A stretch of DNA of 47,804 nucleotides. It comes from an uncultured Mycoplasmatota bacterium (GTDB lineage: Bacteria; Bacillota_I; Bacilli_A; RF39; UBA660). Location of the stretch: the NCBI GenBank assembly GCA_946497955.1, contig CAMMMH010000010.1, forward strand, positions 1-47,804. The letters run 5' to 3'. Shown piece by piece: positions 1 to 47,804 of the stretch. The translations under genes were made by a program, and so were the position numbers. The notes under the pieces are model-generated. The model had not been told where the DNA came from, ran no database searches, and saw nothing but the letters and a program-made list of their open reading frames with translations. Numbering within the stretch: position 1 is the stretch's first letter; the number at the start of each line of letters is the position of its first letter.

Positions 1-17
1 ATATTTTTATAATTTTG

Positions 18-155
18 TTAACCCCTTTTTAAAGGTTTCCGAACAACTCTAATATATTTATCTACTTTGGAAGTCTGATAGTTACTTAATCTTCTTCTTA
101 TACGAGGTAGTGCTTCTAAATTTTCATTAATATATTTATTTAATCTTTCTTTCAT
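18..155 (-). CDS. small basic protein, 45 aa (MKERLNKYINENLEALPRIRRRLSNYQTSKVDKYIRVVRKPLKRG), uncharacterised
   Basis: Read on minus strand; ATG preceded by AAGGAGA RBS-like sequence, stop TAA at 18-20; absent from supplied ORF track because of size. Confidence 0.55.
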   Translation of the reverse strand: MKERLNKYINENLEALPRIRRRLSNYQTSKVDKYIRVVRKPLKRG

Positions 156-228
156 AAATTGTCTCCTTCAATGCGACCAAATTAATTATTAAATATAATA
201 CAATTATACCAGAAAGAAGGAGATGTGT

Positions 229-639
229 ATGCAAGAAAAATTAGATAAGTTAAAAGAAAATAGTATTTTAGGAGTAGAGGCTAAAGCTAATTTGAGTATA
301 TGTCCTGGTACAAGTGGAACAATCATAACAAAAGATAAGAAAGTATATGGTTACTCTTTATATAGTTTTATGACTCCATTTTTGGAGAAAAATAATATTC
401 CATTAGAAAATATATATTTAATAAAAGAATTAACAAGTGATGAGTATGATAAGATTCTAAAATTTGTCCAAGAAGAAATAATTAATAAAGAGTATGAATG
501 TATTCCTACACGAGATGGTTATTCAGCTGTTTTTGGAAAACTTAAATCTAGAATATTTTATTATCCAAATTGTTATGCTATTAATACTAAAGAATCTTTA
601 TATAATAAGACAAGAAAACTAATAGAAGAGGTTAAATAG
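229..639 (+). CDS. hypothetical protein (~136 aa)
   Basis: ORF; AGAAGGAG RBS ahead of ATG at 229 (the ATG at 223 is too close to the RBS). Confidence 0.75.
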   Translation: MQEKLDKLKENSILGVEAKANLSICPGTSGTIITKDKKVYGYSLYSFMTPFLEKNNIPLENIYLIKELTSDEYDKILKFVQEEIINKEYECIPTRDGYSAVFGKLKSRIFYYPNCYAINTKESLYNKTRKLIEEVK

Positions 640-650
640 CAACCTCTTCT
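624..650. terminator. convergent terminator hairpin AGAAGAGGTT-aaatagc-AACCTCTTCT
   Basis: 10-bp perfect inverted repeat overlapping both convergent stop codons, followed by TTTTC on +. Confidence 0.7.
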
Positions 651-1129
651 TTTTCATATTCCTTACATTTTTCTTCTAAGAGCCTAAAATTACAACATCT
701 ATCTTTAGTTCTTTTAGAAAGTTTATTAGTATCATATTTTAACATAAAGAAATTAACTTTATCTAATAATTCTCTTTTATGATTATTTAAATAAGTAGTT
801 TGTTCTATAATTAATTTTCTATATTGTTTATCTTTTACTAAAGGAAGTACTTCAGTTAAACAAGATATTGGGGTAGGTATCATGTTATTAATATTAACTA
901 TGCCAAGTTCACCATCTTTGATTTTAAACATATCAAGAGCTCTATTATTCATAGTTAAATGTTTTGGTTTAGGACTTGAAAGTGGAGCGAAATAAGTTTG
1001 ATTATTAAAAGTATAGACAACCCCTACATAAGGTCTAGTTTTGGTTTTATTATAAGCAACTCTATTATCAAATTTTCTTAAATAGTTAATGTAATTAGTA
1101 TTAATATAGTATATTTTTAATGTTTTCAT
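632..1129 (-). CDS. type III toxin-antitoxin system toxin, AbiQ/ToxN-like endoribonuclease (copy 1)
   Basis: 165 aa; motifs YLRKFDNRVAYNK, RPYVGVV, YFAPLSSPKPKH, NINNMIPTP typical of AbiQ/ToxN family; preceded by AGGAGG RBS and a tandem-repeat RNA array. Confidence 0.9.
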   Translation of the reverse strand: MKTLKIYYINTNYINYLRKFDNRVAYNKTKTRPYVGVVYTFNNQTYFAPLSSPKPKHLTMNNRALDMFKIKDGELGIVNINNMIPTPISCLTEVLPLVKDKQYRKLIIEQTTYLNNHKRELLDKVNFFMLKYDTNKLSKRTKDRCCNFRLLEEKCKEYEKEEVAI

Positions 1130-1155
1130 TTGAACCTCCTGATTATAATAATAAA

Positions 1156-1179
1156 GGGCGACTTAATTAAAAATCGCCC
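1156..1179 (-). terminator. terminator between antitoxin RNA array 1 and toxin 1
   Basis: Minus strand GGGCGA-tttttaattaag-TCGCCC followed by T-rich sequence; position matches the attenuating terminator of type III TA operons. Confidence 0.8.
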
Positions 1180-1180
1180 A

Positions 1181-1396
1181 CTTTTTTCAGTCCCTACTAC
1201 GGCAAGGGTATTCCACTTTTTTCAGTCCTTACTACGGCAAAGGTATTCCACTTTTTTCAGTCCCTACTACGGCAAGGGTATTCCACTTTTTTCAGTCCTT
1301 ACTACGGCAAAGGTATTCCACTTTTTTCAGTCCCTACTACGGCAAGGGTATTCCACTTTTTTCAGTCCTTACTACGGCAAAGGTATTCCACTTTTT
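1181..1396 (-). ncRNA. type III TA antitoxin RNA array 1: six 35-bp units (1181,1216,1251,1286,1321,1356) plus a partial seventh
   Basis: Perfect 35-bp periodicity; unit on + CTTTTTTCAGTCC(C/T)TACTACGGCAA(G/A)GGTATTCCA; units alternate A/B; minus-strand RNA has A-rich GAAAAAAG linkers. Confidence 0.88.
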
Positions 1397-1407
1397 GTTA
1401 CAACAAT

Positions 1408-1436
1408 ATAATATCAAATGAATTATATTTTGTAAA
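1408..1436 (-). promoter_or_regulatory. promoter of antitoxin array 1 (TTTACA-N17-TATTAT)
   Basis: -35-like TTTACA (rc of 1431-1436), 17-nt spacer, -10 TATTAT (rc of 1408-1413), directly upstream of array. Confidence 0.65.
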
Positions 1437-1443
1437 GCATTTT

Positions 1444-1941
1444 TTATACAGAAACTTCTTCTTTTTCATATTGCCTACATTTTTCTTCTAATAGATTAAA
1501 GTCACAACATCTGTTTCTTAATCTACTAGATAAGTGTCCTTTGTCATACCTTAATTTAAATTGTTTAACTTTATCTAATAATTCTCTTTTATGATCGTTT
1601 AAATAAGTAGTTTGTTCAATAATTAGTTTTCTATAATGTTTATCTTTTGCTAAAGGAAGTACTTCAGTTAAACAATTAATAGGAGTAGGAATCATGTTAT
1701 TAATATTAACTATACCAAGTTCTCCATCTTTGATTTTAAATATGTCAACTGCTTTTTCATTCATTGTTAAATGTTTTGGTTTAGGACTTGAAAGTGGGGC
1801 AAAGTAAGTTTGATTATTAAAAGTATAGACAACTCCTACATAAGGTCTAGCTTTATTTTTATTGTAGGCAACTCTATTATCGAACTTCCTTAAATAATCA
1901 ATATAATTAGTATCAATATAGTATATTTTTAATGTTTTCAT
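1444..1941 (-). CDS. type III toxin-antitoxin system toxin, AbiQ/ToxN-like endoribonuclease (copy 2)
   Basis: 165 aa, roughly 80% identical by eye to copy 1; same motifs; AGGAGG RBS. Confidence 0.9.
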   Translation of the reverse strand: MKTLKIYYIDTNYIDYLRKFDNRVAYNKNKARPYVGVVYTFNNQTYFAPLSSPKPKHLTMNEKAVDIFKIKDGELGIVNINNMIPTPINCLTEVLPLAKDKHYRKLIIEQTTYLNDHKRELLDKVKQFKLRYDKGHLSSRLRNRCCDFNLLEEKCRQYEKEEVSV

Positions 1942-1969
1942 TTGAACCTCCTGATTATAATAATAAAAA

Positions 1970-1993
1970 GGGCGACTTAATTAAAAATCGCCC
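1970..1993 (-). terminator. terminator between antitoxin RNA array 2 and toxin 2
   Basis: Minus strand GGGCGA-tttttaattaag-TCGCCC followed by TTTTTATT; same element as at 1156-1179. Confidence 0.83.
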
Positions 1994-1994
1994 A

Positions 1995-2109
1995 CTTTTT
2001 TCAGTCCCTACTTTGGCAAGGGTATGCCGACTTTTTTCAGTCCCTACTCTGGCAAGGGTATTCCGACTTTTTTCAGTCCCTACTTTGGCAAGGGTATTCC
2101 CACTTTTTT
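1995..2109 (-). ncRNA. type III TA antitoxin RNA array 2: three 36-bp units (1995,2031,2067) plus partial
   Basis: CTTTTTTCAG at 1995, 2031, 2067 (36-bp period); CCCTAC...GGCAAGGGTA stem conserved with array 1 but loop and linker differ. Confidence 0.85.
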
Positions 2110-2120
2110 GTTACAAGATT

Positions 2121-2149
2121 ATAGTATCAAATAAATTGAACTTTGTAAA
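2121..2149 (-). promoter_or_regulatory. promoter of antitoxin array 2 (TTTACA-N17-TACTAT)
   Basis: Same spacing and position relative to array as the array 1 promoter. Confidence 0.6.
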
Positions 2150-2188
2150 GACTTTTGTTATAATTTATTTAGAAAGTGAGTGGTCAAT

Positions 2189-3016
2189 ATGGCAAAACAT
2201 TATGATTTAGTTGGATCAGTTTATGATAAATATGCTAAAGGTAATAAATATAAAGAAGAAGAGATAATTAAAATACCTGGAGTTGCCTTGAAATCTTTAG
2301 AAGATATAGATAAATTTACAGCAGGACTTATTGGCCCTGAGGAATTAAAGAGCAAAATAGATAAAAAATATCAAAATAAATCTACTTTTGCTATAAGAGT
2401 TACCACAGATAATGAAAAATTTTATTATAAGAGCATTATTTATAATAATCCTAATCTAGTTAAAATAGCTAGTTCCTTAAAACAAAACACAGTATATAGA
2501 GCAAGTGGCCCTAGAACTATTAAAATGTATCTTGGTACTGATGATTTATTTATGGATGCCTGGGGGGAGGTTCTAAATAAAATAATAAATAGTAAAGTAA
2601 ATGATGAAGATAGGGAATGGTTATATAGCGTTTTTGGAGAAAAAAGTAGGTATACTACTTCTATTAATAGATATATAAAAGGTGATCCTTATGATAGTGA
2701 AACTGATAAAACATTGTTAGATTTAGAACAAGATTTTAGAGAGTATGAAGTATTTCGTAAATATCTTACTAATAAAGACAAAGCTAAAAATAAAACAACA
2801 ATATCTAATGTAAAAGTTACATCATCTAATATTCCTCTTAAAACTAGTTTAGATGTAATAGAAGAAAAACTAGGCAGTGATATTAGTTATGTGTCTTTAG
2901 ATGATGAAGATGATGACTATGAACCAGATGATTTTGCCTTTCTTTCTCCTGAAGAAAGAGAAAAAGCTTATGGTGAAGGTAATGAAGATATAGAAGAACA
3001 TAGGAGAAGACGTTAA
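2189..3016 (+). CDS. hypothetical protein with acidic C-terminal tail, translationally coupled to Xer recombinase
   Basis: ORF; stop TAA overlaps start of next gene (TAATG at 3014-3018); tail DDEDDDYEPDDF...EEHRRRR. Confidence 0.8.
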   Translation: MAKHYDLVGSVYDKYAKGNKYKEEEIIKIPGVALKSLEDIDKFTAGLIGPEELKSKIDKKYQNKSTFAIRVTTDNEKFYYKSIIYNNPNLVKIASSLKQNTVYRASGPRTIKMYLGTDDLFMDAWGEVLNKIINSKVNDEDREWLYSVFGEKSRYTTSINRYIKGDPYDSETDKTLLDLEQDFREYEVFRKYLTNKDKAKNKTTISNVKVTSSNIPLKTSLDVIEEKLGSDISYVSLDDEDDDYEPDDFAFLSPEEREKAYGEGNEDIEEHRRRR

Positions 3017-3903
3017 TGTTAGATGAATATTTAGAATATCTAGAATATGAAAGACATTATTCTAAATATACTATAGATAACTATGAAAGAGATATAGAAG
3101 AGTTTTTAGATTATTTAGATAAAGAGGGACTTAATTATTTAAAACTAGAATATAGTGATATAAGACTTTATTTAATGTATCTAAAAGATGAAAAACATGA
3201 GAAGTCTACTTCTATTAGTAGAAAACTTAGTGCTCTTAGAAGTTATTATAAATATCTTTGTAGTAATAATAAAGTAAAGACTAATTTATTTAACTTAATA
3301 TCATCTCCTAAGAAAGAACAGAAATTACCTAGATATTTTGAATATAACGAGTTAGAAGAATTGTTTAGTGTGCCAGACTTAAAGACTCCTTTAGGACAAA
3401 GAGATAGATTAGTACTAGAGATTATGTATGCGACAGGGATAAGGGTAGGAGAGCTAGTTAAGATTAGATTAAAAGACATTAATAGAAGTGAAAGAACTAT
3501 TCTTATTCATGGTAAAGGTAGTAAGGAGAGAATTGTTAATTATGGGGAGTATGCTAGTGATATATTAGATTTATATTTAAATAATGGTTATAAAGAATTG
3601 AATAAATTTAATAGTGATTACCTAGTTCTTAATAATCAAGGAAGAGTGATAACAGAACGGGGGATTAGATACATACTCACTAATTTAATTAAGAAAACAT
3701 CTTTACATAAAAATATATCTCCTCATATGTTAAGACATTCTTTTGCAACCCATCTTTTAAATGAAGGGTGTGATATTTTATCAGTAAAAGAATTATTAGG
3801 ACATGAGAGTATTTCCTCTACTCAAATATATACTCATATTACTAATGATAGATTAAAAGAAGTTTATTTACATAGTTTTCCAAGAAGTAATGTCAAAAAG
3901 TAA
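3016..3903 (+). CDS. tyrosine recombinase, XerC/XerD family
   Basis: 295 aa; ATGIRVGEL (R), HGKGSKERI (K), HMLRHSFATHLL (HxxR), LLGHESISSTQIYTHI (H, Y). Confidence 0.93.
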   Translation: MLDEYLEYLEYERHYSKYTIDNYERDIEEFLDYLDKEGLNYLKLEYSDIRLYLMYLKDEKHEKSTSISRKLSALRSYYKYLCSNNKVKTNLFNLISSPKKEQKLPRYFEYNELEELFSVPDLKTPLGQRDRLVLEIMYATGIRVGELVKIRLKDINRSERTILIHGKGSKERIVNYGEYASDILDLYLNNGYKELNKFNSDYLVLNNQGRVITERGIRYILTNLIKKTSLHKNISPHMLRHSFATHLLNEGCDILSVKELLGHESISSTQIYTHITNDRLKEVYLHSFPRSNVKK

Positions 3904-3940
3904 TAGCAGTTATAGATTTTACAAGTAACTGCTATTTTAT
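3902..3940 (+). terminator. terminator after xer gene
   Basis: AATAGCAGTTA ... TAACTGCTATT 11-bp stem followed by TTAT. Confidence 0.75.
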
Positions 3941-4038
3941 AATTGAAAAATAGGGCTCTATGTGTTAAATTAAATATAGATAGATAAGGTATAAGAAATG
4001 CAAATATAGCCACTATAAGAAGTAAGGGAGAAATATTT

Positions 4039-5874
4039 ATGGAAAAAGATAATAAGAAGATAATAACAATAGTAATGAGCATAATAATTATATTAGTATT
4101 AGTATTAGCGATAAGTTATGCTTACTTTTCTACAGAGCTTAATGGAACAGACCAAATGGTAAAAGTAGGAACATTAGATTTAGTACTAGATGAGACAAGT
4201 GAAGGGATAACTTTAGATAATGCAGTAGGTATAAGTGATAGTGAAGGTTTATCTTTAGATGGTTCTACTTTTGAACTTAGAAATAATGGTAATAAGGCCA
4301 TAGATTATACAATATATTTAGATGATAATACTATAGGAGATAATGATACAAGAATAGATGATAAGTACTTAAAGTATAATCTAAATAAGAATGGTGCAAA
4401 TAGTGGAGCGACTTTACTAACTAGAATAGGTGCTAATCCTAATAGAATATTAGATAGTGGAACCATAGAAGGAGATACTACTAATAAATATAGTTTAAAA
4501 CTTTGGATAACAGATGAAGTAGATGGAAATTATTCAGGTCAAGTATTTAGTGGTAAGTTAAGAGTAGAAGTTAGTCAAGAAAGAGAGAAAGAAGTTGCAA
4601 CTGTATTACTTAATAATATACCAGATGATAATCTTTATGATGATGGAACAGATACCTTTATAACAGGAACTGACCCTAATAACTATATTTGGTATTCAGG
4701 AAAGTTATGGAGAGCTGTATCTGTTAATAATGAAGAAAAAACTGTTAAATTAGTGACTCAGTGGAATATAAGTACTATTTCTTATGATAATGATAGCAGT
4801 GACTTTGAAAAAAGTTACATGCAAGAATGGTTAAATGATACAACAGTAGATGGCTTTTTAGGTAATTTAAGAGATTATGAAAACTTTATTGTAACCAATG
4901 CTGAGTGGAATGCAAGTATGATGACTGATAATAGTAAGCCACCAAGTGAAATCGAAGGAGGAACAATAATAACAGATGCTGTTGGACTTTTAAATAGATA
5001 TGAATATGCAAATAGTTATCGCGGAACGACTGATAAGAATGGTTATTTGAATAATGCACTATATTCATGGCTATTAACACCATATGATTACTCTAGTATT
5101 AATTCTATTTCAGCTTCTGGTTCTATAGTTCACCCACAAAAATTAGGTATTAATGGTATACGCCCATCTATAAATTTAATATCTAATGTAAAAATAGTAA
5201 GTGGCAAGGGTACAGCAGATAATCCTTATCGTTTAAAAGGAGATAAGGATACTAGCTTAAAAGGAACGCATCTAAATACAAGATATAGTGGGGAATACAT
5301 AACTTTTGGAACAGGAGATAATAATTTATATAGAATAGTAAGTCACGAGACTGAAGGATTAACAAAAATAACAAGTGCAGAGCCTTTAAAAAATGAAGGA
5401 TCTTTTATTACAACGGCTTTTGGTAATATATTATTTTCAAGTACAAATACAATTGGATTATTTTTAAACGGAGAATATCTAATAAATTATTTAGGGGAAG
5501 AATATAGTAATATGATAGAAGATAATACAACATGGTATTTAGGATTTGGAGGTCAAGGTACAAATTATAAACTAGCCAAATATACAGATAAAAGTATGTC
5601 AGGTTATGCTACAACAACAACTGCTAAAGTAGGTTTGCTTAGAATGGGAGAATTAATGTCAGGACAATTTGGTAGATATGAAAAAAATAGTAATTACTGG
5701 TTATTAACAACGTATAATACGTCTTACGTTCTTTCTGTATTATATGCAGGAGATATGAATACCTTTATGATGTATAGTTCTGCAATTAAACCATCTCTAA
5801 ATCTTAAATCTAATGTTGTAATAACTTCTGGAGATGGGACTTTACAAAATCCATTTGAAATTGAATTAGAATAA
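4039..5874 (+). CDS. exported/surface protein with TasA/CalY-like (SipW-type) N-terminus and two tandem copies of a C-terminal domain
   Basis: N-term hydrophobic helix then ISYAYFSTELNGTDQMVKVGTLDLVLDET; two domain copies each ending WLLTxY...(R/K)PS(I/L)NL.SNV.I.SG.GT..NP(Y/F). Confidence 0.7.
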   Translation: MEKDNKKIITIVMSIIIILVLVLAISYAYFSTELNGTDQMVKVGTLDLVLDETSEGITLDNAVGISDSEGLSLDGSTFELRNNGNKAIDYTIYLDDNTIGDNDTRIDDKYLKYNLNKNGANSGATLLTRIGANPNRILDSGTIEGDTTNKYSLKLWITDEVDGNYSGQVFSGKLRVEVSQEREKEVATVLLNNIPDDNLYDDGTDTFITGTDPNNYIWYSGKLWRAVSVNNEEKTVKLVTQWNISTISYDNDSSDFEKSYMQEWLNDTTVDGFLGNLRDYENFIVTNAEWNASMMTDNSKPPSEIEGGTIITDAVGLLNRYEYANSYRGTTDKNGYLNNALYSWLLTPYDYSSINSISASGSIVHPQKLGINGIRPSINLISNVKIVSGKGTADNPYRLKGDKDTSLKGTHLNTRYSGEYITFGTGDNNLYRIVSHETEGLTKITSAEPLKNEGSFITTAFGNILFSSTNTIGLFLNGEYLINYLGEEYSNMIEDNTTWYLGFGGQGTNYKLAKYTDKSMSGYATTTTAKVGLLRMGELMSGQFGRYEKNSNYWLLTTYNTSYVLSVLYAGDMNTFMMYSSAIKPSLNLKSNVVITSGDGTLQNPFEIELE

Positions 5875-5897
5875 AATATTATTCTAGTTCTTTTTTG
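5861..5897 (+). terminator. terminator
   Basis: GAATTAGAATA...TATTCTAGTTC stem (one G-U) followed by TTTTTT. Confidence 0.75.
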
Positions 5898-5983
5898 TAT
5901 TTATTTTCTTTATTTGCAAATACTATTAATATAATTTACACCACTTCTTAAATATGATAGAATATGAAACAAGGAGGGATTAT

Positions 5984-7189
5984 ATGTTTCGTAAAAATAA
6001 TAAAAGTGATGAATTAGATTATAAAGCTATTAATAGATTCTTTTATACTTCTAATAACTTATTAAAATTTGTTCTTGCTTTAGTTATTATACTTGCTATA
6101 TTACTTGCAACTTACTTAATTAAAGAATGGAATATCTTAGGTATTATTGGAACTATTTTATCAATAATATCTCCTGTATTTATAGGATTTGTTATTGCTT
6201 GGTTACTTGACCCTCTTGCAACTAAGTTCTCTCATAAAATGCCACGTGTTTTAGCATGTATCCTAACTTATTTAATCATCTTTGGTGGTATTATTTTAAT
6301 TCTTGTTTTGACTATCCCTACATTTTCAAGTGGGGTTACTGATATAGTTTCAGTTGTTCCTGATATCGTTGATAATGCTCAAGATTTTGCAAGCGATATG
6401 TTAGAGAAATTTGGTGATAGTAAACAAGTTGATAGTTATAAAGAAACTATGCTTAATAAGATAGAAAATGTTGGTAGTGACATTGCAAGTAGTTTACCTA
6501 ATACTATTTGGAACTTTGGTAGAGGTTTTATTAGTGGAGCGACTAATATAATTTTAGGTATTATGATTGGCTTTTATCTATTATTTGATTTTCGTAAGTT
6601 TCAAGGCCATTTACTAAGTATTATGCCTAAAAGATGGCATAAGAATGCTAAAGACTTGATGAGACGTATAAATGGTAAACTTAGAAGTTATGTTATGGGT
6701 GTTTTAGCAGTTATGGTTTTAGTTTTTATTACCCAGTCTATTGGCTTTAGTTTGGCAGGACTTTCCGCTCCATTCCTATTCGCTTTATTTTGTGCCATAA
6801 CTGATGTCATTCCATATATCGGTCCTTGGATAGGTGGTGCTCCTGCTGTTATTGTTGGTTTTACCATTGATCCAATGGTAGGAGTATTTTGTTTAGTTTC
6901 AGTAGTAGTTTGCCAGTTACTTGAAAATAACTTCTATCAACCTCTAATCATGGGTAAGACTATGAAATTACATCCTGTTACAATTATGCTTGGACTCTTG
7001 CTTTTTAATTATTTCTTTGGTATGATAGGAATGATAGTTGCAACACCTGTAATCGCTACTATTAAGATAATTTTTGAATTTATTATGGAACATTCTGAAT
7101 TGGGAGCGATGTTTAACAATTATCAAGAGAATAATAAGAAAACAGTGAAGGAATTGAGTACAAAAGAGCATCTTATAGAAGAGAGTTAA
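5984..7189 (+). CDS. AI-2E family transporter (YdbI/PerM-like membrane protein)
   Basis: Multiple TM helices; PYIGPWIGGAPAVIVGF, GKTMKLHPVTIMLGLL; AAGGAGGG RBS before ATG at 5984. Confidence 0.85.
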   Translation: MFRKNNKSDELDYKAINRFFYTSNNLLKFVLALVIILAILLATYLIKEWNILGIIGTILSIISPVFIGFVIAWLLDPLATKFSHKMPRVLACILTYLIIFGGIILILVLTIPTFSSGVTDIVSVVPDIVDNAQDFASDMLEKFGDSKQVDSYKETMLNKIENVGSDIASSLPNTIWNFGRGFISGATNIILGIMIGFYLLFDFRKFQGHLLSIMPKRWHKNAKDLMRRINGKLRSYVMGVLAVMVLVFITQSIGFSLAGLSAPFLFALFCAITDVIPYIGPWIGGAPAVIVGFTIDPMVGVFCLVSVVVCQLLENNFYQPLIMGKTMKLHPVTIMLGLLLFNYFFGMIGMIVATPVIATIKIIFEFIMEHSELGAMFNNYQENNKKTVKELSTKEHLIEES

Positions 7190-7319
7190 TGGTAGGTGAG
7201 AATTAACTAAGATCCTTTTGGAAAGCTAGTTCTAGAGTTTTGTAGGGATGACCTTTATCAAAATTAAGACCAAAGTAGGATGGTAACGTGTATTATACAC
7301 TCCTACAGTGGTCTTTTTT
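7190..7319 (+). promoter_or_regulatory. T-box-like leader (antiterminator plus terminator) upstream of kinase-kinase-alaS operon
   Basis: GTAGGA-[TGGTAAC]-GTGTA-TTA-TACAC-TCCTAC (7275-7306) reproduces the T-box helix A1 / 7-nt UGGN bulge / helix A2 layout; outer AAGACCA/TGGTCTT stem with T-run; precedes an aminoacyl-tRNA synthetase operon. Confidence 0.65.
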
Positions 7320-7343
7320 ATGTAATAATAGGAGTTGGTTTAG

Positions 7344-7892
7344 ATGAAGATATTTTTGTTAGCAGGTAAAGCTGGCTGTGGTAAAGATTTGCTTGGTAGT
7401 TATATGAAGACTAAATATGATTTTAAAGGTGATAGTGCTTGTATTCTTCATATAACGACACCTCTATATGAATATGCTAAAAACTATTTTAGTTGGGATG
7501 GTGATATGAGGGATAAACCAAGGGAGTTTTTACAAGAGATGGGAATTGAAGTAATTAGAAATACTTTACATAAAGATACATTTTTAGTAGATAGATTATG
7601 CGAGGATATAGATATATTAAAACATTACTTTGATGTCTTTATTATTACTGATGGTAGACTTGTTAGTGAATTTAATTTGTTAAGAGAAAGATTTCCTGAT
7701 ATTAAGATAATTCATGTAATTAGAGAAAATTATAATAATAATTTAACTGAAAAAGAGAGAAAACATATTACTGAGACAGATATGGATAATTATAAAGATT
7801 ATGATTATGTAGTTAATAATACTACTAAAGAAGAGTTATATAAAGAGGCAGATAAAATTATGGATATAGAAAGTGGGGTCGAATATTTATGA
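7344..7892 (+). CDS. P-loop nucleotide kinase (deoxynucleotide monophosphate kinase-like)
   Basis: Walker A LLAGKAGCGKDLL; kinase-like length and DGRLVSEFNLLRERFP segment. Confidence 0.6.
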   Translation: MKIFLLAGKAGCGKDLLGSYMKTKYDFKGDSACILHITTPLYEYAKNYFSWDGDMRDKPREFLQEMGIEVIRNTLHKDTFLVDRLCEDIDILKHYFDVFIITDGRLVSEFNLLRERFPDIKIIHVIRENYNNNLTEKERKHITETDMDNYKDYDYVVNNTTKEELYKEADKIMDIESGVEYL

Positions 7893-8446
7893 AAAAACTA
7901 ATCGCAGTCGTTGGTATGAGTGGAACAGGTAAGAGCGTTGCAACCACTTACTTAGAAGACCAAGGTTATAAGAAGATATACTTTGGAGGAGTAATTTATG
8001 ATAAGATGAAAGAAGCAGGTATAGAGATTACTCCTGATAGTCAAAAAGAGTTTAGAGAAAATTTAAGAAAAGAGCATGGTATGGGAGTAGTTGCCAAGAT
8101 ACTCCTTCCTAAGATAAGTGATGCTTATAGTATAGGAGATACGGTTTTAGATGGACTTTATTCTTGGGATGAATATTTAATTCTTAAAGAAAGATTTAAA
8201 GATTTAAAGTTAATTTGTGTTTGCACAGATAAGAAAATTAGATATAATAGAGTTGAGTCAAGACCAGATAGACCTTTTAATCATGAAGATATTATTAAAA
8301 GAGATGTTGCCGAGATAGAAAACTCTGCTAAAGGTGGTCCTATTGCCTTTGCGGATTATTATATCTTAAATAATGGAGATCTTAATAGTTTTTATAAGAG
8401 ATTAGAAGAAATACTTAAAGATATAGAACAAGAAGGAGAGAAGTAA
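7889..8446 (+). CDS. P-loop kinase, dephospho-CoA kinase/adenylate-kinase-like
   Basis: Walker A VVGMSGTGKSVA; overlaps preceding ORF by 4 nt. Confidence 0.6.
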   Translation: MKKLIAVVGMSGTGKSVATTYLEDQGYKKIYFGGVIYDKMKEAGIEITPDSQKEFRENLRKEHGMGVVAKILLPKISDAYSIGDTVLDGLYSWDEYLILKERFKDLKLICVCTDKKIRYNRVESRPDRPFNHEDIIKRDVAEIENSAKGGPIAFADYYILNNGDLNSFYKRLEEILKDIEQEGEK

Positions 8447-8447
8447 T

Positions 8448-11138
8448 ATGAGATATATGACTAGTAATGAAATAAGAAAGATGTGGATTAAATATTTTGA
8501 AGAACACGGACATAAATATGTTAAGTCAGCCCCATTAATTCCTATTAATGATGATTCACTGCTTTGGATTAATGCCGGGGTTACACCTTTAAAAAAATAC
8601 TTTGATGGTACTGTTACACCAGAGTCTAGAAGAATTGTTAATATTCAAAAATGTATTAGAACTAATGATATAGAAAATGTAGGAGTTACTAAAAGACATC
8701 ATACATTCTTTGAGATGATGGGTAACTTTTCTATTGGTGATTATTTTAAAGATGAAGCGATAGAGTTTGCATATGAACTTTTAACTAGTAAAGATTGGTT
8801 TGATATACCTCTTGATAAACTTTATGTAACAGTCTATACAAACGATGCTGATGCCTATAATAAATGGGTTGAATTAGGTATGCCAAAAGACCATATTATT
8901 AAATTAGAAGGTAATTTCTGGGAAATAGGAGAAGGCCCATGTGGTCCTGATAGCGAGATATTCTATGATCAAGGTGAGAAGCTAGATCCTAATGGTGATG
9001 CTTGGGAAAAGTTTATTCATGATGAAGATCAAGACCGTTATGTTGAGATTTGGAATAACGTCTTTAGTCAATTTAACTCTAAACCAGGTGTTCCTCGTGA
9101 GAAGTATCAAGAACTTCCCCATAAAAATATTGATACAGGTGCAGGACTAGAAAGATGGGCCTGTATCTTCCAAGGTGTTGAATCTAACTTTGAGACTGAT
9201 CTATTTAAACCAATTATAGAGAAAATAGAAGAGTTAAGTGGCGTTTTATATAATGGAGAAGTAGCCTTTAAAGTAATAGCAGACCATATGAAAGCGGTAA
9301 CATTTGCGATAAGTGATGGGGCAAGCTTTGGAAATACTGGTAGAGACTATGTCTTAAGACGTTTAGTAAGACGTAGTGTTAGATTTGGTAGAACTTTAGG
9401 ATTTAGTGAACCATTCCTTTATAAACTAGTTCCTACTATCGTTAATGTAATGGGAGAAGCATATCCTGAATTAAAACAAAATTCTGGTGAAGTTGCAGTA
9501 TACATATTAGATGAAGAGAAATTATTCTTTAATACTCTAGAAGATGGAGAAAGACGTCTAAAAGAGATTATGAGTGATGATAATGATAAAGTAATTAGTG
9601 GTTATGATGCTTTTAGATTATATGATACTTATGGATTCCCATTAGAACTTACAGAAGAGATTGCAAATGAAAATGGGTATACTGTTAATGAACAAGAATT
9701 TAATGATTATATGGCTAAACAAAAGGAACTTGCTAAGAAAAATTCTCGTTCTAAGACATCTATGGCTAGTCAAAAGAAAGTCTTAATGGACTTTACTAAA
9801 CCATCAACCTTTGTTTATGGGCTATATCGCCTAAAGAGTAGTGTTCTTGCTATTGTTAGTAAAGATAAGTTAGAGAAATCTCTTGATCACTCTGGATATA
9901 TCATTTTAAAGAGAACCTGCTTCTACTCTGAGTCTGGTGGTCAAGTATCTGATACAGGTATGATTGTAGGTAAGAACTTTAAAGCAAGAGTAGTTGATGT
10001 TTTCAAAGGACCTAATGGACAACATATTCATAAGATAAAACTTTTAGATGGTATAATTCATGTTAATGATGAAGTTGAAGTAATAATAGATAAGCAAAGA
10101 AGAAAAGAGATTGAGGCAAATCACTCTAGTGTACATATCTTACAATATGCTCTACAACAAGTAGTTGATAAAAATATTAGACAAGCAGGTAGTTATGTAG
10201 ATGAAGAGAAACTTAGATTTGACTTTACTTGTCCATCTAAAATTAGTGATGAAGAGATAGTTAAAACAGAAGATTTTGTCAATAATATAATCAAAAAACA
10301 CGTCATAACATCTACTGAGACTATGCCACTTGATAAAGCGAAAGAATTAGGAGCGATGGCTTTATTCGGTGAGAAGTATGGTAGTACGGTTAGAGTTGTT
10401 AAAATAGATAAATCTATTGAACTTTGTGGTGGTACTCATGTTGCAAATACTAAAGATATAGGTAAGTTTGCCATCTTTAACTTTGAATCTAAAGGAAGTA
10501 ATACCTATAGAATAGAGGCAGTTACTGGTAATAGATTAGAGAATACTTTATTTGAAGTAATTAAACCTTATAATGATGAGATGGTTAAACTATTAATAAA
10601 AGCGAAAGAAATCCTTGCTCTTGCTAAAAGACAAAATATTAATTTAGATTTTGATGTCGAAATAGATAATAGTGCTCCAACTTCTTATAAAGATATTATC
10701 TATAATCAAAATGAACTTTCTTATGTTCAAAGTGAAGTTAAAACCTTAGAGAAGACTTATAATAATGAAGTAGAGAAGTTAACTTTATCAAGCTTAGATG
10801 CTTATCTTTCTAGAGTAAAAGAAATTGGTGGTAAGAAATTATTATACTTAGAACTTGATAATATCGAGATGTTCTTAGTAAAAGCCATGGCTGATAATTT
10901 ATGTAATAAATTTGATGAAGTAGTAGTTTTACTTGCTAATATTAAAGAAGATAATAGTGTTAACTTTATCTGTCGTAGTTCTATACCATCAGTTAATGCT
11001 GGATTTGTTGTAAAAAGTATTACAACTGCCTTTAATGGTAATGGAGGAGGTAGTCCTACATTTGCCCAAGGTGGTATTAAAGATAAGAGTCATTTAAAAG
11101 AGATAAAAAGTGCAGTAGAGGACTTAATTAATGAATAG
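8448..11138 (+). CDS. alaS: alanyl-tRNA synthetase
   Basis: 896 aa; FFEEHGHK-type N-term, FFEMMGNFSIGDYF, GPCGPDSEIFYDQG, NHSSVHILQYAL, ELCGGTHVANT, GNGGGSPTFAQGG. Confidence 0.97.
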   Translation: MRYMTSNEIRKMWIKYFEEHGHKYVKSAPLIPINDDSLLWINAGVTPLKKYFDGTVTPESRRIVNIQKCIRTNDIENVGVTKRHHTFFEMMGNFSIGDYFKDEAIEFAYELLTSKDWFDIPLDKLYVTVYTNDADAYNKWVELGMPKDHIIKLEGNFWEIGEGPCGPDSEIFYDQGEKLDPNGDAWEKFIHDEDQDRYVEIWNNVFSQFNSKPGVPREKYQELPHKNIDTGAGLERWACIFQGVESNFETDLFKPIIEKIEELSGVLYNGEVAFKVIADHMKAVTFAISDGASFGNTGRDYVLRRLVRRSVRFGRTLGFSEPFLYKLVPTIVNVMGEAYPELKQNSGEVAVYILDEEKLFFNTLEDGERRLKEIMSDDNDKVISGYDAFRLYDTYGFPLELTEEIANENGYTVNEQEFNDYMAKQKELAKKNSRSKTSMASQKKVLMDFTKPSTFVYGLYRLKSSVLAIVSKDKLEKSLDHSGYIILKRTCFYSESGGQVSDTGMIVGKNFKARVVDVFKGPNGQHIHKIKLLDGIIHVNDEVEVIIDKQRRKEIEANHSSVHILQYALQQVVDKNIRQAGSYVDEEKLRFDFTCPSKISDEEIVKTEDFVNNIIKKHVITSTETMPLDKAKELGAMALFGEKYGSTVRVVKIDKSIELCGGTHVANTKDIGKFAIFNFESKGSNTYRIEAVTGNRLENTLFEVIKPYNDEMVKLLIKAKEILALAKRQNINLDFDVEIDNSAPTSYKDIIYNQNELSYVQSEVKTLEKTYNNEVEKLTLSSLDAYLSRVKEIGGKKLLYLELDNIEMFLVKAMADNLCNKFDEVVVLLANIKEDNSVNFICRSSIPSVNAGFVVKSITTAFNGNGGGSPTFAQGGIKDKSHLKEIKSAVEDLINE

Positions 11139-12060
11139 TTATTTAATTAAAAGCAATGCTATTAGTCTTATAGATAAAAAAATAGATGAATTAATTAAAG
11201 AGTTAGGCTTTAATGATGCTAGCATTACTACTTATGACTTAGAAGAAGATAGTATTACTTCTTTAATAGAAGATGCTGATACTATCTCTTTTCTAACACC
11301 AAGTAAGGTAATAATAGGTAAAAATCTATCTAATAATAATCTAGATGATAAAAACATTAAAACCTTATCTAAATACTTAGATAATCCTAATAGTGATGTT
11401 TTATTAATCTTTGTAACTACTAATATAGATACAAGAAAGAAAAGTATTAAAGAAGTTATCAATAAACTTTCTTTAGTTAATATTAGTACAGATACAAAAA
11501 GCATAGTTAAAGACATATTAAAAGGCTATGATGTAGAATATAGAGTTATTAATCTATTAGATGAATATTATAAAGATGATTTAGAAAGACTTATTAGTGA
11601 GACTAAAAAACTAGCTTTAGCATTTATAAACACTAAGAAAATTACCTATAAAGAGGCCTTTGATTTACTAGTTAAACCTCTAAATAAACAGGATACCCTT
11701 GCTTTTGACCTAGTACGTGAGATAGCTTTAAAAGATAAGAAGAAAGCTTTAAATATTTATAATGAACTACTTAGTTATAATATCGAAAGTTATGCTTTAT
11801 TTGGACTATTAGAAAGTCAGTATAGACTACTTTATCAAGTAAAAGTCTTAAATAAAAGAAATATCTCCTATAACGATATGGCAAGTATTTTAGAAGTACA
11901 TCCTTTTAGAGTTAAGAAGACTTTAGAACTAGTTAGATATTATACCTTAAAAGAAATAAGAAAACTCCTTAAAAATCTTGCTGATATCGATTATAAAATT
12001 AAAAGTGGTATCTATGAAAATAATATAATTATAGATTTGTTAATATTAAATATTAAATAA
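11131..12060 (+). CDS. holA: DNA polymerase III delta subunit-like
   Basis: 309 aa; N-term loader fold, DTLAFDLVREIALKDKKKALNIYNELL, C-term DIDYKIKSG typical of delta. Confidence 0.8.
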   Translation: MNSYLIKSNAISLIDKKIDELIKELGFNDASITTYDLEEDSITSLIEDADTISFLTPSKVIIGKNLSNNNLDDKNIKTLSKYLDNPNSDVLLIFVTTNIDTRKKSIKEVINKLSLVNISTDTKSIVKDILKGYDVEYRVINLLDEYYKDDLERLISETKKLALAFINTKKITYKEAFDLLVKPLNKQDTLAFDLVREIALKDKKKALNIYNELLSYNIESYALFGLLESQYRLLYQVKVLNKRNISYNDMASILEVHPFRVKKTLELVRYYTLKEIRKLLKNLADIDYKIKSGIYENNIIIDLLILNIK

Positions 12061-12082
12061 AAGAAGGAGTTTTTGATATACT

Positions 12083-13066
12083 ATGACAAATGAATATGAC
12101 TTTGAATTATCTAAACAACTTAAATTTGCTATAATAAAAAATAATTTAATAAGTTATGCAAAGATGTGTGGCTCCCAAATTAATTTTTTTGAATTAAATG
12201 AACTTTATAGTATGTACTTGCGTAGAAAATATGAAAGAATACAAGAAAAAATCAAAGACTTAGAAAAAAAATACAATGTTACTATTGATCTTTCTCTTAA
12301 TTATTATGAGAATGTCTTTCTTAACTTTTCTTTAGATAACTTTGATAACCGAGAAATTTCTAGCCCATCCAGATTTATAGAGATTGTAATAAACTATAAA
12401 AATCAAAAATACCTTTTTCAAACCAATGAAAAAGATATAGATGATTATTATAATAATTCTGAAAGTAAGATTTCTAGTCCTTTATATTGTGTGGGTAAAC
12501 AAATTATAAATGTTCCAAACTTTTATAATTTAGAGCATGATATAATAGAACTATGTGTACAATATAAAGCATGTTTGGACGATATTGAAACTTTTTCTTA
12601 TACATCTTTAGATAGAAATATTATAAAAAAAGGAATAGAAAAAAATACATATAATATAAAAACACGTCAAATTAATTTTTCTTTTCAACCATTTATAATT
12701 GGTCAAAGAAAAAGACAAGATATGCATAGTTATTTGTTTAATCTTGATATACTATGTAAAGATTCTATAGAAGGTAACTATTTGTCAAACTGTCTGAAAA
12801 AAACATATTATTTTGATAATAAAAATTTTAGTATGCAGTATAATAGTGATGGGGAATTTTTAAAAGGAACTTGTAAAAATCGATATAAATATTTTCCTGG
12901 TGGAGATTACATTGAAATTTATGATCAAAATGATTTGTATTCTATTTTGTCTTTAATCAGAATTCCTATAACTGATTTGCCGGATTTTCTCTTAGAACAA
13001 TTAACTCCTAGTTTGTTAAAGAAAGAAGAAAAAGTAAAAAAGAAGACTATAATATGTAGGAAATAA
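12083..13066 (+). CDS. hypothetical protein
   Basis: Intact 327-aa ORF with RBS AGAAGGAG. Confidence 0.7.
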   Translation: MTNEYDFELSKQLKFAIIKNNLISYAKMCGSQINFFELNELYSMYLRRKYERIQEKIKDLEKKYNVTIDLSLNYYENVFLNFSLDNFDNREISSPSRFIEIVINYKNQKYLFQTNEKDIDDYYNNSESKISSPLYCVGKQIINVPNFYNLEHDIIELCVQYKACLDDIETFSYTSLDRNIIKKGIEKNTYNIKTRQINFSFQPFIIGQRKRQDMHSYLFNLDILCKDSIEGNYLSNCLKKTYYFDNKNFSMQYNSDGEFLKGTCKNRYKYFPGGDYIEIYDQNDLYSILSLIRIPITDLPDFLLEQLTPSLLKKEEKVKKKTIICRK

Positions 13067-13210
13067 AAATATAAATTATTAAAACTGATAAAGAGAAAAG
13101 ATGGATTGTATCAAACAATGGTCTAATAATTTAGAAGCTGAAAAAGTTACTAATAGTTAGAAAAGTTATATCATGTTAAATATGGTATGTGTAATGATAC
13201 TTGTAATATA

Positions 13211-13240
13211 AATATCAAATAGATATGTTTGATATTTTTC
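13211..13240 (+). terminator. terminator hairpin AATATCAAA-tagatatg-TTTGATATT
   Basis: 9-bp perfect stem followed by TTTC T-rich tail. Confidence 0.6.
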
Positions 13241-13282
13241 TTTTCTCATGGTATAATATGCATTACATAAAGGGGGGACATT

Positions 13283-13729
13283 ATGAAGAATTTAAAGAAA
13301 TATTCAAATCTTTATAAAGTAGTTTTAAAAAAATTTGTGCTTGGATGTGTTACTTCTTCTTTGGCAATTACAGGTGTTAGTGCCTTTAATAGTATAAGAG
13401 TTGAAAGTGAATTATTAAATGAGAAGAAAGAAAAAATAAGAAAAGAAAAAGAAGATTTAAATAATGAATTTGAAAGTTTATTATCTACTAGAGATTTAGA
13501 AATAAGTGAAGAAGCAAGTGCTGCTATAAATGCAATCTCTTTAGCTCCACTTAATATGACATACTTAGAAGATTTAGATATAACAAAAGATACTAGTATT
13601 TTAGATAATAATTATCAAATGCCTGATGTTTTAGGAAGAGAAAAACAAGAATTTTATCAGTGGTTATGGGAAGATAAAAGTTATGAAGTAGATTTATTTA
13701 ATAGTAGAGAGCTTGTAAAGCAAAGATAG
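13283..13729 (+). CDS. hypothetical protein with N-terminal hydrophobic segment
   Basis: ORF with AAAGGGGGG RBS; FVLGCVTSSLAITGVSAF. Confidence 0.7.
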   Translation: MKNLKKYSNLYKVVLKKFVLGCVTSSLAITGVSAFNSIRVESELLNEKKEKIRKEKEDLNNEFESLLSTRDLEISEEASAAINAISLAPLNMTYLEDLDITKDTSILDNNYQMPDVLGREKQEFYQWLWEDKSYEVDLFNSRELVKQR

Positions 13730-13741
13730 AAGGTGGGAATT

Positions 13742-14980
13742 ATGGAAATTAAAAATGAAGAAAAAATAAAAAATGACTTATTGAAGAAAATGAATAATGC
13801 TACATCTATAGAAGAATTATTAGATTTAAAATGGCAGTTTACTAAAATTTTTTATACAAGATACTATACTGTTAAGGCCTTAACTTTCTATAAGAATGTT
13901 GAAAGAATTGCCTATGTTAATGCTCTTAGAAATATAACTAATATTGTTAATGATTTGATTAATAATAAGAGTATAGAAGAAATAAAAGATAAATATAATA
14001 CCACATTAAAATCTATTAAGAAAATGTTTAATCTCTATAGTAATAATGGTGCCTACCAAGATAGGACATTAGAAATGGTAAATAAAATGAATGCAACAAA
14101 AGAAGATGAAAAAGTAAATCACGATTTAGATTTCCTTTGTGCTAAAACAGCATTACAATTATTTATAGATAATGATGTTTATAATGCAGATGATGCTAAA
14201 GAAAAAGCTCATGTTAATTCTACTGATTATAGCTCCTATCTTAATCTTTTAAAAGATAAAAAACATCCACTCTATGATAAATATCATAATATTTCTATCA
14301 AACATAAGAGTATGTTGTATAAAGCTTTCTATAGAAAAAAGCAAGCTGAGACAAATGAAAGTATTGAAATAAGTAATTATACCAATAGAGAATTAATTAG
14401 CATTTTAAGTAATAGTCATTCCCAAGAATTTATAAATTTTACAGCTTATTACAATTTAAATAATATAGTATTTTCTTCTATTTTAAAGATGAATAAAAAT
14501 CTAATTTATGAAATCGCTAATAATAGAGAAAATGTATGGTACATATATAATTATTATGTTGATTTATATAGACAAGTAGCAGAAGAAGTAATTAGAGATA
14601 TTAAACTATTAAGTAAAGATAAATTTAAAGAACCACTTGATTTATATAAATATTATTCTAATAATTATAATCTTCTATATATCGCTAAAATTGCAAAAGA
14701 ACTTCCTAATTTAAAAAATAGTACTTTAATATTAAGATATGTAGAGAAGTTTTATAGTTTATTTGAAGTTTTAAATGAAAAAGAACTTAACATTATTAAA
14801 CTTAAAGGACAATTATTATGCCTTAGTAAGAATATTACTTTTACTAATAGTGATTTAAAAAATGCCGTTAATGATATTGAAGAAAAAGGAATGCCATTAT
14901 TAAAAGGAATACTTTATGGTTCTATTAAAAGACAAAAAGAATTAAAAGATGCTAAAGTTAGGAAGAAAACACTATGTTAA
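13742..14980 (+). CDS. hypothetical helical protein, distantly similar in motif layout to the 31.4-35.0 kb paralog pair
   Basis: ORF with GAAGGTGG RBS; AKEKAHVNSTDYSSYLNLLKDKKHPLYDKY segment and C-term PLLKGILYGSIKRQ. Confidence 0.65.
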   Translation: MEIKNEEKIKNDLLKKMNNATSIEELLDLKWQFTKIFYTRYYTVKALTFYKNVERIAYVNALRNITNIVNDLINNKSIEEIKDKYNTTLKSIKKMFNLYSNNGAYQDRTLEMVNKMNATKEDEKVNHDLDFLCAKTALQLFIDNDVYNADDAKEKAHVNSTDYSSYLNLLKDKKHPLYDKYHNISIKHKSMLYKAFYRKKQAETNESIEISNYTNRELISILSNSHSQEFINFTAYYNLNNIVFSSILKMNKNLIYEIANNRENVWYIYNYYVDLYRQVAEEVIRDIKLLSKDKFKEPLDLYKYYSNNYNLLYIAKIAKELPNLKNSTLILRYVEKFYSLFEVLNEKELNIIKLKGQLLCLSKNITFTNSDLKNAVNDIEEKGMPLLKGILYGSIKRQKELKDAKVRKKTLC

Positions 14981-15025
14981 ATAATAATTTATTTGATATA
15001 ATATATTAAAGAGAGTTGATAAATT

Positions 15026-15313
15026 ATGGGTAATAATTATATTAAAACAAGACAAGGGACATTTCCTGTTACTGTTTTTGAAAAAGATATGTATGATGTT
15101 AATCTTCCTAAATATCTTGAGAATGATATTAAAGCTTTATTAAAAGGAATTAAAGAAAATAGTACACTACTTGATTGTTTAATGGACGAAGTATATGGTT
15201 CTATTAATGGAGCCTACTGGGATGGACAAATTAGTGAAGAACATGCTGATCATTTAAGAGAAAAGTATTTATTATTAAGTTGCAAGGAAAGTGATGATAA
15301 AGATGTTATATAA
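15026..15313 (+). CDS. small protein (95 aa) directly upstream of and overlapping a CtkA/HipA-like kinase
   Basis: ORF with AGAGAGTTG upstream; 11-nt overlap with next gene start. Confidence 0.75.
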   Translation: MGNNYIKTRQGTFPVTVFEKDMYDVNLPKYLENDIKALLKGIKENSTLLDCLMDEVYGSINGAYWDGQISEEHADHLREKYLLLSCKESDDKDVI

Positions 15314-16205
15314 TTTTAATAACTATGAAATAAATAAATTTAAATACTATGATGGTAGAAATGGGAATAAGATATGTCTTTTAGATGAGCATGGAACTAA
15401 ATATATGCTAAAAACACCTCCTGTAAAAAATAACAATACAAAAGATAAGTATTATACTAATGGATGTATTTCAGAACATATAGGATGTTTAATATTTAAA
15501 TGTTTGGGTTTTAATACCCAAGATACTAAGCTTGGTATTTATACAGTTGATGGTAAAGATAAATTATGTGTGTTATGTAAAGATTTTGAAACAGATAATA
15601 AGAAATTATTTAAATTTGCTGAGATAAAAAATGGTATTATTTCATCAAGTGAAAACGGCTTTGGTGTAGAACTATCTAGTGTTTTAGAGGCAATAGAAGA
15701 ACAAGAGAATATTAATCCTTCCATCTTAAAGTCATTTTATTGGGATATGTTTATTACTGATGCTTTTTTAGGTAATTTTGACCGGCATAATGGTAATTGG
15801 GGATTATTATTAGATGATGTAAACAAAACTAGTGAAATAGCACCTATATATGATTGCGGTAGTTGTTTGTATCCTGCACTGACTGATGAAGAAATGAAGA
15901 AAATATTAAATGATCCTAAGGAGATAGAGGCAAGAATATATGTTTTTCCTAATTCTATTTTGAAAATTAATGACAAGAAAATTAATTATTTTAATTATAT
16001 AAGTTCTCTTGAAAATAAAGACTGTAATGAAGGATTAAAAAGAATAGGACGAAGAATAGATTTAGACGAGATTAATAAAATTATTGATGAAGTGGAAGGA
16101 ATATCTGATATAAGAAAAGAATTTTATAAGACTATGTTAAAATTAAGAAAAGAAAAGATTATAGATTATTCACTTAATCTATTATATGAAAAAGAAGGAG
16201 CTTAG
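15303..16205 (+). CDS. CtkA/HipA-like serine/threonine protein kinase
   Basis: GTKYMLKTPP, GCISEHIGC, WDMFITDAFLGNFDRHNGNWGLLLDD (catalytic N-DRHxxN), APIYDCGSCL (metal-binding D). Confidence 0.8.
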   Translation: MLYNFNNYEINKFKYYDGRNGNKICLLDEHGTKYMLKTPPVKNNNTKDKYYTNGCISEHIGCLIFKCLGFNTQDTKLGIYTVDGKDKLCVLCKDFETDNKKLFKFAEIKNGIISSSENGFGVELSSVLEAIEEQENINPSILKSFYWDMFITDAFLGNFDRHNGNWGLLLDDVNKTSEIAPIYDCGSCLYPALTDEEMKKILNDPKEIEARIYVFPNSILKINDKKINYFNYISSLENKDCNEGLKRIGRRIDLDEINKIIDEVEGISDIRKEFYKTMLKLRKEKIIDYSLNLLYEKEGA

Positions 16206-16220
16206 TTTTCCTTCTTTTGT
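16190..16220. terminator. convergent terminator AAAGAAGGA...TCCTTCTTT
   Basis: Inverted repeat spanning the overlapping convergent stops, T-rich flank. Confidence 0.65.
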
Positions 16221-17419
16221 TTTTCTAAGTATAAATATATCGCCTTTAGTTTGTGTTCATATCCTAAATCTTTAGGATGATAATACTTCTTATTCTTTAA
16301 CTTATCTGGTAAGTATTGTTGTTTAACAAAAGCGTTTTTATAGTCATGAGGATATTTATAAGTATCACTTGGATTCTTTAAGTGTTTAGGAATATCACCT
16401 ACATTACCTTTTTCTATGTCACTTAAAGCTTCATCTAAAGCGATATGGGCAGTATTACTTTTAGGAGATAGAGCCATTTCTGTAACAATAGTACCTAAAG
16501 GAATTCTAGCTTCCGGCAAACCTACTAATTTTGCGGCATCAATGGCTGCCATTACTTTAGGACCAATAGAAGGATTAGCAAGACCTATATCTTCATAGGC
16601 GATAACAGACATACGTCTAAAGATACTATCTAGATCTCCTATTTCAATTAATCTTGCTAAGTAGTGTAGTGAAGCATCAACATCACTTCCTCTAATAGAC
16701 TTTTGAAAAGCCGATAACATATCATAGTAACCATCACCATTTTTATCGGCATTAAATACGGGTTTACTATTAATCTTTTTAACAACATCTATATCTACTT
16801 TAAAATCATTAGTAGAGTAGTATGATATTTCTAACAGATTATAGGCATATCTTAAGTCATTACCTGAAGCCCTTACAATATAATTAATAGCATCATCATC
16901 TATCTTTATATTAGGTAAATAAGGACTACTAACCGCTTTCTTTAACCCTTCAACAATATCACTTGTCTCTAAATCCTTAAGTTCAAACAACTGACACCTT
17001 GATCTAATAGCAGGGTTAATAGAGTGATAGGGATTACTTGTAGTCATACCTATTAAAGTAATAAGACCACTTTCTAAACATGGTAGTAAGATATCTTGCT
17101 TATCTTTATTAAGACGATGTATTTCATCAATAACTAAAACGATGCCATCATACATTTTCGCTTCTTCTATAACAATATCTAAATCCTTCTTAGAATTAAC
17201 TGTAGCATTTAAAAATCTATGTCTAACTCCTAAGTCATTAATAATAGCATTAGCGATAGAAGTTTTACCTATACCAGGTTTACCATATAAAATCATGGAA
17301 AATAACTTCTTGTTCTTAACTAAATTACTAAGAATCATATTGTCTCCAACTAAATGTTTTTGTCCTATTACTTCTTTTAGGGAAGTAGGGGCAAGTTTTA
17401 ATGCTAGAGGTTTATCCAT
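16202..17419 (-). CDS. rarA: replication-associated recombination protein A (RarA/MgsA AAA ATPase)
   Basis: MILYGKPGIGKTSIA Walker A, VLVIDEIHRLNKDKQD Walker B, SRCQLFEL, DLRYAYNLLE, GLPEARIPLG. Confidence 0.93.
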   Translation of the reverse strand: MDKPLALKLAPTSLKEVIGQKHLVGDNMILSNLVKNKKLFSMILYGKPGIGKTSIANAIINDLGVRHRFLNATVNSKKDLDIVIEEAKMYDGIVLVIDEIHRLNKDKQDILLPCLESGLITLIGMTTSNPYHSINPAIRSRCQLFELKDLETSDIVEGLKKAVSSPYLPNIKIDDDAINYIVRASGNDLRYAYNLLEISYYSTNDFKVDIDVVKKINSKPVFNADKNGDGYYDMLSAFQKSIRGSDVDASLHYLARLIEIGDLDSIFRRMSVIAYEDIGLANPSIGPKVMAAIDAAKLVGLPEARIPLGTIVTEMALSPKSNTAHIALDEALSDIEKGNVGDIPKHLKNPSDTYKYPHDYKNAFVKQQYLPDKLKNKKYYHPKDLGYEHKLKAIYLYLEKQKKEN

Positions 17420-17511
17420 GTGTATCACTTTCTTTCTACTAGATTATTTTATCAAAAAACTCTGTTATTTTAAAGATATTGATGTTATACTTTTATTTAG
17501 GAGGGTTTCGT

Positions 17512-18480
17512 ATGGAAAAGAAAATAGAAGATTATTATAAAGAATATAAAATAATAGATGCTCTTATAAAACAAGAACTAAATAATAAAGATGCCTTATA
17601 TAACGAATTAATAAAAACTAAAGCAGGTAAATTATATTTAAATTTAACTGAGGAGCAAAGAAAAGACTTTAGAGATATTTATAGTGATAGCAGTATTACA
17701 AGATATTATTTTGCAGAGACTAATATTGAAAAATATAATCGCGATAAAACTATTTTGTTTTTGGATGTAGCAGGTAGTGATTGTTTTCCTTTAAATAAAG
17801 AAAGTTTTTTAAATCTCTATGTAAAAGATGGTGTTGATACTTATAATGCATTAACTGATGAATCTACTAAAGATTTAGATATTAGTGATGGTATTAAAAA
17901 ATTTATACAAGAAATTATAGGCTATATATATGGCTTTTCTGATGAATTGTCTATTGATGATATACCATTAATTAAAGTGATTTATGATAAATTAAATAAT
18001 AATAAAGATAAAGATTACTCTACAACAGATTCTGTTACATTTGTACAAGAAAATATCTTAGATAAAGTTAAGAGAATCCATACCATAGATAAAAAATATA
18101 TTACTTATAAAGAAAATAGACGTAATGTTATTGCAGATTTAAAAGAGAAAATAGATGAAAATGAGACGGAAATAAGAAACAGTGACAGTGGCTTTAAGTA
18201 TTTGTTATTATCTTTGGTAGAAACTGCTAAATATGAAGTTAGTCTATTAGAAGGAAAAAGAGTTACTGCTCTTTTAAAAGAAATAGAAGAAAGTAATATG
18301 AGTGAAAGCGATAAAGATTACTTTAAAGATGCTCTTGTTAAAGCATATTATAATTTAACAAATATTGAATTTAGAAAACAAAGTAAATATTTTGATAATG
18401 ACAACGATATTTGTTATGCAACTTTTGAGACAGCTAATGCTGAGATAAATAAAAGATTAATTAAAATGAGACAAGGGTAG
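17512..18480 (+). CDS. hypothetical protein, paralog of next gene
   Basis: AGGAGGG RBS before ATG 17512; shares SIDDIPLIKV and YYNLTNIEFRK...FETANAEINKR with following ORF. Confidence 0.75.
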   Translation: MEKKIEDYYKEYKIIDALIKQELNNKDALYNELIKTKAGKLYLNLTEEQRKDFRDIYSDSSITRYYFAETNIEKYNRDKTILFLDVAGSDCFPLNKESFLNLYVKDGVDTYNALTDESTKDLDISDGIKKFIQEIIGYIYGFSDELSIDDIPLIKVIYDKLNNNKDKDYSTTDSVTFVQENILDKVKRIHTIDKKYITYKENRRNVIADLKEKIDENETEIRNSDSGFKYLLLSLVETAKYEVSLLEGKRVTALLKEIEESNMSESDKDYFKDALVKAYYNLTNIEFRKQSKYFDNDNDICYATFETANAEINKRLIKMRQG

Positions 18481-18491
18481 TAGGTGGAATT

Positions 18492-19481
18492 ATGCAGTAT
18501 AATAAAGAAGAATTTAAGTTTTACTATGATAATTATATAGATATAAAAAATAAAATAGATGAAACTAAGGGTAAAATAAATGAGCTTTTACAAGATGATA
18601 AATTAAATAAAACTATAGATTTTTATAATAGTTTAAATGACAATGATAAAAAGATTTTTGATTATATTAATTGTAATATGGGATATGTTAGATATAAATT
18701 AAATAAACTAGCACTTGAAAAATTACAAGAATCATTTGAAAAATTATGTAATGAATTTATAGAAAGCGAAGCTTTTCCTTTTTCTAAAGATGAATTTCAT
18801 TTCTTTGTAAAGAAAGATACATATTTAGTTGATGCAATTAATGGTGAAGATAGCAGTAAGTTAAGTAAAGAAGAAAACATATTTTTAAATGATAGTATAA
18901 GTTGTGTATATAATAGTTTAGATTATAATCCTAGCGATTATAGTATAGATGATATACCTTTAATAAAAGTATTATATTTGAAAGATAAGCTTAAATATGA
19001 TAGAAGATGTTTGCCTTTAAATATAGACGGCATGATATACGATATTGATCTTGCCAAAAGAATAGATAGTGGCGACTATACTTATGACGAAAGAAGATGC
19101 AGTTGTCTTCCAGGGTGGAAAAAATCTCATCTTAAGACAAAATTGTTAACTCAACAGCAAAGAATTTTAACAAGTGATTCTAGAAATAAAGATTTATTAT
19201 TATTTTCTGTTGATGCAGCTCTTTATGAAATAGAATTACAAAGTGGGGTTAGTGTTAATGAAATATATGATAGATTAAATAATATGGAAGTTAAAAATGA
19301 ACATCAAAGAAGAAAAGTAGAAAGAGAAAAAGATGCTTTAATTAATGCTTATTATAATTTAACAAATATTGAATTTAGAAAGAATAGTGGTTATTATATG
19401 GGAAATCATTATATTTTTGCTAGGTATGAAACTGCTAATCCTGAAATTAATAAAAGAATGTTAAAAATGATGAAAAGATAG
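18492..19481 (+). CDS. hypothetical protein, paralog of preceding gene
   Basis: SIDDIPLIKVLY and YYNLTNIEFRKNSGYY...YETANPEINKR. Confidence 0.75.
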   Translation: MQYNKEEFKFYYDNYIDIKNKIDETKGKINELLQDDKLNKTIDFYNSLNDNDKKIFDYINCNMGYVRYKLNKLALEKLQESFEKLCNEFIESEAFPFSKDEFHFFVKKDTYLVDAINGEDSSKLSKEENIFLNDSISCVYNSLDYNPSDYSIDDIPLIKVLYLKDKLKYDRRCLPLNIDGMIYDIDLAKRIDSGDYTYDERRCSCLPGWKKSHLKTKLLTQQQRILTSDSRNKDLLLFSVDAALYEIELQSGVSVNEIYDRLNNMEVKNEHQRRKVEREKDALINAYYNLTNIEFRKNSGYYMGNHYIFARYETANPEINKRMLKMMKR

Positions 19482-19492
19482 GTAGTGATAAC

Positions 19493-22063
19493 TTGAAACG
19501 AAGTGAAGTAGATAGAGATAAATTAAGTCCTATGATGAGACAATATTTAGATATTAAAGATAATTATGAAGATACTATAATCTTTTTTAGACTTGGAGAC
19601 TTTTATGAGATGTTCTTTGAAGATGCTGTTACTGCTTCTCGTGAACTTGAATTAACATTAACAGGTAGAAATGCAGGGCTTGAAGAGCGAGTTCCTATGT
19701 GTGGTATACCTTTTAAAGCTTATGAGGGGTACTTAGATAAGCTAATAGATAAAGGTTATAAAGTTGCAATAGTTGAACAGTTGGAAGACCCTAAGACTAC
19801 TAAAGATATGGTGAAAAGGGATGTTATTCAAGTAGTTACTAAAGGTACAAGATTAGATTCATCTATTAATGCTAAAGATAATAACTTTATCGCCTCTATC
19901 TATGACTTAGAGTATTGTTATGTTTTATCATACTCTGATGTATCGACTGGAGAAGTATATGTTTTATTAGAAGATGGTGATAAAGATGCTCTACTTAGAG
20001 AAGTATTAAGACATAATTTTAGCGAAATAATCGTCAATAATAAAATAGATAGAGAGTTTGTTAATACTTTAAGAACTACGTATCATTTAAACGTTACTAT
20101 CTATGATGAACTATATAATGGCAGTGATTATAGTTATGTCTATAAAAACTTAAAAGATGTAAGAGAAGAGACTGGTATTAAACATTTACTTGCTTATCTT
20201 ACTAATACTAAAAAAGGAGATCTATCACATTTAACAGAAGCGAAGGTAGAGAATACTAAAGAACATTTATTAATAGATAATAATACGAAAAGAAATCTAG
20301 AACTTACTGAGACTGTTAGATTAAGAGAAAGAACTTATAGTCTGTTATGGCTTTTAGATAAGAATAAAACTGCGATGGGTAGTAGACTCTTAAAACAAAA
20401 TATAGAAAGTCCTTTAACTAATAAGAAAGAAATAGAAAGACGATATGACTTTGTAGATAAGTTAAGAGTAGAGTTTATTTTAAGAGATGACTTAAAAAAT
20501 AACTTAAATGAAGTCTATGACTTAGAACGACTTGCTAGTAGAATTACTTATGGTAATTTAAATGCTAGAGACTTACTTCAACTTAAGAATAGCCTAAAAG
20601 TATTACCAGATATTAAGAGAATTTTAAAAGAATTGAACTATTATAAAGAAATAGAGGATTTTCCTGAAGTTTATAGTTTACTTGATAAAAGTATAGTAGA
20701 AGATCCTCCTATTACCTTAAGAGAAGGACATCTTATTAAAGATGGGTATAATGATGAGTTAGATGAGTTAAGGAAAGTATCTAGTGGTTCTAAAGACTTT
20801 ATCTTAGAACTTGAACAAAAAGAGAAGGAAAGAACTGGTATTAAGAACTTAAAAGTAGGTTTTAATAAAGTCTTTGGTTATTATATAGAAGTTAGCAAAG
20901 GACAGGTTAAAGAATTAAAAGATGAATATGAGTATGAAAGAAAACAAACTTTGTCTAATTGTGAGAGATTTATTACTCCTTTACTTAAAGAAAAAGAAAA
21001 TATTATCTTAGGGGCAGAAGAGAAGATTATTAACTTAGAATATGATTTATTTATGAAGATTAGAGAGACTATTAAAAGATATATTCATCCTTTACAGAAA
21101 ACTGCTAATATTATCGCTGAAGTTGATATGTTACAAGCATTCTCTACTATTTCTGATATGTATAACTTTGTAAGACCTACTATTACAGATAACCACTCAG
21201 TAAAGATAATTGCTTCCCGTCATCCTGTTATCGAAGAAGTAATGGCAAAAGAAGATAAGAAGTATGTCTCTAATGATATAATTATGGATGAAGATACAAG
21301 TATACTTTTAATAACAGGCCCTAATATGGCTGGTAAATCAACTTATATGAGGCAGTTTGCCATTACAGTTATCATGGCTCAAATAGGTTGTTTTGTACCT
21401 GCAAAGAGTTGCTCTATGCCAATATTTGATAAGATATTTACAAGAATAGGGGCTAGTGATGATTTAGTTAGTGGTGAGTCTACATTCATGGTAGAGATGA
21501 AAGAGGCTAATCTTGCTTTAGAGAATGCAACAAGAAATAGTTTAATTTTATTTGATGAATTAGGTCGTGGAACTGCTACTTATGATGGAATGAGTTTGGC
21601 TCAAGCGATATTAGAGTATATCCATGATAAAATAGGAGCGAAAACGATGTTTTCTACACATTACCATGAACTTACTAGTCTATCAAATAGCCTAAAACAC
21701 CTGCAAAATGTCCATGTCTCTGCTGTAGAAGAAGATGGAGTTTTAACCTTCTTACATAAGATAAAACTAGGGGCGGTAGATAAGAGTTATGGACTTAATG
21801 TAGCATCTCTTGCTCACTTACCATCATCTTTAATTAAAAGGGCAGAAGAGATACTTAATGTCTATGAAAGTGAAGGGGTTAAGGGAAGAGAATTTACTCA
21901 GACTAGTCTATTTAGTCTAGATGAAGAAGAAGTGAAAGTTGAAGAGAAAACTAATGAAATAGAAGAGATGGTTAAGGAAATAGATCCCTTAAATATGACA
22001 CCAATTAATGCTTTAAACTTCTTATATGAATTAAAAGAAAAAATTAGAAATGAGGAGAAATGA
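19493..22063 (+). CDS. mutS: DNA mismatch repair protein MutS
   Basis: FFRLGDFYEMFFEDA, VPMCGIPFKAYEGYLDKLI, TGPNMAGKSTYMRQ, DELGRGTATYDGMSLA, FSTHYHEL. Confidence 0.97.
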   Translation: MKRSEVDRDKLSPMMRQYLDIKDNYEDTIIFFRLGDFYEMFFEDAVTASRELELTLTGRNAGLEERVPMCGIPFKAYEGYLDKLIDKGYKVAIVEQLEDPKTTKDMVKRDVIQVVTKGTRLDSSINAKDNNFIASIYDLEYCYVLSYSDVSTGEVYVLLEDGDKDALLREVLRHNFSEIIVNNKIDREFVNTLRTTYHLNVTIYDELYNGSDYSYVYKNLKDVREETGIKHLLAYLTNTKKGDLSHLTEAKVENTKEHLLIDNNTKRNLELTETVRLRERTYSLLWLLDKNKTAMGSRLLKQNIESPLTNKKEIERRYDFVDKLRVEFILRDDLKNNLNEVYDLERLASRITYGNLNARDLLQLKNSLKVLPDIKRILKELNYYKEIEDFPEVYSLLDKSIVEDPPITLREGHLIKDGYNDELDELRKVSSGSKDFILELEQKEKERTGIKNLKVGFNKVFGYYIEVSKGQVKELKDEYEYERKQTLSNCERFITPLLKEKENIILGAEEKIINLEYDLFMKIRETIKRYIHPLQKTANIIAEVDMLQAFSTISDMYNFVRPTITDNHSVKIIASRHPVIEEVMAKEDKKYVSNDIIMDEDTSILLITGPNMAGKSTYMRQFAITVIMAQIGCFVPAKSCSMPIFDKIFTRIGASDDLVSGESTFMVEMKEANLALENATRNSLILFDELGRGTATYDGMSLAQAILEYIHDKIGAKTMFSTHYHELTSLSNSLKHLQNVHVSAVEEDGVLTFLHKIKLGAVDKSYGLNVASLAHLPSSLIKRAEEILNVYESEGVKGREFTQTSLFSLDEEEVKVEEKTNEIEEMVKEIDPLNMTPINALNFLYELKEKIRNEEK

Positions 22064-22065
22064 TT

Positions 22066-22908
22066 ATGAGATTTGATTATTTACTAGCTTTACATAAAAT
22101 TTATTCTGAATTTAATAACAGAAATGATGTATTTGATATACTAGTTAATGAATTAGGTGACTTAGAGAGTGCTATTGCAACATTTAATCTTGAAACTAAA
22201 GAAATTGTTCTTAATAAAGATGAGACAGATGAATATTATAAAATTATGCCTATAAAAGATAATGATAAAATAATTGGAATATCACTTAAAAGAGTAAAGA
22301 AAGAATTTAATGGTGAACAATTTGCTCTCGTGAAAAATATTATTCCTCATAATGATCAGGAAAAAGGAATTACCATTTCTTCATTAGAAAAAGTTATAAC
22401 TAAAGATTATACTATTTTCTTTGCTAGTTCTAAAAATGTAGTTAATACTAATATTTTATATAAAATTAATGATGAAAAAACAGGAATATGGATTTATGAT
22501 AATATGGTTATTAATGAAAATGAAAAGTTATTTCAAGTTACTAGTATAGATTTCTATAAGAATTTTAAAGAAATAGAAGATAACATAAAAGAACAAAAAT
22601 GTATATTGCCAGATTATGTTAGTAAGTTAAAAATTGATTACTCTAAAGTAATAGAGGATGCTATAGGAAATATAAAATTTGTTGATAACGATTATAAGTT
22701 AAAAGAATATCAAATTAAGCTTTCAGCAGCACCTATTTATATGAATTCTCATTCTAGTACAGTTGCTTCTGATTATTATAAAAAAATTTTTAGGATATTA
22801 AGTGTAGAGGAGCCTACATTACCTATAGATACTTCTTTTATTCCTACTGATAAAACTACTGGTAACTATTTAATTGAAAATGTTAAAATTAAAAAGATAG
22901 GTGATTAA
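22066..22908 (+). CDS. hypothetical protein
   Basis: Intact ORF, GAGGAGA RBS, in mutS gene string. Confidence 0.65.
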   Translation: MRFDYLLALHKIYSEFNNRNDVFDILVNELGDLESAIATFNLETKEIVLNKDETDEYYKIMPIKDNDKIIGISLKRVKKEFNGEQFALVKNIIPHNDQEKGITISSLEKVITKDYTIFFASSKNVVNTNILYKINDEKTGIWIYDNMVINENEKLFQVTSIDFYKNFKEIEDNIKEQKCILPDYVSKLKIDYSKVIEDAIGNIKFVDNDYKLKEYQIKLSAAPIYMNSHSSTVASDYYKKIFRILSVEEPTLPIDTSFIPTDKTTGNYLIENVKIKKIGD

Positions 22909-22909
22909 A

Positions 22910-23671
22910 ATGAAATATGATTTAGTACAATTAATTAAAGATAGATGTAAATTATTAGAAGATAATCCTAAAGCAAGTGATATATTACATTCTTTACTTA
23001 AATATAATTATTCTTCTGAAATTAAAGATATAGATGAATATGGGATGGATTTAAATGATAATATATTTATTAGAGTAGTAAATAATAATATATTTATAGA
23101 TAAAACAAGAGAAGATACTTTGGAAGGTGAAGATATTAAATTAACTCTTTCATTAGATAATAGTTTTAGTTTATCTTATTATAATTACTTTAAAACAGAT
23201 AATCATCATGTAATTCAAAGTTTTAGGATGTCGTTTACAAATGGAGAAATTACACTTGCAAATATTAGTGAGTGGACATATAGTAAAGATACTCCTAAAA
23301 TTAGTGAATATATTGATAATACATTATTGAATTTACACGATTTTAATTATGATTTTTATAAGGGTATTAAGGATGATGTTATTAATGAGATATATACTGA
23401 TGAAAGAATATTACCAGATGCTTATAAAGAACTATATATAGATACATATATGAGTAAAGTACAACTTGATATAAATAATGCTACTAGTGAGGAAGAGTAT
23501 GATGGTAATATGTTTGGTTTAATAAATAAATTCAGTAACATTACATCTATTGAAGAGAATGATTTAAGAAGATTTAAAATGACTGATATCTTACTTAAAA
23601 TTAATCAGGTTTTAGACAAGGATTATTCTCCTAAAGAAAGACAATATATATTAATTAATAATAGAAAATAA
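22910..23671 (+). CDS. hypothetical protein
   Basis: Intact ORF, start immediately after preceding stop. Confidence 0.65.
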   Translation: MKYDLVQLIKDRCKLLEDNPKASDILHSLLKYNYSSEIKDIDEYGMDLNDNIFIRVVNNNIFIDKTREDTLEGEDIKLTLSLDNSFSLSYYNYFKTDNHHVIQSFRMSFTNGEITLANISEWTYSKDTPKISEYIDNTLLNLHDFNYDFYKGIKDDVINEIYTDERILPDAYKELYIDTYMSKVQLDINNATSEEEYDGNMFGLINKFSNITSIEENDLRRFKMTDILLKINQVLDKDYSPKERQYILINNRK

Positions 23672-23687
23672 AAAGGGATGATAACTA

Positions 23688-24206
23688 ATGAATTATGTAT
23701 TAATATATAAAGATACTAAAAAGAATATAAACTACTATTATAATTTTAATGATAAGTTGGTTTATACTAGTAATAATAAAAATAATAATTGTAATATAAT
23801 AGGAGTAATTGGTATTATTATAGGCTTTATTTCCTATCTTACTTTCGCTTGCCTTAGTTACTATTTACCATATTCATATCTATTTATAGTACTAGTTGGA
23901 ATTATCTTTGGTATAGTTATAACACTTATTGCCAATTCTACTATTAAAGATATCTTTAAAGAAAAAGGTAAGAAAGTGTCTTTAGATAAACTAAGAGAAA
24001 TGTATAATAAGAATAAATCATTCAGAATTAAATACTTTATCTTACTAATTGCATTCTTTGTACTTACAGTTTTAAATTTAGTATTGTATCAAAACATCAC
24101 TACTATAAATTGCCTTTTATTTACAAGTACTATAATGACAACATTCTTATTACTTTTATATAGGCCAGTTAATAGTTTTAAGTTTTATAAAATAATTAAT
24201 AAATAA
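23688..24206 (+). CDS. hypothetical membrane protein (about four TM helices)
   Basis: Hydrophobic segments IIGVIGIIIGFISYLTF, YLFIVLVGIIFGIVITLIA, YFILLIAFFVLTVLNLVLY. Confidence 0.7.
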   Translation: MNYVLIYKDTKKNINYYYNFNDKLVYTSNNKNNNCNIIGVIGIIIGFISYLTFACLSYYLPYSYLFIVLVGIIFGIVITLIANSTIKDIFKEKGKKVSLDKLREMYNKNKSFRIKYFILLIAFFVLTVLNLVLYQNITTINCLLFTSTIMTTFLLLLYRPVNSFKFYKIINK

Positions 24207-24216
24207 CGAGGTAATT

Positions 24217-24801
24217 ATGAAAGAAGAATTAGAAATATGTGTTAAAGTATTAGTTCCATTTAAGGAAATTATTAGTGATATGTTAGAAAAAGGATTTCAT
24301 GTTCAGGAAGAATTTCAACTTAATGATATTTATATGGTTCCAAAAGATAAAGAAATATCTTTGAAAGAAGCTGATAGACTTTTATCTAATTATGTTTTAG
24401 TTAGAGAAACAGTAGGTAAAAGAATATTGCTAACTTTAAAAAATAAGGAAATTAATTCTAAAGGTGAAATAGTAAAACAAAGTTCTGTTAAATGTCCTAT
24501 TTGTAGTGTTGAAGATGGTTATAAGTTTATGAAAGAATTAGGATATAAGAAATTGTTAGAGATAAGAGATCATAATATTTTGCTATCTAATGGAAAAAAT
24601 GAGATATATGTACAAGATGTAGAAGGATTAGGTACTTATATAGAGATGGAACAAAAAAATTTATTACTTGATAATAATAATGGTAATAATATTGAAGAAA
24701 TGATTAATACTTTAAATAGTTATAATCTGAAAATAGATAAGAGTAACTACTTTGCTAAAAAATCTTATGATATGTTAAAGAAAGTTATAGAAAATAAATA
24801 A
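24217..24801 (+). CDS. CYTH-like (CyaB/ThTPase superfamily) domain protein
   Basis: N-term ELEICVKV (ExExK-like), ILLTLKNKE, C-term IYVQDVEGLGTYIEME. Confidence 0.6.
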   Translation: MKEELEICVKVLVPFKEIISDMLEKGFHVQEEFQLNDIYMVPKDKEISLKEADRLLSNYVLVRETVGKRILLTLKNKEINSKGEIVKQSSVKCPICSVEDGYKFMKELGYKKLLEIRDHNILLSNGKNEIYVQDVEGLGTYIEMEQKNLLLDNNNGNNIEEMINTLNSYNLKIDKSNYFAKKSYDMLKKVIENK

Positions 24802-24846
24802 TTTTACCTACATATAACTAATTAATAATAGATATTATTGAGATAG

Positions 24847-24876
24847 AACAAACATTTAATAATGTTTGCTCTTTTC
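24847..24876 (+). terminator. terminator CAAACATT-TAAT-AATGTTTG
   Basis: 8-bp stem, followed by CTCTTTTC. Confidence 0.65.
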
Positions 24877-24926
24877 ATATGTGACTTTTTTTGATAAAAT
24901 TAAATAGAGAAAGAGAAGTGATACTT

Positions 24927-25334
24927 TTGAAAACAAGAAATGAAGTAAGAGAAATAGCTCTTCGTATAATCTATAAAATAAATATATTTGATGCTGCTCA
25001 TGTTTATTATGATGTAGATGACTTAATTAAAGAAGAATATGAAGTAGAAAATGAGTTTGTTAATTCTCTAGTTAATGGAGTTATAGAAAAGAAAGATGAG
25101 TTAACTAATTTAGTTAATAAATATATGTCTGATTGGACTCTTGATAGACTTAATAAAGTAGACCAAGCTTTATTTCTTTTATCTAGTTATGAGTTAAAGT
25201 ATCTTGATACACCTAGTATTGTTAGTATTAATGAATGGGTAGAAATATCTAAAAAATATAGTGATGAGAAAATTACTAAGATGTTAAATGGCGTATTAGA
25301 TAATATTTATCATAGTGAGGATAATAATGAATAA
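24927..25334 (+). CDS. nusB: transcription antitermination factor NusB
   Basis: TTG start giving MKTRNEVREIALRIIYK; DRLNKVDQALFLLSSYELKYLDTPSIVSINEWVEISKKYSDEKITKMLNGVLDNI. Confidence 0.9.
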   Translation: MKTRNEVREIALRIIYKINIFDAAHVYYDVDDLIKEEYEVENEFVNSLVNGVIEKKDELTNLVNKYMSDWTLDRLNKVDQALFLLSSYELKYLDTPSIVSINEWVEISKKYSDEKITKMLNGVLDNIYHSEDNNE

Positions 25335-26580
25335 AGAATACTTAACAGTTAGTCAGTTAACTAAATATATTAAATATAAATTAGATAATGATGTTAATCT
25401 AAGAGAAGTTTATCTTAAAGGAGAAATATCTAACTTTAAAGCTCATACTAGAGGACACTTTTATTTTACTATTAAAGATGAAGGCAGTAGAATTAATGCT
25501 GTTATGTTTGCAAGTAGTGCTAGTAAAGTTAAGTTTACCCCAGAAGATGGAATGAAGATACTTGTAACAGGAAGAATATCTGTTTATGAAGCGACAGGTG
25601 GGTACCAAATATATGTTAATGAAATGATGGAAGATGGAGTAGGGAATCTTTATGTCGCTTTTGAACAATTAAAGAAAAAACTTGCTAGTGAAGGCTTATT
25701 TGATGATAGATACAAGAAACCTATTCCTAAGATACCAGAACGTGTGGGAGTTATAACTGCCCCTACTGGAGCGGCAATACGTGATATAATATCTACTATT
25801 AATAGAAGATTCCCACTAACTGAAGTAATACTTTTACCTAGTTTAGTACAAGGAGAAGGTGCGAAAGAAGATATTGTAAGGCAGATAAAACGAGCTGAAG
25901 ATTATAACCTTGATGTTCTAATAGTAGGAAGAGGTGGAGGCTCTATTGAAGATTTATGGGCCTTTAACGAAGAGATAGTAGCAAGAGCAATATTCGAGTG
26001 TCCTATTCCAGTAATAAGTGCCGTAGGTCATGAAATAGACTTTACTATAGCAGACTTTGTAGCAGACCTAAGAGCACCTACACCAACAGGGGCAGCAGAG
26101 ATAGCTGTTCCTAATAAAGCAGATGTTATAAACTATATTAATCAGTTAAGTTTAAGAAGTAGGAAAGCCACAGGAAATATTCTAGAATTAAAGAAAAAAA
26201 GACTTGATAATATTAAGAGTAATTACATCTTAAATAATCCTTTAGATTTATATTCTGCTAAAATTCAAAAACTTGATTATTTAACTGAGAGTTTAGTTAA
26301 AAACTATAAAAATATTATTGATAAAGAAAAAATTAAACTAAATAATATCAAAACAAGGCCATTATTTAGTAATCCATTAGTAATATTAGATAAGACTAAA
26401 CAAAAATATGCTTTACTACTTAGTAAATTAGATGCCTTATCTCCTTTAAAAACCTTAGAAAGAGGTTATGGTATTATTAAACTTAATGAAAAGGCAGTTA
26501 CTAGTATAAAAGACTTAAAGAAAGATGATTTAATAAATATAGAATTAAAAGATGGTAGTAAGGAAGCTATCATAAAGTAG
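25327..26580 (+). CDS. xseA: exodeoxyribonuclease VII large subunit
   Basis: LTVSQLTKYIKYKLD, LKGEISNFKAHTRGHFYFTIKDEGSRI, GVITAPTGAAIRDI, VGRGGGSIEDLWAFNEE, SAVGHEIDFTIADFVADLRAPTPT. Confidence 0.97.
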   Translation: MNKEYLTVSQLTKYIKYKLDNDVNLREVYLKGEISNFKAHTRGHFYFTIKDEGSRINAVMFASSASKVKFTPEDGMKILVTGRISVYEATGGYQIYVNEMMEDGVGNLYVAFEQLKKKLASEGLFDDRYKKPIPKIPERVGVITAPTGAAIRDIISTINRRFPLTEVILLPSLVQGEGAKEDIVRQIKRAEDYNLDVLIVGRGGGSIEDLWAFNEEIVARAIFECPIPVISAVGHEIDFTIADFVADLRAPTPTGAAEIAVPNKADVINYINQLSLRSRKATGNILELKKKRLDNIKSNYILNNPLDLYSAKIQKLDYLTESLVKNYKNIIDKEKIKLNNIKTRPLFSNPLVILDKTKQKYALLLSKLDALSPLKTLERGYGIIKLNEKAVTSIKDLKKDDLINIELKDGSKEAIIK

Positions 26581-26592
26581 GAGGAATTGATT

Positions 26593-26781
26593 ATGACAAA
26601 AGTAAGAAAACAATTAGTTAAATGTGCTAAATGTGGTAAAGAAAGCGAGCAATTAATAATATATAGTGTTAATTTTAGTTTAGGTAAAAAAGAAGATAAC
26701 GAAAAATTAATTAACAAAACTCAAAAATGCCCAAATTGTGGATATGAAGCAAAAGATATAAGTGTAATCAAAAATAATTAA
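26593..26781 (+). CDS. small zinc-ribbon protein
   Basis: CAKCGKES...CPNCGYEA two CxxC pairs; AGGAGG RBS. Confidence 0.7.
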   Translation: MTKVRKQLVKCAKCGKESEQLIIYSVNFSLGKKEDNEKLINKTQKCPNCGYEAKDISVIKNN

Positions 26782-26800
26782 TAAAAAATAGGAGGAAATT

Positions 26801-27031
26801 ATGGAAAAGAAAGAAATGAAATTTGAAGAGAAAATAACTGAATTAGAAACACTTGTTAAAGCCTTAGAAAATGGAGATGTAGAACTAGATAAAGCGATAG
26901 ATTATTTTACAAAAGCTACTAAACTTGCTTCATCTTGTGATAAAGATTTAAAAGAAGCAGAGAAAGCTTTAACATCTATTGTAAATGAAGATGGAACTAT
27001 TTCTGAATTTAAAGGAGAAGTAGAGGCTTAA
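26801..27031 (+). CDS. xseB: exodeoxyribonuclease VII small subunit
   Basis: [36 protein letters not shown]. Confidence 0.93.
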
Positions 27032-27033
27032 TT

Positions 27034-27294
27034 ATGAGAGAGATTAAAATACATGGTATTTATAAACACTTTAAAGGAGACTATTATATAGTAGAAGGTA
27101 TTGCAAAACATTCTGAAACAAAGGAAGATATGGTTGTTTATAGAAGATTGTATGGGGATTGTGGTTTATGGGTAAGACCACTTGATATGTTTTTAGAAGA
27201 AGTAGACCATATAAAATATCCTAAAGTTAAACAGAAATATCGTTTTGAACTTATGAAAATTGAAAGTGTTGCTAGTAATTTTAAAGGAGAATAG
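27034..27294 (+). CDS. DUF1653 family protein
   Basis: [34 protein letters not shown]...[13 protein letters not shown]. Confidence 0.85.
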
Positions 27295-27296
27295 AT

Positions 27297-27950
27297 ATGG
27301 AAGAAATAACTTATAAAGAGTTTAGAAAATTTTTAGATAGTGACGTAGATGAAGCAGAATACTTTGGATGTAATAAAGATAATTTAATTACTATGAGGGA
27401 GTATTTATTAAGCTTAAAAGAAAGATTTGAAATGTGTGAGAGTGAATTAGCTTCTGATAAACAAAGAATTAAAGATAAATATAAAAAAATAACAAAATGG
27501 CAATATGATTATCATAGAGGTAATTTGCTTTTCACTATTGATAAAACGTTATTTTATTTAAAAAAAGATGAGAATACAGGAATTTATAAAGCTAATATAG
27601 CAGGAGGTTCAGACTTAGCATTGTTTTATAAATTAAAAAAATATTATGCTAAAACATTAAAACTAGGAAAAAGGTTTCCTAATGAACTTGAGAATATTAA
27701 GAAATATGGAAAAATGTATTTTGATAAAGATAATGAAATTGAATCTGCTAGCTCTATATTCTCTTTAACTGATGTTTATTATGATTCTATTATCAATTGT
27801 AATGGTGGTATGTTTTTTCGAGTATATAAAGATACTTTAATTCCTGGTGAATCTACAAATAGTGCTTTTGCTGATTTTCATTATAATACAGATAATGTTT
27901 CAGTTGCAGATAAACAAAAACTATTAACTAAGATAATGGTACCAAGATAA
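27297..27950 (+). CDS. hypothetical protein
   Basis: Intact ORF following DUF1653 gene. Confidence 0.65.
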   Translation: MEEITYKEFRKFLDSDVDEAEYFGCNKDNLITMREYLLSLKERFEMCESELASDKQRIKDKYKKITKWQYDYHRGNLLFTIDKTLFYLKKDENTGIYKANIAGGSDLALFYKLKKYYAKTLKLGKRFPNELENIKKYGKMYFDKDNEIESASSIFSLTDVYYDSIINCNGGMFFRVYKDTLIPGESTNSAFADFHYNTDNVSVADKQKLLTKIMVPR

Positions 27951-27961
27951 TTTTTAAACTA

Positions 27962-27994
27962 AATAAGAGTGTTAGCATTAGCTAGCACTCTTAT
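27962..27994. terminator. bidirectional terminator overlapping 3' end of spoIVB
   Basis: ATAAGAGTG-tTAGC-atta-GCTAg-CACTCTTAT, T-rich/A-rich flanks. Confidence 0.7.
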
Positions 27995-28985
27995 CTCCTT
28001 CTTCTAACATTGTTGTTATGAAAATACCATACCCTTTCTTAGCATCACTTACAATAACATGAGTGACGGCACCTATTATCTTATTATTCTGAATAATAGG
28101 GGAACCACTCATACCTTGGATGACACCTCCGGTTTCTTTTAAAAGTTCTTCATCTGTTATTTCAAAAAGAATATTTTTAATATCACTGTCTTTATTAATA
28201 TTTAAAATATTTATAGTATATTCTTTTACTTCATTACCATTAATAACAGTCCTTATTATCGCTTCACCTTTCTTAACATCATCTTTTGTTCCTACTTCTA
28301 AAGCTTCAGTATCTAAGAGTTCACTCGAATACTTTCCAAAAATACCAGACTCTTCATTAGAATTAATCTTACCATAAGTTACAGACTCATCATAAGTTGC
28401 ATTTTTCTCTCCAGGTGAACCATTTTCACTTTTGGTATTATCAGTTACTGTGGCTTTAAAGATTTTACCATCTTTTATCTCAAATCTTTCACCAGTAGTT
28501 CTCTCAGTTATCTCATGACCTAAAGCACCGAATATAGTAGTTTTAGGGTCGATATAAGTAAGTGTACCAATTCCTGTTATTTCATCTTTTACATAAAGAC
28601 CTGTTTTACAGACGGCATCACTATCACAAATCATATCTAAAGTTAAATTAGAAGACTTACCATTTCTAATAATAGTTACATCTAACTGATTATTACTATC
28701 TGCTTCTTCATTCACTGCTTTTACCATTTCATCTATATTATTTACTTTGGTATTATTAATTTCTGTAATAGTATCACCAATTAGAAATCCTGCATCTTTT
28801 CCAATATATTTACTATCTACTTCATAAAAGCCAACTACTAAAACACCTTTAGAATTAACTTCTATGCCAATGGTTTCTCCACCTGGGATAATATATTTGG
28901 AATAAGCAGATACACTTTGGGGCATAATAAAGAGTATAAGAAGAGGAAAAATTATTTGTAGCTTTAATTTTTTTAAAAAATGCAT
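27978..28985 (-). CDS. spoIVB: SpoIVB peptidase (PDZ plus S55 serine protease)
   Basis: PDZ-like GFLIGDTITEINNTKVNN; TGIGTLTYIDPKTTIFGALGHEI; GMSGSPIIQNNKIIGAVTHVIVSDAKKGYGIFITTML. Confidence 0.93.
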   Translation of the reverse strand: MHFLKKLKLQIIFPLLILFIMPQSVSAYSKYIIPGGETIGIEVNSKGVLVVGFYEVDSKYIGKDAGFLIGDTITEINNTKVNNIDEMVKAVNEEADSNNQLDVTIIRNGKSSNLTLDMICDSDAVCKTGLYVKDEITGIGTLTYIDPKTTIFGALGHEITERTTGERFEIKDGKIFKATVTDNTKSENGSPGEKNATYDESVTYGKINSNEESGIFGKYSSELLDTEALEVGTKDDVKKGEAIIRTVINGNEVKEYTINILNINKDSDIKNILFEITDEELLKETGGVIQGMSGSPIIQNNKIIGAVTHVIVSDAKKGYGIFITTMLEEGDKSAS

Positions 28986-29103
28986 TTTAATCACTCCTTA
29001 GCTACATTACTATTATGGAGCATTTTAAGAAAAAAAGACATGTTAAATCTTGCCAATATTAAACAAATATGATATAATATAGAGCTAATCAAGGGGGAAT
29101 ACT

Positions 29104-29406
29104 ATGAAAGTATGGAAAACTGCTAAATTTTTAAAAAAAGATAAAAATATAGAGTTAATTACTAGAAGTTATATTAATTATATATATAAATATGGACCAA
29201 TTAACGATATTATTAGAAAATATAATATTAATCCTAGTGATGTCTATAAATTAAATCAATATACTGCTAATAGAATTGCAGGATTACTAATATTATATCT
29301 TGCTAAAGATAAGAAAAGACTTAATGATATAGTGTTAAAATATGATACTAGTGATTTATTAGTTAGTGATATAACACCAGAAATAGAAGGATATATAGAA
29401 AGGTAA
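29104..29406 (+). CDS. hypothetical protein (100 aa)
   Basis: ORF with AAGGGGG RBS. Confidence 0.65.
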   Translation: MKVWKTAKFLKKDKNIELITRSYINYIYKYGPINDIIRKYNINPSDVYKLNQYTANRIAGLLILYLAKDKKRLNDIVLKYDTSDLLVSDITPEIEGYIER

Positions 29407-29416
29407 GGGGAGTTTT

Positions 29417-29524
29417 ATGGAAGCGAAAAAAGTTAAAAGTAATTATAATAAAAAGAAAAATGTTAAGAAGATAAACTTTTTATCTAATAGTAAGAGAGTT
29501 AATACAACTAAATTATTTAAATAG
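29417..29524 (+). CDS. small highly basic protein, 35 aa (MEAKKVKSNYNKKKNVKKINFLSNSKRVNTTKLFK)
   Basis: Read directly; AGGGGAG RBS 5 nt before ATG, compact fit between flanking genes; missing from ORF track. Confidence 0.55.
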   Translation: MEAKKVKSNYNKKKNVKKINFLSNSKRVNTTKLFK

Positions 29525-29532
29525 GTGGTATT

Positions 29533-30552
29533 ATGTATTCTAAAAAATTAATATATGATTATATTATAGGTAATGATATAGATAATATAGAAGAATTAGA
29601 AAGCGATAATAGCTTTCTTTTTGAAGTCTTAAAAGCATCTCATGATATATCATACTATAGTTATTTAGATATATCTTATAGAAGAAGCTATAATGTTATT
29701 AAATATATGCTACTTAACTTTAAAGATAATTTTGATGTCTATAGGGAAGATGCTGATTACTTATTAGATAGTTTAGATAGAGATAGTTTAGAATATAAAG
29801 AGATTATCGTTTTAATGGCTTCTATAGATAAAGATGTCTTTAATAACTATAAAATATATAGAACTGGTTTTTATGCTGAAGATAGAGTAGAAGTAGGAGC
29901 AGTTCAAAATAGTGATAAAGAACTTGAAGAATTAATAGGTCTTGGTTTTGAAGTAGTTTTATCTAAGTATGAAGACAAGCCTTTAATACTTGATTATTAT
30001 GCTATATGCTTTTTATATGAGATGTTTTATGAAGATAAGAATTTTGAAGAAATAATTCATGGAAATATTAAAGATAAAGAGAAATTAAATAAAATAGGTA
30101 ATAATAAGTTTTTGTTAGATTATATTGGTAATTTAGATTACTATTTAAGAGAATATTTAAAAGAGCATTTATATCTTTTAGATAATTTATCTAAAGACTT
30201 GGATTTAGTTAAGAATAACTGGGATAACTATATTAAGAGAATTAATGAACAAAGAGTAGCGATAGTTTATCAAGTAGTAGATAAATTTGCCGAAGAGTAT
30301 AGAGGAAAGTTTTATTTTGATATTTATGCTGTTTTAGATAAAATAATTCGTAAACATCACCTAGAGGAAGTATTTGAACTTGAAGAAGAGCTTCAAGAAT
30401 TTGCTTTAAAAGATAATGAATACTTAAAAGAAAAATTTACTTCAGATATGGATAAGTTGATAACTGAATTATTTAGGGAAGATGTAATCTTTAATGATAA
30501 TAGTGATTATGATAATAACAACGCTAAAGTTATAGAATTTAAAAAGAAATAG
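29533..30552 (+). CDS. hypothetical protein
   Basis: Intact 339-aa ORF, AGGTGG RBS. Confidence 0.7.
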   Translation: MYSKKLIYDYIIGNDIDNIEELESDNSFLFEVLKASHDISYYSYLDISYRRSYNVIKYMLLNFKDNFDVYREDADYLLDSLDRDSLEYKEIIVLMASIDKDVFNNYKIYRTGFYAEDRVEVGAVQNSDKELEELIGLGFEVVLSKYEDKPLILDYYAICFLYEMFYEDKNFEEIIHGNIKDKEKLNKIGNNKFLLDYIGNLDYYLREYLKEHLYLLDNLSKDLDLVKNNWDNYIKRINEQRVAIVYQVVDKFAEEYRGKFYFDIYAVLDKIIRKHHLEEVFELEEELQEFALKDNEYLKEKFTSDMDKLITELFREDVIFNDNSDYDNNNAKVIEFKKK

Positions 30553-30574
30553 GTTTGTTTAATCTATTTCTTTT
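30544..30574 (+). terminator. terminator AGAAATAG...CTATTTCT
   Basis: 8-bp stem at 3' end of ORF followed by TTTC. Confidence 0.6.
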
Positions 30575-30575
30575 C

Positions 30576-30668
30576 TTATATTACATAATAAAAAATTACA
30601 CTAATTACACCTGCTAGTATTGCTACTAACATAATAGCAGAAACTATTTTGACCATTTTTTGATTCAT
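30576..30668 (-). CDS. small single-TM protein, 30 aa (MNQKMVKIVSAIMLVAILAGVISVIFYYVI), DUF4044/Prli42-like
   Basis: Read on minus strand; GAGGTG RBS; basic N-term followed by one TM helix, layout resembling DUF4044/Prli42 miniproteins; missing from ORF track. Confidence 0.65.
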   Translation of the reverse strand: MNQKMVKIVSAIMLVAILAGVISVIFYYVI

Positions 30669-30768
30669 GTTTTCACCTCACTTCAATTATATATAAAAAG
30701 TCTATTTTTGTAAAATGAATTTAGGTAAATAATAGTTATTTTTGAATAATATTTACTAGGTGATTATA

Positions 30769-31398
30769 ATGGATTTAAAACTTAAAAAAGTAAAAACTAA
30801 AGTAACTAATAAACTAGCAGAACAGAAAAAAATATATATCTTTTTAATAATAGTAATGCTTATAGGTTTAATACTTGGTATTATCTATGCTGTAATATTA
30901 AATAAAAGTGACCATGCAATAGTAACTACTAGTCTAGATAGTTTCTTTACTAGTATTAAGAACAATGATATAGACTATAAGAGTGCTTTAATTAATAGTC
31001 TAATTGGTAATATTTCATTTGTAACTTTTATCTTCTTACTTGGTATTTCTATTATAGGTATGCCTTTAATTATCTTTTCTTTAGCCTCATCTGCTTTTAT
31101 CTTTGGTTTCTCTTTATCATCAATTATTTATACATATCACTTTAATGGTATTTTAAAGGCCATTACTTATCTTTTTCCTCATCAGTTGATTACTTTATTA
31201 ATGAGCCTATTTTTAGGCTTCTATGCTCTTTATTTTGGTATTAAATTATTTAAATATTTATTTAGAGGTATAGATATTAATCTAAGAAGTTCTATGAAAA
31301 GATATCTACAAGTATATATAACAGTTCTATTAATATTTATATTTTGTAGTTTTATAGAAGTATTCTTATCACCAGCTTTAATTAAATTAGTAGTTTAA
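30769..31398 (+). CDS. spoIIM: stage II sporulation protein M
   Basis: ~210-aa protein with several TM helices, LYFGIKLFKYLFRG C-term; length and topology of SpoIIM. Confidence 0.75.
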   Translation: MDLKLKKVKTKVTNKLAEQKKIYIFLIIVMLIGLILGIIYAVILNKSDHAIVTTSLDSFFTSIKNNDIDYKSALINSLIGNISFVTFIFLLGISIIGMPLIIFSLASSAFIFGFSLSSIIYTYHFNGILKAITYLFPHQLITLLMSLFLGFYALYFGIKLFKYLFRGIDINLRSSMKRYLQVYITVLLIFIFCSFIEVFLSPALIKLVV

Positions 31399-33197
31399 TT
31401 TTTATGTAATGTTTTTTCAAACTTTTTATCTATCATTAAATTACCACTTATATATCTTTTTAAAGCCTGTTTATATACTTTTACATAAAGAGGAATCCCT
31501 CTTTCTTCTAGAAAATTAATTACTGTTTCTTTTTCATCTCTTGTAACTTCGTAAGGAGAATTATCTATCATAAATATAGTAATACCATTAAGTTCTTGAC
31601 TAACAGTTATTTTGGCCATTTTATTATCGTCTATTCCATATATCATTTGATTGTCATTCATAAATTTTTTAAAAGCGTTTAAAGAAGATATAGTGCATTC
31701 ATTACTTTTTATGTAAATATCAAAAACCTCACTATATCTTAGTTTAGTATTTAGAAAATAATCTAGTAATTCAAATTTTCTAACATTGCCATCTTTATCT
31801 GTTACACCAAATTCTATTTGTTTAACAATAGAGATGATATCTTCAGTAGATTCATTAATTTCTTTTTTCTTTTTATTATGCTTTTCTATTTTTTCTTTTA
31901 TTTGTAAATATAAAGGATTATTAATTTCTTCAAGGACTTTTATACATTTATAATAAGTTCTCTCAGTAATACCCTCTAACTCACAAAACTGTTTAATACC
32001 TTTAATGCTATTATCAAGGAATAGAGTAAAATCAATATTCTTTAATATTTCTTTAGTATTTTCTATGTCATTTTGTCTTCTCTTAGCTTTTTTCTTATTG
32101 TCTATTCTTTTTTTTGAATCATCTATTTTAGTAGTTATCTCTTGCTTTAACATTTCTTTTTCTTCTTCTGTTAAAATTTGTCTATAATTATTAAGAAACC
32201 TTTTAATATACTCAGGAGTTATCAAATTTTTGTTATTTTCTATTATTTTATCTATTATATTAATATCTTCTTCTTTTTCTAGTTTACTTATGACAATAGA
32301 GTAGTGAATATATTTATGTTTTTTTCTAAGACTTTCAATTGCTTTTTTAACTTTAATATATAATTTATTATAAGTATCAGTATCAAAATATTTATTTTTA
32401 TATAAATAATCAAGTACATCTAAAGATACGTGTTTAGTAAATACAACGTTTTCAAAATCTTCAATGTTATCTGAGTTCATATTATCAATAAGGCTTTTAA
32501 CTACTTCTTCTTTAGAACCTTTAATATTAATTTTATTAAGAATAAAAATAATTGATAAAATTTTATTATCTATATGTTGTAAGTCTATATTCAAATATAA
32601 AAAACAATAGGCTTTAATATATTCTATGAATATATCAATATTGATATTATATTTTTCTAAGAATAAATCAATTCTTTTATAGTAATTATCTTTATCAGAA
32701 TAATTATCTATGGTAAAAGCGGTATAATATGCTTCTTTTAATATATCTTTATTAAAATCCTTATATTTTTCTAAAATATCTTTTTCTTTTCGATACGTCT
32801 TAAGTTTTTTAATTAAAGGATAAGCATTTTGAAAGATTTTAGACATAAAATAATACTTATCAAAAAAAGTTTTATAACTTTTATAATAATCAATATTTTC
32901 TTCTTCTTTTAATTTTTCAAGGTTATCTTTTCCATATAAAGAATACATATAGAAAGAAAGTTGTCCTATTTTATAAGCAATATTATTATTTATAGTATAA
33001 ACATCATGATTAATTTCAGAAACTAAAGAATTCTTTATAAAATAATCATTAATTAAGGACTTAAAATTATCTAAAAAACGTTTTTTAATATTATTATCTT
33101 TAACAGTCAAAAAATATTCTATTGCTTTACTGAAATCTTTGCTATTTATATTTTCTTTATCATTATTAATTATTTTATAAAAACTTTCACTATTCAT
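31395..33197 (-). CDS. hypothetical protein, tandem paralog of next gene (HTH-like plus conserved C-terminal module)
   Basis: C-term ELNGITIFMIDNSPYEV...GIPLYVKVYKQALKRYISGNLMID. Confidence 0.75.
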   Translation of the reverse strand: MNSESFYKIINNDKENINSKDFSKAIEYFLTVKDNNIKKRFLDNFKSLINDYFIKNSLVSEINHDVYTINNNIAYKIGQLSFYMYSLYGKDNLEKLKEEENIDYYKSYKTFFDKYYFMSKIFQNAYPLIKKLKTYRKEKDILEKYKDFNKDILKEAYYTAFTIDNYSDKDNYYKRIDLFLEKYNINIDIFIEYIKAYCFLYLNIDLQHIDNKILSIIFILNKINIKGSKEEVVKSLIDNMNSDNIEDFENVVFTKHVSLDVLDYLYKNKYFDTDTYNKLYIKVKKAIESLRKKHKYIHYSIVISKLEKEEDINIIDKIIENNKNLITPEYIKRFLNNYRQILTEEEKEMLKQEITTKIDDSKKRIDNKKKAKRRQNDIENTKEILKNIDFTLFLDNSIKGIKQFCELEGITERTYYKCIKVLEEINNPLYLQIKEKIEKHNKKKKEINESTEDIISIVKQIEFGVTDKDGNVRKFELLDYFLNTKLRYSEVFDIYIKSNECTISSLNAFKKFMNDNQMIYGIDDNKMAKITVSQELNGITIFMIDNSPYEVTRDEKETVINFLEERGIPLYVKVYKQALKRYISGNLMIDKKFEKTLHKN

Positions 33198-33203
33198 TTA
33201 TAA

Positions 33204-34982
33204 TCATCCTTTCTTTACTATCTTTTTTTCGTTAGAATTATCTATTATCAAATCACCATTAACATATCTTTTTAAAGCTTGTTTATATACTTTTATATAA
33301 AGAGGAATATCTTTAAATCTTAGATAGTTAAGAACAGCTTGTTTTTCTTCTTTGCTTACTTCATATGGACTATCATCTATCATAAAAATAGTTGTACCAT
33401 CAAGTTCTTGTTTAATATTTAATTTATTAGTCAGTTTATTTTTAGCAAAGAAGGTCTTAATTGCTATTAGTGATTCTATATCTATATTTCTATTTTTATT
33501 ATATAAATTTATAAAATCATTAAAGTCTAATTTAGTACTAAGAAAATAATCAAGTATTTCAAAGTTTCTTTTCCTACCATCTTCAAGTTCTATTCCATTA
33601 ATAATGTTATCGGCAATAGAAGTTACTTTATTTAGTAAAACAGCATATCTTTGACCTTTCAAAGCTATTATTTTTTCTTTGATTTTTAAGTATAAGTCAT
33701 TATCTCTAACTTCTAGCATAGAAAGTAAAGTATTAAAGTTACTTTCTGATAATCCTGTAAGATTACAAAAATCATCCTTACTCTTAATATCAGTACTTAA
33801 AAATATATTGAAATCAATACTATTATATAAATTTTCTTTTCTTCTTTCTACTCCTAATGCTTTAAAAGCAGCATTGTCTTTTTTTATGGACTCTTTGGCT
33901 ATTTCAATTTTTTTAAGTAAGTCTTCTACTAATTCTTGTTTCTTTTTATCATCTAAAACCGCTCTATAAATTGCAATAAATCTCTCTACATTATCATTTG
34001 TTAAATATGTTATATTATTTTTAACTATCATTTTGATTTCTTCTAAATCATTACAATTTTCTATTTTTGTTAAAGCGATAGAATAATGAATATATTTATG
34101 CTCTTTTTCTAAAGATTTTATAGCAGTGTTAGTTTTATTAATTATACTATCTAAATTGTTAGCAAACTTTTTATTATAAAATCGATATTTTTCAATAAAA
34201 CTTTTTATTACATATGGGGAAAGATGATTAGTAAATACAATTTCTTTTATATAGTTGATATCATAACTATTTATAATACCATTTAATATACTTTCAAATT
34301 TTAAGAAATCATTAGAGAAATGATTAGTGGCACTTTCAACAAGCTTTATCATCTTATCTATCTTTGTTAACGGAATATTTAAATATAGAATTCCATATGT
34401 TTCAACATAATCTTTTAAAATACCTGGATAAATATTATTTTTCTCTATAAATTTTCTTTTTCTTTCTTCATAATCTTCTTTATCTAAAAAGTTATTAAGA
34501 CTAAAATATATGTAATAAGCTCCCTCTAATACATCTTTACTAATATCACTATATTTAGATTTTAATTCAATTGATTTAGTATACATATCTAAATCTAGCA
34601 GTAACTCCTTATCATCAAATAAATCTTTATTAACATTATTACGGTATCTAGCTAAAGAGTCTAAATAAGGAGAATTATCATTTATATTTTGTATATCTTT
34701 AGTAAATAAAGGGAAAATTTTATTACCATATAAAAAATTAGCCCAATATAGAAGTCTATCTATTTTAAAAACTGTTTTGTCATATGAAATAGAAGTAGGG
34801 TATTCATCTACTAAAGGTAATAAATTATTAACTAAAGATATAATAACACTTTTACATTTTGATAGAAATTCTTCTTTTAATTTTTCATCTTCAATAGTTA
34901 TGAAACACTCTAAAGCTTCTTTTAAATCATTTATAGAAATATTTTCTTCTAAATTAATTATTTTTTTAAAGCTTTTATTCAT
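33204..34982 (-). CDS. hypothetical protein, tandem paralog of preceding gene
   Basis: C-term ELDGTTIFMIDDSPYEV...DIPLYIKVYKQALKRYVNGDLIID. Confidence 0.75.
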   Translation of the reverse strand: MNKSFKKIINLEENISINDLKEALECFITIEDEKLKEEFLSKCKSVIISLVNNLLPLVDEYPTSISYDKTVFKIDRLLYWANFLYGNKIFPLFTKDIQNINDNSPYLDSLARYRNNVNKDLFDDKELLLDLDMYTKSIELKSKYSDISKDVLEGAYYIYFSLNNFLDKEDYEERKRKFIEKNNIYPGILKDYVETYGILYLNIPLTKIDKMIKLVESATNHFSNDFLKFESILNGIINSYDINYIKEIVFTNHLSPYVIKSFIEKYRFYNKKFANNLDSIINKTNTAIKSLEKEHKYIHYSIALTKIENCNDLEEIKMIVKNNITYLTNDNVERFIAIYRAVLDDKKKQELVEDLLKKIEIAKESIKKDNAAFKALGVERRKENLYNSIDFNIFLSTDIKSKDDFCNLTGLSESNFNTLLSMLEVRDNDLYLKIKEKIIALKGQRYAVLLNKVTSIADNIINGIELEDGRKRNFEILDYFLSTKLDFNDFINLYNKNRNIDIESLIAIKTFFAKNKLTNKLNIKQELDGTTIFMIDDSPYEVSKEEKQAVLNYLRFKDIPLYIKVYKQALKRYVNGDLIIDNSNEKKIVKKG

Positions 34983-35087
34983 CAAACCACCCCTTAAAGT
35001 TGCATTGTATATTATACCACATTTTCCTTGAAAATAAAAGGTAGATATAGTATAATTAGTACGAAATAAAAGGAAGTAGTGATATTT

Positions 35088-36197
35088 ATGAAAAAAGTAG
35101 TTGTAGGTATGTCTGGTGGAGTAGATTCATCTGTCGCTGCCATTCTTTTAAAAGAAGAGGGATATGAGGTTATTGGACTATTTATGCGTAATTGGGATAG
35201 TTCTATTAATAATGACTTTTTAGGTAATCCTAATTTAAATAATAATATTTGTCCTCAAGAAGAAGATTATAATGATGCCAAAGCTGTATGTGATAAATTA
35301 GGTATTCCTCTCCATAGAGTAGATTTTATTAAAGAGTATTGGGACGATGTATTTACTTACTTTTTAGATGAATTAAAGAAAGGTAGAACCCCTAATCCTG
35401 ATATTATGTGTAATAAATATATTAAATTTGATTTATTTGTAAAAGAAGCGAAAAAGTTAGGGGCTGACTTTATTGCAACAGGTCACTATGCTAAGATTGA
35501 AAATGGTAGACTTATGAGAAGTCATGAACATAATAAAGACCAAACCTACTTCTTATCACAAGTATCTAAAGAACAACTTAAAAATGTTTTATTTCCACTA
35601 GGAGATATTAAAGATAAAAAAGAAGTACGAGCAATTGCAGAGAAGTATGGATTAGTAACTGCTAAGAAAAAAGATTCAACTGGTATTTGTTTTATAGGGG
35701 AAAGAAATTTTAAAAACTTTCTTAAAAACTATTTACCTAATAAGAAAGGTAATATTGTTAATATAGATACTAATGAAGTATTAGGAGAACATATCGGTCT
35801 TATGTATTATACAATAGGGCAGAGAAAAGGTCTTGATATTGGAGGCACTAAAGATAAGTTATTTGTAGTTGGAAAAGATTTAAATAAAAATATTTTATAT
35901 GTTGCAGAAGGGGAGGACAATAAATATCTATATTCAGATAGTGCTGTTTTAGAGTCTATTAACTTTAATTGTGATGAAAGGCCAGTGGAATGTACTGCTA
36001 AATTTAGATATAGAGCCCCTGATGTACCTGTTAAATTAGAATATCTTGATAATGGAGAAATATTAGTAAGATATGACGATGTAAAAGCAGTAACACCAGG
36101 ACAAGCTTGTGTTTTCTATCTTGGAGAATACTGTTTAGGCGGCGGAATTGTTAAAGAAGTTAGAAAAGATAATAAGAAGTTATGGTATTTACTATAG
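35088..36197 (+). CDS. mnmA: tRNA-specific 2-thiouridylase MnmA
   Basis: [77 protein letters not shown]. Confidence 0.97.
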
Positions 36198-36209
36198 CTT
36201 CTTTTTCGT
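36175..36209 (+). terminator. terminator overlapping mnmA stop
   Basis: AGAAGTTAT...ATAGCTTCT stem followed by TTTT. Confidence 0.6.
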
Positions 36210-36285
36210 TGTAAAGGATTTTACATAAATTTTACTTGACTAAACTTGTCAAACTAATTAAAATGTATTATAGGTGGTGTGTGAC

Positions 36286-37053
36286 ATGAAAGACTTAAAT
36301 AATTTATTAAGTGAACTTGGAATTTCAAAGGTGAGACTTGCTAAGTATTTAGGAGTATCAAGACAGATGTTATATAATTATTTATCAATGGATAGTTTAA
36401 AAGAATGGCCTAAAGAGAAGGCTGTAAGACTACTTGCCTTATTAAATATAGAAGATGAAGAAGGAGTAAGTGGAATAACTGTTACAAGTGATTATATTAT
36501 TGAAGTAGAAAATAGATTAAATGAAGGTGTAAAAGATTCTTCAAATAGAGAAGTATTAGCAGATCTTAAATGTTTTAATAAAAAAGAACAAGAAATAATG
36601 GCTGATATTATCAATCTATTAAAAGAAAAGTTAGCAGATGACAAGACTAAAACTACCTATAATACATATGTATATTTATATCATTATTTACAGTCAATGG
36701 AGACTGCAGATGAATTAAGATATATCCTAGCCTATATGTCTAAATCTATGGGATTTACTGATCCAATGGAATTTGTATTTGAAAAAGATAAACAATTTAT
36801 ATTTGAAAGTATTTTATTCTCTGCTATGACACTATATCATAACGGAGGAGCATCTAAAAATAAAATAGCAGAAACACATAAGAGATTTGTTCAAGATATT
36901 GAAGCGAAAAAAGAAGAGAAACTTAGTCGTACTCAAGAGTTAAATACTGCTAAGGTACAAGCTTTAAGAGAACTAGGATACAGTGAAATAAATGAGACTA
37001 ATGCTAAAGAAGTCCTTGAAAAAATAGCAGAAATTCAATCAAGAAAGGTATAA
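36286..37053 (+). CDS. HTH (XRE-like N-terminus) DNA-binding protein
   Basis: N-term LLSELGISKVRLAKYLGVSRQMLYNYLSMD helix-turn-helix; TAGGTGGTG RBS. Confidence 0.75.
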   Translation: MKDLNNLLSELGISKVRLAKYLGVSRQMLYNYLSMDSLKEWPKEKAVRLLALLNIEDEEGVSGITVTSDYIIEVENRLNEGVKDSSNREVLADLKCFNKKEQEIMADIINLLKEKLADDKTKTTYNTYVYLYHYLQSMETADELRYILAYMSKSMGFTDPMEFVFEKDKQFIFESILFSAMTLYHNGGASKNKIAETHKRFVQDIEAKKEEKLSRTQELNTAKVQALRELGYSEINETNAKEVLEKIAEIQSRKV

Positions 37054-37054
37054 A

Positions 37055-37540
37055 ATGTATAACTTTTTAATTCTAATAGTAGTTTTAATAATCATAAGTA
37101 TTTTAACAAGACTAATTGATAATTTATTATATAATAATATCTTTAATAATGACAAAAAGTTAGAAACTATTTATAAAAAGAAAAGTATAATGACCAAAGC
37201 TGAAATGAGCTTTTATAATAAAATTAAATGTCTAGAACCAGAATATAAAGTTATACCACAAGTTAATTTAGCTACTGATCTATTTAGAAATATAGATTTT
37301 GCTATATTTGACAATAATTTAGATGCAGTTTTATTATTGATAGAGCTTAACGATGGTACACATAATTTAAAGAAAAGAAAAAGAAGGGATTATAAAATTA
37401 AGAAAATATGTAAAGCTGCAGGTATACCATTACTGTTCTTTTATACAAAATATCCCAATGAAAAAGATTATGTTATTAATAGAATAAAAGATGTTATTAA
37501 TAAAACAAAAAGGAATAATTTAATTGAACAAAATAACTAG
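37055..37540 (+). CDS. DUF2726-like membrane-anchored nuclease-fold protein
   Basis: N-term TM; MTKAEMSFYNKIK...YKVIPQVNL...LLIELNDGTHN...RRDYKIKKICKAAGIPLLFF. Confidence 0.75.
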   Translation: MYNFLILIVVLIIISILTRLIDNLLYNNIFNNDKKLETIYKKKSIMTKAEMSFYNKIKCLEPEYKVIPQVNLATDLFRNIDFAIFDNNLDAVLLLIELNDGTHNLKKRKRRDYKIKKICKAAGIPLLFFYTKYPNEKDYVINRIKDVINKTKRNNLIEQNN

Positions 37541-37557
37541 ACTTATGGTCTAGTTTT
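37533..37557 (+). terminator. terminator ACTAGAC-ttatg-GTCTAGT
   Basis: 7-bp stem and T-rich tail right after stop codon. Confidence 0.7.
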
Positions 37558-37657
37558 ATTTATGTGTTAAGTGTAAACTAAATGTAAAGTATTAAATGAA
37601 GTAGGGGAGTAGACTAGATAATTTGGTATAATTTTCATGTAGAGAGGTGTTTATTTT

Positions 37658-37975
37658 ATGGTTAATAATAGTACAATAGAAACTGTTTCTAATATAATTA
37701 CATATAATTCATATTATGGTCTGTTTTTAACATATGTTTTTCCTATACTTTTATTAGTTTTAATAGTTCTTATGATTGGTTATTTAGCTAGTATAAATAG
37801 AAAATTGAAATATGTTTTTAATGAAGAAAATTCTGAAACTGAATATGTTTATAAAGATGATCAAGAACCATCAAATAATAAAACATTATATGACGCCACA
37901 ATAGTACCTGCAATAATCATTTCATGTCTAGTTGTATTTTTAACTATAGTGGGATTAATTTCTATATTTAATTAA
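37658..37975 (+). CDS. hypothetical membrane protein
   Basis: Two TM segments; GAGAGGTG RBS. Confidence 0.65.
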   Translation: MVNNSTIETVSNIITYNSYYGLFLTYVFPILLLVLIVLMIGYLASINRKLKYVFNEENSETEYVYKDDQEPSNNKTLYDATIVPAIIISCLVVFLTIVGLISIFN

Positions 37976-38471
37976 TATATTTATTTGATATAACTTATCG
38001 ATATGGAAGATAGTATATGGAGATATAAGTATTTTTTAGTTTTATGCTAGTTAACATAATATATATTATAGGAAGTTAAATATTTAATTATTTTAGATGA
38101 ATAATTGTTAATCTTATGTCTTTTACTATTCTATATTATAATCTCCATTTTAATAATAATATTTTTGATTTAAAAAAATATCTGCTTTAATTAGTAACTA
38201 TTATTTGATTTTAGTAACTACTATGCATATGGAAGCATATATAATTAAAACATAATTATATATATCACATTTATAAATTTATAATTTATTTAATTGAAAT
38301 CAATAAGTTATCCAGTTATCAGTTATATGTATAAATTAATTATTTATAATGTATAACATACTACTATTCTACTCTTTTTTAATATAAAACAAAGTAGGGG
38401 AAGTGAATTTTAAAAATAGGGGAATAATATTATATTTTTTGGGAAATATAAATATTGAAGGAGAGAGAAAA

Positions 38472-38651
38472 ATGAAAAAGAAACAAAGTATTAAATGTGA
38501 CGTTGACAGTTGCAAATATAATAGTAACAATCAAGAATGCAACTTAGATGAGATTAAGGTTAGTAGCAACTGTGATTGTCCAAAAGACGAAGTTTGTGAC
38601 CAAGAACAAACTGTATGTGCAAGTTTTGAAAAAAATGAAGAAGAGAACTAG
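38472..38651 (+). CDS. DUF1540 cysteine-rich small protein
   Basis: KCDVDSCKYNSNNQECNLDEIKVSSNCDC...VCASFE; GAAGGAGAG RBS before ATG 38472. Confidence 0.8.
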   Translation: MKKKQSIKCDVDSCKYNSNNQECNLDEIKVSSNCDCPKDEVCDQEQTVCASFEKNEEEN

Positions 38652-38675
38652 TAGAATTAAACTACTAGTCTTTTT
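38647..38675. terminator. terminator ACTAGTAG-aattaaa-CTACTAGT
   Basis: 8-bp stem followed by CTTTTT, between convergent genes. Confidence 0.75.
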
Positions 38676-38698
38676 ATACCCTAAACTACTCCTCTTCC

Positions 38699-39868
38699 CT
38701 ACTCTAGTTCGTCTAATATACTTGTTCCTATTTCTGGAGGTGTTATTTCAAAATTATCTGCTATAGTTGCTCCAATAACTGCCATTGTATCTTGTATCTC
38801 CAATCTCTTAGGATTTTTAAAACTTCTACTATAAATAATTAAAGGAACATTTTCTCTAGTATGATCATTTCCTTTAAAAGTCGGATCATTGCCATGGTCT
38901 GCCGTTATGATTAATAAGTCATCTACCTCTAATTTATTTAAAATCATAGGTATTTCTACGTCTAACTCCTCTATCGCTTTAGCATAGCCTTCTACATCTC
39001 TTAAATGACCATATAAATTATCAAAATCACATAAATTAACCATACAAAGTCCTGTAAACTTTTTATCCATAACATTAGTTAACTTATTAATAGCATCCAT
39101 ATTAGAATTAGCTTTTAAACTTTTATTTATACTAGTTTTACTAAAGATATCATTCATCTTACCTATTGCTATGACATTATAATTATTAGCATTTAAATCG
39201 TCTAAAATAGTCTTAGATGGAGGTGCTACTGGATAATCTTTTCTTCCCGCATTATTTAGTTTAAACTTACCTTTACTACCTGTAAAAGGTCTTGCAATTA
39301 CTCTGCCTACTAAAAATTCATCTTTTAGAGTTAATTCTCTAACCTTTTCACAATAACTATATAAAATCTCAGGACTAATAACATCTTCATGAGCAGCGAT
39401 TTGTAAATCAGAGTCAGCTGATGTATAAACAATTAAAGAACCATAATCTACTTGTCTTTCTCCAAGTTCATTAATAATACCATTGTCGTTGCTACATTTA
39501 TTACCTATAACACGTCTACCTGTAACAGTTTCAATCTCATCAATTAATTCAATAGGGAATCCATTTTCATTAAAAGTCTTAAAAGGAATATTAGATGTAA
39601 TTCCCATCATTTCATAATGACCTGCTAAAGTATCTTTCCCAGCATTATTAGGCCTTGCAATAGTATAGTAAGCATCTACATCAGTATTTTCATCCATATT
39701 TAAAGTATTTAAGAATCCTATTTTAGCAAGATTAGGGATAAATAAATCATAATTTTCTTTAATATGACCTAAAGTATTCGCCCCACTATCTCCATAACTA
39801 GCAGCATCGCTCGCTTCCCCTACTCCAAAGGAATCCAAAACCATTAAAAATATTCTTTTAAATCTCAT
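38699..39868 (-). CDS. deoB: phosphopentomutase
   Basis: LMVLDSFGVGEASDAASYGDSGANTLGHI; AGHYEMMG; ITADHGNDPTFKGNDHTRENVPLI. Confidence 0.96.
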   Translation of the reverse strand: MRFKRIFLMVLDSFGVGEASDAASYGDSGANTLGHIKENYDLFIPNLAKIGFLNTLNMDENTDVDAYYTIARPNNAGKDTLAGHYEMMGITSNIPFKTFNENGFPIELIDEIETVTGRRVIGNKCSNDNGIINELGERQVDYGSLIVYTSADSDLQIAAHEDVISPEILYSYCEKVRELTLKDEFLVGRVIARPFTGSKGKFKLNNAGRKDYPVAPPSKTILDDLNANNYNVIAIGKMNDIFSKTSINKSLKANSNMDAINKLTNVMDKKFTGLCMVNLCDFDNLYGHLRDVEGYAKAIEELDVEIPMILNKLEVDDLLIITADHGNDPTFKGNDHTRENVPLIIYSRSFKNPKRLEIQDTMAVIGATIADNFEITPPEIGTSILDELE

Positions 39869-39870
39869 AA

Positions 39871-40770
39871 TCAATTCTCCTTCTTTGCTCTTGGATGATT
39901 ATTCAAGTAATCATTCTTAACCTTTTCATTAGTAATATGTGTATATATACGAGTAGTAGCAATATCAGAATGTCCTAAAAGCATCTGAATACTTCTAAGG
40001 TCTGCACCTCCATTTAAAAGATGCGTTGCAAAAGAGTGTCTTAAACTATGGGGAGATATATCAGGATTAAGTCCTTTTTCTTTTAATATTTCTTTTAAAT
40101 TCTTAAAGAATCCTTGTCTAGATATACCAGTACCTCTAGAGTTTAAAAATAAGTAATCAGACTGTTTCTTTTTTAATAATAGATGTCTTTTATCTAAGTA
40201 TTCATTTAAATAATACTTTTCTACATCATTAATAGGAACAATTCTCTCTTTACTACCTTTACCTTTAACTCTAACAATATCATTATTAAAGTCAATATCA
40301 TAAACCGTTAGACTAACAAGTTCAGATACTCTTAGCCCTGAACCATACATCAATTCTAACATAGCTTTATTCCTATAGTCAAATGGGGTGTTTAATTCTA
40401 TATCTAAGAGTTTATCTACTTCTTCAATAGTTAAACTATGAGGAAGTGTTTTAGTAGTTTTAGGTCTATCAATAAATTCACTAGGATTGTTAGTTTCATT
40501 CTCTTCTTTTTCTAAATAGTTATGAAAATTTTTAATAGTAGTAAGCTTATGAGCGACTGTTTTACTATCTTCATTACGATTATAACAATATTTTAAGTAC
40601 TTAGTTATAGTATCTTTAGTTATAGATTTAGTATTATCTATCTTTTCTTTTTCTAAAAATGCAATATAGTCTTTCATCTCATAGCCATAACTTTTAATAC
40701 TATTATTAGAAAGTCCTTTTTCAAACTCACAATAATTAAGAAAATTTTCATTAGCAGTTACAAGTTTCAT
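39871..40770 (-). CDS. xerD: site-specific tyrosine recombinase XerD
   Basis: YGSGLRVSELVSL, VKGKGSKERIVP, SPHSLRHSFATHLLNGGADLRSIQMLLGHSDIATTRIYTHI; adjacent to deoB as in B. subtilis (ripX-drm). Confidence 0.93.
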   Translation of the reverse strand: MKLVTANENFLNYCEFEKGLSNNSIKSYGYEMKDYIAFLEKEKIDNTKSITKDTITKYLKYCYNRNEDSKTVAHKLTTIKNFHNYLEKEENETNNPSEFIDRPKTTKTLPHSLTIEEVDKLLDIELNTPFDYRNKAMLELMYGSGLRVSELVSLTVYDIDFNNDIVRVKGKGSKERIVPINDVEKYYLNEYLDKRHLLLKKKQSDYLFLNSRGTGISRQGFFKNLKEILKEKGLNPDISPHSLRHSFATHLLNGGADLRSIQMLLGHSDIATTRIYTHITNEKVKNDYLNNHPRAKKEN

Positions 40771-40960
40771 AACATCATCCTCATAATTATTATATAACTG
40801 TTTAATAACTTTGTAAATTTTACTAAATAATTAATCACCATTTTTGCAGACCTGTACTCACTGATGTAGCGATGATACTAAAATAAAGAATAGAATTATT
40901 TCTTAAAAAACAACACGCAACATGTGATAATAAAAAAACTACCGAAATTAATATAAGTAA

Positions 40961-40985
40961 AAAGACTGATTAATATATAATCAGT
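40961..40985 (-). terminator. terminator ACTGATTA-atata-TAATCAGT
   Basis: 8-bp stem followed on minus strand by CTTTTT. Confidence 0.7.
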
Positions 40986-41005
40986 TAGGTTGTACAAATA
41001 GATAA

Positions 41006-42616
41006 TTATAATTTATAATTATTTTTTATGTTAGTCTTTATTTGACGCAATGCTTCATTTCTTATTTTCCATAATTCATCCGGTAAAATAGTGTGTTGAT
41101 TAATTCTTGCATTTGCAATACTATTATTATATAAAACAAGTGTTTCTTGTTTTATAGTAGTACTTTCTAAATTAACGTCTGTAAAATTAGTAGAATAATC
41201 AAATAATACTCCATTAGTAGAGTATATTGGAGATTCAAAAGAACAGCCAGATAAATCCTTTTGATAAACCATCTGCGGATCAAAATTCGGAGCTTTAATA
41301 TTTGTATTTCTAAAATCAACTTCTCTAACATCTACATTATCAAAAGATATATCGCTTAAATCATAATATTCTAAATCATCTCTAAACTCCGGACGTATTA
41401 CCCAGTGACCATTGTCTTCATCTTTAATCATCTTACATAAAATATCCTTTGTAATTGACTGTCTCTCACCAAGCTCTTCATACAACTTTTGATTTTTCTT
41501 TATCAGTTTTACAATCTTTATATTGTTATGTGCAACCAATTGCTTTGTCCTATCAACAATTCGAAGGTTTTTAATTCTTTCCTTTTCTTTTCCTTTATCA
41601 AATTGTTTTTTTCCTTCAATTAAATAATCAGTTCCAACATATTTTTCTAAATAATCACTGAAAAAAATAGGTAAATCTTTTAAATATATTTTAAAATTAG
41701 GAAACGCTTCAGAAATCAAAAACTCTATTTCAGGATAAAGTCTACTATCACTATCTTTTGTGATAAGTTTCGAAATATCATTAGTAAAAAAATTCCAACC
41801 TTCATAAAGAAAAGCATCCTGCAAATGATAATCTAAATCAAAACTAATAAAGATATTACCATAATGATTCCATGGTTTTAAACGAAAAAGCTCAACTTTC
41901 TTTATAAAAAGATTAATAGGAAATTCCTCACTATAATAGTGTAAATCATGTGTCCATTCTCCAGTTATATCTGGATCAACAGAAACATCCTTTCTTTCCG
42001 AACAATAAAAAGGAAGAACATAAATTTCTAGTTTAGACTTTTCAGTTTCACTAGCATTAATTTTTCCAACAAAAGAAATAGAAGAAATAGATTTATAATA
42101 TAGATTCATTATTCTTTTATAATCATTTTTATATTTTTTATAAATATTAGTAACTTCTTCTATATTTTTACTTTTTAAATATGAATCATGCTTATGATCA
42201 AAGTATACTTCTTCTAATAAAAGCTGTTCTTGATGATTAAAAAATAAATTTATAGAAACAGTTTCCCTACAACAATCATTATATTTTCTACGATACCAAT
42301 ATTTTTTCATATTTTTTGGTGTTTTTATATCTTGTCGCCATTCATCTCGAACTAAAGATAATGACAGACGAGCAGGATAAGATAGGTCACTAGATAACTT
42401 TCTTTCAAGCTCCTCTTTTGCAGTATGAAATTCTTTAAAATGATCTTTTAAATAAGCCTGATACAAAATAATTACATCTTGTAATGACAAGCTAACTTTG
42501 CTAGTCATCAAATCTTTTACTTCTGTAAATACATTCCTTCTTTGGGAAAGAAATATTAAATCCTTTATTTCCTTTTGAAGTTTTTGAAATGAAAGTTCTT
42601 TTTGCTCATTAACCAT
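41006..42616 (-). CDS. hypothetical protein with C-terminal pentapeptide-like repeats
   Basis: TTGGAGGAA RBS before ATG 42616; C-term LSDISFDNVDVREVDFRNTNIKAPNF...LSGCSFESPIY...NFTDVNLESTTI. Confidence 0.65.
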   Translation of the reverse strand: MVNEQKELSFQKLQKEIKDLIFLSQRRNVFTEVKDLMTSKVSLSLQDVIILYQAYLKDHFKEFHTAKEELERKLSSDLSYPARLSLSLVRDEWRQDIKTPKNMKKYWYRRKYNDCCRETVSINLFFNHQEQLLLEEVYFDHKHDSYLKSKNIEEVTNIYKKYKNDYKRIMNLYYKSISSISFVGKINASETEKSKLEIYVLPFYCSERKDVSVDPDITGEWTHDLHYYSEEFPINLFIKKVELFRLKPWNHYGNIFISFDLDYHLQDAFLYEGWNFFTNDISKLITKDSDSRLYPEIEFLISEAFPNFKIYLKDLPIFFSDYLEKYVGTDYLIEGKKQFDKGKEKERIKNLRIVDRTKQLVAHNNIKIVKLIKKNQKLYEELGERQSITKDILCKMIKDEDNGHWVIRPEFRDDLEYYDLSDISFDNVDVREVDFRNTNIKAPNFDPQMVYQKDLSGCSFESPIYSTNGVLFDYSTNFTDVNLESTTIKQETLVLYNNSIANARINQHTILPDELWKIRNEALRQIKTNIKNNYKL

Positions 42617-42733
42617 ATAATTCCTCCAATAAATTTTTTCTAAAATTATATCACATATTACTGAAAAAAACAATTGATATAACTATAAAATGGTGTTATA
42701 ATTAATAAACAAATTAAGAAAGGGGTGTTAATC

Positions 42734-43900
42734 TTGTCTAAACATACAGTTGGTATTATCGCTGAATACAATCCTTTTCATAATGGCCATTTATATCATA
42801 TAGAAAAGGTTAAAGAAATGTTTCCTGATAGTCCTATTATCTTAGTACTTGGAGGTAACTTTACAGAAAGAGGAGATATTTCTATTTTAGATAAATGGGA
42901 AAAGACTGCTATTACCATAAAAAATGGTATAGATTTAGTAGTAGAACTCCCCTTCCCTTTCTCTTGCGCTTCTGCAGATATCTTTGCAAAAGGTTCTATT
43001 GATATATTAAATCATCTAGGAGTTACTGATTTAGTCTTTGGTAGTGAATCTGATGATATCGAAGGAATTAAAAAACTTGTAGAGACCCAACTTTTTAATA
43101 AAGATTTTGATAGTTTAGTTCAAGTTTATTTAAGAATGGGCTATAACTACCCTACTTCTTTATCTAAAGCTTTAGAAGATATTACAGGAGATTGTTTTAA
43201 ACTACCTAATGATATTCTAGGTATTAGTTATGTTAAAGCGGTTTTATCTAATAATTATAAGATTACTCCTCATACTATAAAAAGAACTAATGATTATCAT
43301 AGTAAAGAATTAGATAAAAAAAGTATAAACAGCGCAACAAGTATAAGAGAAGCTTTATTGGATGGTAAAGATATAAAGAATAGTGTTCCACCTATTACTT
43401 ATAACTATTTGAATAATAAGAAAATACCTAAGTTAGATGATTATTTTAATCTTTTAAAATATAAAATAATAAGTTCTAATGATTTAACCATTTATAATTT
43501 AGTAGATAGTGGTATTTCTACTAAACTAAAGAAAGAAATTCTTAATAGTTATAGTTTTGATGAGTTAATTAATAAAGTTAAGAGTAAAAATGCTACTTAT
43601 GCTAAGATATCTAGAATGTTAATTTATATATTATGTGACTATACTAAAGAGCAAGCGAAAGAGTTTAAGGATATTAAATATATTAGACTACTTGGTTTTT
43701 CTAATAAAGGAAGAGATTATTTAAATAAGATAAAGAAAGAAATAGATATTCCTATTATTAGTAAGTTTACAAGAGAAAAAGATAAAATGTTAGAATATGA
43801 ATACAAAATCACAAAGATATACTCTTTAGTTTTTGATAAAGATAAGTCTAAAAGCTTAATAGAAGCTGAATATAAGATGAAACCTATAAGGGAGGAATAA
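42734..43900 (+). CDS. tmcAL: tRNA(Met) cytidine acetate ligase / nucleotidyltransferase
   Basis: VGIIAEYNPFHNGHLYHIEKVKE, VLGGNFTERGDISILDKWEKT, ELPFPFSCASADIFAKGSI; TTG start after AAAGGGGTG. Confidence 0.93.
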   Translation: MSKHTVGIIAEYNPFHNGHLYHIEKVKEMFPDSPIILVLGGNFTERGDISILDKWEKTAITIKNGIDLVVELPFPFSCASADIFAKGSIDILNHLGVTDLVFGSESDDIEGIKKLVETQLFNKDFDSLVQVYLRMGYNYPTSLSKALEDITGDCFKLPNDILGISYVKAVLSNNYKITPHTIKRTNDYHSKELDKKSINSATSIREALLDGKDIKNSVPPITYNYLNNKKIPKLDDYFNLLKYKIISSNDLTIYNLVDSGISTKLKKEILNSYSFDELINKVKSKNATYAKISRMLIYILCDYTKEQAKEFKDIKYIRLLGFSNKGRDYLNKIKKEIDIPIISKFTREKDKMLEYEYKITKIYSLVFDKDKSKSLIEAEYKMKPIREE

Positions 43901-43903
43901 GTT

Positions 43904-44593
43904 ATGGATAATATGGTAAAAACAAAGAAACAAGGGCTTTTAATAGTTATATCAGGACCATCTGGCTGTGGTAAGAATAGTATAATTAATGAATTGTTAA
44001 AAATAAGAAAGAATACTTGGGTATCTATCTCTTGTACTAGTAGAGAGCCTAGAGGTGAAGAGAAAAATGGTATTAACTATTATTTCTTATCTAAAGAAGA
44101 ATTTGAAAATGAAATTAAAAATGATGAATTCTTAGAATATGCAGAGTATTCTGGTAATTACTATGGTACTCCTAAAAAATATATTAAAGAACACTTAGAT
44201 AAAGGAGAAGACGTAATACTAGAAATAGAGATTCAAGGAGCTTTAAAGATTAAAGAAAAACTAGATGAGACTGTCTTTATCTTTATAATGCCTCCTACTA
44301 TGAACGAATTAAAAAGACGACTTATTAGTAGAAATACTGATAGTTTAGAGAAAATAGAAAAAAGATTTAAAAGAGCTTATGAAGAAATAAATGAAATACC
44401 TAAATATAACTATGTAGTTGTCAATGATGATTTAGATAAAGCCGTTAAAAAGGTAGATGCTATTTTAGAAGCAGAACGTTGTCGTGTTGATAGAATTGAA
44501 GAAGTATATCTAGATAGTAAAGAAGAAAAAATCCATGAAGCCTTACTTGATGATGTTAAAGACTTTGATAATTCTAAAATAGAAATAAAATAA
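43904..44593 (+). CDS. gmk: guanylate kinase
   Basis: LLIVISGPSGCGKNSI; SCTSREPRGEEKNGINYYFLSKEEFE; EYAEYSGNYYGTPK; VILEIEIQGALKIK. Confidence 0.96.
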   Translation: MDNMVKTKKQGLLIVISGPSGCGKNSIINELLKIRKNTWVSISCTSREPRGEEKNGINYYFLSKEEFENEIKNDEFLEYAEYSGNYYGTPKKYIKEHLDKGEDVILEIEIQGALKIKEKLDETVFIFIMPPTMNELKRRLISRNTDSLEKIEKRFKRAYEEINEIPKYNYVVVNDDLDKAVKKVDAILEAERCRVDRIEEVYLDSKEEKIHEALLDDVKDFDNSKIEIK

Positions 44594-44622
44594 AAATACG
44601 AGGAAATTACCTTGTATTTTTT
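44592..44622. terminator. terminator between gmk and convergent gene
   Basis: AAATACgAGG-aaatta-CCTtGTATTT followed by TTT. Confidence 0.7.
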
Positions 44623-46190
44623 CTTTCATTTATAACTATATCTTCGATATCACTATCACTATATTTATTTTCATAAAAATCATAAACTTTTTCTCTATTA
44701 TTTTCTATAACAATAGTAGGATGAGTAATATCTTCTATATTCTTTAAAACCTCTTTGATTAACTTAAAATATTCTATAATTTGATTATCATCAATATTAG
44801 GATTTTCTAATTTATGAATTGTTATTAGTGCTTTAAGTATATCATTGCCATTTATAGGTTCTTGATGAAAATTAACACAATAATCAGCCATTTTTTCTAA
44901 AGAACTAGTTTCTTCTAAACAATAATCATAATGACAAGAAGAGGTTCTACATATTTTTTCAAAACTCTCTTCATCAAAATTTCTAATTGTAGGTGCTAAG
45001 AATGAAAGTTTCCATCTAGCGGCAGGAGTATTTACTAATGCATAAAACTCTTCTTTATTTTTGACATTTAAGAAATCATATACATTAAAAGTAACCTCTC
45101 CGATTAACTCTCTTTTAACTTCATCAAAAGTCATTAATATATGATTATAAAAACTGTAGTGAATACTATCCAAAGTAGGATCACTAACATATAGCCCATC
45201 AATACCATACTTATCATCTTTCATTTTAACAAGTAATCTTGCATGGCCATTTGTATTATTTAAGTCTTTTGTATCATCAGGCAAAACATCTACTGACATA
45301 TAATACGTTTCTATATTATAACGTTTACATAATTCTTGTAATAAATTAACATATCCTTCACATACAATATATTCATTAAATAATATCTTTGAAAGAGTTC
45401 TAGATTTATCTAAATCATCTCCTTCTTCTACTTCTTTATATGATTTAAAATCTTTAACAATTTGATATAGTTTAGTATATATTTCAAAAGGAGAAAGTTT
45501 ATCTTTTATAGTTTCTACTGGCTCTAACAATTCTCTTATTTTTAATTCTTTTTTTATCGCTAAATCTAAATCTATTTCATGATTCTCTTCATTTACTACA
45601 ATATTTTTATATGTTATTAAATCACTTAATACATCAGCATTAAAATTTTTAAAATCAATATTAAATATAATTTTTACATCTTTATATATAGAAACAATAT
45701 GATTAATAAATATTTTTAAATCATTATATTCAGTAATATTTATAACAATTGTATTTAAAGGAATATCTTTACTTCTATGTTTAATTACCTCCAATACTTC
45801 TAATAAATCTTTACTATCTATAGCAAGAGTAACTTTATTAATATTTTGATTAGCTGCTATAGCTTCCATAGTCTCTTTTGTTATAAATTCTTTATCTAAA
45901 GATATATAATTACCTACATGTTCTTTTAAAATAGCACAAACTTTATCCATTAGTTCTTTATAGTTTTCTTGCAAATAATCATAATTAATATGTAAATTAG
46001 TATTAAACATAATTTTTTCTAAAGAGAAAGGATTATGTTTAGTTGTATATTGATAAATACAATTAGGATTATTAGAAACCTCAAAATCATCATTTGTACG
46101 TATAGAAGCAATATATTTTAAACTACTATCATCTAAATTTGCAATCTTTACTATATTTTCACGTTTTTGTGTTAAATCAATATATTTCAT
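44607..46190 (-). CDS. hypothetical protein with transglutaminase-like C-H-D layout
   Basis: VCEGYVNLLQELCKRYNIETYYM ... NGHARLLVKMKDDKYGIDGLYVSDPTLDS. Confidence 0.6.
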   Translation of the reverse strand: MKYIDLTQKRENIVKIANLDDSSLKYIASIRTNDDFEVSNNPNCIYQYTTKHNPFSLEKIMFNTNLHINYDYLQENYKELMDKVCAILKEHVGNYISLDKEFITKETMEAIAANQNINKVTLAIDSKDLLEVLEVIKHRSKDIPLNTIVINITEYNDLKIFINHIVSIYKDVKIIFNIDFKNFNADVLSDLITYKNIVVNEENHEIDLDLAIKKELKIRELLEPVETIKDKLSPFEIYTKLYQIVKDFKSYKEVEEGDDLDKSRTLSKILFNEYIVCEGYVNLLQELCKRYNIETYYMSVDVLPDDTKDLNNTNGHARLLVKMKDDKYGIDGLYVSDPTLDSIHYSFYNHILMTFDEVKRELIGEVTFNVYDFLNVKNKEEFYALVNTPAARWKLSFLAPTIRNFDEESFEKICRTSSCHYDYCLEETSSLEKMADYCVNFHQEPINGNDILKALITIHKLENPNIDDNQIIEYFKLIKEVLKNIEDITHPTIVIENNREKVYDFYENKYSDSDIEDIVINERKNTR

Positions 46191-46227
46191 ATCATTCACC
46201 TACCGTAATTATATTAGAATTATATAT

Positions 46228-46256
46228 CAAAAGCAAGGAATAATCCCTGCTTATTT
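46228..46256 (-). terminator. terminator after pyk
   Basis: Minus strand AAGCAGGGATTATTCCTTGCTTTTG. Confidence 0.65.
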
Positions 46257-47672
46257 TTATATTTCTTCAATCTTCATTAAGTTAGTAATTCTCTTAGTTT
46301 CTGTATTAGGGAAACCACCAGTAATTACAATTAAGTCTCCTTCATTAAGTTCCATAAACTCTTTCGCTTTCTCTACACTTTGAATTAATACTTCATCAGT
46401 TGATGGTAAGTATGGAAGTGTTCCTGCATATACTCCCCAATTTAGAGCTAAACGTCTACCAGTTTTTTCATCTGGACATAAAGCAAGTATTGGAGCATCT
46501 GGTTTTAAGTTACTAATAACTCTTGCAGTTCTACCACTGATTGTAGCAGCACAGATTAATTTAGCACCTAAAGCATCTGTACTAAGTACAACGTTAGATG
46601 CAATAGACTTAGTAATATTATCTAGGCTTTCAATATCAAAAGCATAATCAAAGCTTGCATATTTTTCAGTAGTCTCACAAATACTAGCCATAGCAGCAAC
46701 TGTTTCAACTGGATGCTTTCCAATAGTAGTTTCACCACTTAACATAACAGCATCAGTACCATCTAATACAGCATTAGCAATATCACTAGTTTCTGCTCTT
46801 TTTGGACGAATATTATCACTTGACATCATTGTCTCAAGCATTTCCGTAGCAACAATAGATATTTTTCCAAGTCTTCTACAAGTATTAATCATTTGTTTTT
46901 GATAGATTGGAACCATTTCACTAGGTACTTCAGTACCAAGATCACCACGAGCTACCATAACGCCATCACTAACACTTAAGATATCTTCTAAGTTTTCAAT
47001 ACCTAAAGCACTTTCAATCTTACAAATTATTTGTAAGTCTTCTCTACCATGCTCTTTTAAGATTTCTTTAACTTCTAATACATCTTCTTTAGTAGACACA
47101 AATGAAATAGCAAGAAATTCTCCACCATGTTCACATGCGTAGATGATGTCTTCTCTATCAACATCACTAACATATGGAATATCTAGTTTTATACCTGGAA
47201 CACTCATACTCTTACGGTTTCCTAATACTCCACCATCAATAATTTTACAAGTAACTCTATCTTCATATTTAGCAATAACTTCAAGTTTCATCTTAGCATT
47301 CTCTAATAAGATAATATCTCCAACATTAAGAGAATCAATAGCACTAGGATGATTAACAGAAAATCTCTCTTTAGTACCAGTAACAGGCTCTTTAACTATA
47401 TCAATAGTCTCTCCTGGAACAAGTTCAATAGAATCGTTTTCCATAATTCCACATCTAAATTCTGGACCTTTAGTATCCCAAAGAATAGCTACGTTCATAC
47501 CAGTTCTTTTTCTAACTTCGCGAACTGATGCACATGCTTTCTCTCTTTCTTCTATAGTAGCATGAGAAAAGTTAATTCTTGCTACATTCATTCCTGCTCT
47601 AACCATTTTTTCCATAACATCAGGTTCATTACTAGCAGGACCTATACTACAAACAATTTTTGTCTTTTTCAT
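46257..47672 (-). CDS. pyk: pyruvate kinase
   Basis: KTKIVCSIGPASNEPDVMEKMVRAGMNVARINFSHA; MVARGDLGTEVP; ATEMLETMMSSDNIRPKRAETSDIANAVLDGTDAVMLSGETTIGKHPVE. Confidence 0.97.
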   Translation of the reverse strand: MKKTKIVCSIGPASNEPDVMEKMVRAGMNVARINFSHATIEEREKACASVREVRKRTGMNVAILWDTKGPEFRCGIMENDSIELVPGETIDIVKEPVTGTKERFSVNHPSAIDSLNVGDIILLENAKMKLEVIAKYEDRVTCKIIDGGVLGNRKSMSVPGIKLDIPYVSDVDREDIIYACEHGGEFLAISFVSTKEDVLEVKEILKEHGREDLQIICKIESALGIENLEDILSVSDGVMVARGDLGTEVPSEMVPIYQKQMINTCRRLGKISIVATEMLETMMSSDNIRPKRAETSDIANAVLDGTDAVMLSGETTIGKHPVETVAAMASICETTEKYASFDYAFDIESLDNITKSIASNVVLSTDALGAKLICAATISGRTARVISNLKPDAPILALCPDEKTGRRLALNWGVYAGTLPYLPSTDEVLIQSVEKAKEFMELNEGDLIVITGGFPNTETKRITNLMKIEEI

Positions 47673-47804
47673 TATTTACTTCACTCCTTCTAATCAAGCT
47701 ATACAATTATAGCATAGTTTTATTAAAATTAAAAGAGTATTTTAACCTAACATTAAATAAAATTCAAAGTTCCCGTTTTAAATAAGATGGGAATTTAGTC
47801 TTGT

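What the first reader, a model, noticed from the sequence alone, without database searches (positions are those of the whole stretch)
632..2155. Two complete type III (RNA-antitoxin) toxin-antitoxin operons in tandem
Minus-strand order in both units is promoter (TTTACA-N17-TAnTAT), tandem-repeat RNA array, GGGCGA/TCGCCC terminator, AGGAGG RBS, and a 165-aa AbiQ/ToxN-like ORF. The leader-terminator-RBS segments are nearly identical between units, so the operon was duplicated. Type III systems are known phage-defence/abortive-infection modules (AbiQ, ToxIN). A back-to-back pair in one locus, each with its own array, is unusual and allows study of cross-talk versus insulation.
Basis: partly seen in the sequence, partly recalled or inferred. 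Interest (0 to 1): 0.78.

Follow-up and report, generated by a model that had tools for sequence, protein, structure and literature searches.

The report
Two side-by-side RNA-antitoxin toxin operons
A gut bacterium carries two complete, back-to-back copies of a known self-poisoning (probably anti-phage) module, each with its own RNA antidote; the copies have drifted apart in matching parts of poison and antidote, which makes the pair a useful natural test of how such modules stay separate.

Summary
Confirmed. Window 632-2155 (minus strand) holds two complete ToxIN/AbiQ-type (type III) toxin-antitoxin units in tandem: promoter, ToxI-like repeat array (unit B 3 x 36 nt, unit A 6 x 35 nt), GGGCGA/TCGCCC terminator, AGGAGG, 165-aa ToxN. 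Both toxins hit Pfam ToxN (1.8e-41, 6e-40) and PADLOC AbiQ; the predicted fold matches solved ToxN/AbiQ (TM about 0.8). All nine repeats match Rfam ToxI full length on the right strand, though below its gathering score. The genome is a Candidatus Onthousia (Bacilli) MAG with two further ToxN loci. The locus xerC-gene-[one or two ToxIN units]-gene is fixed in the genus; four other genomes carry pairs, and unrelated pairs occur elsewhere in the class. The duplication predates the species: A matches A elsewhere (up to 97%) better than its neighbour B (82%). A and B are indistinguishable in the toxin N-terminus but differ at a patch (codons 116-143) on the antitoxin-contacting kinked helix, and in the repeats' pseudoknot. 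The two recombinants joining one type's array to the other's patch both have destroyed toxins. I infer largely insulated specificities on coupled transcripts (toxin B's mRNA has no terminator before array A). Each unit is ordinary; the pair is the interest.

The parts
2121..2149 (-). Promoter of unit B (TTTACA-N17-TACTAT, extended -10 TG); overlaps the divergent + strand promoter-like site at 2136-2164 of the flanking gene
   Evidence: consensus scan; more sites than shuffles overall, but not proof
1996..2103 (-). Antitoxin array B: three 36-nt ToxI-like repeats (GTSGGVATACCCTTGCCARAGTAGGGACTGAAAAAA)
   Evidence: Rfam RF02519 ToxI full-length on - strand, 19.4-20.7 bits, below gathering score
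1970..1993 (-). Terminator hairpin between array B and toxin B
1947..1952 (-). AGGAGG ribosome-binding site of toxin B
1444..1941 (-). Toxin B, 165 aa, ToxN/AbiQ family
   Evidence: Pfam PF13958 1.8e-41; PADLOC AbiQ 4.7e-39; 4ato 6.9e-25
1408..1436 (-). Promoter of unit A (TTTACA-N17-TATTAT, extended -10 TG), starting 7 nt after the stop codon of toxin B
1182..1391 (-). Antitoxin array A: six 35-nt ToxI-like repeats in which CCC..GGG and CCT..AGG variants alternate (three exact 70-nt copies)
   Evidence: Rfam RF02519 ToxI full-length on - strand, 27.8-32.6 bits, E 0.014-0.0011, below gathering score
1156..1179 (-). Terminator hairpin between array A and toxin A (also the first terminator met by a transcript reading out of toxin B)
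1135..1140 (-). AGGAGG ribosome-binding site of toxin A
632..1129 (-). Toxin A, 165 aa, ToxN/AbiQ family
   Evidence: Pfam PF13958 6e-40; PADLOC AbiQ 1.5e-37; AlphaFold model pLDDT 91.3, TM about 0.8 to 7d8o/2xd0/4ato/4glk
624..650 (.). Bidirectional terminator shared by toxin A and the convergent flanking gene
223..639 (+). Conserved flank of the locus (138-aa protein of unknown function), convergent with toxin A
   Evidence: no significant Pfam/PHROGs hit
2180..3016 (+). Conserved but fast-diverging flank (278-aa protein of unknown function), divergent from unit B
   Evidence: no significant Pfam/PHROGs hit
3016..3903 (+). XerC/D-type tyrosine recombinase, syntenic anchor of the locus (88-99% identical across the genus)

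Best explanation
The locus is a tandem pair of ToxIN-family (AbiQ-like) type III toxin-antitoxin operons at a fixed chromosomal site in Candidatus Onthousia. Shown: two ToxN-fold toxins, each preceded by promoter, ToxI-like repeat array, terminator and RBS; the A and B types are old paralogues; their arrays and a C-terminal toxin patch diverge together while the leader and toxin N-terminus do not. Inferred: each promoter makes mostly array RNA, with some read-through of the hairpin to translate ToxN; ToxN cuts its array in the A-rich tails into pseudoknots of 35 nt (A) or 36 nt (B) that lock it into an inactive RNA-protein ring; when transcription stops, for example after phage takeover, the short-lived RNA decays and freed ToxN cleaves RNA, halting the infected cell. 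Inferred with less certainty (about 0.6): A and B are largely insulated in specificity, through the second half of the kinked helix against the repeat's first pseudoknot stem, but coupled in transcription, because toxin B's mRNA has no terminator before array A and must carry it. The confidence given is for the family and the basic mechanism.
For: Toxins: Pfam ToxN 6e-40 and 1.8e-41, AbiQ, PDB ToxN 5.6e-22 and 6.9e-25, AlphaFold pLDDT 91.3 and TM 0.78-0.84 to the four ToxN/AbiQ entries; catalytic SSPK and Arg kept (roles from PMC8860590). Arrays: Rfam ToxI full-length on all nine repeats, correct strand; pseudoknot register kept across diverse repeats, second stem 97.7% paired with both-side changes in 3 of 4 pairs; alternating A repeats carry the C-G to U-A change on both sides together. 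Promoters and terminators. Pair is old and syntenic. Co-divergence: 19 of 26 fixed A/B nucleotide differences lie in codons 116-143, none in codons 1-61; all 9 A-patch toxins sit behind CCG arrays (35-nt repeats, two with a 36-nt first repeat), all 4 B-patch toxins behind 36-nt CCA arrays. Both mismatched recombinants have broken toxins. No cross-neutralisation between relatives tested so far (PMC5086642, PMC4627078).
Against: No transcription, processing or toxicity data exist. Rfam scores are below the gathering cut-off (32.6 and 20.7 against 50). Cross-neutralisation failures in the literature concern toxins only 35-44% identical (CptIN) or from different genera (ToxIN), whereas A and B are 82% identical and their repeats share most letters, so cross-talk is quite possible. 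Array and patch are physically linked, so part of their association is simple descent. The mismatch argument rests on two cases, defined after seeing the data (Fisher 0.026), and broken toxins also occur in matched units (G010 A, G012). All genomes are metagenome assemblies, in which near-identical repeats can be collapsed or chimaeric.
Confidence: 0.9

Rival explanations
1. Redundant pair with full cross-talk: either array neutralises either toxin, and the second unit mainly raises dosage or repeat number (nine repeats against two toxins).
For: 82% identical toxins and shared core CCCTTGCC..AGTAGGGA; leader, terminator and toxin N-terminus are indistinguishable between types; toxin B's transcript would supply array A.
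Against: Differences are concentrated in the antitoxin-contacting helix and in the repeat's first stem and length, kept apart across species; both mismatched recombinants carry dead toxins.
Confidence: 0.3
2. One unit is decaying: the pair is a transient by-product of array-mediated unequal recombination, with no selected function for having two.
For: Unit number varies at the same site; toxin A of G010 is destroyed near its start codon while array A remains; mosaic arrays in G004 and G021 look like deletion products; orphan and composite arrays at the C18 site.
Against: Both window ORFs are intact with all signals; the B-A pair is kept in three genomes with 95-98% identical toxins.
Confidence: 0.3
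3. Anti-addiction: array A, driven by its own promoter and by B read-through, serves mainly as extra antitoxin shielding the cell from toxin B or from incoming ToxIN elements.
For: Six repeats against three; the array is kept where toxin A is dead (G010); an orphan array without toxin exists at G000:C18 (L067 2185-2335).
Against: Toxin A in the window is intact and needs neutralising itself; repeat types differ between A and B.
Confidence: 0.15
4. Not a type III system: the repeats are unrelated to the ORFs (e.g. satellite or CRISPR-like repeats beside MazF-like genes).
For: Rfam ToxI matches are below the gathering score.
Against: Profile, sequence and fold matches to ToxN/AbiQ; repeats head-to-tail without spacers; the array-terminator-toxin order is kept at the related loci read.
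Confidence: 0.01

Closest known systems
AbiQ/antiQ (Lactococcus lactis), PDB 4glk
   Same: ToxN-family endoribonuclease fold (TM 0.84), RNA antitoxin repeat array upstream, phage-defence family
   Different: 29% identity in the structural alignment; known as a single unit with 2.8 repeats (PMC5772629) against a chromosomal tandem pair with 6 and 3 repeats
ToxIN of Bacillus thuringiensis, PDB 4ato
   Same: Best sequence match among solved structures (6.9e-25); RNA pseudoknot antitoxin
   Different: Single unit; motif TSRN against SSPK here; distinct repeats
ToxIN of Pectobacterium atrosepticum, PDB 2xd0, and of E. coli, PDB 7d8o
   Same: Fold, operon order, 36-nt repeat length of unit B, kinked helix contacting the pseudoknot (PMC8860590)
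   Different: 24-25% identity in the structural alignment; single units; Thr52 replaced by Ser in both window toxins
Rfam RF02519 ToxI
   Same: All nine repeats align over the full 34-nt model with the same stem
   Different: Scores 19-33 bits, below the 50-bit gathering score; unit B repeats have one extra nucleotide and lack the CCGUAG loop of the consensus
Other tandem type III loci found here: G413 (same family; CptIN then two ToxIN) and G382 (another family)
   Same: Two ToxN genes head-to-tail; in G413 each has its own array
   Different: G413 toxins are 42% and 50% identical to the window's toxin A; apparently independent origins; G413 adds a CptN-type unit upstream (4rmo 7.2e-20)

Membership tests
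Type III TA, ToxIN (AbiQ) family | Toxin homologous to ToxN/AbiQ | tested here: met
   PF13958 6e-40 and 1.8e-41, cut-off 25 bits exceeded; AbiQ 1.5e-37 and 4.7e-39
Type III TA, ToxIN (AbiQ) family | ToxN fold with kinked helix | tested here: met
   AlphaFold pLDDT 91.3; helices 101-116 and 118-133 with a break at 117; TM 0.78-0.84 to 7d8o, 2xd0, 4ato, 4glk
Type III TA, ToxIN (AbiQ) family | Catalytic residues (Lys/Arg33, Thr52, Ser53, Lys55 in ToxN) | tested here: met
   R32, S51, S52, K54 in both toxins; Thr52 is a conservative Ser; Arg at position 33 also occurs in E. coli clusters 4-5 (PMC8860590)
Type III TA, ToxIN (AbiQ) family | Head-to-tail array of about 34-37-nt repeats immediately upstream of the toxin | tested here: met
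   6 x 35 nt and 3 x 36 nt
Type III TA, ToxIN (AbiQ) family | Repeats form an H-type pseudoknot (ToxI) | tested here: inconclusive
   Same register in diverse repeats; second stem 97.7% paired with both-side changes in 3 of 4 pairs; Rfam ToxI full-length on all nine repeats but below gathering score; single-repeat pseudoknot scores are not exceptional (12-61 of 200 shuffles as good)
Type III TA, ToxIN (AbiQ) family | Rho-independent terminator between array and toxin; promoter upstream of the array | tested here: met
   Hairpins 1993-1970 and 1179-1156; promoters 2149-2121 and 1436-1408
Type III TA, ToxIN (AbiQ) family | Array RNA is cut by and neutralises the toxin | not testable with these tools
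   Needs expression and kill/rescue assays
Type III TA, ToxIN (AbiQ) family | Abortive infection of phage | not testable with these tools
   Needs phage challenge in a laboratory host
Type III TA, CptIN family | Toxin closest to CptN, repeats of about 45 nt | tested here: not met
   Fold match to CptN 4rmo only TM 0.42; repeats 35/36 nt
CRISPR-like array | Repeats separated by unique spacers | tested here: not met
   Repeats are contiguous with no spacers

The most novel reading that the evidence does not exclude
A naturally insulated pair of paralogous type III systems, transcriptionally nested: toxin B's mRNA carries array A as its 3' end, and specificity is split by a short, swappable code (second half of the toxin's kinked helix against the repeat's first pseudoknot stem and 5' length), with natural recombinants that break the code surviving only with dead toxins.
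Probability: 0.4. Interest if true: 0.65.

Novelty: new member of a known kind. Interest (0 to 1): 0.45.

Why it matters
Cognate specificity of type III systems has been tested on distant relatives (e.g. CptN toxins 35-44% identical). Here nature supplies two neighbours in one cell that are 82% identical and differ consistently at a handful of positions, together with orthologues, mosaics and dead recombinants across a genus. That makes it directly testable how new toxin/RNA-antitoxin specificities arise after duplication, and how repeat arrays drive gain, loss and shuffling of units.

Tried and rejected
Rfam at gathering threshold gave nothing; the permissive search found ToxI. IMG/VR gave no toxin relatives, and the single core matches there are about what chance gives in so large a collection (my estimate). 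Plasmid and phage records hold only distant relatives, under 60% identity; two extra places among the plasmid records were not looked at. Strict within-genome gene conversion was considered and not supported: same-genome A/B distances in the N-terminus are no lower than between genomes; exchange between types in a shared pool fits better. Dead toxins as pure evidence of mismatch was weakened: G012 and G010 A are broken in matched units. RNAfold z-scores of the leaders (-1.8) are weak and were not relied on. The 2012 survey of type III systems is not in the library, so whether tandem pairs were noted there is unknown to me.

Full report
WHAT IS THERE. On the minus strand, 2155 to 632, two units follow each other: promoter (TTTACA-N17-TACTAT, 2149-2121), three 36-nt repeats (2103-1996), terminator hairpin (1993-1970), AGGAGG, 165-aa ORF (1941-1444); then promoter (TTTACA-N17-TATTAT, 1436-1408), six 35-nt repeats (1391-1182), the same hairpin (1179-1156), AGGAGG, 165-aa ORF (1129-632). 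I call the first B and the second A. The stretch from last repeat to start codon is the same in both but for the length of a T-run. The repeat core is found 12 times in the assembly, every time in a ToxN-associated array, and the reversed control pattern never.

FAMILY. Toxins A and B match Pfam ToxN_toxin at 6e-40 and 1.8e-41 and PADLOC AbiQ. Solved relatives by sequence are ToxN of B. thuringiensis (4ato), P. atrosepticum (2xd0), E. coli (7d8o) and AbiQ (4glk). An AlphaFold model of toxin A (pLDDT 91.3) matches the same four structures at TM 0.78-0.84 and nothing else at E below 0.001. The catalytic set is kept as R32, S51, S52, K54, with Ser for Thr52 (roles from PMC8860590). All nine repeats match Rfam ToxI over the whole 34-nt model on the minus strand, but at 19-33 bits against a gathering score of 50. 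So the locus is two ToxIN-family type III systems by protein, order, array and RNA; only the RNA threshold is missed.

THE RNA. An H-type pseudoknot can be drawn in the same register in repeats from several ToxN subfamilies. The single-repeat scores are not exceptional against shuffles, so the evidence is comparative. On an alignment of 33 distinct repeats the second stem is 97.7% paired, with both-side changes in 3 of 4 pairs; 0 of 500 shuffles reach the observed covariation score, though sliding the structure by one column gives a similar covariation score with far fewer paired cells. Inside array A two variants alternate, CCC..GGG and CCU..AGG: the C-G to U-A change is present on both sides or on neither in all six repeats.

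CONTEXT. The organism is a Candidatus Onthousia-type Bacilli MAG. Its genome has two further ToxN loci, C18 and C24. In the genus 23 of 35 genomes carry ToxN. The window locus is syntenic: xerC, a fast-changing 278-aa gene, one or two ToxIN units, a 138-aa gene. Two units with both flanks: the window, G001 (L052), G010 (L054), G034 (L053); G024 (L055) is cut by the contig end inside the upstream unit. One unit, with at least part of both flanks: G004, G012, G021, G028, G029. In a class-wide sample 40 of 395 genomes have ToxN, including the window's own, and two more tandem pairs appear, G413 and G382. Tandem pairs are thus uncommon but recurrent.

HISTORY. Toxin A is 97% identical to A of G001 but 82% to its neighbour B; B is 94-96% identical to B of G001 and G010, and the tree groups A with A. 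The duplication predates these species. Divergence is not even: over the first 150 nt the A-A, B-B and A-B distances are about the same, while over nt 400-450 they are 0.05, 0.05 and 0.42. Of 26 fixed A/B nucleotide differences 19 lie in codons 116-143 and none in codons 1-61. That patch is the second half of the kinked helix (118-133) and what follows; in E. coli ToxN the kinked helix contacts the edges of the pseudoknots of two adjacent repeats (PMC8860590). The repeats differ too: A 35 nt, GYGG with CCGY; B 36 nt, GTSGG with CCA. All nine A-patch toxins sit behind CCG arrays and all four B-patch toxins behind CCA arrays (Fisher 0.0014, not corrected for relatedness). This linkage persists although the segment between them, the leader and N-terminus, is shared by both types.

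RECOMBINANTS. G004 and G021 have a first 36-nt repeat followed by 35-nt repeats and an intact A toxin, as expected of deletions by recombination within arrays. G022 joins a B-type array to an A-type patch, and G030 joins a G034-type array and N-terminus to an A-type patch. Both toxins are destroyed: by a nonsense codon at 130 and a further disruption in G022, by an inserted element after codon 129 in G030. Matched units are broken in 2 of 20 (G010 A, G012), mismatched in 2 of 2 (Fisher 0.026, defined after the fact). This is suggestive of insulation, not proof.

HOW IT PROBABLY WORKS. From the established biology of the family (PMC5772629; PMC5086642): the hairpin makes array RNA exceed toxin mRNA; ToxN cuts the array and is locked in a ring with three pseudoknots; loss of transcription may free it. 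I infer the same for each unit. Specific to the pair, the stop of toxin B lies 7 nt before promoter A and no terminator is found between them, so toxin B mRNA must contain array A. Making toxin B therefore also makes array A, while array B depends on its own promoter alone. Whether array A can restrain toxin B decides between insulation (favoured) and cross-talk.

LIMITS. No expression data. All genomes are metagenome assemblies; the 70-nt exact repeat could be collapsed, so six repeats may be a minimum. I could not read the 2012 family survey, so prior description of tandem pairs cannot be excluded.

VERDICT. Real, correctly identified, each unit ordinary. The pair is a good natural system for studying how toxin/RNA-antitoxin specificity splits after duplication.

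Noticed in passing
L067 2185-2335 (window's own genome, G000:C18): A three-repeat antitoxin-like array of a different type (GGTTCACAC..TCC..) with promoter-like sequence and terminator but no toxin after it, directly upstream of the intact C18 ToxIN unit: an orphan antitoxin array. Its likely toxin subfamily (as in L009) is absent from the assembly.
   Followed up: partly
L009 2013-2440 (G021:C18): At the same chromosomal site, one promoter drives a composite array: two repeats of the C18 type followed by three of the other type, then terminator and the other type's toxin. Looks like a recombination product and a possible dual-specificity antitoxin.
   Followed up: partly
L072 1279-3477 (G413:C14): Three type III systems in a row: a CptN-like toxin (4rmo, 7.2e-20) behind a 51-nt repeat array, then two ToxIN units with 36- and 35-nt arrays.
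   Followed up: partly
L066 2300-2858 and L090 3300-3408 (G030): A hybrid ToxN interrupted after codon 129 by an element whose gene start resembles an IS605-type TnpB (my reading, not searched); the A-type C-terminal toxin fragment lies on another contig beside the conserved 138-aa gene.
   Followed up: partly
L054 3354-3834 (G010:C5): Toxin A destroyed by a deletion of about 14 nt near the start codon while its two-repeat array and terminator remain.
   Followed up: yes
window 2180-3016: The divergent 278-aa gene beside the ToxIN pair varies from 37 to 80% identity across the genus while neighbouring xerC stays at 88-99%: a fast-diverging gene of unknown function with a promoter overlapping that of unit B.
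   Followed up: no
window 4039-5874: 611-aa protein with an N-terminal hydrophobic segment; diverged copies (22-71% identity over parts) appear near the same locus in several genomes.
   Followed up: no

Follow-up and report, generated by a model that had tools for sequence, protein, structure and literature searches.

The antitoxin RNA of type III toxin-antitoxin systems, ToxI, has been solved for Pectobacterium, Bacillus and Escherichia coli, with the same H-type pseudoknot architecture in each (PMC5086642, PMC8860590). In ToxI_Pa only one base is variable, and it lies in the first repeat; in escape mutants of phage phiTE, the repeat number of a ToxI-like array was expanded, which was attributed to strand slippage (PMC3475682). 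The window analyzed here, a stretch of DNA of 47,804 nt, is contig 10 of a draft genome of the gut bacterium Candidatus Onthousia (G000; 1.72 Mb in 81 contigs, 92% complete and apparently a metagenome bin). It carries a ToxIN locus in which antitoxin units of two types, A and B, alternate strictly. The features of the locus, with the two pseudoknot stems denoted S1 and S2, are as follows.

632..1129, minus strand: ToxN1, a 165-aa endoribonuclease toxin of the ToxN/AbiQ family (Pfam, PADLOC, PDB)
1156..1179, minus strand: predicted intrinsic terminator, GGGCGATTTTTAATTAAGTCGCCC followed by a T-rich tail, in the gap between array and toxin (consensus match)
1178-1186, minus strand: partial seventh unit, after the six complete ones
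1187..1396, minus strand: ToxI-like antitoxin array of six complete 35-nt units (TRF and unit split)
1396, 1361, 1326, 1291, 1256 and 1221, minus strand: unit starts in RNA order, B A B A B A
1327..1361, minus strand: example of an A unit, AAAAAGUGGAAUACCCUUGCCGUAGUAGGGACUGA; S1 UGG/CCG, S2 CCCU/AGGG
1362..1396, minus strand: example of a B unit, AAAAAGUGGAAUACCUUUGCCGUAGUAAGGACUGA; S1 UGG/CCG, S2 CCUU/AAGG
1408..1436, minus strand: predicted sigma-70-like promoter, TTTACA-17-TATTAT with an extended TG, just upstream of the first unit (consensus scan, 10/12 matches)
1444..1941, minus strand: ToxN2, a paralogue of ToxN1 (82% identical)
1990..2109, minus strand: second antitoxin array, three 36-nt units, belonging to the tandem paralogous ToxIN locus

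Promoter, array, terminator and toxin follow one another on the minus strand in the usual type III layout. The six 35-nt units agree with the tandem RNA repeats of ∼34–37 nt expected directly upstream of the toxin and on the same strand, and consensus matches gave a predicted promoter ahead of the array as well as a predicted terminator separating the array from the toxin gene. A second complete copy of this layout lies directly upstream of the first locus (1444-2109). Adjacent double ToxIN loci also occur in G001, G010 and G034. ToxN1 matched Pfam PF13958 (ToxN_toxin) at 6e-40, far above the cut-off, and the PADLOC AbiQ model at 1.5e-37; in the PDB it matched four ToxN/AbiQ chains, those of 4ATO (ToxN, 5.6e-22), 2XD0, 7D8O and 4GLK (AbiQ). 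The motif SSPK is among the columns that are invariant across ToxN relatives. All six units matched the Rfam ToxI model (RF02519) over its whole length (1-34/34), the A units at 32.6 bits (E 0.0012) and the B units at 27.8 bits (E 0.015), and one unit of the second array (1990..2109) gave a weak match to it. The Rfam gathering score (50) was reached by no unit, and a search at the gathering threshold returned nothing; the array is therefore classed as ToxI-like by its toxin, layout and structure, not by the Rfam cut-off. Judged by homology and gene order, the locus is a type III toxin-antitoxin system of the ToxIN/AbiQ family, and the housekeeping genes around the ToxIN pair, for example, those for alanyl-tRNA synthetase, holA and mutS, indicate a chromosomal setting. 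A XerC/D-like tyrosine recombinase (3016-3903) is encoded near the pair, and the window also encodes a protein with a weak, sub-threshold match to HipA_C (15291-16205).

The genome has four ToxN genes in type III (ToxIN/AbiQ-family) loci, including L003 (C18:15107-15583) and L004 (C24:4912-5400). In the toxin tree, the closest relative of ToxN1 is L007 (G010:C5:27348-27833), which has an in-frame TGA and a two-unit array beside it; its reading frame suggests that this toxin has decayed. Antitoxin arrays break draft assemblies at contig ends (L318-L321; G019, G024, G025, G026), and seemingly orphan arrays in the last four genomes are in fact arrays cut in this way. Array copy numbers in such drafts call for caution, and the copy number of six in the window array itself rests on a fragmented draft in which sister arrays often lie at contig ends.

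Analysis of positions 1178-1396 with TRF gave a period of 35 with 94% matches and a period of 70 with 100% matches (3.1 copies). Together with the unit split, this confirmed the initial annotation in its claim that six 35-bp units of two types alternate strictly; there is no exception. The order given there, ABABAB, was right as to alternation but not as to direction, since the promoter (1436-1408) and the terminator (1179-1156) are both on the minus strand and the RNA reads B first, B A B A B A. A and B differ solely at unit positions 16 (C>U) and 28 (G>A), which form the third pair of S2, C-G in A and U-A in B. The two differences are thus indeed stem partners with pairing kept, as had been claimed, and the stem is S2 of an H-type pseudoknot. 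That the CCCU/AGGG form in which the stem was originally described can be read from either strand is due solely to the inverted-repeat character of the motif. Of all random double substitutions, 27 of 5355 (∼0.5%) would be compensated in S1 or S2. With a chance of this size and one case only, the observation in the window is suggestive, and relatives were therefore needed.

One H-type pseudoknot fits nearly all units of related arrays. S1 joins a 5′ GG(U) to (A)CC within the hairpin loop, and S2 joins CCC(U) to (A)GGG; the assignment as H-type is made from the sequence, by the pattern of S1 and S2 and the covariation of both stems. MFE folding of single units favored a register shifted by one, which was rejected because the covarying positions pair in the pseudoknot register across relatives. 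For a set of 22 close units, 98.5% of cells are paired under the named structure, which has three covarying pairs; slid-register controls gave ≤68% pairing and at most one covarying pair. When the S2 hairpin was forced, the energy model gave −4.3 kcal/mol for A versus −1.9 kcal/mol for B; B is thus predicted to have the weaker S2, and its Rfam ToxI score lies 4.8 bits below that of A. A and B do not differ in their toxin-contacting tails and loops.

To relate these changes to those in relatives, ∼146 distinct arrays were compared (86 in a first set and 60 in an independent set used for validation). Within each array, the first unit served as reference, the others were aligned to it by sequence only, and the 3′ partners were permuted within the unit. 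Compensated changes numbered 17 in the first set against 3.5 expected (0/5000 permutations), or 14 against 3.3 with the last unit as reference, and 44 in the validation set against 8.6 expected (0/3000), where S1 and S2 each passed alone. All arrays without the window array gave 60 against 12.0 expected (0/3000); in these figures identical comparisons were removed and arrays then treated as independent, so that shared ancestry inflates the significance. The compensated events are spread over distant toxins and different pairs, and most one-sided breaks affect the outermost pair of S1, a position that the model calls as paired too often.

The pair that distinguishes A from B could be followed closely. 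In the genus (35 genomes), units have C-G as the third S2 pair except for U-A in the window array (three units) and in G004 (one unit) and U.G in G016 (one unit); no C.A mismatch was found at this pair in these genomes. The initial annotation had pointed to non-compensatory differences in relatives as evidence against the stem, and the outcome was favorable: the only one-sided change among the 35 genomes is the G.U wobble in G016. The G004 array (L009) reads A′ B A with the same S2 exchange, and the B unit is thus present in a second genome. The same exchange at the same pair occurred independently in a Clostridium MAG whose toxin is 55% identical (L104, array A A B A′), and L078 has a compensated change within the array at this pair. 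Elsewhere, S1 changes from GG/CC to AG/CU within arrays (L098, L093 and the contig 24 paralogues L037, L040 and L041), the units of the C24-type locus (L004) likewise differing among themselves by compensated S1 changes. S2 changes from CCC/GGG to UCC/GGA within L129, L137, L140 and L200, and from A-U to G-C in the E. coli plasmid array L185. The Lactococcus plasmid array of the AbiQ family (L184) has single changes outside S2 and no compensated stem change. Because neighboring units differ by compensated changes far beyond chance, the maintenance of S1 and S2 by selection is strongly supported by these comparisons; the proposal of a selected RNA stem gains from the many compensated changes within arrays and from the covariation of S1 and S2 relative to the slid controls. 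The accompanying contrast with near-identical ToxI/antiQ repeats had to be given up: units that differ yet remain paired are widespread, L185 included, and L184 varies too. As far as the compared arrays indicate, covarying heterogeneity of repeats is ordinary for type III antitoxin arrays.

Strict alternation, on the other hand, is rare and not a general design. In 79 non-tied three-unit arrays, the odd unit was first in 48, last in 18 and in the middle in 13, and odd-middle columns made up 37/202 in three-unit arrays. In these three-unit arrays, which come from the first two sets, an odd first unit often had a changed outer S1 pair; the one variable base of ToxI_Pa likewise falls in the first repeat (PMC3475682). 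For arrays of at least four units, the excess of differences between neighbors had p=0.042, and p=0.14 without the window array; p=0.009 had been obtained with fewer arrays and an unscaled statistic. A general enrichment of odd-middle or alternating order was rejected on these counts (37/202; 13/79; p=0.14 without the window array). A five-unit array, L276 (G795:C61; also L323), alternates strictly and independently between UCCC/GGGA and UCUC/GAGA, and its A and B classes are internally diverged, which marks it as an older case. The three-unit array L168 (B A B) and the E. albertii array L305, which alternates UC/CC, show the same tendency. L299 has five identical units and L306 seven nearly identical ones.

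We consider it very probable that the array is the ToxI part of a type III locus, that its stems are selected and that its alternation arose by duplication of a B-A block. By analogy with the family, the minus-strand transcript would be cut in its A-runs by ToxN1 into ∼35-nt monomers; bound to ToxN1 in head-to-tail fashion, these would keep the toxin silent until it is released by phage infection or by loss of the antitoxin. Each monomer is predicted to fold as an H-type pseudoknot, with S1 as GG/CC and S2 as CCCU/AGGG (A) or CCUU/AAGG (B), and the prediction for A and B is that they are almost equivalent as antitoxins. The change from C-G to U-A passed, or could have passed, through a G.U step of the kind seen in G016. 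Strict alternation would be the outcome of two duplications of the B-A pair as a 70-bp block, whether by slippage or by unequal recombination. Amplification of the 70-bp BA dimer is the simplest explanation of the alternation and the most likely one. Indeed, the three 70-bp blocks are 100% identical, as expected of a recent block duplication. The A′ B A array of G004 adjoins a homologue of the gene found at 2180-3016 in the window, and its leader resembles that of the window's second array. This would fit either a B-A pair that later underwent two rounds of block duplication or recombination between the two tandem copies. Array content changes fast, as G010 shows: sister to G000 in the toxin tree, it carries only two units, neither of them B. 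The diverged A and B classes of L276 are not explained by fresh block duplication and count against that origin. Phage-borne copies were also considered: matches to the unit core occurred in seven viral contigs, each of them isolated and without repeats, and were taken as chance or unrelated; a toxin search of viral sequences gave one distant relative.

The alternative that selection itself favors a strictly alternating order of the two stem variants, serving lone folding, two grades of antitoxin stability or both, appears unlikely; if true, selected alternation arose at least twice, in the window array and in L276. One form of it would have differing S2 stems in neighbors lessen cross-pairing, leaving every pseudoknot to fold by itself within the long precursor. 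Modeling points in this direction, with predicted cross-pairing of adjacent units at 0.064 for all A or all B, 0.060 for BBBAAA and 0.041 for BABABA, and duplex energies of −5.7 kcal/mol for A-A versus −3.0 to −3.4 kcal/mol for mixed pairs, and the arrays L276, L168 and L305 fit it too. The effect is small, however, and comes from a model without pseudoknots; three-unit arrays seldom have their odd unit in the middle, the trend in longer arrays disappears without the window array, and L299 and L306 do with identical or nearly identical units, so that such insulation would seem quite improbable.

It is likewise improbable that A and B are functionally distinct antitoxins, mixed to tune the stability of the complex or to co-assemble in one ring, co-assembly of two monomer species being a suggestion of the initial annotation. 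The differences in S2 energy and Rfam score would suit such a role, lower ToxIN stability widened the range of phages (PMC5772629), and a point mutation affecting the antiQ pseudoknot raised anti-phage activity (PMC5086642). Yet A and B differ by nothing more than the isosteric exchange of one Watson-Crick pair for another, with the toxin-contacting tails and loops the same, and heterogeneous units are common without general order. Coincidence, either through two chance substitutions while the repeat drifted or through a copy number that is an artefact of assembly, is very improbable. The window array does hold a single change of this kind, and the draft is fragmented, with sister arrays that break contigs; against this stand the ∼0.5% chance per double change, the overwhelming excess of compensated changes in relatives and the B unit of G004.

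Since the repeats covary inside an array, a single locus can reveal its own pseudoknot, which offers a cheap mapping of S1 and S2 for uncharacterised ToxIN loci. The natural series of paired-stem variants against one toxin could also serve as a probe of how ToxN reads its RNA and of the need for distinct neighbors. A limited search of open-access papers, with subscription literature mostly outside it, found no description of the general finding, internal covariation among the repeats of one type III array; the ToxIN locus itself belongs to a known kind.

Among known systems, CptIN of Eubacterium rectale shares the type III layout and pseudoknotted RNA repeats with the window locus but has 45-nt repeats, a heterotetramer and another toxin sequence (PMC4627078), whereas the toxin here is a PF13958 member. 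The ToxIN system of Bacillus thuringiensis (4ATO; RF02519) has a toxin homologous to ToxN1 (5.6e-22) and a repeat of 34 nt against 35 here (PMC5086642); its 2.9 repeats (PMC5086642) compare with six strictly alternating, chromosomal ones in the window, which span the whole 34-position Rfam model but score below the gathering cut-off. Lactococcus AbiQ/antiQ (4GLK; AbiQ model 1.5e-37) has a 35-nt repeat, as here, in 2.8 copies against six (PMC5086642). In ToxI_Pa of Pectobacterium atrosepticum, one base varies, in the first repeat (PMC3475682). The ToxIN systems of P. atrosepticum and E. coli, for which alternation is undescribed, have the gene order and H-type pseudoknot of the window locus, and the E. 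coli plasmid array L185 shares with the window array a compensated change in S2.
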